From a candidate division KSB1 bacterium (GTDB lineage Bacteria; Zhuqueibacterota; Zhuqueibacteria; Residuimicrobiales; Krinioviventaceae): a stretch of DNA of 64,000 bases. The position numbers and the translations under genes are program-made. Below, one piece after another: positions 1 through 64,000 of the stretch. Position 1 is the first letter of the stretch. Every line of letters begins with the position of its first letter. The stretch is from contig JAXHMJ010000003.1 of NCBI GenBank assembly GCA_034521575.1, positions 620,001-684,000 of the forward strand. Reading direction: 5' to 3'. The notes under the pieces are model-generated. The model did no database searches. It had not been told where the DNA came from and was given only the letters and a program-made list of their open reading frames with translations.

Positions 1-126
1 CGAGTTTTCATCCGGAATTATTTGAGGATAAAAATAATAAAGGGGAATGATATTGCCCTTTCATGTTGTATTAAAAGGGAATGCCTTGCTGAATGATTGG
101 CGTACAATGGGACAGAGACATTAACT

Positions 127-1218
127 ATGAATGTCGAATTTAAATATCTGAGCAAACCGCAGACAATTTCTCTGCCTGACAACACACGTATTCTGAATAC
201 AGAGAACTTTGAACTCGTACAGGATACTTATATTGCTATTATCAAATCCCTGCTGCAGCCGCTTGGATATGAGCGATCACTGTTTGATATGGCAAAATCT
301 GTTGATACCGCGTGTGTGACGATCGATGCAATGATTCCGAACCCCATTCTTGATATGGTGCTGCGGCCCGTGCTTAAAACGCTGCACGCTGCCGGATTGG
401 CCTATACCGATATCTGTATTCTTTTTGCAGCAGAATATCCGCTTGAAGTTAAAAAGTCAATGGTTCGTAAAAAGGTCAGCAAAGATATTCGTGATTCGTA
501 TCATATCGAATTTCATGATAATTTTACACTCACCAACCATCAGCTCGCCGGAGACACGTCGCGTCAGACTCCGGTTTATATGGACCGCCGATTTCTGCGC
601 ACCCAGATGAAAATTGCCATAGGACGCGTTATACCACATTTTGCAGTGGGCTTGTTTGATTCTATCAGCGTTGTGGGACTCGGATTGACGAGTCCGGATA
701 CCCTGAAAGCTCTGTACGCTCTGGCGCGACAGGATATTCATGAGAACGGCACCTTTGATACTGTGATGCACCGGGATATTGTTGAAATATGTGATTTGGC
801 ACAGGTCGATTTTATTGTCAATATACTCATGAGCGCTCAGGAACGCGTCATGAATATTTTTTCCGGCAAGATAAAAGATACGTATCAAAAGACCGAGTCT
901 GTTTTGCAGTCCCAATATACCGCAAATCTGAAAGAACCGGCAGACGCCGCCGTGGTAACCAGCGGACTGACCGGCGTGGAAAAATGGTATTTGCTTATCG
1001 AAACTGTGTGCAATGCTGCGCCGAGTGTCAGGGAGCACGGGAGTATTGTTTTGCTGTCCGATCTCCTGTATCAGATGGATAACGCCAAAATCCGCGCATG
1101 TACGTCTTTGGAAGATTTTTTATCTATTTTTCTGGAACAGAAACGCTGGATGGGTATTTTTGAAATTCTTGAAGAAAAGTTAAAAAATAGAACCGTATAT
1201 TTTCCTATTGGTGTTTAG
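127..1218 (+). CDS. LarA-like (nickel-dependent lactate racemase superfamily) protein, in-frame TAG before the C-terminus
   Basis: This is a divergent member of the LarA/DUF2088 superfamily, whose studied members racemise lactate with a nickel-pincer cofactor. The fold is recognisable from three conserved stretches: a TIDAMIPNP segment in place of the usual D-x-TRP motif (about residue 67), a segment resembling the G-T-H-R-x-M region (ILFAAEYPLEVKKSM), and RVIPHFAVGL matching the family's x-EPHFFAGF motif, with the His kept. The family Lys that follows (Lys184 in Lactiplantibacillus LarA) falls on Ser in my manual alignment, so racemase chemistry is doubtful. The start at 127 omits ten residues of a possible upstream start at 97; no strong ribosome site decides between them. 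The TAG at 1216 is followed in frame by family-like sequence to 1371, which would restore a normal length of about 415 residues. Confidence 0.6.
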   Translation: MNVEFKYLSKPQTISLPDNTRILNTENFELVQDTYIAIIKSLLQPLGYERSLFDMAKSVDTACVTIDAMIPNPILDMVLRPVLKTLHAAGLAYTDICILFAAEYPLEVKKSMVRKKVSKDIRDSYHIEFHDNFTLTNHQLAGDTSRQTPVYMDRRFLRTQMKIAIGRVIPHFAVGLFDSISVVGLGLTSPDTLKALYALARQDIHENGTFDTVMHRDIVEICDLAQVDFIVNILMSAQERVMNIFSGKIKDTYQKTESVLQSQYTANLKEPADAAVVTSGLTGVEKWYLLIETVCNAAPSVREHGSIVLLSDLLYQMDNAKIRACTSLEDFLSIFLEQKRWMGIFEILEEKLKNRTVYFPIGV

Positions 1219-1371
1219 AAAACCATCCAAAGCGACTCTGAAACCGGTCCTGTACTGTGCTTTACCTCTTCAATTCGTTCGGCATTGAGCCGGATAGAAA
1301 AACAATACGGAACGGATTACCGTTGTCTGGCTCTGCCTGAGGGGTTGTCTACCTTTATTTTTGCTGCTTAG
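1219..1371 (+). other. In-frame continuation of the LarA-like gene past TAG
   Basis: The frame continues open for 50 codons after the TAG at 1216-1218 and ends at a second TAG (1369-1371). The translation (…SETGPVLCFTSSIRSALSRI…, then ALPEGLSTF) matches the look of a LarA C-terminal region, where a strand/helix segment precedes a conserved P-E-G near the end. This suggests that the first TAG is a nonsense mutation, a base-call error or a readthrough codon, rather than the true end. Confidence 0.5.
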
Positions 1372-1489
1372 GAACTTGTTCCATCCAATTTCGTTTAATT
1401 TTTTGTGGATAATGATCCCGATTTTGGAATGTATTCGTTTGCTTTTACGTTAATATTACTAAATATAGTCCGTTTTTATGGAGGTATAT

Positions 1490-1972
1490 ATGCACAGGAT
1501 TTATGCCATAGAACCCCTGGAAGCTCTCAAAATGTCTATACAGTCTGAAAAAGAGATGACAGAGTTTTATAAAAAAGCACAATCATTGTTTTATAACGAT
1601 GAAGCCGAATCCACCCTGAAACAGATGCTGAATGCGTGCCTGCAAAACCGACAAAAAAGTATCAGCCAATACAGCCAGGTAAGCGGAAAACGGATATTGT
1701 ATTTGAATTTGGACCGAAAACACCGGCTTAATTCTCTCATGCACTGTGGCAAAGACAGCCGGGAATCCATTAATACGGCAAAACGCAATGAAAAAGAGCT
1801 GGTGGATTTTTATATGACTCTGTCCCGACGGTTTCTGGATGCTGATTTGCGAGCTTTTTTCCGGAGTTTGGGTGACGAACATCAGGATCATCTGCACAAA
1901 CTCGAAAAACGATTCGAGAACCCGGAATTGTTTGATGAATCGGCAGAAAAACAGAATGCCGAAGCTGCCTGA
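1490..1972 (+). CDS. Rubrerythrin/ferritin-like protein with incomplete diiron site
   Basis: A 160-residue protein predicted to fold as a four-helix ferritin-like bundle of the rubrerythrin type. Helix 1 has SEKEMTEFYKKA, helix 3 has RNEKELVDFYMTLS, and helix 4 has GDEHQDHLHKLEK, which supply the usual Glu, Glu and E-x-x-H ligands. Helix 2, where E-x-x-H is expected, reads QMLNACLQNRQKSI and has no ligand pair, so a complete diiron centre is unlikely. There is no rubredoxin domain. The start at 1490 is preferred over 1478 because GGAGG at 1480-1484 sits correctly in front of it. It stands alone, followed at once by an intrinsic terminator. The role is unknown; oxidative-stress or metal handling is a family-based guess. 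Confidence 0.65.
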   Translation: MHRIYAIEPLEALKMSIQSEKEMTEFYKKAQSLFYNDEAESTLKQMLNACLQNRQKSISQYSQVSGKRILYLNLDRKHRLNSLMHCGKDSRESINTAKRNEKELVDFYMTLSRRFLDADLRAFFRSLGDEHQDHLHKLEKRFENPELFDESAEKQNAEAA

Positions 1973-1998
1973 CGCCTGATCAAAATTTGATCTTTTGG

Positions 1999-2032
1999 GC
2001 TCGCAAGATTATTTCTTGCGGGCTTTTTTTTT
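1999..2032 (+). terminator. Intrinsic terminator after the rubrerythrin-like gene
   Basis: A 10-bp stem (1999-2008 with 2014-2023, one G-U pair) with a five-base loop, followed by a run of nine T. It ends the transcript of the gene at 1490. Confidence 0.85.
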
Positions 2033-2050
2033 CTGCAATTGCAGTAATCC

Positions 2051-2079
2051 TTGCTTTTAATGCTAAATTCAATTATTTT
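2051..2079 (+). promoter_or_regulatory. Candidate sigma-70-type promoter for the desulfurase gene
   Basis: TTGCTT at 2051 and TATTTT at 2074 are separated by 17 bases, just downstream of the terminator and 26 bases before the desulfurase start. It was found by eye; AT-rich sequence makes chance matches possible. Confidence 0.4.
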
Positions 2080-2104
2080 ATTAGGTTTGGATAGATGAGG
2101 CTTT

Positions 2105-3271
2105 ATGAAACCAGTATATATGGATCATCATGCAACGACCCCGGTCGATCCGGATGTTTTAGATGTGATGATGCCCTTTTTTTCTCAGGAATTCGGCAAT
2201 CCTTCCAGCAATACACATGAATATGGCCATCGTGCCAGAGAGGCTGTTGAGCTGGCGCGGGTTCAGATCGCGGAATTGATCGCTGCATCATCTCCCGATG
2301 AAATTGTATTTACAAGCGGGGCGACCGAGGCCAATAATCTGGCTGTAAAAGGCAGCGCCCGATCCGCGCAACAGCGTTCCGGGCGCAATTTAATCACGCT
2401 TCCGATCGAGCATAAATCAGTGCTGGACCCTGTCGCCCGCCTTGAAAAAGAAGACGTAAACATTCGCTATTGCCGGGTCAATCAATACGGACGCATCGAC
2501 CTGGAGCATCTGCGTTCCCTGCTAAATGCAGATACAGTCCTGGTATCTGTACAGGCAGCCAACAGCGAAATCGGCACTTTGCAACCACTGACGGAAATTG
2601 CGGCTATTGTACGCCAATATCCTGCGCTCTTTCATGTCGATGCAGTCCAGGCCGCAGGACGTGTGCCTCTAAACGTGTACCGGGATTCGATTGATTTGTT
2701 GTCGCTTTCGGCACATAAAATGTACGGCCCCAAAGGCGTGGGGGCATTATATGTACGCAAAGGCTTGCGTTTGACGCCGTTGCTGGATGGCGGCGGTCAT
2801 GAACGCGGATTGCGCTCCGGTACCTACAATGTTCCCGGAATTGCGGGAATGGGCAAGGCGGCTGAACTTGCCGGGCGTAATCTGGACGAGCACAGCCGGG
2901 CAATGCGCGCTTTGCAGCAGCGGCTGTGGAATGGTTTGCTGGAGCAGATTAAAGATATACAGCTGAATGGACATCCCGAACACCGGCTTGCGAATAATTT
3001 AAACATTGCTTTTACCGGCGTGGATGGCGGATCACTTGTCCTTTCATGCCCGGATGTGGCGCTTTCGACAGGTTCAGCCTGTACCTCGGCATCGCCGGAG
3101 AGTTCCTATGTGCTCAAAGCGCTTCAAATCCCGGCAGCCCGGGCTCGCTGTTCGGTGCGCTTTGGTTTGGGTAAAGGAAATACTCAGGAACAGGTGGACA
3201 CTGTGATTGACAGCCTGAGCCGTGCCGTCGCCGGCATACGGCAGAGATCAATTTTACCGCAATTCAGATAA
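2105..3271 (+). CDS. Cysteine desulfurase (NifS/IscS family)
   Basis: A PLP enzyme that takes sulfur from cysteine as an enzyme-bound persulfide for Fe-S clusters and other thio-cofactors. It is full length at 388 residues. Visible hallmarks are the N-terminal YMDHHATTPVDP, the TSGATEANNLA cofactor segment, SAHKMYGPKGVG with the Schiff-base Lys, and the active-site Cys loop STGSACTSASPESS. The short loop around this Cys points to the IscS/NifS class rather than SufS. No IscU scaffold gene follows; the next gene is a flavodiiron protein and lipA lies two genes on, both Fe- or Fe-S-dependent. IscS and NifS subtypes cannot be told apart here, so no symbol is given. Confidence 0.92.
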   Translation: MKPVYMDHHATTPVDPDVLDVMMPFFSQEFGNPSSNTHEYGHRAREAVELARVQIAELIAASSPDEIVFTSGATEANNLAVKGSARSAQQRSGRNLITLPIEHKSVLDPVARLEKEDVNIRYCRVNQYGRIDLEHLRSLLNADTVLVSVQAANSEIGTLQPLTEIAAIVRQYPALFHVDAVQAAGRVPLNVYRDSIDLLSLSAHKMYGPKGVGALYVRKGLRLTPLLDGGGHERGLRSGTYNVPGIAGMGKAAELAGRNLDEHSRAMRALQQRLWNGLLEQIKDIQLNGHPEHRLANNLNIAFTGVDGGSLVLSCPDVALSTGSACTSASPESSYVLKALQIPAARARCSVRFGLGKGNTQEQVDTVIDSLSRAVAGIRQRSILPQFR

Positions 3272-3296
3272 GCTTAATACAGGAGTAAAACTCGTT

Positions 3297-4481
3297 ATGA
3301 AACCATTTGAAATAACATCGGATGTTTACTGGTGCGGCGCACTGCATCCGGACTTGCGCGTGTTTGATATCATAATGCAGACCAAAAACGGTTCCACCTA
3401 TAACAGCTATTTTATCAATGATGAGAAAAAGGTCGTTATTGATGCCGTGAAATTGAAATTCTCGGATCAATATCTTGAAAATTTGAAAACATTGGTCGAC
3501 CCGGAAACCCTGGATTATATCGTCGTTCAGCACAACGAACCGGATCATTCCGGCAGTCTGGTTCAATTAATGGATGTCGCTCCGAATGCCCGCATTGTAT
3601 GCTCCAGGGGCGCTGTGAAATATGTGCAAAATACCGTGAACCGGGATGTGGATATTATTCCGGTGCGCAATGGCGAAACGCTTGAACTCGGCAGCCGAAC
3701 CCTGCAGTTTGTAGTCGCTCCCAACGTGCATTGGCCTGATACCATGATGACCTACAGCGCAGAGGACAAAATATTATTCACATGCGACTTTTTAGGCGCT
3801 CATTTCTGTGACAGCCGCATGCTGAATACCAAAATTACGCGCGATATGTGGCCTGATTTTAAAGACTATTTCGACAAGATTATGCGACCGTTTAAAAAGA
3901 ATGTGCGCAGCGCTCTGGAAAAGATCAAAGAACTGGAGTTTGAGACTGTTGCTCCGTCACATGGGCCACTGCTGCAAGGTGATCTTGGAAAATATATTTC
4001 CGCTTACCGGGAGTGGTCGGCCGCGTCGCCGGAGAACGATCCGCCTAAAATGCTCATTTATTATGCCAGCGCTCACGGCAATACCGGAACCATGGCCGAG
4101 CTGATCGCTCAGGGCGCTAAAAAACAGGCGGATGTTCAGGTGTACAATGCCGAGGGGCTTGACCCGGAGACGCATCTTGATCTGATTGAGACAGCCGATG
4201 CGGTTGTCTTGGGATCTCCGACACTTAATAATGACGCCGTTAAACCTGTTTGGGATGTGATAAACAGTCTGGTTACTATCGACGTTAAAGGCAAGCTGGG
4301 CGCAAGTTTCGGGTCTTACGGTTGGAGCGGGGAAGCTGTAAAAATGCTGGATGCCCGGCTGGCTGACCTCAAGTTCAAGGTCCCGCACGAAGGGCTGAAA
4401 GCTGTTCTGATCCCGGGGCCGGAAGAGCGCCGGGCTTGTATTGAATTCGGAGAAAAACTGGCGAACGAATTGAGCAAATAA
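3297..4481 (+). CDS. Flavodiiron protein (A-type, FprA/ROO-like)
   Basis: A cytoplasmic O2 and/or NO reductase that protects anaerobes. It is 394 residues long, the normal A-type size. The N-terminal metallo-beta-lactamase-like half holds the diiron ligands: H-N-E-P-D-H near residue 79, a following His (NVHWPDT), the Asp of FTCDFLGAH and the His of APSHGPL. The C-terminal flavodoxin half opens with YYASAHGNTGTMAE, the FMN phosphate loop. The start at 3297 follows AGGAG at 3281; an upstream in-frame start at 3222 would overlap the desulfurase gene and is not needed. It lies in a run with thyX and lipA (13-bp gap to thyX), suggesting co-transcription. O2 versus NO preference cannot be read from sequence. 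Confidence 0.93.
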   Translation: MKPFEITSDVYWCGALHPDLRVFDIIMQTKNGSTYNSYFINDEKKVVIDAVKLKFSDQYLENLKTLVDPETLDYIVVQHNEPDHSGSLVQLMDVAPNARIVCSRGAVKYVQNTVNRDVDIIPVRNGETLELGSRTLQFVVAPNVHWPDTMMTYSAEDKILFTCDFLGAHFCDSRMLNTKITRDMWPDFKDYFDKIMRPFKKNVRSALEKIKELEFETVAPSHGPLLQGDLGKYISAYREWSAASPENDPPKMLIYYASAHGNTGTMAELIAQGAKKQADVQVYNAEGLDPETHLDLIETADAVVLGSPTLNNDAVKPVWDVINSLVTIDVKGKLGASFGSYGWSGEAVKMLDARLADLKFKVPHEGLKAVLIPGPEERRACIEFGEKLANELSK

Positions 4482-4493
4482 ACGGGGAGGATC

Positions 4494-5180
4494 ATGCAAG
4501 AACACGAATACAAAGTGCTGGATCAGGGATTTGTTCGCCTGGTTGATTTTATGGGCGGCGATTATGCCGTGGTTCAATCGGCGCGTGTGTCCTATGGTAA
4601 GGGCATTACTCATGATGAACGCGATAAAAAGCTGCTGTTTTTTTTGCTGGCAAACGGACACGAAACTCCGTTTGAACATTCGGTATTTAAATTTCATGTA
4701 AAATGCCCGTTGTTTGTCGCACGCCAATGGTTTCGGCACCGCATTGCAAGTTATAATGAAATGTCCGGCCGCTATACAAAAATGAAAGAAGAATTTTGCC
4801 TGCCTGAACGGCTGCGTTCACAAACCGCGGAAAATTACAAATATATTGATGTTCCTGAGGAACTCAATTCCGAGCTTTTGGGTAAAATAGAGGAGCATTA
4901 CCAGAGGGCATTCGAGCTGTATCAGGAATTGCTGAACGCCAAAGTCGCCAAAGAACATGCGCGTATTGTCCTGCCGCTGGCGTTGTATACCCAATTTTAT
5001 TGGAGTGTCAACTGCAGAGCGTTGATGAATTTTTTGAGATTGCGAATGGATGAACACGCTCAGTACGAGATTCGGGAATATGCCAATCGGATTGCCGAGC
5101 TTTTCCAACTGAAAATGCCCTGGACGCACGACGCGTTTCAAAAATATGTCATCAAGAATGAGAATCTGGGATCAGAATGA
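4494..5180 (+). CDS. thyX: Flavin-dependent thymidylate synthase ThyX
   Basis: Makes dTMP from dUMP using FAD, NADPH and methylene-tetrahydrofolate. The 228-residue protein carries the ThyX signature RHRIASYNEMSGRY (R-H-R-x7-S), with supporting elements such as NGHETPFEHS near residue 58, and a C-terminal LRMDEHAQYEIREYA segment typical of the family. GGGAGG lies just before the ATG. Its stop overlaps the lipA start (ATGA at 5177), so translation of the two is probably coupled. No thyA was seen in the window. Confidence 0.95.
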   Translation: MQEHEYKVLDQGFVRLVDFMGGDYAVVQSARVSYGKGITHDERDKKLLFFLLANGHETPFEHSVFKFHVKCPLFVARQWFRHRIASYNEMSGRYTKMKEEFCLPERLRSQTAENYKYIDVPEELNSELLGKIEEHYQRAFELYQELLNAKVAKEHARIVLPLALYTQFYWSVNCRALMNFLRLRMDEHAQYEIREYANRIAELFQLKMPWTHDAFQKYVIKNENLGSE

Positions 5181-6034
5181 ATCATAAAGCAAAACCCAAA
5201 GTCCGACTGCCCAGCGGAGAACAAGCGCAGGTTGTCAGAAAATTGATCCAGTCCAGTCAGCTGCATACGGTTTGCCAAAGCGCCCGGTGCCCCAATATCG
5301 GCGAATGCTGGAGCCGCAGAACGGCCACGTTTATGATTATGGGCGATGTCTGTACACGCAACTGTCGGTTTTGTGCGGTTTCGTCCGGCAAAGTCGGGCC
5401 GCTGGATGCTGAGGAACCAAAGCGGGTTGCCCGCGCCGTTGAGTCGCTGGGATTAAAGTATGTGGTGGTGACATCCGTCACCCGCGATGATCTGCCGGAC
5501 GGCGGCGCCTGGCATTTTGCCGAAACCATCAGGGAAATCCGCAGTCAGCAGCCTGAATGCAAAATTGAGGTGCTCATTCCGGATTTCAAAGGCGACCGAA
5601 ACGCGCTGGATACGGTGTTTGCGGCACAGCCGGATGTGCTGAATCATAATTTGGAAACGATAGAACGACTGTACCCGCAGGTTCGCCCGCAGGCGGATTA
5701 TCGGCAATCTCTGAATTTACTGGCCTATGCGCACGAAAAGGGGATGACCAGCAAAACCGGCATCATGGTGGGACTCGGAGAAACCCGAAAGGAGATTGAT
5801 ACGCTGCTACAGGATGTGATTGATGTTAACTGCAGACTGTTGACGGTCGGCCAATATCTGCAGCCTACGGTGCAGCATGTGCCGGTTGACCGCTATGTGC
5901 CGCCGCAAGAATTTAGAGAGATTAAAAAATCCGGACTTTTTCTGGGGATTAAGCATATTGAAGCCGCTCCGTTGGTCAGAAGTTCTTATCATGCCGACGA
6001 GCAGTATAAATCAACAAGAGTAAATGACGATTAG
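5177..6034 (+). CDS. lipA: Lipoyl synthase LipA
   Basis: A radical-SAM enzyme that inserts two sulfurs into protein-bound octanoyl groups to make lipoyl cofactors. Both Fe-S sites are visible: the auxiliary cluster Cys set CQSARCPNIGEC and the radical-SAM motif CTRNCRFC. The C-terminal RSSYHADE segment supplies the conserved Ser ligand of the auxiliary cluster. At 285 residues it is of normal length. It overlaps thyX by four bases. The sulfur-donor desulfurase lies two genes upstream. No lipB was seen nearby. Confidence 0.96.
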   Translation: MNHKAKPKVRLPSGEQAQVVRKLIQSSQLHTVCQSARCPNIGECWSRRTATFMIMGDVCTRNCRFCAVSSGKVGPLDAEEPKRVARAVESLGLKYVVVTSVTRDDLPDGGAWHFAETIREIRSQQPECKIEVLIPDFKGDRNALDTVFAAQPDVLNHNLETIERLYPQVRPQADYRQSLNLLAYAHEKGMTSKTGIMVGLGETRKEIDTLLQDVIDVNCRLLTVGQYLQPTVQHVPVDRYVPPQEFREIKKSGLFLGIKHIEAAPLVRSSYHADEQYKSTRVNDD

Positions 6035-6043
6035 AGGATATAA

Positions 6044-6463
6044 ATGGCAGTAATGGATATTATCACATACGGGCATCCGACATTGCGAAAACAAGCGGAA
6101 AAATGCGATGTCAATCATGTTGATCAGGCATTTATCAAAGATATGATTGAAACCATGTATCTCAAAGACGGGGTGGGGCTCGCTGCCCCGCAGGTCAATG
6201 TGTCAAAACAGTTTTTGGTCTGTCAGGACGGAGAACAGGAATATATTCTGATCAACCCCAAAATCATTGCACACAGCGAAACCCGCAGCGCAGAGTATGA
6301 AGGCTGTTTAAGTTTGCCGGGACTGCACGCCAAAGTCCCAAGACATGACAAGGTGGTGGTCGAGGCGTTTAACCAAGAGGGAAATAAAGTCGAAATCAAG
6401 GCCAGGGGGTTGCTGGCGGTTGTGCTGCAGCACGAAATCGATCATCTCAACGGAGTATCGTAG
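6044..6463 (+). CDS. def: Peptide deformylase, ended early by an in-frame TAG
   Basis: Removes the formyl group from nascent proteins. All three catalytic motifs are present: GVGLAAPQ, EGCLSLPG (Cys metal ligand) and QHEIDHLNG (HExxH). The stop at 6461 follows NGVS, whereas the family normally continues G-V-L-F/Y-I-D-R. The same frame resumes directly with IDRADLQTLSW and stays open to a TGA at 6623-6625, giving about 193 residues. The catalytic core alone is 139 residues. As def is usually essential, the TAG is likely a sequence error, a recent mutation or readthrough. It follows lipA by 9 bases. Confidence 0.9.
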   Translation: MAVMDIITYGHPTLRKQAEKCDVNHVDQAFIKDMIETMYLKDGVGLAAPQVNVSKQFLVCQDGEQEYILINPKIIAHSETRSAEYEGCLSLPGLHAKVPRHDKVVVEAFNQEGNKVEIKARGLLAVVLQHEIDHLNGVS

Positions 6464-6625
6464 ATCGATCGCGCTGACTTGCAGACCCTGTCCTGGACTG
6501 ATGCAGAGTTTGTCGAGCCGGACCTGCGGGAAACCAAAGCCGATATAGATACCCTGCAACGCATTTTTTCTGAACAAAACAGGGATTTACCCGAACTCGA
6601 ATTTGAAATCCTGCCGGGTCACTGA
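6464..6625 (+). other. In-frame continuation of def past TAG
   Basis: 53 open codons follow the TAG, starting IDRADLQTLSWTDAEFVEPD and ending ILPGH. The IDR directly after NGV-x matches the family order, so this is the displaced C-terminal tail of the deformylase. Confidence 0.6.
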
Positions 6626-6648
6626 ACACAAAACCAACGGAAACCGAT

Positions 6649-7398
6649 ATGAAAGCTATTGTGCTCGCAGCCGGATACGCGACACGCTTGTACCCCTTGA
6701 CCAAGGACCGCCCCAAACCCCTCTTAAGAGTCGGGGAAAAGACCATTCTGGACTATCTGTTAAAAGGATTTAACCAAATTCCGGTATTGGATCGGGTCTA
6801 TATTGTTTCCAATGCCAGGTTTGCATCGATTTTTGCAGAATGGGCCCGGATTGTCAATCAGTCCGATCGACATCCCGGATTTCAGGTGGAGGTTTTGAAT
6901 GACGGATCGCTGGATAATGAATCCAGACTGGGTGCTATTGCTGACGTACAGTTTGCTATCGATCAGGCCGGCATCGAAGAGGATTGTATTGTGGCGGCGG
7001 GAGACAATATTTTTCGCTTTGATTTTAAAGATCTGCACGAGACATTTCAAAGCCATGATGCGGATACGATTGTGGTTCAGGAGCTAAAGGATCGGGAACG
7101 GCTCAAACAACGCGGTGTGGTGTCCTTTGATGCCAATTGTAAAATTACGTTATTTGAGGAAAAACCGCAAAAGCCGCAATCAACCTATGTATGTCCGGCG
7201 CTTTATATGCACAAACAGTCGACATTACCGCTGTACAAAGTCTTTTTAAACGATCATACAACAGCGGACGCTCCCGGGCATTTCATCAGTTGGTTGTATC
7301 AACAAACCCCGGTCTATGCGTATGTCATGTCCCGGCCGGCGCTGGATATCGGCACGCTGGCGGTTTACAAGGAGATACAAAAAAAATATTCGATATAG
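6649..7398 (+). CDS. Sugar-phosphate nucleotidyltransferase
   Basis: The protein begins MKAIVLAAGYATRLYPLTKD followed by RPKPLL, the nucleotide-binding loop (G-x-G-T/A-R-L-x-P-L-T-x-x-x-P-K-P) of the NTP-transferase family, which joins a sugar- or alcohol-phosphate to an NTP to give an NDP-sugar. AAGDNIFRFD near residue 121 is the metal-binding GD motif. At 249 residues it has only the catalytic domain, without the left-handed helix of GlmU. Substrate is not readable from sequence. The ROK kinase gene starts 22 bases downstream, so the pair could phosphorylate and then activate a sugar. Confidence 0.85.
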   Translation: MKAIVLAAGYATRLYPLTKDRPKPLLRVGEKTILDYLLKGFNQIPVLDRVYIVSNARFASIFAEWARIVNQSDRHPGFQVEVLNDGSLDNESRLGAIADVQFAIDQAGIEEDCIVAAGDNIFRFDFKDLHETFQSHDADTIVVQELKDRERLKQRGVVSFDANCKITLFEEKPQKPQSTYVCPALYMHKQSTLPLYKVFLNDHTTADAPGHFISWLYQQTPVYAYVMSRPALDIGTLAVYKEIQKKYSI

Positions 7399-7420
7399 AT
7401 ATTCAAAGCGGAGTTTACTG

Positions 7421-8382
7421 ATGAGCAAGGAGAGAGAATTTTTTGCAGGACTGGATCTGGGCGGCACTTTTTTAAAATATTCCCTGGGTACCCGTAAAGA
7501 CGGGATGCTGGTCAAAAAAAGACGCCGAGCAAGGCGGATCAATCGCAGGACGCCATTTTCAATGTTATTTTTTCAGCTATTGAGGATTTGCAGCGTTGCG
7601 CCAAAGAACGGGATGGCCAACTCGTGGCTGTCGGTTTGGGCAGTCCAGGCGCTATTCATTTTGAGGATTGCCGTTTGATGGGAGCCACTCCGAATATGCC
7701 GGAATGGACAGATGCTCCTATCCGGTGAACGTATTCAAGGACAGTTTGGAGTTCCGGTGTGGGCGGATAACGACGGCAATCTGATGGCCTTTGGTGAAGC
7801 GCGTCAGGGTGCGGCCAGGGGTAAAAACATGTCCTCTGTGCAACGCTGGGCACCGGCATCGGAGGCGGCATTTTGATCAACGGTTCTCTGTACCGAGGCA
7901 GTCATTATTCGGGATCGGAGATTGGACATATTTCTATTGTGCATAACGGCCGATTATGCAATTGCGGCGGCCAGGGCTGTTTTGAGCAGTATGCCTCGGC
8001 GACATCCATGATCCGGCGCTATCAGGAACGTATGCTGGAAATGAACCGGCCCGCCCCGGAATCCGGTGGAACCAGGCTGATTTTTGACCGTGCAGCCAAA
8101 GGTGAACCTATTGCAGACGAAATTATCTCGGAAACCGTGGACTATCTTGGAACCGGTTTTGCGAGTCTGGTTAATGTGTTTAATCCTCAAGTGCTGGTTA
8201 TCGGTGGCGGCGTAGCCGAGGCCGGGGACGAATTTATCACCCGTGTTGAACGCGCCATTTACGGCAAGGCGATGAAACCTGTTCTGCGGGACCTGCAGGT
8301 GGTACGGGCACAACTGGGCAATGACGCCGGAAGTATCGGCGCTATCCATATGGCCGCGGAAATGTATGAAAAATCAAAATAA
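7421..8382 (+). CDS. ROK-family sugar kinase, three frameshifts
   Basis: A glucokinase/N-acetylhexosamine-kinase-type protein. GLDLGGTFLKYSLG at the N-terminus is the ATP phosphate loop and CNCGGQGCFEQYAS is the ROK zinc-binding motif. The reading frame is broken three times. An A7 run at about 7514 is one base short of restoring VKKKTPSK. An extra T lies at about 7726 (restored PIRERIQGQ). A base is missing at about 7831 (restored MVLCATLGTGIGGG). With these corrected, a normal protein of about 320 residues results, with no other decay visible. GGAG at 7410 precedes the start. The listed span joins the three frames. Confidence 0.8.
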
Positions 8383-8385
8383 ACC

Positions 8386-8414
8386 TTGCATCTTTTTTCA
8401 ATCTGTTTTATCTT
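8386..8414 (+). promoter_or_regulatory. Candidate his operon promoter
   Basis: TTGCAT (8386) and TATCTT (8409) are separated by exactly 17 bases. Transcription from about 8421 would place the leader-peptide ATG (8439) close to the RNA 5' end, the arrangement expected of an attenuated leader. Confidence 0.6.
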
Positions 8415-8438
8415 TAAGGTGTTAAACCGGAGAAAAAT

Positions 8439-8498
8439 ATGTACTGCCACCATCATTCACATCATCATCACAGCAAGATCCTTTCGGGAGGTGGGTAA
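8439..8498 (+). CDS. His operon leader peptide (HisL-type)
   Basis: A 19-codon open frame reads [19 protein letters not shown], with seven His in eight consecutive codons (8448-8471). GGAG at 8429 lies six bases before the ATG. It stands between a promoter and a terminator hairpin, upstream of hisG. This is the arrangement of attenuator peptides that measure charged tRNA-His: a ribosome starved for histidine stalls on the His codons. The last codons (8483-8492) double as the 5' arm of the antiterminator. It is too short for standard gene callers. Confidence 0.92.
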
Positions 8499-8535
8499 CG
8501 TACATTGACATTGATTTTTTTTCAAGCCTTCCGAA
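8483..8535 (+). promoter_or_regulatory. His attenuator antiterminator
   Basis: TTCGGGAGGT (8483-8492) can pair with GCCTTCCGAA (8526-8535) over ten positions, with two G-U pairs. That pairing uses the 5' arm of the terminator (8524-8533), so the two structures exclude each other. A ribosome stalled on the His codons leaves 8483-8492 free and the operon is transcribed. A ribosome reaching the stop at 8496 covers it and the terminator forms. Confidence 0.8.
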
Positions 8536-8558
8536 CCACACGGAAGGCTTTTTTATTT
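8524..8558 (+). terminator. His operon attenuator terminator
   Basis: A perfect 10-bp stem, AAGCCTTCCG (8524-8533) with CGGAAGGCTT (8541-8550), has a seven-base loop and is followed by TTTTATTT. It lies between the leader peptide and hisG. Confidence 0.92.
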
Positions 8559-8644
8559 ACTACACGCAGGATCGGTTCCGGATTCGAATCTTTCCGAGCC
8601 TTGTTTCAAGACAATATCAGAGATTATCAATAACAGGAGTGTTT

Positions 8645-9541
8645 ATGGCAAGTTTGAAGGATTTTACAGACGATGTTTTGAAAATCGGATTGCCCAAAGG
8701 CAGTCTGCAGGAATCCACATTTCGGCTTTTGGCCAAGGCTGGTTATCATTTTTCAGTGAGCAGCCGTTCGTATTTTCCGTCTATCGATGACGATGAGATT
8801 CAGGCTATTTTGATTCGCGCTCAGGAAATGGCCAAATATGTTGAGGACGGCGTGTTTGATGTCGGCATGACCGGCAAAGACTGGATTCTTGAAAACCGGG
8901 CCGATGTCCATCAAGTGGCGGAACTCACGTACGCCAAACAGACCCGTCGGCCGGTGCGTTGGGTCCTGGCCGTGCCCAAAGAGTCTGATATTCAGTCCGT
9001 TCAGGACTTGAATGGCAAACGCATTGCCACCGAAATTGTCAATCTGACCCGGGACTATCTGAACGGCCATGGCGTAAACGCCACCGTCGAGTTTTCCTGG
9101 GGAGCCACGGAGGTGAAAGCGCCTACATTGGTAGATGCGATTGTGGAAGTGACCGAAACAGGCAGTTCGCTGCGTGCAAATAATCTCCGGATTGTGGATA
9201 CATTGCTCGAATCACGCACCATGCTGATTGCCAATAAAAAAAGCTGGGAAAATCCGGCAAAACGCGAGAAAATTGAAAATTTTAATCTAATGATCCAGGC
9301 CGCGCTTGCAGCCGAGGATAAAGTCGGTCTGAAAATGAATCTGCCGGAATCCAAACTCGATGAACTCATGAAGCAGCTGCCGGCGATGAAAAAACCTACG
9401 ATTTCGCATTTGTACGGCGGCGACTGGGTGGCTGTGGAAATTGTTGCCGAAGAGGAAGCGGTGCGGCGTCTGATCCCTGCCCTCAAACGGGCGGGCGCAG
9501 AAGATATTATTGAATATCCGCTGAATAAAATTATATATTAA
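8645..9541 (+). CDS. hisG: ATP phosphoribosyltransferase, long form
   Basis: Catalyses the first step of histidine synthesis, joining ATP and PRPP. The N-terminal [14 protein letters not shown] and the later [12 protein letters not shown] (PRPP-binding E-x-x-x-T-G-x-T-L type loop) identify the family. At 298 residues it is the long form, whose extra C-terminal ACT-like domain (ending [14 protein letters not shown]) binds histidine for feedback inhibition and removes the need for HisZ. The start at 8645 is chosen because AGGAG ends at 8639; a GTG at 8639 would overlap it. It is the first structural gene behind the attenuator. Confidence 0.96.
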
Positions 9542-9554
9542 TACCGGACTAGTT

Positions 9555-10844
9555 ATGAATATATATCAAAAAGATCAGCTAACGGATTTTATGCATAAAT
9601 TTGAATCCCGCCGCCTCGAAATTTCTCGGGACGTTGAAAAAGCGGTGGCGGATATCCTGCAGAACGTGCAGCAGTATGGAGACCGGGCGCTTGTTGAATA
9701 CGCACAGCGCTTTGACCGGGTAAATCTGAATGTGCATCCATTGCGTGTACCCGAGGAAACCCTGCAGCAGGCACACGCGCAGCTTGACCCGGAACTTTTG
9801 GATGTTTTGCGCGGTTCGCGTGATAATATCAAACGCTATCACGAAAAAGCCATCCCCCAATCCTGGCTGACCTGGGAAGACGACGGTGTCGTGCTGGGAC
9901 GGCGGGTGCAGCCTTTGGAGCGAGTGGGGGTATATGTGCCCGGCGGACTGGCCGCCTATCCATCCTCATTGCTGATGGGGGCTGTGCCGGCGCAGGTGGC
10001 CGGAGTTGCACAAATTTGCGTGACCACACCCTGTAATGCGGAAGGAAAAATGAATCCGTTGATACTGGCCGCAGCCTGGGAACTGGGCATTGAGAATGTA
10101 TATCGGGTGGGCGGTGCGCATGCTGTGGCCGGCATGGCATTCGGAACCGACACCATTCCGCGCGTAGACAAGATTGTCGGACCGGGAAATATCTATGTGG
10201 CCACTGCCAAGAAAATGCTGTATGGTCAATGCGGTATTGATATGGTGGCCGGGCCCAGTGAGGTATTGATCATCGCGGATGAAAGCGCGGATCCGGCTTT
10301 TGCCGCAGCGGATCTGCTGGCGCAGGCCGAACACGATCCGCTGGCTTCGTCCATTCTGGTGACACCTTCTTCCGAGGTGGCCAAAGCTGTGGCCATAGAA
10401 ACCGAACAACAACTGCTCAAACTGGACCGGGTTGAGATTCTGAATTCATCCCTCGCCGAATACGGGGGCATTCTTTTGCTCGACAGCATGCAGGAATGTG
10501 TCGAGATTTCCAACCGGCTGGCCCCGGAACATCTGGGACTGCATGTCCGTGATCCGTGGACGCTGCTGGGGGACATCAAAAACGCAGGCGCCATATTTCT
10601 GGGACATTATTCACCGGAAGCTGTCGGTGATTACTGGGCCGGTCCCAATCACGTTCTGCCGACCAATGGGTCGGCGCGCTTTTTCTCGCCCTTGCGCACC
10701 GAAGACTTTGTCAAGGTGAGCAGTTTGATTTCCTATACCCAAACCGCTATGCAGAAACACGGTGAAAAAATTCGACGATTTGCCGAGAGCGAAGGACTGG
10801 ATGCGCATGCCTCCGCCATCGAAAAACGAATGGATTCATTATGA
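9555..10844 (+). CDS. hisD: Histidinol dehydrogenase
   Basis: Performs the last two steps of histidine synthesis, oxidising histidinol to histidine with NAD and zinc. It is full length at 429 residues. Family motifs include VYVPGGLAAYPSSLLMGAVP, GNIYVATAKKMLYG followed by DMVAGPSEVLIIAD, the zinc-ligand stretch QAEHDP, PEHLGLH, and SPEAVGDYWAGPNHVLPT. It follows hisG by 13 bases and overlaps the start of hisC by four bases (ATGA). Confidence 0.97.
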   Translation: MNIYQKDQLTDFMHKFESRRLEISRDVEKAVADILQNVQQYGDRALVEYAQRFDRVNLNVHPLRVPEETLQQAHAQLDPELLDVLRGSRDNIKRYHEKAIPQSWLTWEDDGVVLGRRVQPLERVGVYVPGGLAAYPSSLLMGAVPAQVAGVAQICVTTPCNAEGKMNPLILAAAWELGIENVYRVGGAHAVAGMAFGTDTIPRVDKIVGPGNIYVATAKKMLYGQCGIDMVAGPSEVLIIADESADPAFAAADLLAQAEHDPLASSILVTPSSEVAKAVAIETEQQLLKLDRVEILNSSLAEYGGILLLDSMQECVEISNRLAPEHLGLHVRDPWTLLGDIKNAGAIFLGHYSPEAVGDYWAGPNHVLPTNGSARFFSPLRTEDFVKVSSLISYTQTAMQKHGEKIRRFAESEGLDAHASAIEKRMDSL

Positions 10845-11914
10845 AACAGTATTTCAAAACTTCAGTTTTAGATCTGGACGGCTATTCCTCCCCGCCGCAA
10901 AAAGAATTCAAAGTCAAGCTGAACCAGAACGAGAGCCCTTTTGATGTGCCGGAGGAAATCAAAAACCGCTGTATACAGCGCATCGAACAGCTCGCCTGGA
11001 ACCGCTATCCGATCAACAATTCTCAACTGCTTCGGGATAAACTGGCGGCCCGGCATGCCGTGTCTGCGGACCAAATACTGCTCGGCAATGGCTCCAATCA
11101 GTTGTTTCAAACGTTGTTAACCGCTGTCCTGTCACCCGGAGACGGCGTTCTTCTGACACCGCCGACGTTCTCGCTGTATCAGTTGTTTGCAAAGATTTAT
11201 GACGCTTCTATCATCGAGGTAATGCACCCGCCGGATGAATCGTATCCTCTCGACAAGGTGCTGGAGAAAATCAAGCATGAATCACCGCGTCTGGTCATCG
11301 TGTGTTCCCCCAATAATCCCACAGGAGCGGAAATTTCGCTGCCGGATGTTGAAAACATTTGCCGGAATGCGCCGGGACTGGTGCTGTTTGACGAAGCGTA
11401 TGGTGAATTTTCCGATCGTGAAGCGGTTTCCCTGGTACAGCGCCATGAAAATCTGGTCGTTTCGCGCACGTTTTCCAAGGCGTTCAGTATGGCGGGGTTG
11501 CGGTTTGGCTATTTGATCGCACAGCGTCCCGTCATTCAGCAGCTTGGCAAGGTGAATCTGCCTTATAACGTCAATGTGTTTACCGAACAGGTGGCCATGG
11601 AATTACTGAATCATCAGAGTGACTTGATGCAGCACGTTCAGTATCTGCAAACAGAACGAGACCGCGTCTATGCACTCCTTCAGCGGCTCTCGACTGTGAC
11701 TGTTTATCCCAGTGCAGCCAATTATCTGCTGCTGAAAGGTCCGGATGATCTGGATCTGTTTGAAGCCTTGAAGAAACATGGAATCCTGGTGCGGGATGTC
11801 GGTTCTTATCCGCTGCTGCAGGGACATCAGCGGGTCACCATTGGCTGCAAAGAGGAAAATGATCTGTTTCTGGACGCTTTACAGAGGGTTATGCAGGAAT
11901 ATCACTCATACTAA
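10841..11914 (+). CDS. hisC: Histidinol-phosphate aminotransferase
   Basis: A fold-type I PLP aminotransferase (357 residues) that converts imidazole-acetol phosphate to histidinol phosphate. It shows KLNQNESPFDVP near the start, SPNNPTGAEIS, the PLP-binding DEAYGEFSD, and the Schiff-base Lys in RTFSKAFSMAGLRFGYLI. Aminotransferases of this kind can also act on aromatic substrates, but the position inside the his operon settles the role. It is translationally coupled to hisD. Confidence 0.96.
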   Translation: MKQYFKTSVLDLDGYSSPPQKEFKVKLNQNESPFDVPEEIKNRCIQRIEQLAWNRYPINNSQLLRDKLAARHAVSADQILLGNGSNQLFQTLLTAVLSPGDGVLLTPPTFSLYQLFAKIYDASIIEVMHPPDESYPLDKVLEKIKHESPRLVIVCSPNNPTGAEISLPDVENICRNAPGLVLFDEAYGEFSDREAVSLVQRHENLVVSRTFSKAFSMAGLRFGYLIAQRPVIQQLGKVNLPYNVNVFTEQVAMELLNHQSDLMQHVQYLQTERDRVYALLQRLSTVTVYPSAANYLLLKGPDDLDLFEALKKHGILVRDVGSYPLLQGHQRVTIGCKEENDLFLDALQRVMQEYHSY

Positions 11915-11925
11915 CGGAGTGTATT

Positions 11926-12510
11926 ATGAAACGCAAGGCACATATGGAACGCAACACCAAAGAGACTCGGATCCAGTTGTCTCTGAATCTCGATGGGTGC
12001 GGTGACGGTTCGGTTTCTACCGGGATTGGATTTTTTGACCACTTGCTGGATGCACTGCAAAAGCATGCCGGCTTTGATTTGAATCTCAAGGCAGCCGGAG
12101 ATTTGCATATTGACGGGCACCACACAGTAGAGGATGCCGGGATTGTGTTCGGGCAGGTGTTTTCCGAGGCTGTGGGCGATGCCGGTGGCATCCATCGCTT
12201 CGGCTGGGCCTATTGCCCGCTGGATGAAGCCCTGGCCAGAGCGGTCGTGGATATTTCCGGTCGTGCTTTTTTCCGCTATTCGAGCGAGCTGGAACTGAGA
12301 CGCGTTGGCGGGTTTGACGGCGAATTGTTTACAGAATTTTTGCGCGCTTTTGCGGATAATGCCCGAATCAATCTGCATGTCACACTGATAGACGGCAGCA
12401 ATCATCATCATGCCATGGAAGCGATGATCAAGGCAACGGCGCGCGCACTGCGCATGGCGCTCACCCGGGATGACCGGGAAACCGGTATACCGTCAACCAA
12501 GGGGTATTAA
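11926..12510 (+). CDS. hisB: Imidazoleglycerol-phosphate dehydratase
   Basis: Dehydrates imidazole-glycerol phosphate using manganese. The monofunctional form is seen (194 residues, no phosphatase domain). Metal-binding His clusters are clear in TGIGFFDHLLDALQKHAGFD, DGHHTVEDAGI and DGSNHHHAMEAMIK. GGAG at 11915 precedes the ATG. Histidinol-phosphate phosphatase must be supplied elsewhere, since no such gene is visible in this operon. Confidence 0.97.
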   Translation: MKRKAHMERNTKETRIQLSLNLDGCGDGSVSTGIGFFDHLLDALQKHAGFDLNLKAAGDLHIDGHHTVEDAGIVFGQVFSEAVGDAGGIHRFGWAYCPLDEALARAVVDISGRAFFRYSSELELRRVGGFDGELFTEFLRAFADNARINLHVTLIDGSNHHHAMEAMIKATARALRMALTRDDRETGIPSTKGY

Positions 12511-12511
12511 A

Positions 12512-13108
12512 GTGATCTGTGTCATCGATTATAATGCAGGAAATTTGCGCAGTGTACAGAAAGCATTGGAAATCTGTGGCGCAAATACGATAGTGAGTTC
12601 AGAACCGGATGATATGCGCAAGGCGGATAAAGTGGTGTTTCCCGGAGTCGGGGCGTTCGGCAAAGCCATGCATACTCTAAAAGAACTGCAGCTGGTAGAG
12701 CCGATCCGGGAGGTAATAGACCAAGGCAAACCGTTCCTGGGTATTTGTCTGGGACTGCAGCTGCTGCATGAAACCAGTGAAGAAAGTCCGGGCGTAACCG
12801 GACTTTCTGTGATTAAAGGGCGTGTTAAACGCTTTTCCGATCAGCTCAAAGTCCCGCATCTGGGCTGGAATGTGCTCATTCAGCAGCCTTCTCCACTGTG
12901 GAACCAGGTACCGGATGAGAGTTATTTTTATTTTGCCCATTCATATTATATCCAGCCTGCCGATGAGGATATTGTCACAGGTGAAAGTGAATACGATGGA
13001 CAATTTGCGGTGGCTGTTCGGCGGGATAACGTGTTTGGACTGCAGTTTCATCCCGAAAAATCACAGAAATACGGATTACAAATCCTGAAAAATTTCATTG
13101 AACTATAG
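12512..13108 (+). CDS. hisH: Imidazole glycerol phosphate synthase, glutaminase subunit
   Basis: A class I glutamine amidotransferase that feeds ammonia to HisF. The GTG start at 12512 gives the expected opening VICVIDYNAGNLRSV, with AAGGGG about eight bases before it; an earlier in-frame ATG at 12470 lies inside hisB. Catalytic residues are visible: Cys in FLGICLGLQLL, and His and Glu in FHPEKSQKYG. Length is 198 residues, normal for HisH. Confidence 0.96.
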   Translation: MICVIDYNAGNLRSVQKALEICGANTIVSSEPDDMRKADKVVFPGVGAFGKAMHTLKELQLVEPIREVIDQGKPFLGICLGLQLLHETSEESPGVTGLSVIKGRVKRFSDQLKVPHLGWNVLIQQPSPLWNQVPDESYFYFAHSYYIQPADEDIVTGESEYDGQFAVAVRRDNVFGLQFHPEKSQKYGLQILKNFIEL

Positions 13109-13117
13109 GAGGCGTTT

Positions 13118-13844
13118 GTGCAGATTTTACCGGCCATTGACCTGCTTGGTGGAAAATGTGTAAGACTGAAACAGGGGGCTGAAAAAACAGCCAAAGTCTA
13201 CAATGAGGACCCCGTGCAGCAGGCGCGCTTGTGGGAAGAGCAGGGAGGAGAGGTGTTGCATATTGTCAATCTGGACGGCGCATTCGGCCGGGCAGCGGAA
13301 AATGTACAGGCCATTGAAAGCATTGTTAATGCGGTCACGTGCCCGGTTGAGCTGGGCGGCGGTATCCGTAACATGCAGGACATTGAGCGCTGGTTGGAGC
13401 TTGGCGTGACGCGGGTCATTCTGGGAACGGTCGCAATTACAGATCCCGAAATCGTCGACTCGGCTGTTCGAACATACGGCGCTGAAAAGATTATTGTGGG
13501 GCTGGATGGACGTGATAATAAAGTGGCTATTGAAGGCTGGGAAAAACAGACGGATACCGGAATCTTTGACTCTCGCCGTCGAGATGCGCGATAAAGGCGT
13601 ACAGCGTATTATCTATACGGATGTGCGCCGGGACGGTGAACTGACAGGCCCGGATATTAAAGCCACAGACCGGTTGAGCCGTGACACCGGCTTGAAAATT
13701 ATTGCATCGGGTGGATTTTCCAAACTTGAACATTTTGAAGAATTATACGCTTTGAATAATCCCAATATCGAAGGCGCAATCGTGGGGACCGCGCTGTACG
13801 AAAACAAGCTTGATTTGAGTGACCTGGTCAAGCGTTACCGTTAA
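13118..13844 (+). CDS. hisA: HisA isomerase, one frameshift
   Basis: A TIM-barrel isomerase (ProFAR isomerase) acting before HisHF. The first frame starts with GTG (LPAIDLLGGKCVRLKQG) and shows VELGGGIRNMQDIE. At about 13557 one extra base moves the signal to the next frame, where ESLTLAVEMRDKGVQRIIYT continues, followed by DVRRDGELTGPD and IIASGGFSKLEHFEEL. Joined, the protein has the normal 240 or so residues. Both halves look undamaged, so a base error or a very recent mutation is likely. GGAGG lies upstream of the GTG. Confidence 0.9.
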
Positions 13845-13859
13845 GCAGAGGAACTGAAC

Positions 13860-14619
13860 ATGCTGGCAAAACGTATTATTCCCTGTCTGGATGTCAAGGA
13901 TGGACGGGTGGTCAAGGGTATTAATTTTTTAAACCTGATTGATGCCGGGGATCCGGTTGAACAGGCCAAATATTATGATGAACTCGGCGCAGACGAACTG
14001 GTGTATCTGGATATCACGGCCTCGCATGAAAAACGCGATATCATGCTGGATGTGGTGCGGCGCACTTCGGAACAGGTGTTTATGCCCCTGACTGTCGGAG
14101 GCGGTGTGCGCACCCCGGAAGACGCGCAATTGCTGCTTAAAAGCGGTGCGGACAAGGTGACCATGAATACCGCGGCGGTTCTGAACCCGGCAGCTGATCA
14201 CAAACTGTTCGGAACGCTTTGGCGCACAGGCCACCGTGCTGGCAATCGACGCCAAATACAAAGAGAACGGCCATTGGCAGGTCTATATTTACGGCGGACG
14301 CGAGCCGGTTGAACGGGATGCCCTCGAATGGGCATTAGAGGCGGAAGAACGGGGGGCGGGAGAAATCCTGCTTACCTCCATGGACCGTGACGGCACACAG
14401 GACGGGTTTGATCTTGATTTGACATGGACGATCTCCCATGCTGTAAATATACCGGTCATTGCTTCCGGCGGCTGTGGAGCTGTGGAACATTTTTATGACG
14501 TTTTTGCCAATGGCGCCGCAGATGCAGCGCTTGCGGCATCGATCTTTCATTATCGAAAAAACTCTATAGAAGAAGTGAAACAATATTTACAGGAAAGGAA
14601 TATTCATGTCCGAAATTGA
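13860..14619 (+). CDS. hisF: HisF cyclase subunit, one frameshift
   Basis: The TIM-barrel partner of HisH, making imidazole-glycerol phosphate and AICAR. It opens [20 protein letters not shown], with the catalytic Asp in this region (CLDVK). [15 protein letters not shown] follows. At about 14193 an extra G shifts the frame; the other frame resumes [20 protein letters not shown] with the second catalytic Asp, then [15 protein letters not shown] and [13 protein letters not shown]. Corrected length is about 252 residues, normal for HisF. The end overlaps hisI. Confidence 0.9.
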
Positions 14620-14955
14620 AGTGTTGATCAAAAAGGATTTTATTGCTCATTTGACGTTTGATGACCGAGGACTCATTCCGGCGATTGTACAGGATGTTAA
14701 TGACAATACGATCCTGATGCTCGGATATATGAACAAAGAAAGCATTGAAATGACATTTGAAAAGAATAAAGTGACCTTCTGGGAGCCGGTCCCGAAAAAA
14801 ATTCTGGACCAAAGGTGAAACCTCGGGCAACTATCTCAGTGGTGGAAATGTACACAGACTGCGATACGGATACAATTCTGGTAAAAGCACAACCGTTTGG
14901 TCCCACCTGTCACACCGGCAAACGTTCCTGTTTTTCCTGGAAGGTTGATGGGTAA
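14606..14955 (+). CDS. hisI: Phosphoribosyl-AMP cyclohydrolase, two frameshifts
   Basis: Opens the adenine ring of PR-AMP. The first frame gives the N-terminal half up to KVTFW. An extra G in the GGG at 14781-14783 breaks it; correcting this gives [20 protein letters not shown] missing base near 14838 breaks it again; correcting that gives [15 protein letters not shown], with its metal-binding D-C-D-x-D, and CHTGKRSCF at the end. The result is a HisI of about 116 residues without a fused HisE domain. No hisE is visible in this window. Confidence 0.88.
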
Positions 14956-15785
14956 TGCTGAATGCTTTTCAAAAAGCCTTTATGTTTGTTGTGCTGATTC
15001 TCGCCTGCAATTCTGTTCACGGACAGACGCCTTTTAAGGAAAATACGTTTGATGAATATGCGTATCCCGGGTGTGTCAAGGATGAACAGTATACGCGCAT
15101 TATTGAAAAACGCTCACGCCAGCAGTTTCCCAACGCAAGAACTTTGTTGGTTGCAAGCTTTTTGACCACGGACCGACCGCGGCAGGTTGTGTCTTATTAT
15201 TCAAAACTGTCCGGACAGCGTTTTTTTAAATACGGCAATTTTTTCACTTATGTTTTTTCTGAAATTGATGGAAAAGCAGCCACCCGCATTGATGTGTACC
15301 CGGTTGAAATTGCCAAAACCTACAGTTATTTCTGGCCGACCCGAATTGATTTGTATATTATCCGTTATCCTATACGGGTGAAATTTCCTCAGGGACTGGA
15401 CCAGTCGAAAGAAGAGTTAAAGCAACGGGTCGGACGTTTATATTTTGACGGCAGGTTACGTAAAGATATCGCCCGCCTTGATATGGAGGAAATCGGTCCG
15501 GACGCAGAAGTGTATGTCATCGAGACCGACGAGTCGTTTTATAAAGTAACCCAGTTTTTCCGTCATCGATATGGGCGGATTGAAGTGATTCAAATGCGGG
15601 ACCAGAATATGTGGGTTCGTCAGGCTGAGTTTGATGCCAGCTGGGCGATTCGGCTTGAAGCAGATGAAATTCAGCTGGTTATCCGCATCGAAGAAAATCC
15701 TCTGGTCATTGACCGGCACGGCAATACCCAGTTGTACAAAGGCAAGGTTTTTATAAAATATATATTCTGGAAGCAGGAAGAGTAA
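14955..15785 (+). CDS. Secreted protein of unknown function
   Basis: 276 residues with a clear signal peptide (hydrophobic residues about 9-18, cleavage near VHGQ at about residue 24). I do not recognise a family. The mature part is mixed alpha/beta and rich in Tyr, Arg and Asp, with one Cys soon after the signal. Its ATG overlaps the hisI stop by one base (TAATG), so it may ride on the his transcript, although a periplasmic or surface role has no evident link with histidine. A diacylglycerol-kinase-like gene follows 28 bases on. Confidence 0.7.
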   Translation: MLNAFQKAFMFVVLILACNSVHGQTPFKENTFDEYAYPGCVKDEQYTRIIEKRSRQQFPNARTLLVASFLTTDRPRQVVSYYSKLSGQRFFKYGNFFTYVFSEIDGKAATRIDVYPVEIAKTYSYFWPTRIDLYIIRYPIRVKFPQGLDQSKEELKQRVGRLYFDGRLRKDIARLDMEEIGPDAEVYVIETDESFYKVTQFFRHRYGRIEVIQMRDQNMWVRQAEFDASWAIRLEADEIQLVIRIEENPLVIDRHGNTQLYKGKVFIKYIFWKQEE

Positions 15786-15813
15786 TATTCGATTATTGGA
15801 TGTGGTGTGAAAC

Positions 15814-16716
15814 ATGAGGCTGCCGATGCGATATATGATTATTGAAAATCCTTACGCTGCCGGGGGCGAATCAAAAAAGCATTTTCCACATATTGAAAAA
15901 CGATTCAGAGATTGTGGAGTAGAATACAAAGCGGTTGAGACCCGGAATGCGGCGGATGCTGAACAGCTGGCGTATACTGCAGCGAAACAATTTTACGACA
16001 TGATTATTGCCGTGGGCGGCGACGGTACGATCAATCAGGTTGTCAACGGCATTATGAAAGCGGACGCTCATGCAGCTCTGGGTATTATTCCAGCCGGTAC
16101 TTGTAACGATTTTATCAAATCGGTCGGCATTCCGGAAAGTATCAGCCGAGCCTGTGATATTATTCTTTCCGGAAAAACTCTTCCGGTTGACGTGGCGCTT
16201 GCGGGCGACCGGTTTTTTATCAATGCCATCGGTATCGGATTTGATGTCAAAGTCGTCCAGGACCTGGCGCTATACAGTTATCTTCCCGGAAAACTTGCTT
16301 ATTATGCTGCTGTGTTTAAAAATATATTCAGGTACAAAGCCTTGCCGCTGGATATTCATAGCAAAACGGACCGACATCAGATGGATATGGTGATGCTGGC
16401 TGTGACAAACGGGCAATATTATGGTGGAAGCTTTCATATCGCACCGACCGCGGATGTGATGGACGGGATGCTGAATGTTGTTATGGTGCATGACTTGAGC
16501 GCTTTTAAACGTGTTTTATTCCTTCCCAAAGTGGCCAAAGGCACACATCTCAGCGCTCATAATGTAGATCATTTTACGACAACCGAACTGTCTATCCGCT
16601 CATCAACCCCTTTGACTCTGCAGATTGAAGGAGAGTTGATGCAATGGCCGGAGCCGTTCATATCCATTTCCAGCATCCATCGCGGTCTCAATGTCGCTTG
16701 TATGGGCGATGCTTAA
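15814..16716 (+). CDS. Diacylglycerol kinase-family lipid kinase (YegS/BmrU-like)
   Basis: A cytoplasmic or membrane-associated lipid kinase. AVGGDGTINQVVNGIM is the catalytic GGDGT loop, preceded by the substrate-side IIENPYAAGG motif, and GIIPAGTCNDFIKSVGIP is the second family signature. At 300 residues it is full length. Start 15814 or the in-frame ATG at 15826 are both possible. Lipid substrate (diacylglycerol, phosphatidylglycerol or sphingoid base) cannot be told from sequence. Confidence 0.88.
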   Translation: MRLPMRYMIIENPYAAGGESKKHFPHIEKRFRDCGVEYKAVETRNAADAEQLAYTAAKQFYDMIIAVGGDGTINQVVNGIMKADAHAALGIIPAGTCNDFIKSVGIPESISRACDIILSGKTLPVDVALAGDRFFINAIGIGFDVKVVQDLALYSYLPGKLAYYAAVFKNIFRYKALPLDIHSKTDRHQMDMVMLAVTNGQYYGGSFHIAPTADVMDGMLNVVMVHDLSAFKRVLFLPKVAKGTHLSAHNVDHFTTTELSIRSSTPLTLQIEGELMQWPEPFISISSIHRGLNVACMGDA

Positions 16717-16902
16717 TAGACCAATCATCCTGTTTACGGTATCGACTCTCACTTGTATGAGATATTGCTCTGTTTTTCCTTGCAACGAATTTCTAAAATT
16801 CGTATGTTAAAATGAGCTTTCTTATAAACTGACCCGTATAGGGCAAGTTTGCATTCTGTTTGAATTGTTCCGATATCAAATATTAAAGAGAATCAAAACC
16901 GT

Positions 16903-19743
16903 ATGAAACATACAACCGAGCAATATCTACTGCCTCGAAAACAATCTTCCCAATTCCATGTCGGGCTGGCTCTGATTGTATATTCAATGTTTTGTTTCCT
17001 CGCCTTATACGCGGCCAGACTGGCTTTTCCCGTTGAACGTTTCGGCATTATGCCGCTTTCGCCTAAAGCCGGTATTTTACTGGCCGGGTTTTTGCTTTTT
17101 TCCTATAAATATTGGCTGGTTTTGATCATCCTGCTCGGTGCCGCTTTGCTGGGAGTCGATTATGCGACTCTGCAGTATGATGCAGTCAGCTATTTTAATG
17201 CAATCCTTTTGATTGTGGCCACTCTATTGTCCGCTGCATTGATAAAACGATTTTCCAACGGGAGCCGGTTTTCGGAACGCACACGTTATACCATTGGTTT
17301 TGTAGCCAGTGCAGCGCTGGGCGGCATTATTGCGTCACTTTTGAGCTGCTTTCTCATAGCCTATTGCACCTGGAGTGATTTTAATTTCAATATGATTGCC
17401 TACAGATTTTCAGCTTTTTTTGCCGGTCATTTGTTTTTTACTCCTTTTATTTTGAGTTTTATTTCCCAATGGAAAGACCCTGCCGCGCCCGGCAAACGAC
17501 AGTATATTGTCGCTGAAATACTGCTGTTTCTGCTATTGTTTGCAGCGACTGCGCTTCTGACTGTTCGTATCGATCCCGACTCTTTGCGTTTGTCATACCT
17601 TGTTTTTCCGTTTGTCATTTTCAGTGTGTTCCGTTTCGGGGCTTTGGGTGGATCTTTTACTCTATTTTTGTTTGCAGGATTTGTTCTGCTTCGTATTCAG
17701 GTATTGCCGCATTTTCAACCGCAAGAATCCCTGGCGGCACCTCAGGAACTCTTGATTCTCCAGGTGTTTTTGCTGGTGGTTGCCTTTACCAGTTTGTTTC
17801 TGGTCGCCATGCAGTCCGAGCGTATACGCACTCAGGAGGAAATGCAAACCAAAGAGGAACGTCTTCGTCTGGCCAACCAGGCTGTGAATGACGGCATCTG
17901 GGACTGGCATCTGCCAAGTGGAAAAACATACGTCAGTGATCGATGTTATCATATGCTGGGTTACCGTCGCGAAGATTACAATTCCTCTTTTATTACCTTG
18001 ATCCGCCTGCTTCATCCCGCCGACCGCTGGAAGACCTTTGAGCATATAAAATCCGCAATGCGGACCGGCAGTCGTCTTGATATTATTGTGCGTTTTGTAA
18101 CAAAATGGGAGAGTTATCATTGGGTTCATTTGCGCGGACAATGTGTGGCCTATGACGATAAAAAACGGCCTGTCCGTCTGGCGGGAACGATCAATGACAT
18201 TGACCGCGAAATGGAAGCCAAAAAAGCGCTGGCGCGATCGGAAGAGGAAAAAAAGATCATTTTGGACCATATACCGGACAGCATTCTTTATCTGGACAAG
18301 CAGATGCGAATCGTCTGGATCAATAGACTCCCGATTGATACACAGAAAAACAGCGTCGATCCAAAGACATTGATCGGTGAGAGATGCTTTAAAGTAATCT
18401 TTGATCTCGATAAACCGTGCAATGACTGCCCAATGGTGGCCTGTCTGGTTTCTAATTCACCGCAGAGCGCTGAAATTTCTACTGATGACGATCAGTATTA
18501 TCTGATTCATGCCAATCCGGTTTTTAATGCGGATCGGCTGTTGGTCGGCGGTGTGGTGTATTTACAAAACCTCACCCAAACGAGGAGTTTACAAAAACAA
18601 TTGCTTCAGGCCCAGAAAATGGAAGCAATTGGGCTTTTGGCCAGCGGTGTGGCCCATGATTTTAACAATATCCTGCAACTCATGCTGGGCTACAGCGAGT
18701 TGATGCAGATGGAACTGGCCAAAACATCATTTGCCTCGCGTGATTATATTGACCACATTATCAATTCAGCGCAACAGGCAAAGTCCACTGTCAAACAATT
18801 GCTGGCATTCAGCCGCAAAGACACACGCCTGAACAAAACCGTTATCAGTATCAATTCACATGTCAATAATCTCATTAATCTGATCAAACGTTTGATAGGC
18901 GATCATATTCTGATCACATTCAATGAAGCTAAAGATCTGCCGGATATCAAAGCGGATGGAGGACAGCTGGAACAGGTGCTGCTGAATCTTTGTATGAACG
19001 CCAAGGATGCCATGCCGGACGGAGGCGAACTGACCTTGACAACGTCATCTACTTTTATTGAGAGCCGCCACAGTCAGTACTATGATCTGCCGCCCGGCCC
19101 ATATGTGCTGTGCTCCGTGTCTGATACCGGTATGGGGATGAGCAAAAAAGTTCAGGAACGCATTTTTGAGCCGTTTTTTACCACCAAAAAGGAACGCGGT
19201 ACCGGACTGGGGCTGGCGATGGCATATGGGATTGTCAGAAATCATGACGGCGCTATCCATGTGTACAGTGAAGAAAATAAAGGCACGACATTCCGTATGT
19301 ATCTGCCCGTTCAGCCGGCGCTCAGCGCTACCCAACCCTCTGATGCCGATTCGGAGATTGATTTTACACCTTCCGGGGAATTGATTCTGCTTGCAGAAGA
19401 TGAGAAAGAAGTGGCACAGTATGCGAAAACCATGCTGCACGAGGCGGGATTCCGTGTGGTGCTGGTGCACGACGGCAAACAGGCTGTCCAGGCGTACAAC
19501 CGATACAGCGATAAAATCGATCTGGTTCTCATCGATGTGATTATGCCACACATGACCGGTGTGCAGGCAGCCCGTTACATACGGCAAATTAATGAAAATA
19601 TTCCTGTTTTATTCAGCACCGGGTACGATGCCGAGATCGTAAAAGGATGTGATCCCGAACAGATTCTTGAGAAACCCTTTGAAAAACGCGTGTTGTTGAG
19701 AAAAATTGCGGCGGCTCTGAAACAGACCAAACAGGAAGCCTAA
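16903..19743 (+). CDS. MASE1-PAS-PAS hybrid sensor histidine kinase with receiver
   Basis: A 946-residue membrane sensor. Residues of about 20-305 form a multi-pass MASE1-like integral-membrane sensor. A PAS domain follows (LANQAVNDGIWDWHLPSGKT, about 325-430). A second PAS-like domain (about 450-555) contains CNDCPMVAC, a Cys pair cluster that could bind metal or be redox-active. The kinase core has the phospho-acceptor His in LLASGVAHDFNNILQLML and ATP-site boxes (LNLCMNAKDAMPDGG, SDTGMGM, GTGLGLAM). A C-terminal receiver (about 825-940) has its Asp in DLVLIDVIMPHMTG. No partner regulator lies beside it. The signal is unknown; MASE1 ligands are largely uncharacterised. Confidence 0.93.
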   Translation: MKHTTEQYLLPRKQSSQFHVGLALIVYSMFCFLALYAARLAFPVERFGIMPLSPKAGILLAGFLLFSYKYWLVLIILLGAALLGVDYATLQYDAVSYFNAILLIVATLLSAALIKRFSNGSRFSERTRYTIGFVASAALGGIIASLLSCFLIAYCTWSDFNFNMIAYRFSAFFAGHLFFTPFILSFISQWKDPAAPGKRQYIVAEILLFLLLFAATALLTVRIDPDSLRLSYLVFPFVIFSVFRFGALGGSFTLFLFAGFVLLRIQVLPHFQPQESLAAPQELLILQVFLLVVAFTSLFLVAMQSERIRTQEEMQTKEERLRLANQAVNDGIWDWHLPSGKTYVSDRCYHMLGYRREDYNSSFITLIRLLHPADRWKTFEHIKSAMRTGSRLDIIVRFVTKWESYHWVHLRGQCVAYDDKKRPVRLAGTINDIDREMEAKKALARSEEEKKIILDHIPDSILYLDKQMRIVWINRLPIDTQKNSVDPKTLIGERCFKVIFDLDKPCNDCPMVACLVSNSPQSAEISTDDDQYYLIHANPVFNADRLLVGGVVYLQNLTQTRSLQKQLLQAQKMEAIGLLASGVAHDFNNILQLMLGYSELMQMELAKTSFASRDYIDHIINSAQQAKSTVKQLLAFSRKDTRLNKTVISINSHVNNLINLIKRLIGDHILITFNEAKDLPDIKADGGQLEQVLLNLCMNAKDAMPDGGELTLTTSSTFIESRHSQYYDLPPGPYVLCSVSDTGMGMSKKVQERIFEPFFTTKKERGTGLGLAMAYGIVRNHDGAIHVYSEENKGTTFRMYLPVQPALSATQPSDADSEIDFTPSGELILLAEDEKEVAQYAKTMLHEAGFRVVLVHDGKQAVQAYNRYSDKIDLVLIDVIMPHMTGVQAARYIRQINENIPVLFSTGYDAEIVKGCDPEQILEKPFEKRVLLRKIAAALKQTKQEA

Positions 19744-19766
19744 AGGTCAAAAAAATTATTTAAAAA

Positions 19767-19780
19767 TGTTAACGTTAACA
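19767..19780. promoter_or_regulatory. LacI-family-type operator
   Basis: TGTTAACGTTAACA is a perfect 14-bp palindrome with an AACGTT centre, the usual shape of LacI-family operators. It lies 26 bases before the glycoside hydrolase start, so a sugar-responsive repressor could control that gene. No LacI-type regulator gene is in the window. Confidence 0.5.
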
Positions 19781-19806
19781 CTAACAATCATTTGGAGGAA
19801 AATGCT

Positions 19807-21627
19807 ATGAAAAATGTAGTGTATTTTGCAATTTTACTCGGCATCATCAGTGGCATACCTTTGTCCGCTGTTCACGCCGATTCAGAGGTCGAAATTGCCG
19901 GCGAGTTAAAAACCTGGCATCCCGTCACTTTGACATTTATGGGGCCCGAGGTGTCAGAAATGGATAAATTTAATCCTTTTATGAATTACCGTTTGACCGT
20001 GATGTTTCAGCATACCCGCACCAAAAAAGAATATATAGTGCCCGGATATTTTGCCGCGGACGGAAACGCGGCTAATACTTCCGCTACATCCGGAACTAAA
20101 TGGAGAGTGCATTTTACACCGGACGAACTGGGCGAATGGAAGTATTCGGTCGATTTTCGTAAAGGCAACTGGGTTGCAGTCAGTGATCGAAATAAACCCG
20201 GCGAAAGCGGCGGATACTTTGATGGACTGACCGGCTCATTTCCAGTTGGAGCCTCTGATAAAAGCGGACGAGATTTCAGAGGCCGGGGGCGTTTGCAATA
20301 TATCGGAAAACACTATTTAAAATGTGCGGCAAATGGCGAGTATTTTCTCAAGGTTGGCGTCGACGCGCCGGAAAATTTTCTCGCCTACGCCGACTTTGAC
20401 GGCACGTTTCACAATGACGGGCACAAAGATGATCTGGTTAAAACCTGGGAACCGCATTTGCAGGACTGGGATGAAGGTGATCCCACCTGGCAGGGGGGAA
20501 AGGGTAAAGCGATCATCGGCGCCCTGAACTATCTGGCTTCCAAAGGGCTGAATGCTGTTTCATTCCTGACTATGAATATCGAGGGAGATGACCGCAATGT
20601 CTTTCCCTATGTGGATTATAACACCTATGACCGGTTTGATGTATCCAAGCTGGATCAGTGGAATATTGTGTTTACACACGCGCAGGAAAACGGACTTTTT
20701 CTGCATTTCAAAACCCAGGAAGCTGAAAACCAGGGACTCTTGGATAACGGGGGGGTAGGAATGCAGCGCAAACTTTATTATCGCGAGTTGATAGCAAGAT
20801 TCGGGCATCATTTGGCGCTGAACTGGAACCTCGGAGAAGAAAACGGCGACTGGGTTAAAAACCATAAAACACCGCCGCAGTTCAAATGGCAGCGCCGGTC
20901 CATGGCCGAGTATTTTTACAATCATGATCCCTATCAACATCATATTGTGATCCATAATGGTAACGCGTTTTATGATCTTTTGGGAGAAGAAAGCAAGCTG
21001 ACCGGCCCGTCCGTGCAGACCCATCGGATGGATTTTTCACTGGTCCATGACGAGGTGATCAAATGGCGCAGGTTGTCGCGCGCCGCAGGCAAACCCTGGG
21101 CGGTTTCCGTGGATGAGCCGGGCGATGCGCAGCATGCCCTGGTACCCGATTCGGATGACTCTCTGCATCATGATGCTCGTAAAAACGCCTTGTGGGGCGC
21201 TTATATCGGCGGCGCCTGGGGTGTTGAGTGGTATTTCGGCTATAAACATGATCATTCCGATCTGACCTGCGAAGATTTCCGTTCCCGCGATCTGTTCTGG
21301 GATCAGTGTCGCATCGCCAGAGAATTCATGACCGGAAATGATATCCCCTATTGGGACATGCAGCCGCACGATGACCTGCTCGATGGAACTGACAACTGGT
21401 GTCTGGCAGTACCCGGTGAAATCTATGTGCTTTACATGAAGAACGGCGGTGAATCGAAACTGAACCTGAAACGCAAATCCGGTGAATACAGCGTAACCTG
21501 GTTCAATCCGCGCACCGGCGAGCGGGTTGAAAATGAATCTGCTCAGATCACGGGTGATGAGATGGCCCCCGTCGCTGCTCCTTCTGACTCGAAGGATTGG
21601 GTGGCGCTTGTAAGAAAAAGGAACTAG
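19807..21627 (+). CDS. Secreted glycoside hydrolase-like protein (DUF5060/DUF4038 type)
   Basis: A 606-residue exported protein. The signal peptide covers residues 1 to about 23 (ending AVHAD). The N-terminal beta-sandwich resembles DUF5060 (ELKTWHPVTLTFMGPEVSE). The TIM-barrel part resembles DUF4038/GH140-related enzymes (EYFLKVGVDAPENFLAYADF, NWNLGEENGDW with a possible acid Glu, SVDEPGD). The C-terminal part (YVLYMKNGGESKLNLKRKSG) resembles the putative collagen-binding PF12904 domain often found behind such barrels. The ATG at 19807 is preferred to a TTG at 19792 because GGAGG lies at 19794-19798. A palindromic operator stands just upstream. Substrate is unknown. Confidence 0.8.
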   Translation: MKNVVYFAILLGIISGIPLSAVHADSEVEIAGELKTWHPVTLTFMGPEVSEMDKFNPFMNYRLTVMFQHTRTKKEYIVPGYFAADGNAANTSATSGTKWRVHFTPDELGEWKYSVDFRKGNWVAVSDRNKPGESGGYFDGLTGSFPVGASDKSGRDFRGRGRLQYIGKHYLKCAANGEYFLKVGVDAPENFLAYADFDGTFHNDGHKDDLVKTWEPHLQDWDEGDPTWQGGKGKAIIGALNYLASKGLNAVSFLTMNIEGDDRNVFPYVDYNTYDRFDVSKLDQWNIVFTHAQENGLFLHFKTQEAENQGLLDNGGVGMQRKLYYRELIARFGHHLALNWNLGEENGDWVKNHKTPPQFKWQRRSMAEYFYNHDPYQHHIVIHNGNAFYDLLGEESKLTGPSVQTHRMDFSLVHDEVIKWRRLSRAAGKPWAVSVDEPGDAQHALVPDSDDSLHHDARKNALWGAYIGGAWGVEWYFGYKHDHSDLTCEDFRSRDLFWDQCRIAREFMTGNDIPYWDMQPHDDLLDGTDNWCLAVPGEIYVLYMKNGGESKLNLKRKSGEYSVTWFNPRTGERVENESAQITGDEMAPVAAPSDSKDWVALVRKRN

Positions 21628-21930
21628 AGAATTTAGATTATTTTGATGTTGTTTGTTTTTTACGCATTCACGGTGTAAAAATCTGTGCACGCAGAGCAGC
21701 AGAGGTCGCAAAGAAAACAAAAAGGTAAATGATGCTCTCTTTTGGTTTTCCTCAGTGATCTTTGCCTTTGCGTGCAATTTTATATTTATAGTTCAATCGT
21801 TTTCCGGAACTGCCGACATGCTGAAATCAGCCTGTTTATTTCTGTGTTTGCTTGCCTGATTCTTTTTTTGACAATTTCTTCTTTTTTCCTTATGTTATAA
21901 AAAAAGTATTTAATCGAATCCGGAGTGATT
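21628..21930. repeat. Intergenic dispersed repeat with inverted CAGAG-type arms
   Basis: The 300-base gap contains CTGTGCACGCAGAGCAGCAG with GTCGCAAAG close behind (about 21682-21715), and its approximate inverse CTTTGCCTTTGCGTGC (about 21761-21776). Similar words recur at 33.26-33.81 kb and 54.77-55.1 kb. It contains no gene that I can support. Confidence 0.5.
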
Positions 21931-23037
21931 ATGCTGTATCGTGAGTTTGGAAAAACAGGAAAAAAAATTTCAGCGCTATCTATGGGCGGAATGCGTTTCC
22001 CGGAACCGGAAAAAATAGACGAAATGGCGCAGATACCGGTGGCGGCTGCAGAAGCGGGCGTCAATTATTTTGATACGGCGCCGTATTATTGCAACGATCA
22101 GTCCGAAACCATCATGGGGGCAGCTCTGGCCGAGATCAAGCGTAAAGGCTATTCTGTTTACGCCGGTTCAAAAACCAATTCAAAAACATATGACGGGGTC
22201 TGGCGTGATCTGGAAAAAACATTGAAACGGCTGGGACGCGATACAATTGATTTTTATTATTTATGGTGTATTATCACCGATGATATTTTTGAGGAACGCA
22301 AGCAGGGCGGTGCGCTCAAAGCCCTGATGGAAATCCGTGAACAGGGGCTTGCGGATCATATCAATGTATCCTCGCATCAGGACGGCGACGAGATTCGCGA
22401 CCTGGTGCAGACCGGGCATTTTGACGGTATTCTGCTCGGATACAATATTCTGAATTTTGACTATAGAGAAACCGGTGTTCATGCCGCTTACGAAAATGAT
22501 CTGGGTGTGTTTATCATGAATCCGCTGGGCGGAGGACTGCTGACCGATTCGCGCAATGCGGAACGGTTTCAGAAATTTAAACTCTCGAACGATCAGTCCA
22601 TGCTGGAGGCATCTCTGCATTTTTTGCTGCTTCATAAACAAATCACCGCTGCACTGGTGGGATTCACATCCATTGAGGATGTTCAGACCGCGGTAAAGGC
22701 GGTCGAATCTTTTGAGCAGGTCAAAAACACGGACCTGGCTGCCTATAAAGACCGAATCCGCGAAGGCTTTTCCAGCTTGTGCACGGGATGCCGATACTGT
22801 GAATACTGTCCGGAAAACATTCCGGTGTCTAAACTCATGGATACCTATAATTACTGGATTCTCTACCAGGATAAAAAACAGGTACGTGAGCGTCTGAAAT
22901 TTCACTGGAACCTGGGCACGGATGAAGCCATCGAACTCATCGAACGCTGTACCGAATGCGGAACCTGTGAAAGCAAATGCACGCAGAAACTGCCGATCAT
23001 TGAACGACTGCAGGAATTGCAGTCCGTACTGTCATAA
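21931..23037 (+). CDS. Aldo/keto reductase with C-terminal 4Fe-4S domain
   Basis: A 368-residue oxidoreductase. The N-terminal AKR barrel shows FGKTGKKISALSMGG, GVNYFDTAPYY (catalytic Asp and Tyr) and a GSKTNSKTYD segment, followed by a C-terminal ferredoxin-like domain with CTGCRYCEYCPENIP and CTECGTCESKCTQ. Such proteins are common in anaerobes; electrons may pass between ferredoxin-type clusters and NAD(P)H. Substrate is unknown. ATG 21931 follows CGGAG at 21921; a GTG at 21925 is less well placed. Confidence 0.92.
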   Translation: MLYREFGKTGKKISALSMGGMRFPEPEKIDEMAQIPVAAAEAGVNYFDTAPYYCNDQSETIMGAALAEIKRKGYSVYAGSKTNSKTYDGVWRDLEKTLKRLGRDTIDFYYLWCIITDDIFEERKQGGALKALMEIREQGLADHINVSSHQDGDEIRDLVQTGHFDGILLGYNILNFDYRETGVHAAYENDLGVFIMNPLGGGLLTDSRNAERFQKFKLSNDQSMLEASLHFLLLHKQITAALVGFTSIEDVQTAVKAVESFEQVKNTDLAAYKDRIREGFSSLCTGCRYCEYCPENIPVSKLMDTYNYWILYQDKKQVRERLKFHWNLGTDEAIELIERCTECGTCESKCTQKLPIIERLQELQSVLS

Positions 23038-23699
23038 TATCACTGGCAATCTCGTCCCTGGCCTCCGGCCGGGGACGGGTGGCGACCTTGGGATGGGGGA
23101 ATATTTATCCTGTGATGCTCCGCAAAGTCAAAGACCGTACATGAATATGAACTTTACAAGGCTGAAATTTGACGCTTAATTTATTCAAGATATTGCAAAA
23201 GTAAATTAGCTTAATATTTAAATTGGAAAAACAGGCGATGCAGGGGGAATAAATCTTTTTATTTTAGATGAAAATCGATTGTTAGCTTTTTACAACTCTC
23301 GGCAAAAGAAATTGCAGATTCTGACCGACGCAAGCCAAAGCGCCCCGGCACCCAGGGGGCTAAAGCCCCCGATCGTGGGTGTGTGTTCGCTTTTTCTCCC
23401 CGAGCTAAAGCTCGGGGCTATGAAAGCCAGTCTAGCAAAGAGGAGCGAAGAATCGGGCTCCCATAGCTCTGGCCGCCCAACGCGGCACGATCTGGTTCAA
23501 TCGTTCCGTCAGTCTCAATTTCGTCCCCGGCCTCTGGCCGGGGATGTGAAATGTTTTTTGATAACCGGCAGTATGTACTATAGTACGTTCTGTTTTACAA
23601 ATGCTATTCAACCCTTGTTTTGCTCATTTGATACACAATCAGACCGTTTCGTCTATGATTATATCCTGACCGAGTTTGGTCAACTATGATTTTTACAAG
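23038..23699. repeat. Repeat-rich intergenic region with REP-like hairpins
   Basis: Two copies of one hairpin (23054-23076 and 23523-23545) share GTCCC(T/C)GGCC-TCY-GGCCGGGGAY. Two others have a C-T-A-A-A-G centre: GGGGGCTAAAGCCCCC at 23355-23370 and a 9-bp stem around the same centre at 23398-23417. Open frames here are short and resemble no family; I see no gene. Confidence 0.7.
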
Positions 23700-24455
23700 T
23701 TAGCTGTCCCCGCATCCACACCGCCAGACCCGGAGTTCTGCGCGCTCCGGCTGTATACCACTAGACAGACCGTTGCCGGGGTTGCCGAATTCATCGTTCA
23801 TCGGTCCGCGATTGCCGGTGCTGTTTTGATTAATATCCAGCATCTTTTTCTGTGTGATCAGTGAAAGCGTAAACGTATCGAGCTGGGTCGGGTCCATGCC
23901 CGGCCTCAGGGGAGAACGATAAATCGACCACAGGGTCATCAATGTGTATTACTCGGGACGTGTGAAACGCGTGGTTCGGGCACCGTGTCCGCGCTCTCGC
24001 AGATATTGATCACACCGAGGGGGATCATGTTACAGTCCGCCCAGTGACCGGGACCTGTATGTCCCTGAAACATGCGGCAGCGGTTCAACATTTGTTTGAG
24101 TTTCGAATTCCGACCTTTGTCGTGTACATCATCGGCGATGGGTTTAAAACTGTCGTCGGTACAGGAGGGAAATTTGTTAGGCGCCGGGATAAGCCTGCCG
24201 TACTCGTCGATTAGCTGTTTGGGAAAGGGTTCTTTGTATTTCTCCTCCACAGCAGTCGCTTCCGCTGCATATCAGGCGATATCGATGACGATATATTCGT
24301 AACCATAAGGTTTTAGATGTTCCGCATATAATCGGCCATGACTTTGACTTTTTTTCCCTGACATCAGCGCCAAACACATCCCAGCTGTTCAAGGCCATGG
24401 GCGGTTTTTGAGCGATTTTGTTGATCGGGAAAATGGCGTAATTGATACAGAGCAC
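23700..24455 (-). pseudogene. Decayed GH27-type alpha-galactosidase
   Basis: On the minus strand, pieces of one enzyme lie in order but in different frames: KPPMALNSWDVFGADVREKK (N-terminus), DEYGRLIPAPNKFPS and FKPIADDVHDKG, then GPGHWADCNMIPLGVI, then TLWSIYRSPLRPGMDPTQLD and LSLITQKKMLDINQNS. These match successive parts of GH27 alpha-galactosidases, but the catalytic middle is largely missing and the C-terminus is lost. Several shifts and a large deletion make this a true pseudogene, unlike the single-base breaks elsewhere. It lies next to repeat hairpins. Confidence 0.75.
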
Positions 24456-24539
24456 AAGATGGATCTTTTTGAAAAATTATCGGTACATATACCGATAAAT
24501 CATGAATATCGGTTTTCAAAGCGATATTAAAATTAAGGC

Positions 24540-24568
24540 TTGACTTTTCATAAAAATTTAAATATATT
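24540..24568 (+). promoter_or_regulatory. Promoter of arsR copy A
   Basis: TTGACT (24540-24545) and TATATT (24563-24568) are separated by 17 bases. The ArsR-type inverted repeat overlaps the -10 element, so repressor binding would block polymerase. Confidence 0.75.
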
Positions 24569-24585
24569 TCGATTGTTAACGAAAT
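24566..24585. promoter_or_regulatory. Candidate ArsR operator, copy A
   Basis: ATTTCG-N8-CGAAAT, a 6-bp perfect inverted repeat, overlaps the -10 element. The same arrangement (TTTCG-N8-CGAAA) occurs at copy B although the sequence upstream is unrelated. Confidence 0.6.
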
Positions 24586-24597
24586 GAAAAGGTTGCT

Positions 24598-25002
24598 ATG
24601 GAACAACTCGTACAACTATTCAAGGCGCTCTCGGACAAAAACCGGGTACGCATCCTGAAAATGCTGGAAGCGCGTCCCCTGTGCGTGTGTGAAATCACCG
24701 AAATTCTGGGACTGGCTGCGTCCACAACGTCAAAGCATTTGCATATTCTGACGGATGCCGGACTGAGTTTCGAGCAAAAGGACGGAAAATGGGTGAACTA
24801 TCACCTGAATCGGGCTGCGCAGCAGCAGTACATCAAGCAACTGCTGCCGTTGATGCGGGAATGGATCAATGATGATCCGGTTGTGGATCAGGATCGCAGA
24901 AACATGCAGACCACGGATCGGGTTGACCTGCGCCGGCCTGTGCGGAAAAACAATTCGATAACACGGAAAGTGAATACTCATGAACTGGAAAAATCAATAT
25001 AA
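24598..25002 (+). CDS. arsR: ArsR-family metalloid-responsive repressor, copy A
   Basis: A winged-helix repressor of 134 residues. LFKALSDKNRVRILKML opens the fold, and ARPLCVCEITEIL holds the Cys-x-Cys pair that binds As(III) in E. coli-type ArsR, releasing DNA. STTSKHLHILTDAGL is the recognition helix. It is autoregulated if the operator at 24566 is real. It overlaps the permease start by 23 bases. Copy B at 48634 differs by one residue (Arg to Cys in VDLRRPV), which adds a Cys to the tail of copy B. Confidence 0.93.
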   Translation: MEQLVQLFKALSDKNRVRILKMLEARPLCVCEITEILGLAASTTSKHLHILTDAGLSFEQKDGKWVNYHLNRAAQQQYIKQLLPLMREWINDDPVVDQDRRNMQTTDRVDLRRPVRKNNSITRKVNTHELEKSI

Positions 25003-26287
25003 ACCTCTGCTATGGATGGTCGGTCTGTTTCTGGCCGCCTATTTTCTGCCGGTGGAGCAGAGCCGCTTTCAACAGGCGGTTCACGAATCTCTGGCGCTGG
25101 CCAAATGGTACGCGCGCGAGCATGTGATTCTGTGCCTGCTTCCGGCGTTTTTCATCGCCGGAGTCATCGGTGTGTTTGTCAGTCAGGCTGCGGTGATCAA
25201 ATATTTTGGCGCCCGTGCGAAAAAATGGCTGGCGTATCTGGTGGCTTCGGTGAGCGGCACGGTACTGGCGGTGTGTTCCTGTACGATTCTGCCGTTGTTT
25301 ACCGGGATTTATCGACGCGGGGCGGGCATTGGCCCGGCGGTCGCGTTTTTGTATTCCGGCCCGGCGATCAATATCCTGGCGATCATTTTAACGGCTCGTA
25401 TTCTCGGATTTGAACTGGGTGTGGCGCGAGTGATCGGCGCGGTGCTGTTTAGTGTGGTCATCGGACTGTTGATGCATTTGATCTATCGCAAAGAAGAAGC
25501 GGAAAAAGCGGCGGCCCAGGCGGTGATGCCGGAACCGGAAGAGACGCGTCCGCTGATTCAGACGCTGTTTCTGTTTGTCACCCTGATCGGCATTCTGGTG
25601 TTTGCCAACTGGGGACGTCCTGTGGCGTCATCCGGATTGTGGCATGCCATCTGGTCACAAAAGTGGATAATTACCGGCGGATTCGGCGTGCTGCTGGCGA
25701 TTGCCCTGGTTACGGTGCTGAAACTGAACTGGAAACATGTAGGTTTGGCGGCAGCAGTCACTGTTCTGACCGCTGTGATTTTCCCGGGGAATCCGTTGAT
25801 CCCGTTTTCGGCTGCGATTTTCGCCGTGGCCGTGCTTCTCAGCCGACAGCAGGGTGAAGGCTCGGAGTGGATGTCGTCCACCTGGGATTTTGCCAAACAG
25901 ATTTTGCCGCTGCTGGGCGCGGGTGTGCTGGTGGCCGGGCTGCTTCTCGGGTCTCCCGAGGGCGCTGACGGACTGATCCCGTCGCGCTGGATCGCCTCGC
26001 TGGTGGGCGGCAACTCGCTGTTTTCAAACTTTTTCGCGTCCATTGTCGGCGCGTTTATGTACTTTGCCACCCTGACCGAAGTCCCGATTCTGCAGGGTCT
26101 GATGGCCAACGGCATGGGCGACGGTCCGGCGCTGGCGCTGCTGCTCGCAGGTCCGGCATTGTCCCTGCCCAACATGCTGGTCATCCGCAGTGTCATCGGC
26201 ACACAGAAAACCACGGTGTTTGTGCTGTTGGTCGTCGTGATGGCCACGATATCAGGTCTGATTTATGGCGGAATCATGGCTGGATGA
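24980..26287 (+). CDS. PF03773-type permease, copy A
   Basis: A polytopic inner-membrane protein of 435 residues, with about ten hydrophobic segments. The family motif is VCSCTILPLFTGIYRRGAGI, in which the Cys-x-Cys lies in a membrane segment, followed by FLYSGPAINILAIIL and, in the second half, FFASIVGAFMYFATLTEVPI. PF03773 includes ArsP, an exporter of trivalent organoarsenicals, and many uncharacterised members. The ArsR gene upstream and the thioredoxin downstream support a metalloid or thiol-linked substrate. The exact substrate is unknown. Confidence 0.9.
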   Translation: MNWKNQYKPLLWMVGLFLAAYFLPVEQSRFQQAVHESLALAKWYAREHVILCLLPAFFIAGVIGVFVSQAAVIKYFGARAKKWLAYLVASVSGTVLAVCSCTILPLFTGIYRRGAGIGPAVAFLYSGPAINILAIILTARILGFELGVARVIGAVLFSVVIGLLMHLIYRKEEAEKAAAQAVMPEPEETRPLIQTLFLFVTLIGILVFANWGRPVASSGLWHAIWSQKWIITGGFGVLLAIALVTVLKLNWKHVGLAAAVTVLTAVIFPGNPLIPFSAAIFAVAVLLSRQQGEGSEWMSSTWDFAKQILPLLGAGVLVAGLLLGSPEGADGLIPSRWIASLVGGNSLFSNFFASIVGAFMYFATLTEVPILQGLMANGMGDGPALALLLAGPALSLPNMLVIRSVIGTQKTTVFVLLVVVMATISGLIYGGIMAG

Positions 26288-26288
26288 G

Positions 26289-26349
26289 CGTTGAAAGGTT
26301 TAATTGTTCAAGAGTTGAACAGTCGAACCTTTAAACGTTGAACTTTTTT
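26289..26349 (+). other. Intercistronic nested hairpin between permease and thioredoxin
   Basis: CGTTGAAAGGTT (26289-26300) pairs with AACCTTTAAACG (26326-26337) with one mismatch. It encloses a second hairpin GTTCAA-GAG-TTGAAC (26306-26320). A T-run follows at 26344. It could be a leaky terminator or an mRNA stabiliser that sets a lower level of thioredoxin. The same element is kept in copy B (26289+24036). Confidence 0.5.
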
Positions 26350-26373
26350 ATGACTTTTGATTCTGGAGGTATA

Positions 26374-26607
26374 ATGAAAAAACTACAAATATTAGGCACA
26401 GGCTGCCCCAAGTGCAAAAAGCTCACAGAACTGACGGAACAGGCGGCCAAAGAGCTTGGCATCGCATACGAGATTGATAAAGTCACTGATATCAACGAGA
26501 TCATGGGATTTGGCGTCATGATGACACCAGGCCTGGCTGTGGACGGTGAGGTAAAGGTGGCGGGTAAAATACCCGACGTGGATGAGATTAAAAAAATGTT
26601 AATGTAA
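26374..26607 (+). CDS. Small CPKC thioredoxin-fold protein, copy A
   Basis: A 77-residue glutaredoxin-like protein of the TM0996/MTH895 (redox-active disulfide protein 2) type. GTGCPKCKK holds the redox Cys pair and GVMMTPGLAVDGEV the cis-Pro loop. GGAGGT precedes the ATG at 26374. Members often sit beside PF03773 permeases; a role in reducing or delivering the substrate is inferred. The protein diverges from copy B after about residue 10. Confidence 0.88.
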   Translation: MKKLQILGTGCPKCKKLTELTEQAAKELGIAYEIDKVTDINEIMGFGVMMTPGLAVDGEVKVAGKIPDVDEIKKMLM

Positions 26608-26790
26608 ACCCCGTTGAACAAAAAGGTTGAAAACGTTTTACAATCGAATGCTGTGACAACCAAAACCATGTATGCATGCAATAGCGGATTTAAAGCAATA
26701 AAAGCCACGTCGCGGCTAAAAAAAGGTGAATGGAAGATTTAGGGTTGTTAATCCGAATATTGAATCTGGTAATTTGAAGGAGAACCGAAA

Positions 26791-27222
26791 ATGAAAAGAT
26801 GTAAAATTATTTATCCTCTCGCGATTTTACTATTACTACAAATTGGCTGTTCTGAAAAAACGCAAGAGGAACCCGTCGCCAAAACAGAAGCGCAAACTTT
26901 ATCGCCGGACACTTCCTCAAAGGATGTAAAGAAGGATTCGGTTTTAGTTACATTCATCGAACTGGGATCGGTAAAATGCATCCCCTGCAAGATGATGCAG
27001 CCGATTATGGATGAGATTGAAACGGAATATGCGGGACAAGTCAAGGTCGTATTCCACGATGTCTGGACAAAAGAGGGGCAACCCTATGCCCAAAAATACG
27101 GTATACGAGCGATTCCCACTCAGGTTTTTCTGGACAAAGAAGGCAATGAATATTTCCGGCATGAAGGTTTTTTTCCGAAAAAGGAGCTGGTCAAGGTTTT
27201 GGAAGAACAGGGAGTAAAGTAA
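26791..27222 (+). CDS. Thioredoxin-domain lipoprotein
   Basis: 143 residues. A lipoprotein signal ends in LLLLQIGC (Cys about residue 20), followed by a Ser/Thr/Lys-rich linker and a thioredoxin domain with active site KCIPCK and cis-Pro loop RAIPTQVF. It is expected to face the periplasm. Its stop overlaps the CcdA-like gene start (ATG at 27222), so CcdA would be its source of electrons. Confidence 0.9.
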   Translation: MKRCKIIYPLAILLLLQIGCSEKTQEEPVAKTEAQTLSPDTSSKDVKKDSVLVTFIELGSVKCIPCKMMQPIMDEIETEYAGQVKVVFHDVWTKEGQPYAQKYGIRAIPTQVFLDKEGNEYFRHEGFFPKKELVKVLEEQGVK

Positions 27223-27922
27223 TGGATACTCTTTTTGTCTGGTTATCAGAAAAATTAAGCGGTTCAGCAGAGCTGGCATTGACCGCTTCTTTCTTATGGG
27301 GCATCCTGAGTATTCTGCTCAGTCCTTGTCATCTTGCCAGTATTCCCCTGATCGTGGGCTTTATTAACGGACAAGGTATTGTCACAAAGAAACGCGCCTT
27401 TATTCTGTCAGCCCTCTTTTCTGTCGGCATTCTGCTGACCATTGCTGTGATCGGGCTGATCACCGGAATGATGGGCCGTATTATGGGTGATGTGGGAAAG
27501 ACCGGGAATTATATTGTAGCTGTGATATTTTTTGTGATCGGACTGCATCTGCTTGAAATTATCAATTTGCCTTTTCCGGGCATGTCCAATCAACCAAAGA
27601 TGAAAAAGAAAGGCGCCCTGGCCGCGTTTGTGATCGGTCTGCTTTTTGGTATCGCATTTGGCCCTGCACGTTCGCCTATATGGCGCCTATGTTGGGAATT
27701 GCTTTCAATGTCGCCTCGACCCGTCCGGTTTTTTCCGGCTCCTTGATCCTGGTTTATGCTGTTGGACACTGCTCGGTTATTGTGCTGGCCGGAACGTTCA
27801 CCAGCATGGTGCAGAAATATCTACAATGGAACGAACGCTCGAAAGGTGCGGTGATCCTGAAAAAAATCTGCGGGATTCTGGTGATCCTGGGAGGTATATA
27901 TCTGATCTGGAGCGTGTATTGA
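27222..27922 (+). CDS. CcdA-like thiol:disulfide membrane transporter, one frameshift
   Basis: A six-helix inner-membrane protein that passes reducing equivalents from cytoplasmic thioredoxin to periplasmic thiols. The first conserved Cys is in ILLSPCHLASIPLI. The second Cys (GPCTFAYMAPMLG) is restored by adding one C to the run at about 27663; as written, the frame turns into GPARSPIWR. The C-terminal half continues in the other frame from NVASTRPVFSG to LIWSVY. Corrected length is about 233 residues, normal for the short CcdA type. Confidence 0.88.
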
Positions 27923-27950
27923 CATGATTTTTTAAATTCAGGAATTTGTC

Positions 27951-28227
27951 ATGACTCTAAAATTCATGAAATTGAGCGGTGGCGGGCGGGGCACCGCATT
28001 GTTGCTTATCCGCCTGAAAAGTCGGAGATTTGCCTGATAAAATCGTTGTTGCCGATCCGGATGTCTGTCGGCATTCCGCCATTAAAATAATCACAACCGG
28101 AAAAGCACACTGTACGATGGAAAATCGCCAGGCGGCCATATCCGATCTGATCGTGTTGACCGTACATCCGCCTAATGCGGATTCCGATTTGAGCGAATGC
28201 AAAACGGTGTTGAGATATGGCAAATGA
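27951..28227 (+). pseudogene. Remnant of a ProC-like dehydrogenase
   Basis: The first frame opens MTLKFMKLSGGGRGTALLL, and the next frame continues DKIVVADPDVCRHSAIKI then SDLIVLTVHPP. The intact gene at 50679 has the same order (FIGGGRITSVF, HIVVSDPD, DIVFLAVHPP). After about 90 residues the match ends. This is the Rossmann N-terminus of a lost copy, placed in the same operon context as the intact gene. Confidence 0.65.
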
Positions 28228-28274
28228 CGTCTACAGCAGAACATTTTCAATTTGATAGATGAAAGGAACCAAAT

Positions 28275-29060
28275 ATGAGATCATTTTCTCTCAAAATTTC
28301 AACTTTATTCCTCACAATGAGTTTAGTTTTAGCGATCGTTAGTGTTACTCCAATTTTGGCACAAACCAGCCAAGCCAACCTGAAAGTTTCACCAGAACTT
28401 AAAAATTTCGACAATATGGTGCTGCAGAGCCGGCAGGAGATGCGGAAATATTGCGCCATCGTGCAGGAATTAATCAAACAAGAAGATACTCAAAAGCAGG
28501 CGAAAGGACTGGAACATATCCTACAGTCCACGGCGTTATGGGAAAACGTCCAGCAAAACTTTCAGAGCCAGCCGCCAGCGGAATATCAACAGGACGAAAA
28601 ATTTGGTTCCCGATTGGATGCGATTCATCAGGGTATGCAGAATATGGAAAACCATCTTGCGGATGGAAAATATCAAAAAGCCCTTAAAGTCTGCGGGGCA
28701 ACCTGCGCCTTGTTTGTAAAAATGCATGAGGAAAACAACCTTGTCTACGCGGCGGACCGGCTGTTTCATCTTCGCAAGATGGCGAAACAGATGATCAATA
28801 AAGAGCATGATTCCGGGTTGCCAGCGATTAAAGGTATGACAGGTGATCTGTTAAATCTGCGGAACAATGTTTTGGTAGCGCCCTGTCCCGCTCCCGATAA
28901 TGAAAAACAGTGTGAAAAATACCAGGCTGCCCTGAAAAATCTTTCGACTCAATTAGATGATCTGGCAATCAATGTGGTGAATAATGACCGGGTGGCAGCG
29001 GAAGCTATTCTCAAAAATCTCGTGTCAGCCATCAACCTGGCTTACGGGATTGCGTTATGA
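28275..29060 (+). CDS. Exported helical protein of unknown function
   Basis: 261 residues with a signal peptide (cleavage near PILAQ, about residue 30). The mature protein is almost all predicted helix with many Gln, Lys and Glu. Cys residues occur in KYCAIV, VCGATCALF and near the end (APCPAPDNEKQC). The shape recalls four-helix periplasmic proteins such as cytochrome c' without a haem motif, but I do not recognise a family. Its place among thiol-redox genes makes a metal- or thiol-binding role possible. Confidence 0.7.
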   Translation: MRSFSLKISTLFLTMSLVLAIVSVTPILAQTSQANLKVSPELKNFDNMVLQSRQEMRKYCAIVQELIKQEDTQKQAKGLEHILQSTALWENVQQNFQSQPPAEYQQDEKFGSRLDAIHQGMQNMENHLADGKYQKALKVCGATCALFVKMHEENNLVYAADRLFHLRKMAKQMINKEHDSGLPAIKGMTGDLLNLRNNVLVAPCPAPDNEKQCEKYQAALKNLSTQLDDLAINVVNNDRVAAEAILKNLVSAINLAYGIAL

Positions 29061-29067
29061 TTGTAAG

Positions 29068-29212
29068 ACGACAGGGTGAACAGGATAATCAGGATTCTCG
29101 TTTGTAAAGTTTGATAGCTTTGCAAGGGTCTTTATGGTTCAGAACGGGTTGACGAAATAGAAAGATTTGAATTTTACCTGCTAAAAGCCTCTGTCCTCCT
29201 GTCCATTGTCAA
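29068..29212. repeat. Intergenic ACAGGAT-type repeat
   Basis: GACAGGGTGAACAGGATAAT with CAGGATT behind (about 29071-29097) faces its approximate inverse CTGTCCTCCTGTCCATTGTC (about 29191-29210). Words of this kind are common dispersed intergenic repeats in environmental genomes (recalled, not checked). No gene seen. Confidence 0.45.
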
Positions 29213-29253
29213 ACAAGCAAATGTGTTATGTTAATAACAGGAAAAGGTGTTGC

Positions 29254-29829
29254 ATGAAATGGATTCCGAAAAGCGCACTCCGACAAGGTATCGCAATAAC
29301 TGCTATTGCCGCGATCATCGGGCTGGCAGTTAATGCGTTTCACCCTCGAAACGTGCAATTTTCTTTTACTCGACCGTCATTGGAATATGCACCTGATTCG
29401 CTGCTGACAGAAGACCCTTTATCGGACAATATCGCCGGGCAAAGTGATTCTTTGACCATGGCGCCGAACCAGAGCGGCGAGTTGATTGTTATCAGCACAA
29501 AACAAGTGCGGCAGCTTGTCTCTCGGGGGCAAGCTGTGCTGCTGGATGCGAGAACCCGGGCTGAATATACAGCAGGACATCTTCCCGGAGCAAGACATTT
29601 ACCGGTGGAGTTTGTTTACGAGTATGAAAACCAGATCACGGCGTTCCCCAAAGATAAATGGCTCGTCTGCTACTGCGACGGCCCTCCCTGTGACCTGGGC
29701 GAGTTGTTGGCGTACGAGCTGATGCTGCGTGAATTTAACCGGGTTGCCGTGTATCAGGACGGGTTGAATGATTGGAAAAAACGATATCCGATCGTGAAAG
29801 GAAAGGAGGCGGGCGATTTTGAAAAGTGA
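29254..29829 (+). CDS. Membrane-anchored rhodanese-domain protein
   Basis: 191 residues. A single N-terminal hydrophobic segment (about 10-26) anchors a rhodanese domain with VLLDARTRAEYTAGHLPGA and an active-site loop CYCDGPPCDLG. The loop has three Cys, more than in classic sulfurtransferases, so persulfide or metal-binding variants are possible. ATG 29254 is chosen because AGGAAAAGG lies just upstream. It overlaps the MauE/DoxX-like gene. Confidence 0.88.
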   Translation: MKWIPKSALRQGIAITAIAAIIGLAVNAFHPRNVQFSFTRPSLEYAPDSLLTEDPLSDNIAGQSDSLTMAPNQSGELIVISTKQVRQLVSRGQAVLLDARTRAEYTAGHLPGARHLPVEFVYEYENQITAFPKDKWLVCYCDGPPCDLGELLAYELMLREFNRVAVYQDGLNDWKKRYPIVKGKEAGDFEK

Positions 29830-30268
29830 AACGATGAAATGGTTCGTATTGGCATTACGCTGGATTGTGGCGCTGCTCTTTATTTATTCCGGTTTTATAA
29901 AGATTATGAACCCGGCCGCGTTCGCTGAACAGGTCGATAACTATCGCCTGGTGCCTTATTTTTTGGTCACCCTGACCGCGGCAATCCTGCCCTGGCTGGA
30001 ACTGTTTTGCGGGCTTTTGTTGATTTTTGGCAGATGGCTGCATGGAGCCCTGCTCATATTAGTGGTGTTGAATCTGGTTTTTCTCTTTGCTGTTAGTTCG
30101 GCGCTGGCGCAGGGTCTGGATATCAGCTGCGGCTGTTTTTCCACCGGCAATGAGGGCACGCGCATCGGGATTAAAAAACTCATTGAAAATGTAATGCTGG
30201 TGCTGGTTTCGATTGCGCTTTATTTACAAGTTGTATTCAAAAGTCAAGACCGTCTAATAAATAACTGA
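29819..30268 (+). CDS. MauE/DoxX-family membrane protein
   Basis: 149 residues with four hydrophobic helices. RWIVALLFIYSGFIKIMNP is the DoxX/MauE opening, and LDISCGCFSTGNEG carries the conserved Cys-x-Cys of MauE-type proteins, which act with thiol-disulfide enzymes. The TTG start at 29819 is favoured by GGAGG at 29803; ATG 29834 is an alternative. Coupling to the rhodanese gene suggests a shared thiol or sulfur function. Confidence 0.85.
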   Translation: MKSETMKWFVLALRWIVALLFIYSGFIKIMNPAAFAEQVDNYRLVPYFLVTLTAAILPWLELFCGLLLIFGRWLHGALLILVVLNLVFLFAVSSALAQGLDISCGCFSTGNEGTRIGIKKLIENVMLVLVSIALYLQVVFKSQDRLINN

Positions 30269-30367
30269 CTTTTACTGCTTATGTAATACGTTGAAATACA
30301 GAGAAAGAGGAAAAATGATAACAATTCTCTGTTTCCGGCTTTTATCACATCAATCAATGGATATCAT

Positions 30368-31660
30368 ATGAAACGAAAAATTGTCATCTTTTTATTTGCT
30401 GTATTTATACCGGCTCTGCTTCCGGCGCAGCGGATGCAAACGGATACTGTCGCTATTTCTTTAAATGATGCGTTGCAAGAGGCGCTTTCCAATAATGAAC
30501 TGTTGAAAAAAACTGCGGCACGCACCAAAGCCGGTCAGGCATCGCTGCAACAGGCAGAGGGAGAAATGCTTCCAACGATTGACGCCAATTTCAGTTATGG
30601 TTATCTGGATATTGTGCCCGGTTTCAGAAAACAGGTGCTGGGTAATATTCAACATGATTTATTCCCCAGCCTTTCTATCAGTCAACCCATCTATACGGGC
30701 GGAAAATTAAAGCATGCCAAACAGGCGGCAGAGGCGGAGGTTGAAGCGCTGGAACAGGCATTTATGACTGAACAATTGAATCTCAAGCTGGCCGTGGCCC
30801 TGCGTTATTTTCAATTGCAGTCGCTGATTCATCAAAGGCGGATTCTGCTGGAAAATCGAAAGCAACTGGAGACCCAGCAGCGCTACGCCCGACTTTTGGT
30901 GCAAGCCGGACGCATGTCGCAACTGGAGCTGCATCGCATCGGTGTGGAGATTGCCGGCAGCGATGGCCGCCTTCTTAAAATTGATAATGATTTTCAAACG
31001 GCTTCCTACGAGCTCGGCCTGTTGTTGGGGAGAAAGCAGCCTCAGCTCTTGCTGCCACAGGATTCCCTGCAGGCGCTCCCTTTTGAGCCGTACCTTGAAG
31101 TTTTGGTGCCGACCGCGCTGGAGCATAATCCCGTATGGAAACAACTAGAGTTCGATCTGCGCAGAGCTGAAGCAAAGGTGAAACTTCAGCAGGCGGCCCG
31201 ACTGCCGCAAGTTTCTGCCCAGGCGTATTACGGTTATGAATTCGGATTTGAATCCTTTTCTCTGGATAAGAACAAGCGCTACTTCTGGGGTCTGAACATC
31301 GAAGTGCCCATCTATGACGGCAACGTCATCGGAGCAAAGATCGATGAGGCGAAAGCTGGACTGGAACAGATCCAGTGGCAACGGGAATATTTTCGAAAAA
31401 ATCTGGCAACCCAGGTGCGGAACAGTTACGCACGGCTCAAAGAAAAAGAGCAGCAAATCGCTATTCAGCAACAGGCGGTGGAGCAGGCGCATCAAAGCTA
31501 TCGGTTGGCCATGATCGAGTATCATGCCGGGAGGCGTTCCAATACGGATGTGCTGGATATTCAAAAATCTCTGCTCAACAGTCAGTTCACGTTGGATCAG
31601 GCGACTCTGGATTATAATATTGCCCGCGCCCGGTTGCTGGCGGTGATGGGTATCTTTTAA
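30368..31660 (+). CDS. TolC-family outer-membrane efflux protein
   Basis: 430 residues. A signal peptide (cleavage near LPAQR) is followed by two outer-membrane-efflux repeats with the typical heptad-rich helices (ALQEALSNNELLKKTAARTK, and EQIQWQREYFRK). ISQPIYTGGKLKHA and VPIYDGNVIGAKI are the paired barrel-strand motifs. It would form the exit duct for the RND adaptor and pump that follow. Confidence 0.92.
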   Translation: MKRKIVIFLFAVFIPALLPAQRMQTDTVAISLNDALQEALSNNELLKKTAARTKAGQASLQQAEGEMLPTIDANFSYGYLDIVPGFRKQVLGNIQHDLFPSLSISQPIYTGGKLKHAKQAAEAEVEALEQAFMTEQLNLKLAVALRYFQLQSLIHQRRILLENRKQLETQQRYARLLVQAGRMSQLELHRIGVEIAGSDGRLLKIDNDFQTASYELGLLLGRKQPQLLLPQDSLQALPFEPYLEVLVPTALEHNPVWKQLEFDLRRAEAKVKLQQAARLPQVSAQAYYGYEFGFESFSLDKNKRYFWGLNIEVPIYDGNVIGAKIDEAKAGLEQIQWQREYFRKNLATQVRNSYARLKEKEQQIAIQQQAVEQAHQSYRLAMIEYHAGRRSNTDVLDIQKSLLNSQFTLDQATLDYNIARARLLAVMGIF

Positions 31661-31672
31661 GAGGATCAATTT

Positions 31673-32185
31673 ATGAACAGCACAGCAATTTTCATCAACG
31701 GGCTTGCCCTGATCTGTTTGGTTTTATCGCTGATTTTTAACCGGCAAAAAATCAAACAAGCCATAACGGCAGCAACAAGATCGTTCTTGAGGATATTGCC
31801 CCAGGCGCTGCCCATCATCGTGCTGATCGGTCTTTTTAAAGTGTGGGTGAAAAAGGAAACCGTGGAAAAACATTTGGGTCAGCGATCCGGACTGCGCGGG
31901 CATTTCTGGGGCATTCTGCTGGCGGGAACCACGGTGGGTGGATTATATGTGGCGTTTCCCGTAGCTGCCGCATTGTATCACAAGGGCGCTCGCCTGGCAG
32001 TCATCTTTTCATATATCAGTGCGGCTGCCATTGTACGCATCCCCATGACCAATTTTGAGGCATCCTTTTTAGGAATAAAATTTTCTCTTTTGCGTTTGGC
32101 GGTTTCTTTGCCCCTGCTATTGCTTACATCGGAATTATTGGGCACGGTTTTACAAAAGAAAAACTATGCACCACAACAAAATTAG
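31673..32185 (+). CDS. Half-size PF03773-like permease
   Basis: 170 residues with four to five hydrophobic helices. GTTVGGLYVAFPVAAALYHK and AARIVIF-like FSYISAAAIVRIPMT resemble one half of a PF03773 permease (the G-P-x-x-A-x-L/P-L-Y-x-K-G motif). It lacks the Cys-x-Cys of the full-size copies. It lies between the TolC and adaptor genes, an unusual place, and may work as a dimer. Confidence 0.7.
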   Translation: MNSTAIFINGLALICLVLSLIFNRQKIKQAITAATRSFLRILPQALPIIVLIGLFKVWVKKETVEKHLGQRSGLRGHFWGILLAGTTVGGLYVAFPVAAALYHKGARLAVIFSYISAAAIVRIPMTNFEASFLGIKFSLLRLAVSLPLLLLTSELLGTVLQKKNYAPQQN

Positions 32186-32251
32186 AGACAGTATGCTGAT
32201 ATTTTTTTACAGCGGTATTGAGTAACTCGTTAACTTCTGGGAGCAGATTAT

Positions 32252-33262
32252 ATGAAACGAATATTTTTAGTAACGGCTGTTTTTATATCGTTTTGGCTGA
32301 TTCACGGCTGCGGCTCAAAACCGGAAAGCCCGGCAGAAGCCAAAAAATCCAATGCCAAATTGGTAAAAGTGCAGACCGTTCAAACGCGGAAACTGACTGA
32401 AAAATTGAAATTACCCGGCACGCTGCGTGCCGAAAATGTCGCCAATATCCTGGCCACAGCCGAAGGAAAGATTTCCAAATTATTGGTACGCGAAGGGGAC
32501 CGTGTGCAAAGCAATCAAGTGGTTGCCATGCTCAGCTCGCTGGTGCGCGAAGATATCATCAATTCAGCGCGGTTGCTGGTTCAGGCAAAGCAGGAGGCGC
32601 TGACAAAAGAACCCAATAATTCAGAATTGCAAAGAGAACTGGAACAGGCGCAAGCGGACTATCAATTTGCTCTTCAACAATACAAAGAAATTCCGGTGAC
32701 GTCACCCATCGCAGGCGTGGTTTCCCAGCGCCGGGTGGATCTGGGCGACATGGTGCCTGCAAAAACCAAATTATTCGAGATTCAGAGCAGCGCCAGGCTC
32801 CTGGCGGATGTGCCGGTGTCGGAGCTGGATATCCGCAAATTAAAGACAGGACAGACGGCAGAAATACTGGCGGATGCCTGCCCGGAAAAACGATTCCACG
32901 GAGTCATCCAGCGCATCTATCCCCAGGTAAACAGCCAAACCCGCAACGGCATCGTGGAAATCAAGTTAAAAAATCCGTGTTCGAATTTGCGGGCAGGGAT
33001 GTTTGTACGGGTGTTGTTTGTTACGCAAACGCTGGAAAATGCCCTGGCCATACCGGTGCGGGCGATTATCGAGCGACCGCAGCATAAAACCTGCTTTGTT
33101 GTCCGTAACGGCAAAGCCGAAGAAAAGATTCTGCAAACCGGACTGCAAACCGACGGCTGGCTTGAAATTCTTTCCGGTGTAGCTCCTGGAGATAAAATCG
33201 TAATCGAAGGACAACAGCAATTGAAAACCGGGACGGTTGTGAAGATTCAGGTGAATAAATAG
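32252..33262 (+). CDS. RND efflux periplasmic adaptor (membrane-fusion lipoprotein)
   Basis: 336 residues. A lipoprotein signal ends in LIHGCGSKPE. A barrel-sandwich half (GTLRAENVANILATAEGKIS), a short helical hairpin (residues about 105-145), the return half (YKEIPVTSPIAGVVSQRRVD) and a membrane-proximal domain follow in order. It should link the pump at 33822 to the TolC-type protein at 30368. Confidence 0.93.
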   Translation: MKRIFLVTAVFISFWLIHGCGSKPESPAEAKKSNAKLVKVQTVQTRKLTEKLKLPGTLRAENVANILATAEGKISKLLVREGDRVQSNQVVAMLSSLVREDIINSARLLVQAKQEALTKEPNNSELQRELEQAQADYQFALQQYKEIPVTSPIAGVVSQRRVDLGDMVPAKTKLFEIQSSARLLADVPVSELDIRKLKTGQTAEILADACPEKRFHGVIQRIYPQVNSQTRNGIVEIKLKNPCSNLRAGMFVRVLFVTQTLENALAIPVRAIIERPQHKTCFVVRNGKAEEKILQTGLQTDGWLEILSGVAPGDKIVIEGQQQLKTGTVVKIQVNK

Positions 33263-33810
33263 CCACAGAGGCACAGAGAAATTAATATTTATAAACCACT
33301 GTGAACTCTGCTCTTATGGTTAAAATAACCAAATAACAAAAACAAAGAGAATCAAAATGGAGCTGAATAAAATTACCGAAAAAATTATCGGCTGTGCCAT
33401 TGAAGTGCACAAAACGCTGGGTCCTGGATTACTGGAATCCATCTACGAAAAAGCGCTCTGTATCGAATTAAAAGAGGCCGGTTTAAATTTTAATTCACAA
33501 AAAGTTATTCCCTTGAATTACAAAGGTCACTCCATCGGAGAATTCAGGATTGACTTGGTGGTGGAGAACGCCGTAGTTGTTGAAATAAAAAGCGTGGAAC
33601 GACACGATCCAATTTTTGAATCACAGATTTTGAGCTACATGAAATTGGGGGATTACAAATTAGGTTTATTGATCAATTTTAATTCTCGTTTACTGAAAGA
33701 GGGTATAAAGAGGTTTATCTTATGATTTAGCGTCACCGAAACACGGAGAACCCAGGTAAAAAAAATTAAAAAAATCTCTGTGCACTCGGTGTCTCTGCGG
33801 CTGTTAAAAA
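33261..33810. mobile_element. GxxExxY unit bounded by inverted CACAGAG-type repeats
   Basis: The segment between the adaptor and pump genes starts AGCCACAGAGGCACAGAGA and ends with the approximate inverse (TCTCTGTGCACTCGGTGTCT, then CTGCGGCT). It contains only the GxxExxY gene. The boundaries are estimated by eye. Mobility is inferred from the interruption of an adaptor-pump pair and from related repeats elsewhere in the window; no transposase is present. Confidence 0.4.
33357..33725 (+). CDS. GxxExxY protein
   Basis: 122 residues. KTLGPGLLESIYEKAL holds the G-x-x-E-x-x-Y signature that names the family. IGEFRIDLVVENAVVVEIKS has the D-x(n)-E-x-K pattern of PD-(D/E)xK nucleases. Biochemical function is not established. 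Unlike its neighbours it has no membrane or thiol features, and it sits between two halves of an efflux operon inside inverted repeats, which suggests insertion. Confidence 0.88.
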   Translation: MELNKITEKIIGCAIEVHKTLGPGLLESIYEKALCIELKEAGLNFNSQKVIPLNYKGHSIGEFRIDLVVENAVVVEIKSVERHDPIFESQILSYMKLGDYKLGLLINFNSRLLKEGIKRFIL

Positions 33811-33821
33811 TGGAGTATTAA

Positions 33822-36800
33822 ATGAAACTTACATCTATCGCCATCAAGCGTCCGGTAGCAACCATCGTATTGATTGCTACGGCGTTACTGCTCGGTTATT
33901 TTGGCTATTCCCGCATGCCCACGGATTTTCTGCCGGAAATCACCTATCCTATGATTAAGGTATATGTTTACTGGCGCGGGGCAACCCCCGAGGAAATCAA
34001 TGACAATATAGCCGATCCGCTGGAACGCACTTTAAGCACTGTGGATGATCTCGACTATCTGGAATCATCCAGTATTGAGGGTATGTACACCTTGCTGATC
34101 AATTTTGAATACGGCACGGATGTAGATGTGGCCTATCAGGATGTGGTGGCGAAAATGGGGCTGGCAACCCGCAAGCTGCCGGCCGATGTAGACCCCCCGA
34201 TCATGTTCAAGGCCGATCCGTCGCAGTTGCCGGTGGTGCAGCTCATCGTACAGTCAGATGGCAGGGATATGGTGAAACTGCGCACCTGGACGGAGAACGT
34301 GCTGCAGGATCAGTTTCTTGCCGTCAAGGGCGTGGCCGGCACCGAAATTGTGGGGGGCCTGGAACGGGAAATCCGGGTGCTTTTGGACCCCGAAAGGCTC
34401 TCTGCCTATGATTTGACCCTGAATCAGATTATCCGTCGACTACGGGAAGAAAATATTGAGCGCCTGGCAGGACGGGTGACCGAAGGCAGCCGCGAATTCA
34501 TTGTGCGCACAACCGCAGAATTTCATAGCATGGAAGATATTCGCAATGTGGTTATTGTTAATAACAAGGGTTCGATGGTGCGTTTGAAAGACCTGGCAAC
34601 CGTAGAAGACAGCCACGGGGACGAGCGCGTCGTTACCCGGTTTAACGGAAAACCCGCCATTAAACTAAACATTCTCAAGCAGGCTGACGCAAACACGGTG
34701 GATGTCGCCGAAGCCGTCAATGTGTTAACCCGGCAGCTAACAAACACAGTCCCGCCGGACATTCGTTTCAATACCGTTGAAAATCAGGCAGATTACATCA
34801 AAGGCGCCATCTCGGGCGTGAGGGATTCTGCAATTGTTGCGGTGCTGCTGGTCATACTGGTGATATTTGTTTTTCTGGGGCACTGGCGCCAGGTGCTGGT
34901 GATGCTCATCGCCCTGCCTGTTACCATCCTGTTCAATTTTTTCCTGATGAAGCTGGGTAATTTTTCCATCAACATATTTTCCCTGGGCGGCCTGGTGGTG
35001 GCCATGGGCGTGGTACTGGACAACTCCATCGTGGTGATCGAAAATATCACCCGGATGCATCTGGAAAAAGGAAGAAGCAGTGACACAGTAGCAGACAAGG
35101 CCACCAGTGAAGTCGCGCTTGCTGTGCTGGCGTCCACTTTGACCTTTTTGGCCTTGTTCCTGCCGTTTCTGCTCATTCCGGGTCTGACATCACTGTTGTT
35201 TAAAGAATTGATTCTGTCAATTGCCGGAATCGTGATTGTATCGTTACTGGTAGCGCTTACAGTAACGCCCATGTTAACCCACTATCTGGTCACTGCCAAG
35301 GGGCATCCCCGTGAACATCGCAGCCTTGCCGACCGTTTCATCGAAGTGATCGACCGCTTCTATCGCCGATTACTTAATGTTCTTCTGATGTTCCGCTGGA
35401 TAGTGGCAGCTGTATTTGTGGCGTTGCTGGTTGTCGCTGTCTTTTTCTTTGGCAAGATCGGCAGCGAATTCCTGCCCAAAATGGACGACGGACGGGTCAT
35501 GATCAAGGCGATTTTGCCGACCGGTACCTCCGTAGCCCGAACCGACAGCCTGATGACGCGGCTGGAAAAAATCGTCCAAGACGATCGCTATGTGGACAAG
35601 TATTTTGTGCTGTCCGGCGGAAAAGTTTGGGGGCTCATTACCTATGAAATCGCCAATGAGGGGCAGATCGATGTTGAACTGGTCCCCAAAGCAGAGCGTC
35701 CCTTTTCCTCCAAAGAGTATATCGCGAAAATCAGACCGGAAGTGATGCGCCACATGATCCCGGGCGCCAAGCTTGTTGTCAAGCAGGCAAAGATGAAAGG
35801 CATCCGTAAAATGGGCGAATCGGACGTGGAGATCAAAGTGCGCGGCATCGATCTGGAACGATTGAATGAAATCGCCCATCAGGTGGTTGGTCGTCTGAAC
35901 CGCATCGACGGACTGACCAATATCCGTGTGGGTACCCAGATCACCAAACCCGAATATCAAATTCAGGTGGACCGCCTGCGTTTAGCCGATCTGGGCATTT
36001 CTACCGAATCTGTTTCCAATACTGTAAAAAGCCTGATTGACGGCGCGGTGGCGTCGCAGTATCGGGATCAGGGAGAATATTACGACATTAGGGCGCTGGT
36101 GTCCGAACAGCAAATTACATCGAAAGAAGACATAGAAAATTTATTTATAGACGGCAGAAATGGACAAAAAGTGCCGCTGCGCACGGTTGCCAAAGTGATC
36201 CCGCGATTGGGGCCGGTGGAAATTGTCCGGGAAGACCAGATGAAGCAGATCATCGTGTCAAGTGACGTCACCGCCGATGCAAGTATTGGCGATATGGCAG
36301 CGGCAGTCACGAAGAGTCTGGCGGATTTTCGCTTGCCGGAAGGTTACTCGTTTCAATTTGGCGGCCAGGTCTATCTGATGCAGGAAAGCCAGAACGTTAT
36401 GCTGCAAATTATAGTGTTTGCTCTGTTTTTCGCCTATGTGATTTTGGCAATTCAGTTCAATTCGTTTAAACAGCCTCTGTTGATTTTGCTGGGCGTGCCC
36501 TTTGCTTTCGCGGGAGTGATTGCGGCCTTGCTGCTGACCGGTTTTCCGGCCGGCGCCACCGTACTCATCGGCGTGATCATCATGGCGGGCGGCATTGCTA
36601 CCCAGGGCGTGGTGCTGATCTCTTTTATCAATGAATACCGCCGCAAAGGCCTGGCACTGCGGGAAGCGATTCTGGAAGCGGCCCCCCTGCGCCTGCGCCC
36701 CATCCTGATGACCCAGGCGACCACTATTTTAGGGCTCACACCGCTGGCGATCAACCTGGGCGAAGGCGGCGACATGCTGCAGCCCATGGCTATTGCCGTC

Positions 36801-36890
36801 ATTGGTGGACTATTTTTCTCGCTGTTTGTAACCCTGATGTTGCTGCCGAATTTGTATTTTATTTTTGAAAAAAAAGCAACGAAAAAATAA
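33822..36890 (+). CDS. RND-family efflux pump
   Basis: A 1022-residue inner-membrane pump of the AcrB/HAE1-like superfamily. It shows the first transmembrane helix with SIAIKRPVATIVLIAT, two large periplasmic loops, and the helix-4 motif GVVLDNSIVVIENITR. AcrB has two adjacent Asp at that point; here only one remains (LDNS), as in many related pumps. Cargo is not readable; the island's gene content suggests a metal, metalloid or thiol conjugate. Adaptor and TolC genes are upstream, with the GxxExxY unit in between. Confidence 0.93.
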   Translation: MKLTSIAIKRPVATIVLIATALLLGYFGYSRMPTDFLPEITYPMIKVYVYWRGATPEEINDNIADPLERTLSTVDDLDYLESSSIEGMYTLLINFEYGTDVDVAYQDVVAKMGLATRKLPADVDPPIMFKADPSQLPVVQLIVQSDGRDMVKLRTWTENVLQDQFLAVKGVAGTEIVGGLEREIRVLLDPERLSAYDLTLNQIIRRLREENIERLAGRVTEGSREFIVRTTAEFHSMEDIRNVVIVNNKGSMVRLKDLATVEDSHGDERVVTRFNGKPAIKLNILKQADANTVDVAEAVNVLTRQLTNTVPPDIRFNTVENQADYIKGAISGVRDSAIVAVLLVILVIFVFLGHWRQVLVMLIALPVTILFNFFLMKLGNFSINIFSLGGLVVAMGVVLDNSIVVIENITRMHLEKGRSSDTVADKATSEVALAVLASTLTFLALFLPFLLIPGLTSLLFKELILSIAGIVIVSLLVALTVTPMLTHYLVTAKGHPREHRSLADRFIEVIDRFYRRLLNVLLMFRWIVAAVFVALLVVAVFFFGKIGSEFLPKMDDGRVMIKAILPTGTSVARTDSLMTRLEKIVQDDRYVDKYFVLSGGKVWGLITYEIANEGQIDVELVPKAERPFSSKEYIAKIRPEVMRHMIPGAKLVVKQAKMKGIRKMGESDVEIKVRGIDLERLNEIAHQVVGRLNRIDGLTNIRVGTQITKPEYQIQVDRLRLADLGISTESVSNTVKSLIDGAVASQYRDQGEYYDIRALVSEQQITSKEDIENLFIDGRNGQKVPLRTVAKVIPRLGPVEIVREDQMKQIIVSSDVTADASIGDMAAAVTKSLADFRLPEGYSFQFGGQVYLMQESQNVMLQIIVFALFFAYVILAIQFNSFKQPLLILLGVPFAFAGVIAALLLTGFPAGATVLIGVIIMAGGIATQGVVLISFINEYRRKGLALREAILEAAPLRLRPILMTQATTILGLTPLAINLGEGGDMLQPMAIAVIGGLFFSLFVTLMLLPNLYFIFEKKATKK

Positions 36891-36926
36891 CGACATAATG
36901 TCAAAAGACCTTTAAGAGGTGTTATG

Positions 36927-37529
36927 ATGAAAATTGCAATCATTGGCACAGAAAACCCAATGCAAAGACAACTGAAAATATACGTTGAAGATATTATTCA
37001 TGAATTGGGACTTGAATGCAAGCTGGACATTATTCACAATATTAACGAAATTTTGGCTATTGAGGAAAAACAAATTGTGCTGACTCCGGCTTTAATTGTC
37101 GATGATAAAATTCTCTGCCAGGGGCACATTTGGTCAAAAGATGAAATCAAGCATTTTATGCAGCAGTTCTGTTCAAAAAGTAAAGCCGATAATGCCAAAC
37201 TGCCGGATAAATTCGCAACCTGGAAAGGCATACCCAGAGAAGAGATTGACTGGGCGCCGACCATTGATCCGGAGCTATGCACCGGCTGCGGAATGTGTGT
37301 AACCTCATGCGGCAGAAATGTGTTTGATTATGACTGGGACCACAAAAAAGCTGTTGTTGCCCGACCGCTCCAGTGCATGGTAGGGTGCACATCCTGCAAA
37401 GTCTGGTGCGTTTATGATGCCATCCGTTTTCCGGATAGTGACAGAATAAGAACGCTAATCAAAAAACGCGGCGTCTTAAAGGTCGCTAAAAAAGGTCTGG
37501 ATCAGCGGAAACGGCAACAGCAGCAATAG
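36927..37529 (+). CDS. Thioredoxin-like domain fused to 2[4Fe-4S] ferredoxin
   Basis: 200 residues. The first 75 or so resemble the small CPKC thioredoxins nearby in size and in the TPALIVDDKILCQG cis-Pro loop, but the Cys pair is replaced (GTENPMQRQ). The second half is a ferredoxin with CTGCGMCVTSCGRNVF and CMVGCTSCKVWC. A fold that has lost its dithiol but gained Fe-S clusters may act as a binding or docking module for electron supply. I know no named family with this layout. Confidence 0.82.
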   Translation: MKIAIIGTENPMQRQLKIYVEDIIHELGLECKLDIIHNINEILAIEEKQIVLTPALIVDDKILCQGHIWSKDEIKHFMQQFCSKSKADNAKLPDKFATWKGIPREEIDWAPTIDPELCTGCGMCVTSCGRNVFDYDWDHKKAVVARPLQCMVGCTSCKVWCVYDAIRFPDSDRIRTLIKKRGVLKVAKKGLDQRKRQQQQ

Positions 37530-37594
37530 CGCTTTTGTTCCGAAAAATGCATATAACACGAACAAATTCCAAATCGAATGATGGATGAAATAAA

Positions 37595-37993
37595 ATGAAT
37601 TCACCAAAAACCATACAAACAGACACAATCCCGGAAACTCCCGAGATATCGACACCTGATGATTATTTTGCGACCTTTAAAGCAATTTCCGATCATACAC
37701 GGTTACGGATTCTCAACCTGCTGTTTCACAGGGAGTTGTTTGTTTGTGAAATATCCGGATTGATCCAGCATTGTGATTCAACCATTTCTGCTCATCTTGC
37801 CATACTCAGAGATGCCGGCTTTATTATATCTGAACGGGATGGCCGTTGGGTGAAATATCGAATCAATCCCCAGCCAACGAATCCCTTTACCAAACACATG
37901 CTCCGTTTGTTAAAGCAATGGCTGGACCACTATCATTTTTATGAACAGGATATAAAGGCAACAGAAAACATCAATGTTCGCCACACCTGTTGA
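37595..37993 (+). CDS. ArsR-family regulator 2
   Basis: 132 residues. An N-terminal extension of about 25 precedes the winged helix (TFKAISDHTRLRILNLL). The metal-sensing position reads ELFVCEISGL with a single Cys where the As(III) sensors have Cys-x-Cys, so it may sense another ligand; Cys and His occur again at ENINVRHTC. It overlaps the long frame of the next gene. It probably controls the DUF169-OsmC-thioredoxin run. Confidence 0.88.
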   Translation: MNSPKTIQTDTIPETPEISTPDDYFATFKAISDHTRLRILNLLFHRELFVCEISGLIQHCDSTISAHLAILRDAGFIISERDGRWVKYRINPQPTNPFTKHMLRLLKQWLDHYHFYEQDIKATENINVRHTC

Positions 37994-38028
37994 GATTTCA
38001 AGAGTACGAACAAAAAAAAGGTGCTGTT

Positions 38029-38796
38029 ATGACACATACAAAAAAATATGCACGGACAATAAAAGATATTCTGGGACTGAACAGTTCTGCTGTTGGCGTC
38101 AAGTTTTATCTCAAAGATGAAACAATTGATGCCGATGCCCGGCGATTGGTCCGGCACCGCTATTGTCAGGCTTTGATGAAGGCCAGGCACGGCGAGCATG
38201 TGCTGCTCGATGCGGAAGGGATTGCTTGTCCTGCGGCGGCGGCTGCATTTGGATTCAAGCCGCTTGCACAGGGGTTGCAGACCGGCAAGGGCTTGCAGGG
38301 GTTCGGCATTGTTCAACAGGCCGAAACGGGCAAACGAATGTTTGAAGGCATGACCACCCTGGAGCCGGGCACGCTGCAGGCGCTCTATTTATTTCCACTC
38401 GAAGAAGCCTCAATTGCGCCAGATATTGTGGTTATTGAAGACGAGATCGAAAAATTAATGTGGATCGCCCTGGCCAAGCTGAATTTGCAGGGCGGCGAAC
38501 GCATTGAAAGCACCACGGCGGTGTTACAAGCCACCTGTGTGGATGCGACGTTGATTCCTTTTGTGAAAAAGCAGTTCAACATGAGTTTCGGATGCTACGG
38601 CTGCCGCGATGCCACCGATATCGGACCGAACGAGACCGTGCTTGGTTTTCCGTTTCAGGAATTCAACGAGATTGTCAACATGCTTGAATTTTTAAATGAA
38701 AAAGCCATACCCAATTCACGCGGCAAAAATGCCTATGCCCTTCTCAGACGCAAGGATGCCGAAAATGTTGAAAAAGCAGATCCTTTTAACACGTAA
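38029..38796 (+). CDS. DUF169 family protein
   Basis: 255 residues from the ATG at 38029 (AAAGGTG upstream; a TTG at 37990 is less likely). Cys-containing motifs VRHRYCQALMKAR, GIACPAAAAAFGF and FGCYGCRDATDIG fit the DUF169 family, of unknown function, often found in anaerobes and archaea. The conserved Cys may bind metal or an Fe-S cluster. It lies in a tight run with OsmC and a thioredoxin. Confidence 0.82.
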   Translation: MTHTKKYARTIKDILGLNSSAVGVKFYLKDETIDADARRLVRHRYCQALMKARHGEHVLLDAEGIACPAAAAAFGFKPLAQGLQTGKGLQGFGIVQQAETGKRMFEGMTTLEPGTLQALYLFPLEEASIAPDIVVIEDEIEKLMWIALAKLNLQGGERIESTTAVLQATCVDATLIPFVKKQFNMSFGCYGCRDATDIGPNETVLGFPFQEFNEIVNMLEFLNEKAIPNSRGKNAYALLRRKDAENVEKADPFNT

Positions 38797-38814
38797 TAAA
38801 CACAGGAGTATATA

Positions 38815-39264
38815 ATGAATACAAAGCAAAAAGAAATGAAAGTGCTGGTAACCGGAAAAAGTGAAAATGCGACGAAAATCAATCTCACTTCCGGCAAGCA
38901 CACGATGATAATCGACGAACCGAAAATGATGGGCGGCAATGACGAGGGACCGTCTCCCATTCAGGCACTGTTGATGGCGCTTGCAGGTTGTTTGAATGTG
39001 ACCGGCCATGAAATAGCCCGACAAGAGGGCTTGAAATTAAACGGTATGGACATCAGGATCGAAGGTGTCATGAATCCATGTACATTTATCGGTTGTTCGT
39101 TTGAAGAACGCGCCGGATTTCAAAATATAACGGTAAAAGTCGACGCTGATTTTGACGGCGCGACCGACGAAGAAAAAAAACATTGGCTGGAAGAGACCGA
39201 GCGACGTTGCCCGGTCACGGATAATATTAAAGCGGACACCACGTTAAATGTTACTCTGCGATAA
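38815..39264 (+). CDS. OsmC-family protein
   Basis: 149 residues of the OsmC/Ohr fold, whose members reduce organic peroxides with two Cys. The Cys of LMALAGCLNVTG and ERRCPVTDN stand at the two family positions. GGNDEGPSPIQALLMALAGC is the OsmC signature. Some OsmC-like proteins in sulfur clusters act on persulfides, which would fit this neighbourhood. Confidence 0.9.
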   Translation: MNTKQKEMKVLVTGKSENATKINLTSGKHTMIIDEPKMMGGNDEGPSPIQALLMALAGCLNVTGHEIARQEGLKLNGMDIRIEGVMNPCTFIGCSFEERAGFQNITVKVDADFDGATDEEKKHWLEETERRCPVTDNIKADTTLNVTLR

Positions 39265-39285
39265 TACATCCTTTAGGAGAAAAAT

Positions 39286-39840
39286 ATGAACTGGCTGACA
39301 ACTTTTAACGACGCAAAAGACCAATCCGCAAAAACGCGGAAACCGATTCTTTTGCAGTTTGAAATGGAAAACTGCGGCGGTTGCAAAAAGTTGTATGCGG
39401 AAACCTATCGCGATCAACAGGTTCAGGACGAAATGCAACAATGGTTCGTCATGCTCAAGCTCGACCTGATCAAAGACCGGGAGATGCGCCGGGACCTCGC
39501 GGCCTACTGGACGCCGTCTTTTTATGTCCTGGATCACAAGGGGAAATCCTATTATCATTTCAACGGCTACCTGCCTCCGGTCGATTTCCGCGTCATGTTG
39601 CGGCTGGGCCTGGCGGAAGCCTGGATTCCCCGCGGCCGCTATGATGAGACGGTCAATGCGTTGAGTCAGGATGTGGATTCGCTGTCTGACTCGGCGTTAG
39701 TCCCGACGCTCCTAAAACAACGAGCCATTGCCGACTATATCAAAACCAAAGACAAAAATATCTTTCGAGGGACGATGAAGGATATACGCGAAACCTATCC
39801 GGACAGCCTCGAAGCCGGAATGTATTTCTGGCAGGATTAA
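39286..39840 (+). CDS. Cytoplasmic thioredoxin-like protein (CGGC)
   Basis: 184 residues. FEMENCGGCKKLYAET is a thioredoxin-type active site and AYWTPSFYVLD the cis-Pro loop. There is no signal peptide. A helical C-terminal extension of about 80 residues follows, of a kind seen in thioredoxin-like proteins of anaerobes. Partner unknown; it is 21 bases behind the OsmC gene. Confidence 0.85.
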   Translation: MNWLTTFNDAKDQSAKTRKPILLQFEMENCGGCKKLYAETYRDQQVQDEMQQWFVMLKLDLIKDREMRRDLAAYWTPSFYVLDHKGKSYYHFNGYLPPVDFRVMLRLGLAEAWIPRGRYDETVNALSQDVDSLSDSALVPTLLKQRAIADYIKTKDKNIFRGTMKDIRETYPDSLEAGMYFWQD

Positions 39841-39889
39841 AAAGATTTTAAAAAAATGGTAGATCTGAAAAAATTAATTGGAGTATGCT

Positions 39890-40246
39890 ATGAATGCTAA
39901 TAAAAAAACAATATTGATTGCCTGTTCCGGCGCGTCCAACACCGGAGCGTACTCGGATAAAGTGGCTCGTAAATTAATGGCCACGGGCAATGCCAAAATG
40001 CTGTGCCTGGCGCGCTTAGCCGTGGATGAAAAATGGGCGGAAACGCAAAAAAAGAGCTGTTCGCAAGACGCCCGGATTGTCGTGCTTGACGGCTGTCCGA
40101 TTGATTGTGCGGCAACAATTCTCAACGAACGCGGTATTCACAATTTCGAGCATGTGCATACCACGGATTTTGGGATTGTAAAGGGCAAAACGCCGGTGAC
40201 CGAAGAAAAAATAGATGAAATTGTCGAGTATTTGACAACGCGGTAA
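39890..40246 (+). CDS. DGC-domain putative zinc-binding protein
   Basis: 118 residues from the ATG at 39890 (GGAG upstream). LIACSGASNTGAYSDKVA and the name-giving VVLDGCPIDCAATIL fit the PF08859 DGC family. Four conserved Cys probably bind zinc or a metalloid. Such genes often accompany arsenic or redox clusters; function is not established. Confidence 0.85.
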   Translation: MNANKKTILIACSGASNTGAYSDKVARKLMATGNAKMLCLARLAVDEKWAETQKKSCSQDARIVVLDGCPIDCAATILNERGIHNFEHVHTTDFGIVKGKTPVTEEKIDEIVEYLTTR

Positions 40247-40283
40247 TTGTCTTGTCAAAACTAAAGTTCTATCAGGAGAACAT

Positions 40284-41657
40284 ACGAGTTCAACACAAAA
40301 CATTCTCATCATCGGCGGCAGCGATGCCGGCATTAGCGCCGCCCTGCGTGCAAAAGAACTCGATCCATCTGCCCGGGTCACGATGCTGGTGGCCGATCAA
40401 TACCCGAATTTCAGCATTTGCGGTTTGCCGTTTTATATAAGCGGTGAGGTTAACGAGTGGCAGGCATTGGCGCATCGATCATTGGATGAAATAGAGCGCC
40501 AGGGTATCTCGGTGTTGGTAGAACATGGTGCAGCGCGCATAAACACTGGTGCGAAAACTGTGACCGCACGTGCGCAAAACAGCGGACAGATTTTATCATT
40601 CGAGTACGACAAGTTGATTATTGCCACCGGCGCTGTTTCCATTCAACCGGACATTTCCGGAATCGGTCTCCCCGGTATCTTTTTTTTACGCTGGATGAAA
40701 GACAGTTTTGCGTTCAAAAAATTTCTGAAAACTCGCCGTCCGCAATCTATTACGATAATCGGCGCCGGATACATAGGCATGGAAATGGCGGATGCCATGA
40801 AACATTTGGGCCTTGCGGTGAATGTGGTCGAATTCTTGCCTTCCGTATTGACGACACTCGATTTACACCTGGGAGAAATCGTGCGATCAGAACTGGAACA
40901 GCACGGTGTTCAGGTTTTTACAAAAACCGCGATCACGGAAATTACAGCAAACAAAGAAAAATTGATCGTCAAAGGACAAAAAGGGTTCTTGCTGACATCC
41001 GACATGGTGCTGGTCGCCACCGGAAGCCGTCCCCAAACAGTATTGGCACAAACCGCGAACATGGCCTTGGGCGTCAAAGGCGCTATCAAAGTGAATCAAA
41101 AAATGGAGACCAGCATCGCCGATATATATGCCGCCGGGGATTGCGCCGAAACGTTTCATCGGCTGTTAGGCAGGAACATGTACCTGCCTCTGGGCACCAC
41201 GGCGCACAAGCAGGGACGCATTGCCGGCGAAAATTCAGTGGGTGGAGATCGTAAATATGCAGGGTCGTTGGGAACTCAAAGTATAAAGATTTTCGATAGA
41301 GTGGCCGCGCGAACCGGTCTTAAAGACGATGAAGCGCAACTCGAAGGCTTTGATCCTTTGACGGTTGATTTTGAGACCCGGGATCACCAGGTCTATTATC
41401 CCGGCGCAAAAAAGCTTCATGTCCGCATGACCGGAGACCGGAAAACCCATCGTCTGCTGGGCGCTCAACTTGTCGGCGCTTATGGGACGGAAGTGTCGAA
41501 ACGGATTGATATTGTGGCAGCCGCCTTGTATCAAAATATAAAGGTTGAAGATTTAAACAATCTGGATTTAAGCTATACGCCGCCGCTTTCCAGTCCCTGG
41601 GATCCGGTGCAAATGGCGTCTCAGTGCTGGCTGCAAAAGGTACAGGAGATTGCATGA
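40284..41657 (+). CDS. CoA-disulfide-reductase-like FAD oxidoreductase, apparent ACG start
   Basis: A two-dinucleotide-fold flavoprotein. ILIIGGSDAGISAALRA (FAD loop) lies upstream of the first ATG (40383), so the gene must begin earlier. The only well-placed codon after AGGAG (40274-40278) is ACG at 40284, giving (M)SSTQNILIIGG. FSICGLPFYISGEV holds the single active-site Cys of CoA-disulfide reductases, persulfide reductases and NADH oxidases. TIIGAGYIGMEMA is the NAD(P)H loop. About 457 residues in total. It overlaps the next gene by four bases (ATGA). Confidence 0.87.
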   Translation, partial: TSSTQNILIIGGSDAGISAALRAKELDPSARVTMLVADQYPNFSICGLPFYISGEVNEWQALAHRSLDEIERQGISVLVEHGAARINTGAKTVTARAQNSGQILSFEYDKLIIATGAVSIQPDISGIGLPGIFFLRWMKDSFAFKKFLKTRRPQSITIIGAGYIGMEMADAMKHLGLAVNVVEFLPSVLTTLDLHLGEIVRSELEQHGVQVFTKTAITEITANKEKLIVKGQKGFLLTSDMVLVATGSRPQTVLAQTANMALGVKGAIKVNQKMETSIADIYAAGDCAETFHRLLGRNMYLPLGTTAHKQGRIAGENSVGGDRKYAGSLGTQSIKIFDRVAARTGLKDDEAQLEGFDPLTVDFETRDHQVYYPGAKKLHVRMTGDRKTHRLLGAQLVGAYGTEVSKRIDIVAAALYQNIKVEDLNNLDLSYTPPLSSPWDPVQMASQCWLQKVQEIA

Positions 41658-42004
41658 AGATAATCGTTCTTTTAAACGGCGGATTAAAAACCTGCTGTAA
41701 AACATTACCGACTGATATGGTTCGAATTTCATTAGAGAATTGGTTCAAGAGTGACAAGAATATAGAGATGAATGTCATTGATAAAACAGAGTCTGATGTC
41801 AAATTCGACAAGCTTGCCTCGCTGGCCGTGAACGCTCTGGGCGATAATGCCTACCCAATGATTTTCCTGGATAACGTCTTGATGAGCGTTGGCAAACTCC
41901 CGGAATATCGGACGTTGCATGACATGGCAAGGCAGCCGCATCGTGCGGGATTAACCGAGCAGGATATTTTCAAGCTTGAGAACGCGGAATTTCCGTCTAA
42001 TTGA
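41654..42004 (+). CDS. Small Cys-containing thioredoxin-fold-like protein
   Basis: 116 residues, coupled to the flavoprotein gene by an ATGA overlap. LNGGLKTCCKTLPTD places a Cys-Cys pair at the usual redox position and GDNAYPMIFLDNVLMSVG resembles a cis-Pro loop. I do not recognise the family. A disulfide or metal-carrier partner of the flavoprotein is inferred from the coupling. Confidence 0.7.
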   Translation: MKIIVLLNGGLKTCCKTLPTDMVRISLENWFKSDKNIEMNVIDKTESDVKFDKLASLAVNALGDNAYPMIFLDNVLMSVGKLPEYRTLHDMARQPHRAGLTEQDIFKLENAEFPSN

Positions 42005-42090
42005 ATGCCGATATTGCAGGCTATGACATTTTTGAACCGTCTCAATCTGATCAGTGCGTATCAATCATTTCAGAACAGTTTGGAGGAGAT

Positions 42091-43073
42091 ATGGAACCGA
42101 ACAGACATATCGTAAAATTTTGTTGATTCTTTTTAGCCTCTTGATCATTATCGGAGCGATGGCGGCGGAACAGTCATCTGTCGACGCGGTGTGTCCGCCG
42201 TTTTTTCTACGGGATGAAAGTGGCGCCATCATCAATCCGGTTCAGGGCGTGAACGCGGACAAACCGTATTCCCCCCGGCAAACGTGCGGGGGCGCGGACT
42301 GTCACGATTACGACCTGATCACGCAGGGTTATCACTTTACTCAGGGCGCCGGTGAGGAGCCGGCCTCGGCGCAAGTGGAACGGTGTCTATGGGTGTCGTC
42401 CCCCGGAAATTACGGCGGTTCCTGGTGCTCACCGGCGCCGCTCTATCGTTACCTGTCGCCAAAAGAAAACACATCATCGAAAGAGATGGAAATGACGTCG
42501 TTCAGCGCATTCATCGGCATCTGGCGGGAAACCTGGCTCAAGCCTGTGCTTTACATTGGCTTGTTTCTGCTGCTGATGATTCCGCTGGTCCTGGCAGGGG
42601 AATTTGTTTTGCGCTGGATTTACGGGCCGCATCCCATGCCGAAAATCTTAGCCTACGTGCCGATGCTCCTGGTCGTATTCCTCAGCGTGGCCGTGCTGTT
42701 GATGATGAGCGACCGTCAATTGGTTCATTTTATTCTGCCGTCGCGTTTTTGGCTGGACAGCAATCACTTTGCCATTGCTATGGTCATTTTGCTGGCCGGC
42801 ATTCTGGCTCTTGTCTATCGGTTGCGAAATGTGATGCAAAACAAATCGGAAAAAAGCAAACAACGGCTCTGGATAAACGAGTTGGTCACGACGTTTATTG
42901 TCCTGTTTGTTTCCGGTGTATTGATGTTGGTCAAAATTCCGGGCCTGGTCGAAGTGAATCGATTCGCTTATAGCGTTTTTGATGTTGCGCTATTATTTAT
43001 TTTGATGGGAACGCTGGTCACATTTTATACGCAAATAATCAAAAATGCCATTCAATCAACAAAAACCGCGTGA
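42091..43073 (+). CDS. Cytochrome-like membrane protein with CX4CH motif, one frameshift
   Basis: GGAGGAG precedes an ATG at 42091 (MEPNRHIVK). A missing base in AAAATTTT (about 42113-42120) must be restored to join the signal-like ILLILFSLLIIIG. The exported domain has QTCGGADCHDYDLITQGYHF, which resembles the haem site of multihaem cytochromes (C-x-x-C-H) but with four residues between the Cys. SPGNYGGSWCSPAPLYR is also seen in such proteins. The C-terminal part has four or five hydrophobic helices. It could feed electrons across the membrane. Confidence 0.65.
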
Positions 43074-43118
43074 TAATAATAGAGACCTGCAACATACAAT
43101 AAAACAAGGAGGAGCATC

Positions 43119-43787
43119 ATGTCATCAAGTCGAAGACATTTTATCAAAGCTGCCGGCGCCGCAGCGCTGGTCGGCACAGCAGCAAAGAATGTTTATTCCG
43201 CTGAAAACGAGATTTTAATTGTTGGCGTGGCGTGCAGCCCGCGCAAAGGGAAAACGACCGCCACTTCAATGCAGGCGGCGCTGGATGCCGCCCAAAGCGT
43301 TGATGCCAAAATAACTACTGAAATGATCGACCTGGGCGGCAAGGATATAGCCGGGTGGAAACCGCAGGCCGATGGACAAAACGTTATGGATGATTTTGAG
43401 TTGATTCTGCCGTCGTTTAAATCGCCGAATCTTGGCGGCATTATCATCGGCACACCGGTTTATTTCAGAAATATGAGTTCGCTGTGCGCGGCGTTTTTGG
43501 AGCGGCTGGGCGCGCTGCGAAAACCGACATTGCAACTGGCGAACAATGCCGTTGGCGCGCTGTCGGTGGGCGGTTACCGGAACGGAGGCCAGGAATTGGC
43601 GGTTCAGCAGATTCAAACGGCCATGCTCTGCCATGAAGCTGTAATCGTCGGCGGCAAACCAGGCGCGTTTCAAGGCGCCACCTTGTGGAACGACGGCAGT
43701 GATGACATTACCAAAGATGAATTCGGCATGACCAGCGCCAAAAATCTGGGCAAACGAGTTGCAGAGGCAGCGCTGATGTTAAAGTGA
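43119..43787 (+). CDS. Tat-exported flavodoxin-like/NADPH-FMN reductase-fold protein
   Basis: 222 residues. A twin-arginine signal (SSRRHFIKAAGAAALVG) is followed by a flavodoxin-type FMN fold: VGVACSPRKGKTTATSMQAA is the phosphate loop and GIIIGTPVYFRNMSSLCAAF is the family's GTPVY motif. Cofactor-loaded export by Tat fits a folded flavoprotein. It lies 46 bases behind the cytochrome-like gene, a plausible electron source. Confidence 0.87.
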   Translation: MSSSRRHFIKAAGAAALVGTAAKNVYSAENEILIVGVACSPRKGKTTATSMQAALDAAQSVDAKITTEMIDLGGKDIAGWKPQADGQNVMDDFELILPSFKSPNLGGIIIGTPVYFRNMSSLCAAFLERLGALRKPTLQLANNAVGALSVGGYRNGGQELAVQQIQTAMLCHEAVIVGGKPGAFQGATLWNDGSDDITKDEFGMTSAKNLGKRVAEAALMLK

Positions 43788-43811
43788 GGTTGAACAAAAA
43801 TGAAATAATTC

Positions 43812-43840
43812 TTGATTCTTAAGATTTTATTTATTAATAT
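43812..43840 (+). promoter_or_regulatory. Promoter of ArsR regulator 3
   Basis: TTGATT (43812-43817) and TAATAT (43835-43840) are separated by 17 bases, 46 bases before the GTG start. Confidence 0.65.
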
Positions 43841-43858
43841 ATGCACATATAGGCATAT
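43839..43858. promoter_or_regulatory. Candidate ArsR-type operator for regulator 3
   Basis: ATATGC-N8-GCATAT, a 6-bp inverted repeat with the same eight-base spacing as the operators at 24566 and 48603, overlaps the -10 end. A further half-site AGCATATA follows at 43860. Confidence 0.55.
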
Positions 43859-43886
43859 GAGCATATAAAAATACAAGAATAGAAAA

Positions 43887-44288
43887 GTGAAAAAAAGCGA
43901 ATTATTCAAGGCGTTGTCTGATGAAACCCGGCTGCGGCTGTTAAATCTTTTTATCCAGTCAAAAAAGCCGTTATGCGTATGTGAACTTACGGACGCCTTA
44001 AGCATGCCCCAGTACCAGGTTTCCAGACATCTGTCATTGCTGAAACATCAAAGTTTTATTAATAGTGAAAAACAGGGAAAGTGGAACTATTATTTTCTGG
44101 TTAACGAAAATCCCGTAAACAGCCAATTGTTTGTTTTTCTGCGCAGTTTTTTGAATGACACACAGTTTGAGCAGGACTGGCAGTATTTACAAAAACGATT
44201 GAACTTGCGGGAAAATGACCTTTGTACCATCGGTTCAGTGGCTGCTGAAGAATTGGACAATTTATTGCAGAAAAAAAATAAATGTTGA
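43887..44288 (+). CDS. ArsR-family regulator 3 (Cys-x-Cys sensor)
   Basis: 133 residues from a GTG start. FKALSDETRLRLLNLF opens the winged helix, and KKPLCVCELTDALS has the As(III)-type Cys-x-Cys. The C-terminus has two more Cys (NDLCTIG, NKKNKC-end). It is likely to regulate the small membrane protein, the CCG-containing proteins and possibly acr3 downstream. It is divergent from arsR copies A/B. Confidence 0.9.
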   Translation: MKKSELFKALSDETRLRLLNLFIQSKKPLCVCELTDALSMPQYQVSRHLSLLKHQSFINSEKQGKWNYYFLVNENPVNSQLFVFLRSFLNDTQFEQDWQYLQKRLNLRENDLCTIGSVAAEELDNLLQKKNKC

Positions 44289-44309
44289 TTGATAATGAGG
44301 AACCATTCA

Positions 44310-44492
44310 ATGAGTAATCAAAACAACCATCCCGTTGGATGGCCCGCAAACAATCAACGGTCAAAAAAAACTCTTTACAAAAAATCAAACCGGAAAGAAT
44401 TGTTTTATCTTGTTACGGTCGCCGCATTCTATCTGTTAGGCGTCAGTTTTTTCGGCTGCGTAATTGCAGGATATCTATTTAACTTGTTTTAG
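44310..44492 (+). CDS. Small single-span membrane protein
   Basis: 60 residues from the ATG at 44310. A basic Asn/Lys-rich N-terminus (residues 1 to about 33) is followed by one transmembrane helix with FFGCVIAGYLFNLF. No family recognised. It sits in a regular operon position between ArsR 3 and a Cys-rich thioredoxin-like gene (12-bp gap), which supports its being real. Confidence 0.6.
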   Translation: MSNQNNHPVGWPANNQRSKKTLYKKSNRKELFYLVTVAAFYLLGVSFFGCVIAGYLFNLF

Positions 44493-44504
44493 GAGGTAAT
44501 TAAT

Positions 44505-44843
44505 ATGTCACAGCACAATGTAAGTATTTTTTCAATGCCCCAGGAGTTTCCCTGCGGCGCTGATTCCACCTGCTGCGGAGCAATCGGACAAACAGACGAG
44601 CAGCTTCAAATGCTTAAGGATGGGCTTGAAACCGCGCTGGAAATTCCAGTAGAAACGTTGAATGTGAAAAACGGCGCGGATATGAAAGCGCATCGAAAAA
44701 TATTAGAGCTCACCCGATCGTTTGGCTGGGGTGTTATCCCGATTATTACTGTCGATGATCAAGTTGTTTCTATGGGTGCGCCGACGGTTCAGCAAGCGAT
44801 TGATATGGTCAAAACAAAAATCAACAATATTTCACAAAAATAG
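44505..44843 (+). CDS. Cys-rich thioredoxin-fold-like protein
   Basis: 112 residues with AGGAGG upstream. EFPCGADSTCCGAIGQTDE holds three Cys in a CX5CC pattern at the thioredoxin redox position. GWGVIPIITVDDQVVSMG resembles the cis-Pro loop. The loss of C-x-x-C in favour of CX5CC suggests metalloid binding, broadly like the ArsD chaperone, but I see no direct similarity to ArsD. Family unknown. Confidence 0.7.
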   Translation: MSQHNVSIFSMPQEFPCGADSTCCGAIGQTDEQLQMLKDGLETALEIPVETLNVKNGADMKAHRKILELTRSFGWGVIPIITVDDQVVSMGAPTVQQAIDMVKTKINNISQK

Positions 44844-44855
44844 GATGGAGATATT

Positions 44856-45089
44856 ATGCCAACGTATGAATATGGTTGTCTCAATTGCAGCATTAAATTC
44901 GAAATATCCGCTTCCATGAGTCAAAAAGAGAACGGACTTGAAGCTGTTTGCCCCAAATGTGGAGCGACAGACACGGTTCAACTTTTCAATAGTGTTAATT
45001 TTTTCAAGTCAGGGAGTGGAAGCGCCAATGCCGCATTTAAATCGTCCGGCGGTTGCGGTCCCAATTCGGGCTCCGGATGCTGTGGATAG
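44856..45089 (+). CDS. FmdB-type zinc-ribbon protein with GSGCCG tail
   Basis: 77 residues. MPTYEYGCLNCSIKFEIS and VCPKCGATDTVQ form the C-x-x-C...C-x-x-C ribbon of FmdB-family regulators. The tail, GGCGPNSGSGCCG, is Gly/Ser/Cys-rich and ends with a Cys-Cys-Gly. Such tails are common in FmdB proteins; a metal-binding role is inferred. Confidence 0.85.
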   Translation: MPTYEYGCLNCSIKFEISASMSQKENGLEAVCPKCGATDTVQLFNSVNFFKSGSGSANAAFKSSGGCGPNSGSGCCG

Positions 45090-45147
45090 CAAGTTATGTT
45101 TCCCCCAAGCGCTGCCAGTTAAATTGTTAATTATAAGGAGTGAACCA

Positions 45148-46008
45148 ATGAAAGCTTGTCCGATTTTTAAAAAAATAAAACTTTTCATCTGGCTGATTTT
45201 CATGTTCGGCGTCAGCTCAGTATTGATGTTCTGTTCAAAAAGCGACAGTCCGAATAATGGAAATGCGAAAACGACTGAAATATCCGGGCAAAAAAGTGTC
45301 CTGGTTCAAAATGCCATGGCTGCACCGAACGAAAGCGCCACGAATGCCGCCAAAGCGATTGAAATGGCGCAGCAAAATCATCAGTACCTGGCGCTGATTT
45401 TTTATAATCAAAAAGATGCTTCGCTGCAGGAAATGGATGATATTGTTACCAATTTTCAAACCAGATCATCCAAAGAAATTCAGGTCTACAAAGCGCTGAC
45501 CACGGATTTAAAAGAAGCCGATATCATTAAAGAATACGGTGTCGACCGCGCTCCTTTGCCGCTGCTGCTTGTTTTTGCGCCGAATGGGGCAGTTACTGGC
45601 GGTTTTCCATTACAGCAAATCAGCCGGGAACGGCTCGAGCAGGCAATCGTCTCTGAATTGATGATGAAATTATTAAAAACGGTGCAATCAAACAGAGTGG
45701 CATTGGTATTACTAAAAAATGATAACACCGCCTTTAATGATCAAGCGACCCAGGCTGCGGAAGATTTTGCTGCGGATAAACGGTTGAACGGCTTTGTCGA
45801 TATCATTCAGCAGAATCCACTGGATGCAACGATAACTGATTTTTTAAATCAATGCAAATTGGATAAGAATTTACAAAAAGCCACCGTAGCTCTCGTTGTG
45901 CCACCCGGTCAGATCGGCGGGGTTTATTCAGGAAACATCACCAAAGACACCTTAATTAACGGATTGGTTGCTTGCACTGCGGGAAGCGGCTGTTGCGGGC
46001 CCAGGTAA
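45148..46008 (+). CDS. Lipoprotein with thioredoxin-like features and CCGPR tail
   Basis: 286 residues from the ATG at 45148 (AAGGAGTG upstream). The signal ends near SVLMFCSKSD, a plausible lipidation site. The body has two thioredoxin-like segments (YLALIFYNQKDASLQEMDD, VALVVPPGQIGGVYSG) without C-x-x-C. The C-terminus, LVACTAGSGCCGPR, shares GSGCCG with the FmdB-type protein just upstream. I do not know the family; metalloid capture at the membrane is one possibility. Confidence 0.7.
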   Translation: MKACPIFKKIKLFIWLIFMFGVSSVLMFCSKSDSPNNGNAKTTEISGQKSVLVQNAMAAPNESATNAAKAIEMAQQNHQYLALIFYNQKDASLQEMDDIVTNFQTRSSKEIQVYKALTTDLKEADIIKEYGVDRAPLPLLLVFAPNGAVTGGFPLQQISRERLEQAIVSELMMKLLKTVQSNRVALVLLKNDNTAFNDQATQAAEDFAADKRLNGFVDIIQQNPLDATITDFLNQCKLDKNLQKATVALVVPPGQIGGVYSGNITKDTLINGLVACTAGSGCCGPR

Positions 46009-46021
46009 AAAGGGAATAGCC

Positions 46022-46195
46022 GTGAAAATCAGAAAATTAGCGTTTGAGGAAATGTTGCAGCAAAACAGTCAATTCGCCTCAAATCTTGTCGCTATCATAC
46101 TCAGAGTTGCAGACGGATTAATCGGGTATATTTTGGGGGAATCATGGCGGAGATGCCCGTGCTTCCAGTACCCATGTATGTCGTGTAAGGTTTAA
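46022..46195 (+). CDS. Small Cys-containing open frame, doubtful
   Basis: 57 codons from a GTG, ending RRCPCFQYPCMSCKV. No ribosome site is clear and no family is recognised. It lies just before an arsC remnant and could itself be debris of a larger gene. Confidence 0.25.
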   Translation: MKIRKLAFEEMLQQNSQFASNLVAIILRVADGLIGYILGESWRRCPCFQYPCMSCKV

Positions 46196-46285
46196 TAATC
46201 TCTCGCGATTTCGTTATCAGCAAGTATTTTGCCTATTGTCAGGGCGACTCGAGTCGATCCATTTTTTATTATGACTGCTGATTAA

Positions 46286-46437
46286 TTGATCACCATTGAG
46301 AATGCCAGCAAAATTCACAAGAGTTTCAAAGATCCGCCGTATCTGGCAAATTCGCGAAAACAGAGAGAGAAGAGATTGAGATTTATTGCCGGGTGCGGGA
46401 CGATATCCGGGCGTTTGTCGAGATATTGCCTCAAGTT
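46286..46437 (+). pseudogene. arsC remnant (C-terminal part)
   Basis: IHKSFKDPPYLANSRK followed, after a shift, by EIEIYCRVRDDIRAFVEILP matches the C-terminus of the intact ArsC at 51457 (VHKSFDDPPFLSKSV and EIYRRVRDEIRAFVETLP). The catalytic N-terminus is missing. It is the trace of a second arsC. Confidence 0.8.
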
Positions 46438-46491
46438 TGAAAGAACACAAGAGCCGGAAAATTGCAAAGATAATAATTAGGAGATTTTATT

Positions 46492-47394
46492 ATGTTTTCG
46501 AAAGTTATAATAGCCACCGATCTTTCTAAAGCGTCAAACGAAGTGATCAAATGTGCCCAAGGATTAATCCCTCTTGGCGCTAAGGAAATTATTTTAACCG
46601 AATGTCTTAAAACACTTGAAGCCACCTCATTAGCGCTTGCTGAAGATATTGAAAGTGTTGATGGTATACTTGAAGAGCAAAAAAGTGTTCTGGAAAAACA
46701 GGGTTTCAAAGTAAGAACCGAAAAAGTTTTCGGGACAGCTCATGTTGAAATAAATCGTTTGATAAAAGAATACAATTGTGATGCTGTTATGGTCCCATCT
46801 TTAGGTCACAGTCTATTGCATGAAATTACTCTTGGGTCTCTGGCAGGTGACCTTATTCATCATATTACCAAGCCATTATTACTTGTCAGATTGAAAGTTG
46901 AAAATTCTAAAAATGAAAAAGAGAATCAGTGTGTATTGGCGTCGTCATGTGAGGATTTTCATTCTTCAATATTATATGCAACTGATTTTTCTGAACATGC
47001 TGACAAGGCCTTTCTTTATATGGAGAAATTGGTAAAAAGTGGAGCCAAAAAAGTAACTCTGATTCACATCCAGGATATGGTGTCGTTAGCTAAAGCTAGC
47101 AAAGAACTTTTAAAAGAATATGATAATATTGATTATAAGCGCCTTGATGAATTAAAAGAAAGACTTTTAAAGATTAGTGATACAAAAGTCAACACCAAAG
47201 TTGTCTATGGAAAACCCGCAAACGAAATCTTAAAATATGCAGATGAAATCAAACCGGCACTAATCGTTGCCGGAACCCACGGCAGAGGCTTTATTGGCGA
47301 CTTGTTCGTTGGCAGCATCAGCCATAATATTGTACGACATGCCAATAGTTCAGTATTGTTAATTCCAAAGGAGGAGACTAGAGAAGATGAGTAA
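46492..47394 (+). CDS. Tandem universal stress protein
   Basis: 300 residues made of two UspA domains. SKVIIATDLSKASNEVIKC starts the first and SILYATDFSEHADKAFLYM the second. The ATP-loop G-x-x-G-x(9)-G-S is clear only in the second (GTHGRGFIGDLFVGSISHN). It overlaps acr3 by eight bases, so it is probably part of arsenite resistance here. Both genes are visibly richer in A+T than their neighbours. Confidence 0.9.
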   Translation: MFSKVIIATDLSKASNEVIKCAQGLIPLGAKEIILTECLKTLEATSLALAEDIESVDGILEEQKSVLEKQGFKVRTEKVFGTAHVEINRLIKEYNCDAVMVPSLGHSLLHEITLGSLAGDLIHHITKPLLLVRLKVENSKNEKENQCVLASSCEDFHSSILYATDFSEHADKAFLYMEKLVKSGAKKVTLIHIQDMVSLAKASKELLKEYDNIDYKRLDELKERLLKISDTKVNTKVVYGKPANEILKYADEIKPALIVAGTHGRGFIGDLFVGSISHNIVRHANSSVLLIPKEETREDE

Positions 47395-48439
47395 TAAAAC
47401 AGGTATTGGATTTTTTGAAAGATATTTAACCGTTTGGGTTGTTGTTTGTATGGCGATAGGTATTATAATAGGAAAGTTTCTTCCTGTTATACCGGAGTTT
47501 CTTGGCAAATTTGAATATGCTCAGGTGTCTATTCCCATAGCCATTCTTATCTGGTTGATGATTTATCCCATGATGATGAAGGTCGATTTTCAAAGCATCA
47601 AAAATGTGGGTAAAAGCCCCAAAGGTCTTTTGGTAACATGGATTACGAATTGGTTGATCAAGCCGTTTACGATGTTTGGAATAGCCGCATTTTTCTTTTA
47701 TGTGGTATTTAAGGCTATCATTCCACCTGACCTGGCCAAAGATTATCTGGCAGGGGCAGTATTACTGGGCGCCGCTCCGTGTACGGCAATGGTTTTTGTG
47801 TGGAGTCATTTAACAAAAGGACATCCCGCCTATACAGTAGTGCAGGTAGCGACTAATGATTTGATTATTTTAATTGCGTTTACTCCGATTGTGGCTTTTT
47901 TACTGGGTGTGGGCGGTGTTGCCGTCCCATGGATAACGCTGATATTATCTGTAGTTCTTTTTGTCGTAATCCCTCTGACGGCAGGAATTGCCACTCGGAT
48001 TAATGTAATAAAAAGAAAAGGTTTGGATTATTTTAATCATTCATTTATTCCAAAATTCAACAATATTACCATAGGCGGGCTTTTGTTGACATTGATAATA
48101 ATCTTTTCTTTTCAAGGTGATATTATTTTAAAGAATCCGCTGCATATTTTACTCATAGCGATTCCGCTTACCATTCAAACATTTTTGATATTTTTTATTG
48201 CCTATACAGCAGCGAAATTATTAAAACTGCCGCATAATATTGCGGCGCCCGCAGGTATGATAGGCGCGTCGAATTTTTTCGAGTTGGCGGTTGCAGTTGC
48301 CATCTCGCTTTTCGGAGCGACTTCACCGGTCGCTCTCGCGACAATAGTAGGGGTTTTGGTAGAAGTCCCTGTTATGTTGACACTTGTCAGGATTGCCAAT
48401 AAAACCACCCATTGGTTTCCTGCAAAATTGCATGAATAA
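47387..48439 (+). CDS. acr3: Arsenite efflux permease Acr3
   Basis: A ten-helix exporter of As(III) from the BART superfamily (350 residues). FERYLTVWVVVCMAIGIIIG is the usual opening. LLGAAPCTAMVFVWSHLTKG contains the functionally important Cys of Acr3 proteins. MIGASNFFELAVAVAISLFG is the second discontinuous-helix motif. It is coupled to the Usp gene upstream. The second arsR copy follows after 194 bases. Confidence 0.95.
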   Translation: MSNKTGIGFFERYLTVWVVVCMAIGIIIGKFLPVIPEFLGKFEYAQVSIPIAILIWLMIYPMMMKVDFQSIKNVGKSPKGLLVTWITNWLIKPFTMFGIAAFFFYVVFKAIIPPDLAKDYLAGAVLLGAAPCTAMVFVWSHLTKGHPAYTVVQVATNDLIILIAFTPIVAFLLGVGGVAVPWITLILSVVLFVVIPLTAGIATRINVIKRKGLDYFNHSFIPKFNNITIGGLLLTLIIIFSFQGDIILKNPLHILLIAIPLTIQTFLIFFIAYTAAKLLKLPHNIAAPAGMIGASNFFELAVAVAISLFGATSPVALATIVGVLVEVPVMLTLVRIANKTTHWFPAKLHE

Positions 48440-48575
48440 ACAAAAGGTATAATCTGACAAATTCACCGGATAAATTTGTTAACCTATATAAAATAAAAAG
48501 CTTGTCTTTATTATTGTAGAAATCAGATCGTTATAAAAATCGCTTTAAAAGCTGTTATCACTGTTGAGAAATGAC

Positions 48576-48604
48576 TTGACATTCCGAAAAAGGATACTTA
48601 TTTT
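48576..48604 (+). promoter_or_regulatory. Promoter of arsR copy B
   Basis: TTGACA (48576-48581) and TATTTT (48599-48604) with a 17-base spacer. The promoter differs in sequence from that of copy A, so the duplication does not extend through it. Confidence 0.75.
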
Positions 48605-48620
48605 TCGAAATTTAACGAAA
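48603..48620. promoter_or_regulatory. Candidate ArsR operator, copy B
   Basis: TTTCG-N8-CGAAA overlaps the -10 element, at the same distance from arsR as in copy A. Confidence 0.6.
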
Positions 48621-48633
48621 TGAAAAGGCTGCT

Positions 48634-49038
48634 ATGGAACAACTCGTACAACTATTCAAGGCGCTCTCGGACAAAAACCGGGTACGTATCCTGAAAATGC
48701 TGGAAGCGCGTCCCCTGTGCGTGTGTGAAATCACCGAAATTCTGGGACTGGCTGCGTCCACAACGTCAAAGCATTTGCATATTCTGACGGATGCCGGACT
48801 GAGTTTCGAGCAAAAGGACGGAAAATGGGTGAACTATCACCTGAATCGGGCTGCGCAGCAGCAGTACATCAAGCAACTGCTGCCGTTGATGCGGGAATGG
48901 ATCAATGATGATCCGGTTGTGGATCAGGATCGCAGAAACATGCAGACCACGGATCGGGTTGACCTGTGCCGGCCTGTGCGGAAAAACAATTCGATAACAC
49001 GGAAAGTGAATACTCATGAACTGGAAAAATCAATATAA
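48634..49038 (+). CDS. arsR: ArsR-family metalloid-responsive repressor, copy B
   Basis: 134 residues, identical to copy A except for Cys in place of Arg in VDLCRPV. It keeps the Cys-x-Cys sensor. With the same repressor and similar operators, both copies would respond together and could repress each other's operon. Confidence 0.93.
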   Translation: MEQLVQLFKALSDKNRVRILKMLEARPLCVCEITEILGLAASTTSKHLHILTDAGLSFEQKDGKWVNYHLNRAAQQQYIKQLLPLMREWINDDPVVDQDRRNMQTTDRVDLCRPVRKNNSITRKVNTHELEKSI

Positions 49039-50323
49039 ACCTCTGCTATGGATGGTCGGTCTGTTTCTGGCCGCCTATTTTTTGCCGGTGGAGCAGAGCC
49101 GCTTTCAACAGGCGGTTCACGAATCTCTGGCGCTGGCCAAATGGTACGCGCGCGAGCATGTGATTCTGTGCCTGCTTCCGGCGTTTTTCATCGCCGGAGT
49201 CATCGGTGTATTTGTCAGTCAGGCTGCGGTGATCAAATATTTTGGCGCCCGTGCGAAAAAATGGCTGGCGTATCTGGTGGCTTCGGTGAGCGGCACGGTA
49301 CTGGCGGTGTGTTCCTGTACGATTCTGCCGTTGTTTACCGGGATTTATCGACGCGGGGCGGGCATTGGCCCGGCGGTCGCGTTTTTGTATTCCGGCCCGG
49401 CGATCAATATCCTGGCGATCATTTTAACGGCTCGTATTCTCGGATTTGAACTGGGTGTGGCGCGAGTGATCGGCGCGGTGCTGTTTAGTGTGGTCATCGG
49501 ACTGTTGATGCATTTGATCTATCGCAAAGAAGAAGCGGAAAAAGCGGCGGCTCAGGCGGTGATGCCGGAACCGGAAGAGACGCGTCCGCTGATTCAGACG
49601 CTGTTTCTGTTTGTCACCCTGATCGGCATTCTGGTGTTTGCCAACTGGGGACGTCCTGTAGCGTCATCCGGATTGTGGCATGCCATCTGGTCACAAAAGT
49701 GGATAATTACCGGCGGATTCGGCGTGCTGCTGGCGATTGCCCTGGTTACGGTGCTGAAACTGAGCTGGAAACATGTAGGTTTGGCGGCAGCAGTCACTGT
49801 TCTGACCGCTGTGATTTCCCCGGGGAATCCGTTGATCCCGTTTTCGGCTGCGATTTTCGCCGTGGCCGTGCTTCTCAGCCGACAGCAGGGTGAAGGCTCG
49901 GAGTGGATGTCGTCCACCTGGGATTTTGCCAAACAGATTTTGCCGCTGCTGGGCGCGGGTGTGCTGGTGGCCGGGCTGCTTCTCGGGTCTCCCGAGGGCG
50001 CTGACGGACTGATCCCGTCGCGCTGGATCGCCTCGCTGGTGGGCGGCAACTCGCTGTTTTCAAACTTTTTCGCGTCCATTGTCGGCGCGTTTATGTACTT
50101 TGCCACCCTGACCGAAGTTCCGATTCTGCAGGGTCTGATGGCCAACGGCATGGGCGACGGTCCGGCGCTGGCGCTGCTGCTCGCAGGTCCGGCATTGTCC
50201 CTGCCCAACATGCTGGTCATCCGCAGTGTCATCGGCACACAGAAAACCACGGTGTTTGTGCTGTTGGTCGTCGTGATGGCCACGATATCAGGTCTGATCT
50301 ATGGCGGAATCATGGCTGGATGA
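49016..50323 (+). CDS. PF03773-type permease, copy B
   Basis: 435 residues, differing from copy A at two positions that I can see (Asn to Ser in VLKLSWKH; Phe to Ser in TAVISPGNP). It carries the same intramembrane Cys-x-Cys motif and overlaps arsR by 23 bases. Here the operon continues with a different thioredoxin, a ProC-like enzyme and arsC. Confidence 0.9.
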   Translation: MNWKNQYKPLLWMVGLFLAAYFLPVEQSRFQQAVHESLALAKWYAREHVILCLLPAFFIAGVIGVFVSQAAVIKYFGARAKKWLAYLVASVSGTVLAVCSCTILPLFTGIYRRGAGIGPAVAFLYSGPAINILAIILTARILGFELGVARVIGAVLFSVVIGLLMHLIYRKEEAEKAAAQAVMPEPEETRPLIQTLFLFVTLIGILVFANWGRPVASSGLWHAIWSQKWIITGGFGVLLAIALVTVLKLSWKHVGLAAAVTVLTAVISPGNPLIPFSAAIFAVAVLLSRQQGEGSEWMSSTWDFAKQILPLLGAGVLVAGLLLGSPEGADGLIPSRWIASLVGGNSLFSNFFASIVGAFMYFATLTEVPILQGLMANGMGDGPALALLLAGPALSLPNMLVIRSVIGTQKTTVFVLLVVVMATISGLIYGGIMAG

Positions 50324-50409
50324 GCGTTGAAAGGTTTAATTGTTCAAGAGTTGAACAGTCGAACCTTTAAACGTTGAACTTTTTTATGACTTTTGATTCT
50401 GGAGGTATA

Positions 50410-50646
50410 ATGAAAAAACTACAAATATTAGGCACCGGCTGCCCGAAATGCCGAAAACTGGAACAAGCGGCGCGTCAGGCTGCGGATGAACTCGGTATTG
50501 AATATGAACTGAGCAAAGTTGAGGATATGAACGACATCATCAGCTTTGGCGTGATGATGACCCCGGCGCTGGTGGTGGACGGCAACGTCAAAGTCTCCGG
50601 CAAAATTCCGGGCAATACCGAGTTGAAAGACATGATCGGCAATTAA
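50410..50646 (+). CDS. Small CPKC thioredoxin-fold protein, copy B
   Basis: 78 residues. The first ten match copy A, after which the two diverge (KLEQAARQAADELGIEYELS here), while GVMMTPALVVDGNVKVSGKI keeps the family pattern. It is therefore an older paralogue, not a recent copy, joined to a recently homogenised upstream region. Confidence 0.88.
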   Translation: MKKLQILGTGCPKCRKLEQAARQAADELGIEYELSKVEDMNDIISFGVMMTPALVVDGNVKVSGKIPGNTELKDMIGN

Positions 50647-50678
50647 GCCTATCTATCAATCAACAGGAGGATTTAACC

Positions 50679-51464
50679 ATGAAAAGTTTGGGATTTATCG
50701 GCGGCGGCCGTATCACAAGTGTTTTCTTGCAGGCGATGAAAAACAGAGATGTTAACGTTGATCATATTGTGGTCAGCGATCCGGACACTATAGCGTTAAA
50801 AAAATTGACCCATGCTTATTCTGTTTTGAATGTAACGACTGGCTCGAACACGGAAGCAGCAGGACAGGATATCGTGTTTTTGGCCGTGCATCCGCCCGTG
50901 TTGAAAAATGTACTGCCGGACATTGCAGAATCCGTTTCCCGGGCAAAAGCGGTTGTATCGCTGGCGCCGGTGTTCACGGCAGAAAAGATAAGCGGGTTGT
51001 TGAACGGTTATAACAAGCTGGTGCGTATGATTCCGTCAGCAGCAAGTTATATCAACGCCGGGTTTAATCCGATGTGGTTTTCAAACTCTGTTGACGGGAC
51101 GGTTAAAAAGCAGCTTTTGCACCTGTTCGATGTTTTGGGAGAGTGTCCGCAGGTTGAAGAAGAAAAACTTGAGGCGTATGCTATTGTCACGGCGATGGGC
51201 CCGACGTATTTGTGGCCGCAGTTGAATGAGCTTCACAAACTCGCCCTGGAATTCGGTATGACTGAAAAGGAAACGGTCGATGGTATCAAAGCGATGCTGG
51301 AAAATACCCTGCAGCTGATGTACGATGCCGGGCTGTCGTATGATGAGGTCGTTGACCTGATTCCGGTCAAGCCGCTGGGAGAATCTGAGGCGGATTTTCG
51401 AAATATCTATCGAACCCAATTATCCGGATTATATAAAAAATTAAAAGGAAACACAAATGGATAA
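50679..51464 (+). CDS. ProC-like NADP-dependent dehydrogenase
   Basis: 261 residues. SLGFIGGGRITSVFLQAM is the Rossmann loop, VFLAVHPPVLKNVLPDI and VRMIPSAASYINAG follow the pyrroline-5-carboxylate reductase pattern, and AMGPTYLWPQLNELHKLAL replaces the usual G-S-G-P-A-Y segment. True proline synthesis is doubtful because the gene lies between a thioredoxin and arsC (eight-base overlap) and a remnant occurs at 27951 in the other arsenic-type operon. The substrate is unknown. Confidence 0.82.
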   Translation: MKSLGFIGGGRITSVFLQAMKNRDVNVDHIVVSDPDTIALKKLTHAYSVLNVTTGSNTEAAGQDIVFLAVHPPVLKNVLPDIAESVSRAKAVVSLAPVFTAEKISGLLNGYNKLVRMIPSAASYINAGFNPMWFSNSVDGTVKKQLLHLFDVLGECPQVEEEKLEAYAIVTAMGPTYLWPQLNELHKLALEFGMTEKETVDGIKAMLENTLQLMYDAGLSYDEVVDLIPVKPLGESEADFRNIYRTQLSGLYKKLKGNTNG

Positions 51465-51894
51465 GTTAAAACTACTTTTCCTGTGCACCGGCAATTCCTG
51501 CCGCAGTCAAATGGCCGAAGGCTGGACGCGCGCTTTAAAGTCCGATCAAATCGATGTCTGGTCCGCCGGGATTGAGACGCACGGTCTGAATCCGGATGCC
51601 GTGCGCGTGATGCGGGAAGCCGGCGTGGATATCTCCAGTCACGCGTCCACGCATGTGGATGATCTGATGCATATTTCGTTTGATGCCGTGGTGACCGTCT
51701 GCGATAACGCGCGTGAAAGCTGTCCCGTGTTTCCCGGAAACATCAAGCGTGTTCATAAAAGCTTTGACGATCCGCCGTTTCTGTCCAAGTCGGTGGATAG
51801 CGAGGAGAAAAAACTGGAGATTTATCGCCGGGTGCGCGACGAGATCCGCGCCTTTGTCGAGACCCTGCCGGACGCACTGGACAGAGATGCATAA
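51457..51894 (+). CDS. arsC: Arsenate reductase, thioredoxin-coupled type
   Basis: 145 residues of the low-molecular-weight phosphatase fold. LFLCTGNSCRSQMAEGW is the P-loop with the nucleophilic Cys and a second Cys, and VTVCDNARESCPVFPG supplies the two resolving Cys. HKSFDDPP is the conserved Asp loop. It reduces arsenate to arsenite, which Acr3 exports. Thioredoxin-fold proteins nearby could recycle it. Confidence 0.95.
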   Translation: MDKLKLLFLCTGNSCRSQMAEGWTRALKSDQIDVWSAGIETHGLNPDAVRVMREAGVDISSHASTHVDDLMHISFDAVVTVCDNARESCPVFPGNIKRVHKSFDDPPFLSKSVDSEEKKLEIYRRVRDEIRAFVETLPDALDRDA

Positions 51895-52015
51895 AAGAAA
51901 GACAAGAGGTGAGAATGAAAGAGAAACTGGCAAAAAAGATGTCGTTGTTTGAACGATCATGCCGGTTCGCATTAGTTTGAAAACAAAACACGAGTTCACC
52001 ATTCAGGAGGTTACC

Positions 52016-52321
52016 ATGAAACAAATGATGCTATTGCTGCTTTTGGGTTAGATGACTACAGGTTTTGCCGGGGATGACGCAACATCGCTCGATAAAATCA
52101 ATGTCTATTATTTCCACACCTCATACCGCTGCGCCAACTGCAAACATTTTGACAGTTGGACACAGGATGTGGTGGAAAACCGTTTGAAATCTCTTGGCGG
52201 AATGCAGCCCGGACACTCTGTGTCCAGTGCCCGTATTCCCGGACAGAATACATTCCCCAGTGCTTTGAGACGAGGGGTCGCGGCACAATTCAAAACAAAG
52301 CGTCATGATGCCTCGGTGTGA
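52016..52321 (+). pseudogene. ArsF-family-like exported protein, in-frame TAG and truncated
   Basis: AGGAGG precedes an ATG at 52016. The signal-like MKQMMLLLLLG is cut by TAG at 52049, after which the same frame continues to INVYYFHTSYRCANCKHFDS, the thioredoxin-like C-x-x-C start of the so-called ArsF family. After about 30 further residues the match is lost and the frame ends at 52319-52321 (ending RHDASV). It looks like a broken gene. Confidence 0.6.
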
Positions 52322-52445
52322 TTGAAGGATTGATGTTTTTATTTTCAGGATTTCTGCTTTGGCTTTTGATCCTGTCAATCCGGCTGATCCAGCAAAAGAA
52401 TGCTCCGCTTCATGCTAGACTCCGATGATATGTTAACAAACCAGG
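52322..52445. other. Gap without a recognisable gene
   Basis: 124 bases between the ArsF-like remnant and the convergent glycosyltransferase. I see no clear terminator and no gene. Confidence 0.5.
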
Positions 52446-53384
52446 CTACTCGTTTGAATGATGGATCACCTGATTAATCGTATATTGAGGTTCTCCGCTC
52501 TTGTGCAGGAAAAGACGTCCGACATATTCGCCGATGATGCCCAGAGAAACCAGTTGAATGCCGCCGATAAAGAGAACCGCCACAATAAGCGACGACCAGC
52601 CGGCCGGCGTCTGAATACCGATGAGATGCAGGATGATATAATAGAGGCCTAAAAGAAATCCAATTCCTGAAGATAAAAACCCCAAAAACGTTGCGATCCT
52701 CAGCGGAAAAATAGAAAAATTGGTGGCCAGTTTGAGCCATAAATTCAATGATTTCCCGAGTGTGTAGTTGCCTTTGCCCGAAAAGCGTTCATGATGTACG
52801 ATATCAATCTGCGTGATATTTCGGGTCACCCGGAATATCAGTCCGTCCACATAAGGATAGGGTCCGTCATATTTCAAAATTTCAGCCGCCACATCGCCTT
52901 TTAACGCTTTGAACGAGGATAGATAAATGTCTTTGGGTTTTTTCAGAATGATATTGGCGACCTTGTCATTGAACCAGCTGCCGAAATTTTTAAACCAGGA
53001 ATGCTTTTTCCGCGTATATCGCCCGTAACAGACATCGTATCCTTTTTCGAGTTTATGAATCAAATCCGGAATGTGCACCGGATCATGCTGCAGATCGTCA
53101 TCCATAATCACAATCGATTCCCCGGATGCGTACTGCAGTCCGGCCATCACCGCATTGTGCTGGCCGAAATTTCTGCGCAAGTTCACACCCATGATAGAGG
53201 GATTTTCCTGACATAAACCGAGAATGGTTTCCCAGCTTTTATCCGGACTGCAATCATTGACGAGTATAATTTCATAACGCCGTTTCAGGGGATTTAATAC
53301 ATCCTTCAATCGCTGCGCCAGAGTTTTTAGGCAGTCCATGCTTGCATAGACAGGGATCACGATCGAAATTTGTAACTCTGACAT
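52446..53384 (-). CDS. Family 2 glycosyltransferase, membrane-anchored
   Basis: 312 residues from the ATG at 53384 (GGAG at the right distance). ISIVIPVYASMDCLKTL and IILVNDCSPDKSW are the GT2 opening, with VIMDDDLQHDP as the DXD-type metal site. Two C-terminal transmembrane helices (FLGFLSSGIGFLLGLYYIIL and the next) resemble ArnC/DPM1-type enzymes that put sugars on polyprenyl phosphate. It is divergent from the epimerase gene, which may supply its sugar nucleotide. Confidence 0.9.
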   Translation of the reverse strand: MSELQISIVIPVYASMDCLKTLAQRLKDVLNPLKRRYEIILVNDCSPDKSWETILGLCQENPSIMGVNLRRNFGQHNAVMAGLQYASGESIVIMDDDLQHDPVHIPDLIHKLEKGYDVCYGRYTRKKHSWFKNFGSWFNDKVANIILKKPKDIYLSSFKALKGDVAAEILKYDGPYPYVDGLIFRVTRNITQIDIVHHERFSGKGNYTLGKSLNLWLKLATNFSIFPLRIATFLGFLSSGIGFLLGLYYIILHLIGIQTPAGWSSLIVAVLFIGGIQLVSLGIIGEYVGRLFLHKSGEPQYTINQVIHHSNE

Positions 53385-53531
53385 CATGTTCTCCGTGAGT
53401 TTCAGTCTTGATACCAATATAAATCCGGATTAAATATAATAATGATTTTCTGTTTTTCCTATTTTTTCATGAGGACAAGTCAGATTTTATCACTCCGGGT
53501 CTGACAGACCCCCCGTGCCTGATGATATCAA

Positions 53532-53560
53532 TTGACAATGGGGTTTTATTTCATTAAATT
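53532..53560 (+). promoter_or_regulatory. Promoter of the epimerase gene
   Basis: TTGACA (53532-53537) and TAAATT (53555-53560) with a 17-base spacer, 49 bases before the ATG. Confidence 0.65.
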
Positions 53561-53609
53561 GCCTGGTCTTTGTAAAACAAGTGAAAATAAACAATTCAGG
53601 CGATAAACC

Positions 53610-54554
53610 ATGAAAAAAATACTGGTCACCGGCGGCAGTGGATTTATCGGGGCCAATTTGATATCCCGATTGTCGCAGATGGAGCAATATGAAATCACTC
53701 TGTATGATATTGCTCCGCCCCGCTTTATGGAATTACCGCAAAGAGTCCGGTTTATTCAGGGCGATTTGCGGGATAGTAATCTTTTGCGAAAAATTATTAT
53801 TGATCATTCCATAGAGTTGATTTATCACCTGGCTTGGGGAACGATTCACGAAACAGCAACCCGTGATCCGCTTGAAGATGTCAATGTCAATGTGCATTCA
53901 TCCCTGACCCTGTTTGACGCCTGCGTGCACTCCAAGGTCGAGCGCATCATTTATGCCTCTTCCGGCGGCACCGTGTACGGCGTGCCGCAGCAGCTGCCGA
54001 TCATCGAATCGCATGCCACCAATCCGATTAACGCCTATGGTATTTCCAAGCTCACGGTGGAAAAATATCTGCAGATGTATGCGTATCTTTACTCCATTGA
54101 ATATACGATTTTCCGACCCTCGGTGCCCTTTGGTCCGTTTCAAAATCCGAATCGCCGCCAGGGAGCGGTTACCGTGTTTACCTACAATGCGTTGACCGGC
54201 AAACCGATTCACATCTGGGGAGACGGAAACATTGTACGCGATTATTTCTATATTGATGATTTGATCGAGGCCTTGACGGCAGCCCTTTTTTCCGATTCAT
54301 GCAGAAACAGAATCTTGAATTTGTCCGGTCCGCACGCAGTCAGCCTGAATGAGCTGATAGAAACCATCGCAAAGACATTGAACCGGACCCCGACGGTGCA
54401 TTATGAAAAAGGACGCAAGATTGATGTCGAGACTTTGACTTTGGATTCATCGGCCGCGAAACACCATTTGAACTGGACAGCTAACGTGGACCTTGAAGAG
54501 GGCGTCCGGCGGACGGCAGACTGGATGAAAAATGATTTCATCCCTTTTGATTAA
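53610..54554 (+). CDS. NAD-dependent nucleotide-sugar epimerase/dehydratase
   Basis: 314 residues of the extended SDR family. ILVTGGSGFIGANLISRL is the NAD loop. YASSGGTVYG and the catalytic Tyr-x-x-x-Lys of NAYGISKLTVEKYL follow, then RPSVPFGP and DYFYIDDLIEALT. These fit UDP-glucose 4-epimerase-like enzymes. The exact sugar is unknown. Confidence 0.9.
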   Translation: MKKILVTGGSGFIGANLISRLSQMEQYEITLYDIAPPRFMELPQRVRFIQGDLRDSNLLRKIIIDHSIELIYHLAWGTIHETATRDPLEDVNVNVHSSLTLFDACVHSKVERIIYASSGGTVYGVPQQLPIIESHATNPINAYGISKLTVEKYLQMYAYLYSIEYTIFRPSVPFGPFQNPNRRQGAVTVFTYNALTGKPIHIWGDGNIVRDYFYIDDLIEALTAALFSDSCRNRILNLSGPHAVSLNELIETIAKTLNRTPTVHYEKGRKIDVETLTLDSSAAKHHLNWTANVDLEEGVRRTADWMKNDFIPFD

Positions 54555-55180
54555 TTTGCAGCATAAAGGATGATTGATTTTTCAATGATCTTGCGTTTTC
54601 GATTTTTTGGCTCTATAACAAATCGAGTGGGTAATAAATTTTTAAACGAGGAAGCAGTGCAAAATGCAAAAAATCATCTAGTGTTGCTTGATCTTTATTG
54701 TTGAGCAATTTTAATAATCATCTATTAGAACAGAGCGATACATGATAAACACAGCAAAGAAAACCACTTTACCTCAAAATCCTCTGCGGCACTCCGCGTC
54801 CTCCGCGGGCTCTGCATTGGATTGATGTAAGATAGCAGCTGAAAAAATGAAACGCCGAGTTCGCCGAGAACGCAGAGAAAAACAAGAGTAAACCAATTTA
54901 TTTTCGAATAGTTGGGAATATTTATTGGCCTAAATTTTATTTAATTCCATTTAATTATTGAGCACTTGTGTTTTTTTCCCTCTGCGACCTTTCGCGCCTC
55001 TGCGTGCAATGTTTCGATAATCAATTCACGAAAAGATAATTAAAAATTAAATAGACAGTTTTCTCTTTGACTTTTTTGCATCTCTAAGCTTCTGCGTTTA
55101 ACATTTACCCACTCAAAACGTTATAGAGCCGATTTTTTCACTCCCGGATGAAAACAATACCATTCAATTTATTAAAAAGA
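54555..55180. repeat. Long intergenic region with dispersed CAGAG/CTCTGCG repeats
   Basis: Between convergent genes. CCTCTGCGGCACTCCGCGTC at about 54781, GCCGAGTTCGCCGAGAACGC running into AGAG at about 54853, and CCTCTGCGACCTTTCGCGCC followed by TCTGCGTGC at about 54981 form opposing arms around AT-rich sequence. No gene recognised. Confidence 0.5.
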
Positions 55181-57413
55181 TCATTTTTCGGTGATCCGGA
55201 ACGAACCCTTTAATCCGGATGCCGCATCTTTGGCGACCCAGATGCTAAATGTACCGGGCTCTATAATGGGGGTGTTGTCCATAGCGTAAAAACTGCACTG
55301 TTCAGCGTTCAATTCAAAACTCACAGTCTGTGATTCACCGGGATTCAAAGTGACGCGCTGAAAGCCTTTCAGTTCACGCACCGGCCGGGTAATGCTGCCG
55401 TACCGGTCCTGGATATACAATTGTACGATCTCTGTGCCGGGCATGGAACCGGTATTGGTAATTTCGGCCGATATGATAATCTGTTCCGTTTTGGACATAC
55501 TTGGCGATGAAAGAACAAGATTATCATACCGAAAGCTTGTATAACTCAACCCGTATCCGAATGGATAGGCCGGCGTAAAATCCACATCCAGATAGTCGCT
55601 TCTAAAATTGCGTGGATCCTGAGGCGTTCCTGTGGGAATGCCCAATTCTGATTCGAGCGGCGGTCGTCCCGTGCTGCGGTGATTGTAATAGATGGGGATC
55701 TGCCCCACGGTTCGTGGAAAAGTGGTGGTCAGCTTACCGGAGGGTGAGACATCGCCGAACAGCACATCGGCGAGCGCCGGACCGCCCAGGGTTCCGGGAT
55801 GCCAGGCGTACAGCACGGCGTCGGATTTTTCGGCAATAGCGGCGAACGTAAGCGGACGCCCCGCCATAATTACCGTGATGACCGGTTTGCCGGTTTTTGC
55901 CACGGCCGCAAACAGCTCAGCCTGTGCGCCCGGCAGGTCCAGAAAGGCGCGGCTCTTGGCTTCTCCTGAAAGAATTTGCTCTTCGCCCAGGATCATGACC
56001 ACCGCATCACTCTGTTCGGCGGCCGTCACCGCCACATCAAATTCGGCGTGCGAGGTATCGCGGCTGCTGCTCAGACCGGGTGCATAATGAAAACGATCAT
56101 TCTCCAATCGTTCCTGAAACGCCTGTCGCGGGGTGACGACCCGGTCGACGCGTCCGTCCATAGCCCAGGTGCCCATCTGATCGCGGGGCGCATCCGCCAG
56201 GGGCCCAATCATAGCAATGGAAAGAGAATCGGAGAGCGGCAAAGTGTGGTCCCGGTTTTTCAATAGCACAAAACTTTGCTGCGCGAGTTTGCGGGTCAGC
56301 TGCAGATGCGGTTCGCTCAGAATGACATCCTGCCGGTCATTTTGCGTAAACGCACGGTCAAACAAACCCTTGCGCAGTTTGATACGCAATATATTGGCGA
56401 CGCGTTCATCGACAAGCTCCTCGGAAACCACACCTTGTTCCACCAAACCTTTGAGTTCAGTCCAATAAGCATCACTGACCATTTCCATATCCACACCGGC
56501 CGTCACGGATTTATAGGCAACGCTCTGCATATCTTTGCAGAATCCGTGATCAATCATTTCCTCCATGGATTCCCAGTCGCTGACGACAAAGCCGTCAAAC
56601 TCCCATTCGTCGCGCAGGATTTGGGTCAGCGTGAAATGATTGCCGCTGGCGGGAATGCCGTTGAGATCGTTGAACGCGCTCATCAGAGTGGCTATGCCTT
56701 CGTCAACAGCAGCATGAAAGGACGGCAGATAAATATTGCGCGTACTGCCGCTCCGGGATAAGCGTGGTATTGTAATCGCGTCCGCCGATGGCGGCGCCGT
56801 AACCGACGTAATGTTTGGCGCAGGCGGCCAGGGCATCCGCAGCGCTCAGATTATCGGATTGAAAACCGCGCACCATGGCGCGCGCCAGTACGCTGGTCAG
56901 ATACGGATCTTCACCGCAGGTTTCAGCAATACGTCCCCAGCGCGGGTCCCGGGTGATATCGATCATGGGCGCAAACGTCCAGTGCACTCCGTTGGCCGAG
57001 GCTTCCGCAGCTGCCATGCGCGCGCCCAGTTCTATGAGATCCGGGTTCCAGGAACAGGACTGTCCCAGGGGAATGGGGAGTACGGTTTGATAACCGTGAA
57101 TCACGTCGCGGCCGAAAATGAGCGGTATACCGGACGGCGATTCCTGCACCGCAATTTTTTGCAATTCCTGCTTGGTCTCCAAATTTCCGGCGTTCAGCAC
57201 GGAACCCAGACGGCCGGCAGCCACTGCGTCCCGGATCGGATCGGGTATATCAGTAGCGTGCATGCTGATCTGACTCATTTGTCCGATTTTTTCTTCAAGG
57301 CTCATACCGTCCAAAAGAGTCTGAATACGTTTTTCAATGCCGGCGTTAGTATCGGATTTAGCGAATAGAATTGAAATACAACAACAATATATGATGATGA
57401 ACCACTTTTGCAT
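55181..57413 (-). CDS. GH3 beta-glucosidase (BglX-like), one frameshift
   Basis: A secreted enzyme that releases terminal beta-glucose or related sugars. The signal peptide (IIIYCCCISILFA) leads into the GH3 barrel: LLDGMSLEEKIGQM, PLIFGRDVIHGYQT, DPRWGRIAETCGEDP, and the nucleophile Asp in FDGFVVSDWESMEE. The C-terminal domain (VVMILGEEQILSGEAKSR) and an Fn3-like tail complete about 744 residues. One extra base at about 56741 splits it; removing it gives IPERQYRNIYLPSFHAAV. It lies 23 bases behind uxaC. Confidence 0.9.
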
Positions 57414-57436
57414 AGGATACTCCGGGTCGGTTGCGC

Positions 57437-58857
57437 TTACAGTTTATAGTTTTCTTTGGCAAGATTATAAGCCAAATCCTGGATCAGTTGACGCGCATCC
57501 TGCATATCCATGACGTGTTCCGCCACCAGTTCCGCCAGATAGCGCGCGTCGATGCGGCGGGCCACATCATGGCGTGCGGGAATGGACGGAAAGGCGCGGG
57601 TGTCGTCGATAAAGCCGACCCCGTTGTAAAAGCCCGCGGTTTCTGTCATCAAACGCCGATAACGAATCATGCCTTCGCGGCTGTCATGGAACCACCAGGC
57701 CGGACCCAGGCGCAAAATGGGATAATGGCCTGCCAGCGGCGCCAGTTCACGCGAATACGGGGTTTCATCAATGGTGAACAGGATCACCCGCAGTGAAGGA
57801 TGATTGCCGAATTTGTCCAATAGGGGCTTTAAATTATGCACAAAATCCGTAGCCATGGGAATATCCGCGCCCTTGTCCGCTCCGAATTGTTCAAAAATTT
57901 GCGGATTGTGATTGCGGAATACCCCGGCGTGGATCTGCATGACCAGACCATCCTCCACACTCATACGCGCCATTTGCATCAGCATGTGTCCGGTAAACTG
58001 CTGCGCGTCGTCCGGTGTGGCCTTGCCCTGCAGCGCCTTGCTGTACAGCGTTTCCGCTTCGTTGTCACTCAATTCTACGGTATACGGGGTGGTGACGCCG
58101 TGATCGGTGCTGGTGGCGCCCATGGACTTGAAAAACTCGCGGCGCTGTTCCAGGGCCTGAATAAAGCCTTTGTAAGACGAACAGTCGATACCGCTCACCG
58201 TTTTTAGCTGTTTGATATTGTCCTGCCAGTTCTTGTAACCGAAATCCGTGACATTGTCCGGACGAAACGCCGGCACCACTCTGCCGTTCCAGTTGCTTTC
58301 CCGGATTTTTTGATGTGCTTTTAAAGTATCGATGGGTGAATCCGTTGTGCTCAGCACTTCAATATTAAAGCGCTCAAACATGGCGCGCGGCAGGTTTTCC
58401 GGTTTTGCCAGCTCGTCCTTGATGTGATCGTAAATGGCCATGGCGTTTTCCGAATTCAGCGGTTCCTGGACGTTCAGCACATCAATCAGTTCGGATTTCA
58501 GCCAGAACCCGGTGGGCGTGCCCCGGAACAGGTAAAATGATCGGCAAAGGTTTGCCATATTTTTCGGTGATCGGTTTCAGTCGCACCGCCGTCAATGCGG
58601 GGTATGCCCAGCGATTGCATGGAAATGCCCTGGGAATACAGCATACGAAATAAATAATGGTCGGGTATGATCAGCAGCTCTGTGGGATCCGGAAACGGAA
58701 TGTTTTCAGCAAACAGTTGCGGGTTAACGTGTCCGTGCGGACAAAGCAGCGGTAATTCTTTTGCCATATCATACAGTTCCCGGGCAATATTGCGCTCCTG
58801 CGCATTGGATTTAAACAGCCGGTCTTGATGTAAATTCCATTCATTTGATCCTGACAT
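57437..58857 (-). CDS. uxaC: Glucuronate isomerase UxaC, one frameshift
   Basis: Isomerises glucuronate and galacturonate to their keto forms. The N-terminal part has CPHGHVNPQLFAENIPFPDP (metal-binding His pair) and YLFRMLYSQG. A T missing from TTTT at about 58530 breaks the frame; restoring it gives ADHFYLFRGTPTGFWL. The rest (IDTLKAHQKIRESNWNGRVV, TDHGVTTPYT, MQIHAGVFRNHN) is full and clear. The start at 58857 has GGAG at the right distance. Together with GH3 it suggests use of uronate-containing plant or algal polymers. Confidence 0.92.
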
Positions 58858-58973
58858 ATTAAACTCCATGTTTTGAATAATTCTGCTTTAATTTTGATGT
58901 TGACAAGATGCGGATATCACGGTTTTGAAACATGTTGCGGTTGGGAAAAAGCTGCGGATACCATTCTGTACAA

Positions 58974-59594
58974 TCAGGTGATATGCTCCCGCAATAGCCC
59001 CACAACCCGGCCCTGTATACTCCATTCGCCGGTGGGGTGAATATCTGAAAACGCTGGATTCTCCGCCTTTAAATATAAATTTCCATTTGATTTTTCCAGC
59101 CGCTTTACGGTGGTTTCATTTCCCAGCAGAGCCACAATGATATCCCCGGTGCCGGCCTGGGTTTGTGAACGAACAATGACCAGATCGTTTTCCAGGATGC
59201 CTGCGTTTTTCATGCTTTCGCCCTGCACCTTGAGTAAAAAATGCTTATCCAGAGTGCGAATGAAATGTCGGGGAATGGTGATATGGCGTTCAATGTTTTC
59301 TTCGGACAACATGGGAGATCCGGCGGTTACAGACCCCACCAGGGGCAGACTTACCTGGGTTTTATCTGATTCCTGCCCGCCGGAATCCAGTATCCGGATG
59401 CTCCGGGCTTTGTTTTTTTCCCAATGCAGATAACCTTTTTTCGTCAGAGCCTGTACATGCTTGACCGCCGTGTTTCGCGATGATGCGCCCAACAGATCTG
59501 TGATTTCCTTCAGAGTCGGCGGAAATCTGTATTCGCGGATAAATTGAATGATAATATCCAGTACCTGTTTTTGTCGGGCCGTCAAAGGTTTCAT
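58974..59594 (-). CDS. lexA: LexA-type SOS repressor
   Basis: 206 residues. The N-terminal winged helix (LTARQKQVLDIIIQFI, PPTLKEITDLLG) is followed by the self-cleaving peptidase domain with cleavage site Ala91-Gly92 (SVTAGSPM), Ser127 (QGESMKN) and Lys164 (TTVKRL). It would control the DNA-damage response. It lies behind a zinc-finger gene and a Usp gene on the same strand. Confidence 0.95.
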   Translation of the reverse strand: MKPLTARQKQVLDIIIQFIREYRFPPTLKEITDLLGASSRNTAVKHVQALTKKGYLHWEKNKARSIRILDSGGQESDKTQVSLPLVGSVTAGSPMLSEENIERHITIPRHFIRTLDKHFLLKVQGESMKNAGILENDLVIVRSQTQAGTGDIIVALLGNETTVKRLEKSNGNLYLKAENPAFSDIHPTGEWSIQGRVVGLLREHIT

Positions 59595-59613
59595 CGCATG
59601 CTCCGGTCAAATC

Positions 59614-59850
59614 TTATGATTCCGATTTGTTCAGGTTCAGTACGGTTAACAGTCGTTTGTGAATGTCATCCGGCACCCTGGATTTTTCCAGACATTGAAA
59701 CAAATGCACGGTATCCTTGACGCTTTCAAACTCTTTGCAGCAGGTCTCACATTCCTGCAAATGCTTTTTCACTTCCTGGCAGAGTTCTGAATCAATATCC
59801 TCCGCCACTTCATCGCACAACTTGTTCAGTATGTCTTCACAACAGTTCAT
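59614..59850 (-). CDS. Small zf-HC2-type zinc-finger protein
   Basis: 78 residues. KKHLQECETCCKEF holds the H-x3-C-x2-C core of anti-sigma-factor zinc fingers, with further Cys at the N-terminus (NCCEDILNKLCDE). There is no transmembrane segment, so a cytoplasmic redox- or metal-sensing role is likely. No sigma-factor gene lies next to it. It is nine bases from the Usp gene and 19 from lexA. Confidence 0.82.
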   Translation of the reverse strand: MNCCEDILNKLCDEVAEDIDSELCQEVKKHLQECETCCKEFESVKDTVHLFQCLEKSRVPDDIHKRLLTVLNLNKSES

Positions 59851-59859
59851 GATATTCCT

Positions 59860-60756
59860 CTATTTAACAGTCATGACAGGGCATGATGCCTTTCGAATTA
59901 CTTTATTTGCAACACTTCCAATGAAAATTTGTTCCAACGCGTTCAAACCATGGGTTCCCATTACGATCAGATCAGAATTATGTTCGGGGACAAAATTTGT
60001 AATTGCTTTTGCGATATGTCCATCCGCAATCGTGATTTCTGTTTTAATATCACTGGCATAGTCCTGGACCATTCTCTGAATGCTTGATTCTGCGCGTTCG
60101 TGCAAATTGGGTAGAAACTCCAGCAGCGAATGGGTTTCCGATGTATAGTACGCGGGATGGATATGGTCCTCGATGACATGCAGCAGATCAAGCCGTCCGT
60201 TTTCAGCCAGCAGCAATTTTGCGGCGCGCAGGGCGCGTTTGCTCTGTTCCGAAAAATCAACCGGCACCAGGATGCGTTCATAAGGCTTGATGGGTTGCGG
60301 TTCCTGTTCGTCGATATGTGTGCACAGAACCGGGCATGCTGCATGGTGAACGATTTTTTCAGTGACCGACCCCATCAAAAAATGAGCAAATGATTTGCGT
60401 CCGTGTGTGCCCATGGCGATCAGATCAACGGCATGCTCTTCTGCATAGGTCAAAATCTCTTCATAGGGAGAAAAGCCGCGTTGAATCACCCGTTCTGTCT
60501 GCAGTCCTTGCTGCACATAGGTTGCGATGGTCTGTTGAAATTTTTCATCCGCGCGTGTTTCCAGCTGTTTGTAAAAGTTTTCGATATCCGGAAAAAAATC
60601 CTGCGGTGCATTCGGATCGTTGTCATACACGGTTACAATATGCAGAAAAGTGATTTTCGCGCCAAACCGGGAGGCGACAGCCATAGCGTGCAGCGCGGCT
60701 TGTTCTGCATGTTGCGAAAAGTCACTGGGAACCAGAATATGTTTGATTGTATCCAT
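59860..60756 (-). CDS. Tandem universal stress protein 2
   Basis: 298 residues with two UspA domains (HILVPSDFSQHAEQAALHAM and RILVPVDFSEQSKRALRAAK). Both ATP loops are clear (GTHGRKSFAHFLMGSVTEK; GTHGLNALEQIFIGSVANK). It is unlike the island's Usp at 46492. It is in a run with the zinc-finger and lexA genes. Confidence 0.92.
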   Translation of the reverse strand: MDTIKHILVPSDFSQHAEQAALHAMAVASRFGAKITFLHIVTVYDNDPNAPQDFFPDIENFYKQLETRADEKFQQTIATYVQQGLQTERVIQRGFSPYEEILTYAEEHAVDLIAMGTHGRKSFAHFLMGSVTEKIVHHAACPVLCTHIDEQEPQPIKPYERILVPVDFSEQSKRALRAAKLLLAENGRLDLLHVIEDHIHPAYYTSETHSLLEFLPNLHERAESSIQRMVQDYASDIKTEITIADGHIAKAITNFVPEHNSDLIVMGTHGLNALEQIFIGSVANKVIRKASCPVMTVK

Positions 60757-60777
60757 ATTGCTATCCTCGATTCATTC

Positions 60778-62958
60778 CTAAAACGGCAGCGCCACTTTAA
60801 ATCGGGTTCCGACAAACATATACAAAGTACTGAATGAATGTCCCGTTAAATTCGTTCCCATACCCAACTGTACATGCTGCCAAAAGATACTGCTGAGACC
60901 GAAGCCGACATGCACTGCATTCTTATCGTTTGTCTGTCTGTTGCCGATGATAAACGAACCGTCAAATTCTATAAATTCTTTACTCGCAAACGGCTGATAG
61001 CTGACACCCAGGGCAATGGAATTCAGCAGTTGGGTTTTATGTTTGCCGCCAAATGGAAGCTTTGCCAGTACAAAAGACGTACTGCCGTGAACATTTTCAT
61101 ACCATTTTGCTTGTATAACACAAGTGATTATTCTTTTATTTCGGCCGCCCGGATTCGATATCGTGATCTCGATGCGGTCGCCCGGTCGCAGGCGCTTGTT
61201 TGAGCGCCATCGCCATTGTTGCGTGCCGGAAGCCGGTTTGAGCGTCATATTCCCGTTTGTAACCGATTTTGCCCGGATGGTATGCAATGAATCCAAAAGT
61301 ACGCCATGGATCAGCAGCTTTTGCACACCCAGGTTTTTGCGAATATCCCCGGTATTGATAATCAGTCGGGGAACATCGCTGGAATTGATTGTAATTTTGG
61401 GCTCGAGGGAATGAATGCCCGTTGAATTTACGTGCAGTTTGATATACTGTTCAAACGGCTGCCACGGTTTGACCGTGAGATGATAGTCGGGAAACCGGAA
61501 CGATACTCCATTTTTCCGCAGTTCCAGAGGATAAGCGCCGGGTTCGACGTGCTCTCCGGCCCGAACCTGCAGCCTTACGAGATCTCCCCGATTTTCTGTA
61601 ATATCAAAAACGATATCCGGTTCTTCGATCAGCACGATAGCATCTGACAGGTGTTTTCCTTTGATCACCATCGTCAGGGTATCATTAGGATGCAGGGTGC
61701 GGTTGGGGGATGTATAGGTAATTTTCGGCGTCGCTTGACTCTTTATGGTGCCGCGCCATTGGGGAGCGGCATCTGCCGGCTGCACGGTGAATACATGCTG
61801 ATCCCATAACAGCGCTGTCTGATCGCTGGATATCTGAATGACTGCTTCGCAGGTGCTGTCATTGACCACTCGCAACACCGGAAACCGGTCGCCTTCTATA
61901 TTGATATCATAGGCTGTTCCGGGATTGAGTGTGCGCCCCGCGCGTGTGTCCACATGTACAAGCACATGAATGCGTTTGCCGGGGAATATGGTTTCAACGT
62001 TCAACGGTGAGATGCGGGCATGCGAAAGAGGCGGCGTGCGCACGGTAAAGTAAGAGGTGGTATCCGCCTGACCATCCGGATTGATCAACACCAGCTGAAA
62101 ACTTTTGCTCTGCTCCATGACAGGCAGGTGAAGCGAGAGATTCACTGACTGCGGGGTGCTGGTTTCAACCTGAACCATTCCCTGCCTGGGCAGCAATCGG
62201 GCCTGAATGCCCGGCCGAAAACGGGTTCCGTGCAGCGTGATGTTGCGCACGGTTCCATCTGCTGTAAACCCCTCGATTTTGGAGATGATATGAGGGCGGC
62301 GAGCCGCTTTGATGAACAGGCTGCCGAATCCTTCCATCGCGTATTCGTTTTTGACGCGGAATCGTTTCTTGCCGATTTGAACATCCTGATTATCGATTTC
62401 CAGTCCGATCTGCATCAAATCAGGCGCCTGGACCCGGCGCCAGCCGGCATCCTGCTTGACGCGCACAGCCGGATCATCGAATGCAATCTGTGTGTGTTTA
62501 AATAATCCGGTGCCATACAGGTGCATGACAGCAAGCGTGGTTCGTCCGCCTGACAGGGTGAGGGTATCACCGGCTGTGGGCCCGGAACTCCGTACCTGTA
62601 GCGAGTCAATGACCGGCGGCCGGTCATAAAACACATTCAGCGTTGCGATGCTTTGTTCTTGTCCACTGCTGTCGATTAATGCAATTTGATGGGCATCGAA
62701 ATCTGTAAATCCGGAATCAATGCGGAATATTATGAGCAGTTCGTGATCCGATACCGGTTTTAGGGCTTTGATATCGAGTCCGCGCACTTTACGGACAAAC
62801 AATGCTGTATCCAGAGCCGGAGTATTCAGCCGGATCGAGTATAAACTGCGTTTGATTGTTTTGGACCTGTAATCGCTGATTCTAACCGGTTCAAGTTCGA
62901 CAGCAAAAAGTGAATTACAAATCAGGAGCAAAATGATACAAAAACAGGTTCTTTTCAT
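60778..62958 (-). CDS. Exported multi-Ig (IPT/TIG-like) protein with outer-membrane-like end
   Basis: 726 residues. A signal peptide (IILLLICNSLFAVE) precedes a series of beta-sandwich repeats recalling IPT/TIG domains (GDTLTLSGGRTTLAVMHLYG, FTADGTVRNITLHGTRFRPG, LHPNDTLTMVIKGKHLSD). The last 110 residues look like amphipathic barrel strands and end in Phe (FKVALPF), a usual outer-membrane C-terminus. No specific family is recognised. A surface or cell-envelope role is inferred. Confidence 0.75.
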   Translation of the reverse strand: MKRTCFCIILLLICNSLFAVELEPVRISDYRSKTIKRSLYSIRLNTPALDTALFVRKVRGLDIKALKPVSDHELLIIFRIDSGFTDFDAHQIALIDSSGQEQSIATLNVFYDRPPVIDSLQVRSSGPTAGDTLTLSGGRTTLAVMHLYGTGLFKHTQIAFDDPAVRVKQDAGWRRVQAPDLMQIGLEIDNQDVQIGKKRFRVKNEYAMEGFGSLFIKAARRPHIISKIEGFTADGTVRNITLHGTRFRPGIQARLLPRQGMVQVETSTPQSVNLSLHLPVMEQSKSFQLVLINPDGQADTTSYFTVRTPPLSHARISPLNVETIFPGKRIHVLVHVDTRAGRTLNPGTAYDINIEGDRFPVLRVVNDSTCEAVIQISSDQTALLWDQHVFTVQPADAAPQWRGTIKSQATPKITYTSPNRTLHPNDTLTMVIKGKHLSDAIVLIEEPDIVFDITENRGDLVRLQVRAGEHVEPGAYPLELRKNGVSFRFPDYHLTVKPWQPFEQYIKLHVNSTGIHSLEPKITINSSDVPRLIINTGDIRKNLGVQKLLIHGVLLDSLHTIRAKSVTNGNMTLKPASGTQQWRWRSNKRLRPGDRIEITISNPGGRNKRIITCVIQAKWYENVHGSTSFVLAKLPFGGKHKTQLLNSIALGVSYQPFASKEFIEFDGSFIIGNRQTNDKNAVHVGFGLSSIFWQHVQLGMGTNLTGHSFSTLYMFVGTRFKVALPF

Positions 62959-63194
62959 ATTTCTTGTCGTATCCGTGTTTTAAGAGTATTTGGAAATCGT
63001 TAAACCAATGAAGTTACAAGCTATAGTTTAACAAATTTTTGTTAAAAATAAAAACCATTTTTCACTCATAGGGTGATTGTCCGGTACAGGTCAAAAAGAA
63101 AGCGGTTGCGAATGGCGGGATTTTTCTGTAATATTCAAGTAAAAGCCGGTGTATGATGTTTACCATTATTTTACGGCAATTGAGGTGTGATTGT
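62959..63194. other. Divergent promoter region
   Basis: 236 bases between two divergent envelope genes. It is AT-rich near 63020-63060 and should hold both promoters; none was clear enough to place. Confidence 0.4.
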
Positions 63195-64000
63195 ATGAAT
63201 GATGTGATCCTTTGGTTATTGAGGTGCATCGAGAGATGCAGGATGAGCCGGCTGCGGTTCTTTTTAATCGGCCTGGGATTCGCGGTGATGCTGCCGCTTT
63301 CAGGCGCGGCTGAAGAAACGTTGACCGGATTGAATTTTATAGGATATCCCTCGGTTACTTATAAGGACGGTGAAGGATTTTCAGGCGGACTTTCCGTTAT
63401 GTTGTTTCAATACGGCGACGGACAAATATCTCCCTACAACTGGAATGCAATCATCGAAGCTGAGGCCTCGACTGTGGGGCGCAAAAAATTGAGTCTGTTC
63501 TGGGATCAAATGCATGCGCTGGGCAACCGAACGCGTCTGACCGCGTATGCATCATTTAATCGTTATCTTGCTGATGATTATGTGGGGCTGGGTAATCAGA
63601 ATCAGTACAATCAAAATCTGATCGATCCGGATGCGCCCGCTTTTGTTGATGAACAGTTTTATACCTACAAACGCGACTGGACTTATTTGACAGCCGATAT
63701 TCAATGGCCGGCTCCGGTGCGGAATACGCGTGTATTGGCAGGCGCCGGATTGCAGTATATCAGAGTGCCGCAACCGGATAGAGCGTCTAAACTATACCGG
63801 GATGCACCCCGAGGAATCGACGGCGGCTTTGGCAATTATTTGCGCCTCGGCCTGGTCTATGATACACGCGATGCTGAAGCCACACCGTCCGCCGGGGTGT
63901 GGACGGAATGTCTGCTCGCGGCGTCGCATCCGTTGTGGGGGAGTGATTATAATTACGGACGTTTCACACTCACAGACCGACGTTATTGGCAGTTGTTTCC
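63195..64000 (+). CDS. Omp85-type surface-antigen barrel protein, truncated by window end
   Basis: Open from an ATG at 63195 (GAGGTG upstream; in-frame ATG 63243 is possible) to the window end without a stop. A signal peptide (FFLIGLGFAVMLPLSGAAEE) is followed by barrel-like strands. LRLGLVYDTRDAEATPSAGV and GSDYNYGRFTLTDRRYW match the C-terminal surface-antigen barrel (PF01103) of BamA/TamA-like proteins. No POTRA domains precede it, so it is the short, barrel-only kind. Function unknown. Confidence 0.82.
   Translation, partial: MNDVILWLLRCIERCRMSRLRFFLIGLGFAVMLPLSGAAEETLTGLNFIGYPSVTYKDGEGFSGGLSVMLFQYGDGQISPYNWNAIIEAEASTVGRKKLSLFWDQMHALGNRTRLTAYASFNRYLADDYVGLGNQNQYNQNLIDPDAPAFVDEQFYTYKRDWTYLTADIQWPAPVRNTRVLAGAGLQYIRVPQPDRASKLYRDAPRGIDGGFGNYLRLGLVYDTRDAEATPSAGVWTECLLAASHPLWGSDYNYGRFTLTDRRYWQLF

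Follow-up and report, generated by a model that had tools for sequence, protein, structure and literature searches.

Putative ribosome-mediated attenuation of the histidine operon in KSB1 bacteria

The leader peptide hisL of Escherichia coli and Salmonella contains seven His. Histidine attenuation was described in the initial annotation of the DNA studied here as best known from gamma-proteobacteria; attenuators of this kind are indeed published there, but they have also been published in Firmicutes, namely in the Bacillus cereus group, Peptostreptococcaceae and Erysipelotrichales (PMC9413887), as have the hisZ/hisS leaders of bacilli (PMC2965389). In Flavobacteriaceae, a structured 5′ element is located before hisG, and leader-peptide attenuation has been proposed for amino-acid operons (PMC9723704). 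A search of the open-access literature returned no report of a histidine attenuator for KSB1, the SpSt-1151 class or Planctomycetota; the broad survey of Lopatovskaya et al. 2010 (Mol Biol 44:128) lies outside that scope.

The window, that is, the whole stretch of 64,000 nucleotides that was analyzed, had been recognized from its letters as not proteobacterial. By RpoB, its genome groups with class mates and FCB phyla (46% of the columns for the window genome, whose rpoB is broken), and a placement in KSB1, by inference from these kin and other close relatives, is well supported. The only KSB1 class recognized at that time was designated UBA2214 (PMC9386943), and the phylum has later been treated as Zhuqueibacterota (PMC11683472).

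Leader Anatomy and Operon Context

All elements of the leader are found on the forward strand. The promoter (8386–8416) consists of TTGCAT (8386) and TATCTT(TA) (8409), with a TTG-N20-TA spacing which is kept in relatives. A ribosome-binding site, CCGGAG (8427–8432), a weak Shine–Dalgarno match, is positioned a few nucleotides upstream of a hisL-like leader peptide gene of 19 amino acids, which extends from the ATG at 8439 to the TAA at 8498 and has counterparts in relatives. Direct reading of this frame gives seven His in eight codons (8448–8471), the run being interrupted by Ser.

The intrinsic terminator (stem 3:4, 8524–8554) is AAGCCTTCCG-AACCACA-CGGAAGGCTT (8524–8550), a stem of ten pairs without mismatch, after which Ts continue up to 8554. 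Its energy of −15.4 kcal/mol (z −5.5) was equalled by none of 200 shuffles, it is the sole terminator-like site in a scan of 8300–8700, and a terminator occupies this position in nearly all relatives. The antiterminator (stem 2:3, 8483–8535) is formed by TTCGGGAGGT (8483–8492) and GCCTTCCGAA (8526–8535) in ten paired positions, two of which are G-U. The second of these arms comprises the 5′ arm of the terminator and the first loop bases; the first is placed, as had been proposed, in the last codons of the peptide, inside the frame 8439–8498.

When the complete leader is folded to minimum energy, a protector stem (1:2, 8439–8505) pairs 8439–8451 with 8490–8505. In detail, the opening segments of the frame, ATGTAC and CCACC, face GGTGG and GTACAT around the stop codon. 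The stability of this stem in the window alone was no better than that of shuffles (z −0.4). Stems 1:2, 2:3 and 3:4 together compose a trp-type switch. The promoter, ribosome site, His-rich 19-residue peptide, antiterminator and terminator of the initial annotation were all recovered, with coordinates right within a few bases; the protector stem was missing from that list of parts.

Behind the leader, the gene order is hisGDCBHAF. The first gene, hisG, is of the long form (8633–9541, with the Shine–Dalgarno sequence ACAGGAG and an ATG at 8645; TIGR00070 and TIGR03455 over cut-off), and hisD, hisC, hisB, hisH, hisA and hisF follow in 9555–14619 of the same strand. On the other side, a ROK kinase gene (7316–8382) ends upstream of the promoter-like site.

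An apparent frameshift breaks each of four genes of this genome, that is, the ROK kinase gene (7316–8382), hisA (13118–13844), hisF (13860–14619) and rpoB (G000:C3:104997–106560), as expected for an indel-prone long-read assembly.

Given a ROK kinase gene that stops at 8382 and a leader transcript that is a predicted one, the hairpin at 8524–8550 might be a plain terminator of that gene accompanied by a chance frame, with hisG served by another promoter further downstream. Such an arrangement is very unlikely, because a promoter-like site with kept spacing is located between the ROK stop and the frame, the pairing of the peptide end with the terminator arm is species-specific, and the combination of elements did not arise by chance in shuffled DNA. 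For this last control, a detector was used whose two requirements are a short frame holding three or more His within eight codons and, 20–130 nt beyond it, a terminator; the 2,480 dinucleotide-shuffled versions of upstream regions of hisG contained no case of frame and terminator combined. The whole genome of 5.26 Mb contains 44 (CAY)4 runs, both strands counted; a short frame with a terminator behind it was seen in just one case, that before hisG.

By mononucleotide shuffles, the motif TTGC[AT] with the fixed TTG-N20-TA spacing would be expected ahead of the leader in 0.5 of the 24 relatives; it stands there in 17. This promoter resembles the −33/−7 promoters of Bacteroidota. In three relatives (L089, L092 and L095), the leader ATG is located 5 nt past the −10-like element, and in L106 the distance is 9 nt; the leader mRNA of the former three may be leaderless.

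Conservation and Species-Specific Pairing of the Leader

The class was sampled with 63 genomes, 30 of which have a hisG at 52–100% identity. The informative set included 27 genomes, with the window counted, in which a close hisG is first in the operon and at least 140 nt of upstream DNA are readable. The search of relatives' hisG upstream regions for His-rich frames and stems, suggested in the initial annotation, was positive in 26 of these 27 KSB1 genomes, counts that rest on draft genomes: a His-rich leader is followed by a terminator. The strict detector counts 23, and the three further leaders are L090, cut by a contig end, and L095 and L106, with their His more spread. The same leader is carried by G014, which belongs to the same order as the window genome. 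Among class members with divergent hisG, none of 16 scanned showed the leader.

The exception, L094 (G007), belongs to the same family as the window genome. The stems and terminator are kept about 150–30 nt before hisG, and the peptide, MQRLQTSKFVV, is devoid of His. This leader counts against the attenuator reading; it would be a natural example of a sensor lost or altered.

The peptides of the relatives (for instance, MIRYTVHHHHHAHITDNSL, MNNTIQKHHHHSHHHAEAPLS and MTTRIHNHHHTHHHHRHVRQMVGCVNTSRSAPTT) have little in common except His, with lengths of 15 to 34 residues and 3 to 9 His. That a His-rich peptide is kept would also suit a functional small protein, involved for example in metal binding, with the hairpins serving something else. 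Peptides that share almost nothing besides His, always precede hisG and have a 3′ end doubling as an antiterminator arm make this extremely improbable.

The hairpins have diverged in sequence as well, and the leaders differ between genera. At gathering thresholds, Rfam showed no family in the window and recognized none of the 20 loci examined; RF00514 (His_leader) scored 18.9 bits in the window against a gathering score of 49, and reached gathering in 0/20 loci. When matches at E up to 10 were admitted, the window had sub-threshold matches only. The best of them, PsrR1 and Phe_leader, fall well short of their cut-offs and derive mostly from the terminator.

These searches also bear on a T-box, in which uncharged tRNA-His would bind the leader RNA directly and stabilize the antiterminator, the His-rich frame being incidental. 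The his operon fits as a target, the stretch GGTGGGT recalls the T-box sequence, and an arm 2 resembling GGTGGG is found in many relatives. Nevertheless, RF00230, which comprises stem I, specifier loop and T-box sequence, has no match in the window even at E up to 10 and none in the 20 loci at gathering. Moreover, the roughly 100 nt from start to terminator leave no room for stem I, and His codons are kept in 26/27 while arm 2 varies. We consider a T-box most unlikely here.

Because leaders of different genera are too diverged for a confident alignment, an own-versus-cross test was used in place of a covariance model. In this test, run on 24 genomes, every arm was paired both with its own partner and with the partners of all other species, and the pairing energies were compared. 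The 1:2 pairing gave −19.1 kcal/mol for own and −15.0 for cross partners, and the 2:3 pairing −17.2 and −14.3 kcal/mol, respectively; in both cases the difference was reached by 0/20,000 permutations. For the control arms 1:3, which are not expected to pair, own and cross did not differ (p = 0.71), a result that speaks against an effect of base composition. Own pairing exceeds the cross mean of the species in 18/24 genomes for 1:2 and 17/24 for 2:3; the signal is broad but not universal. A repeat on 13 loci of a second class and of Planctomycetota gave p = 0.003 for 1:2, p = 0.02 for 2:3 and 0.74 for the control.

Proposed Mechanism and Masked Folding

The his operon is, very probably, controlled by ribosome-mediated transcription attenuation responding to charged tRNA-His. 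RNA polymerase would start near 8421 and a ribosome would begin the leader of 19 codons. With ample charged tRNA-His, the ribosome at the stop codon would cover arm 2 (8483–8492), leaving arm 3 free for arm 4, and transcription would end at about 8554. With scarce charged tRNA-His, the ribosome would stall in the His run and mask arm 1; arm 2 would then pair with arm 3 once this is made, no terminator would form, and hisGDCBHAF would be transcribed. If translation does not take place, the 1:2 stem is expected to form and the terminator to win.

Transcripts up to the terminator loop were folded with a ribosome footprint either on the middle His codon or on the stop codon, a comparison with and without masked His codons that had been proposed at the outset. 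The mean probability that arm 3 is paired upstream was 0.76 with the footprint on the His codon and 0.41 at the stop. In the 25 relatives, it was higher with the stalled ribosome in 19, the right direction, equal in 3 and lower, the wrong direction, in 3; in the window, the values were 0.89 and 0.53, respectively. Once the transcript is complete and at equilibrium, the terminator prevails in most cases, and in the window its probability is 1.0 in every ribosome state. The antiterminator would then presumably have to act by kinetic capture before the synthesis of arm 4 is complete, as the classical model has it.

Two competing stems would suit any sensor, including a ligand riboswitch or a protein-dependent antiterminator which perceives histidine without translation. 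Such sensors have a negligible probability here: a conserved aptamer-like core and an Rfam family over gathering were both absent, the sequences change from genus to genus, and at least three relatives have the leader ATG close behind the −10 element, with little RNA before it.

The features by which an attenuator is recognized occur together at this locus. A frame with codons for the end product, predicted to be translated, precedes the biosynthetic operon, a terminator is located between leader and hisG, and the antiterminator excludes the terminator and is conserved as pairing. Furthermore, in the masked folds a stalled ribosome frees the 5′ antiterminator arm and a ribosome at the stop covers it. 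The reading as a histidine attenuator, already that of the initial annotation, is supported at the sequence level by anatomy, by its retention in nearly all relatives although the sequences have diverged, and by species-specific complementarity of the arms. From these we infer peptide translation, stalling, ribosome–polymerase coupling and the histidine response itself.

Wider Occurrence and Comparison with Known Systems

An independent or wider occurrence had been considered for this leader, and the wider one is seen: beyond KSB1, the leader extends to a second class and to some Planctomycetota. The second class is that of SpSt-1151 and Zod_Metabat.1270; all 10 of its loci with upstream DNA have a His-rich leader, and in one of them, L299, it precedes a hisG of only 31% identity. 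In one class of Planctomycetota, the leader is present in 6/10, and RpoB confirmed the placement for L007 and L014. The leader-bearing hisG of Planctomycetota stand apart from other hisG of this phylum, in a tree without the loci matched on the minus strand; this incomplete tree suggests that hisG was transferred to this branch. In most other phyla with similar hisG (Chlorobiota, Bacteroidota, Verrucomicrobiota, Nitrospinota and others), the detector found none, and hisG often lies within an operon there.

In L294 and L298, a tRNA-Asn gene upstream of hisG ends about 15 nt before the start of the leader peptide, which suggests that tRNA and putative attenuator are transcribed jointly. In L279 (the same as L007, Planctomycetota), a His7 leader 240 nt before hisG has no ATG, GTG or TTG close upstream, and its start is likely the CTG after GGGAGGAG.

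Ahead of trpE, five genomes of the window's own family, G000 included, encode a leader in which three or four Trp follow one another (or WWWLW). For the genome of the window itself, a sequence scan located the leader NFWWWW and two successive hairpins before trpE on the reverse strand (L182, positions of about 616–800 when reverse-complemented; near 590 kb in G000:C5), and leader and hairpins are kept also in L179, L180, L183 and L184. Attenuation in this family thus seems not to be limited to his. Respective leaders before ilvD, leuA/HMGL and pheA of the family were not convincing.

A possible, still rather doubtful, extension is that his (and trp) attenuation is an old general device of KSB1 and its FCB neighbors, with nearly all of its sequence turned over, and that one branch of Planctomycetota received it together with hisG; the mainly proteobacterial and Gram-positive textbook picture would then reflect the genomes that were searched. 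The leaders would place a classic translation-coupled switch in uncultured phyla whose regulation is almost unknown, and would imply coupling of ribosome and polymerase in them. They also offer a resource of about 40 diverged natural attenuators, Rfam having found 0/20 of the tested loci, and gene finders are predicted to miss such leader peptides throughout the group.

Compared with the his attenuator of E. coli and Salmonella (RF00514), the KSB1 locus shares a seven-His leader, alternative stems and an intrinsic terminator before hisG. On the contrary, it has three alternative stems where the enterobacteria have a longer A–F series, its His run is interrupted by Ser, its promoter is different, and it falls below the RF00514 gathering score. 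The Firmicutes attenuators (PMC9413887, PMC2965389) are similar in their His-rich leader, in a terminator and antiterminator before his genes and in being missed by RF00514, but they belong to another phylum, have other sequences and, as published, carry three to five His in a row, whereas KSB1 leaders have three to nine. The element of Flavobacteriaceae (PMC9723704) precedes the same gene in a related superphylum, a likeness drawn from a brief description only.

In architecture, the trp attenuator of the trpL type has the same 1:2 protector, 2:3 antiterminator and 3:4 terminator; in both, the beginning of the frame overlaps with arm 1, and the end of the frame with arm 2. The differences are that the KSB1 leader is proposed to sense His, that its arm 2 is inside the last peptide codons and that its arm 1 begins at the start codon. 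Conclusively, the KSB1 leader would be of a classical kind, working like the trp and his attenuators and distinct from RF00514 as modelled, and what is new would be the lineages in which it is found.
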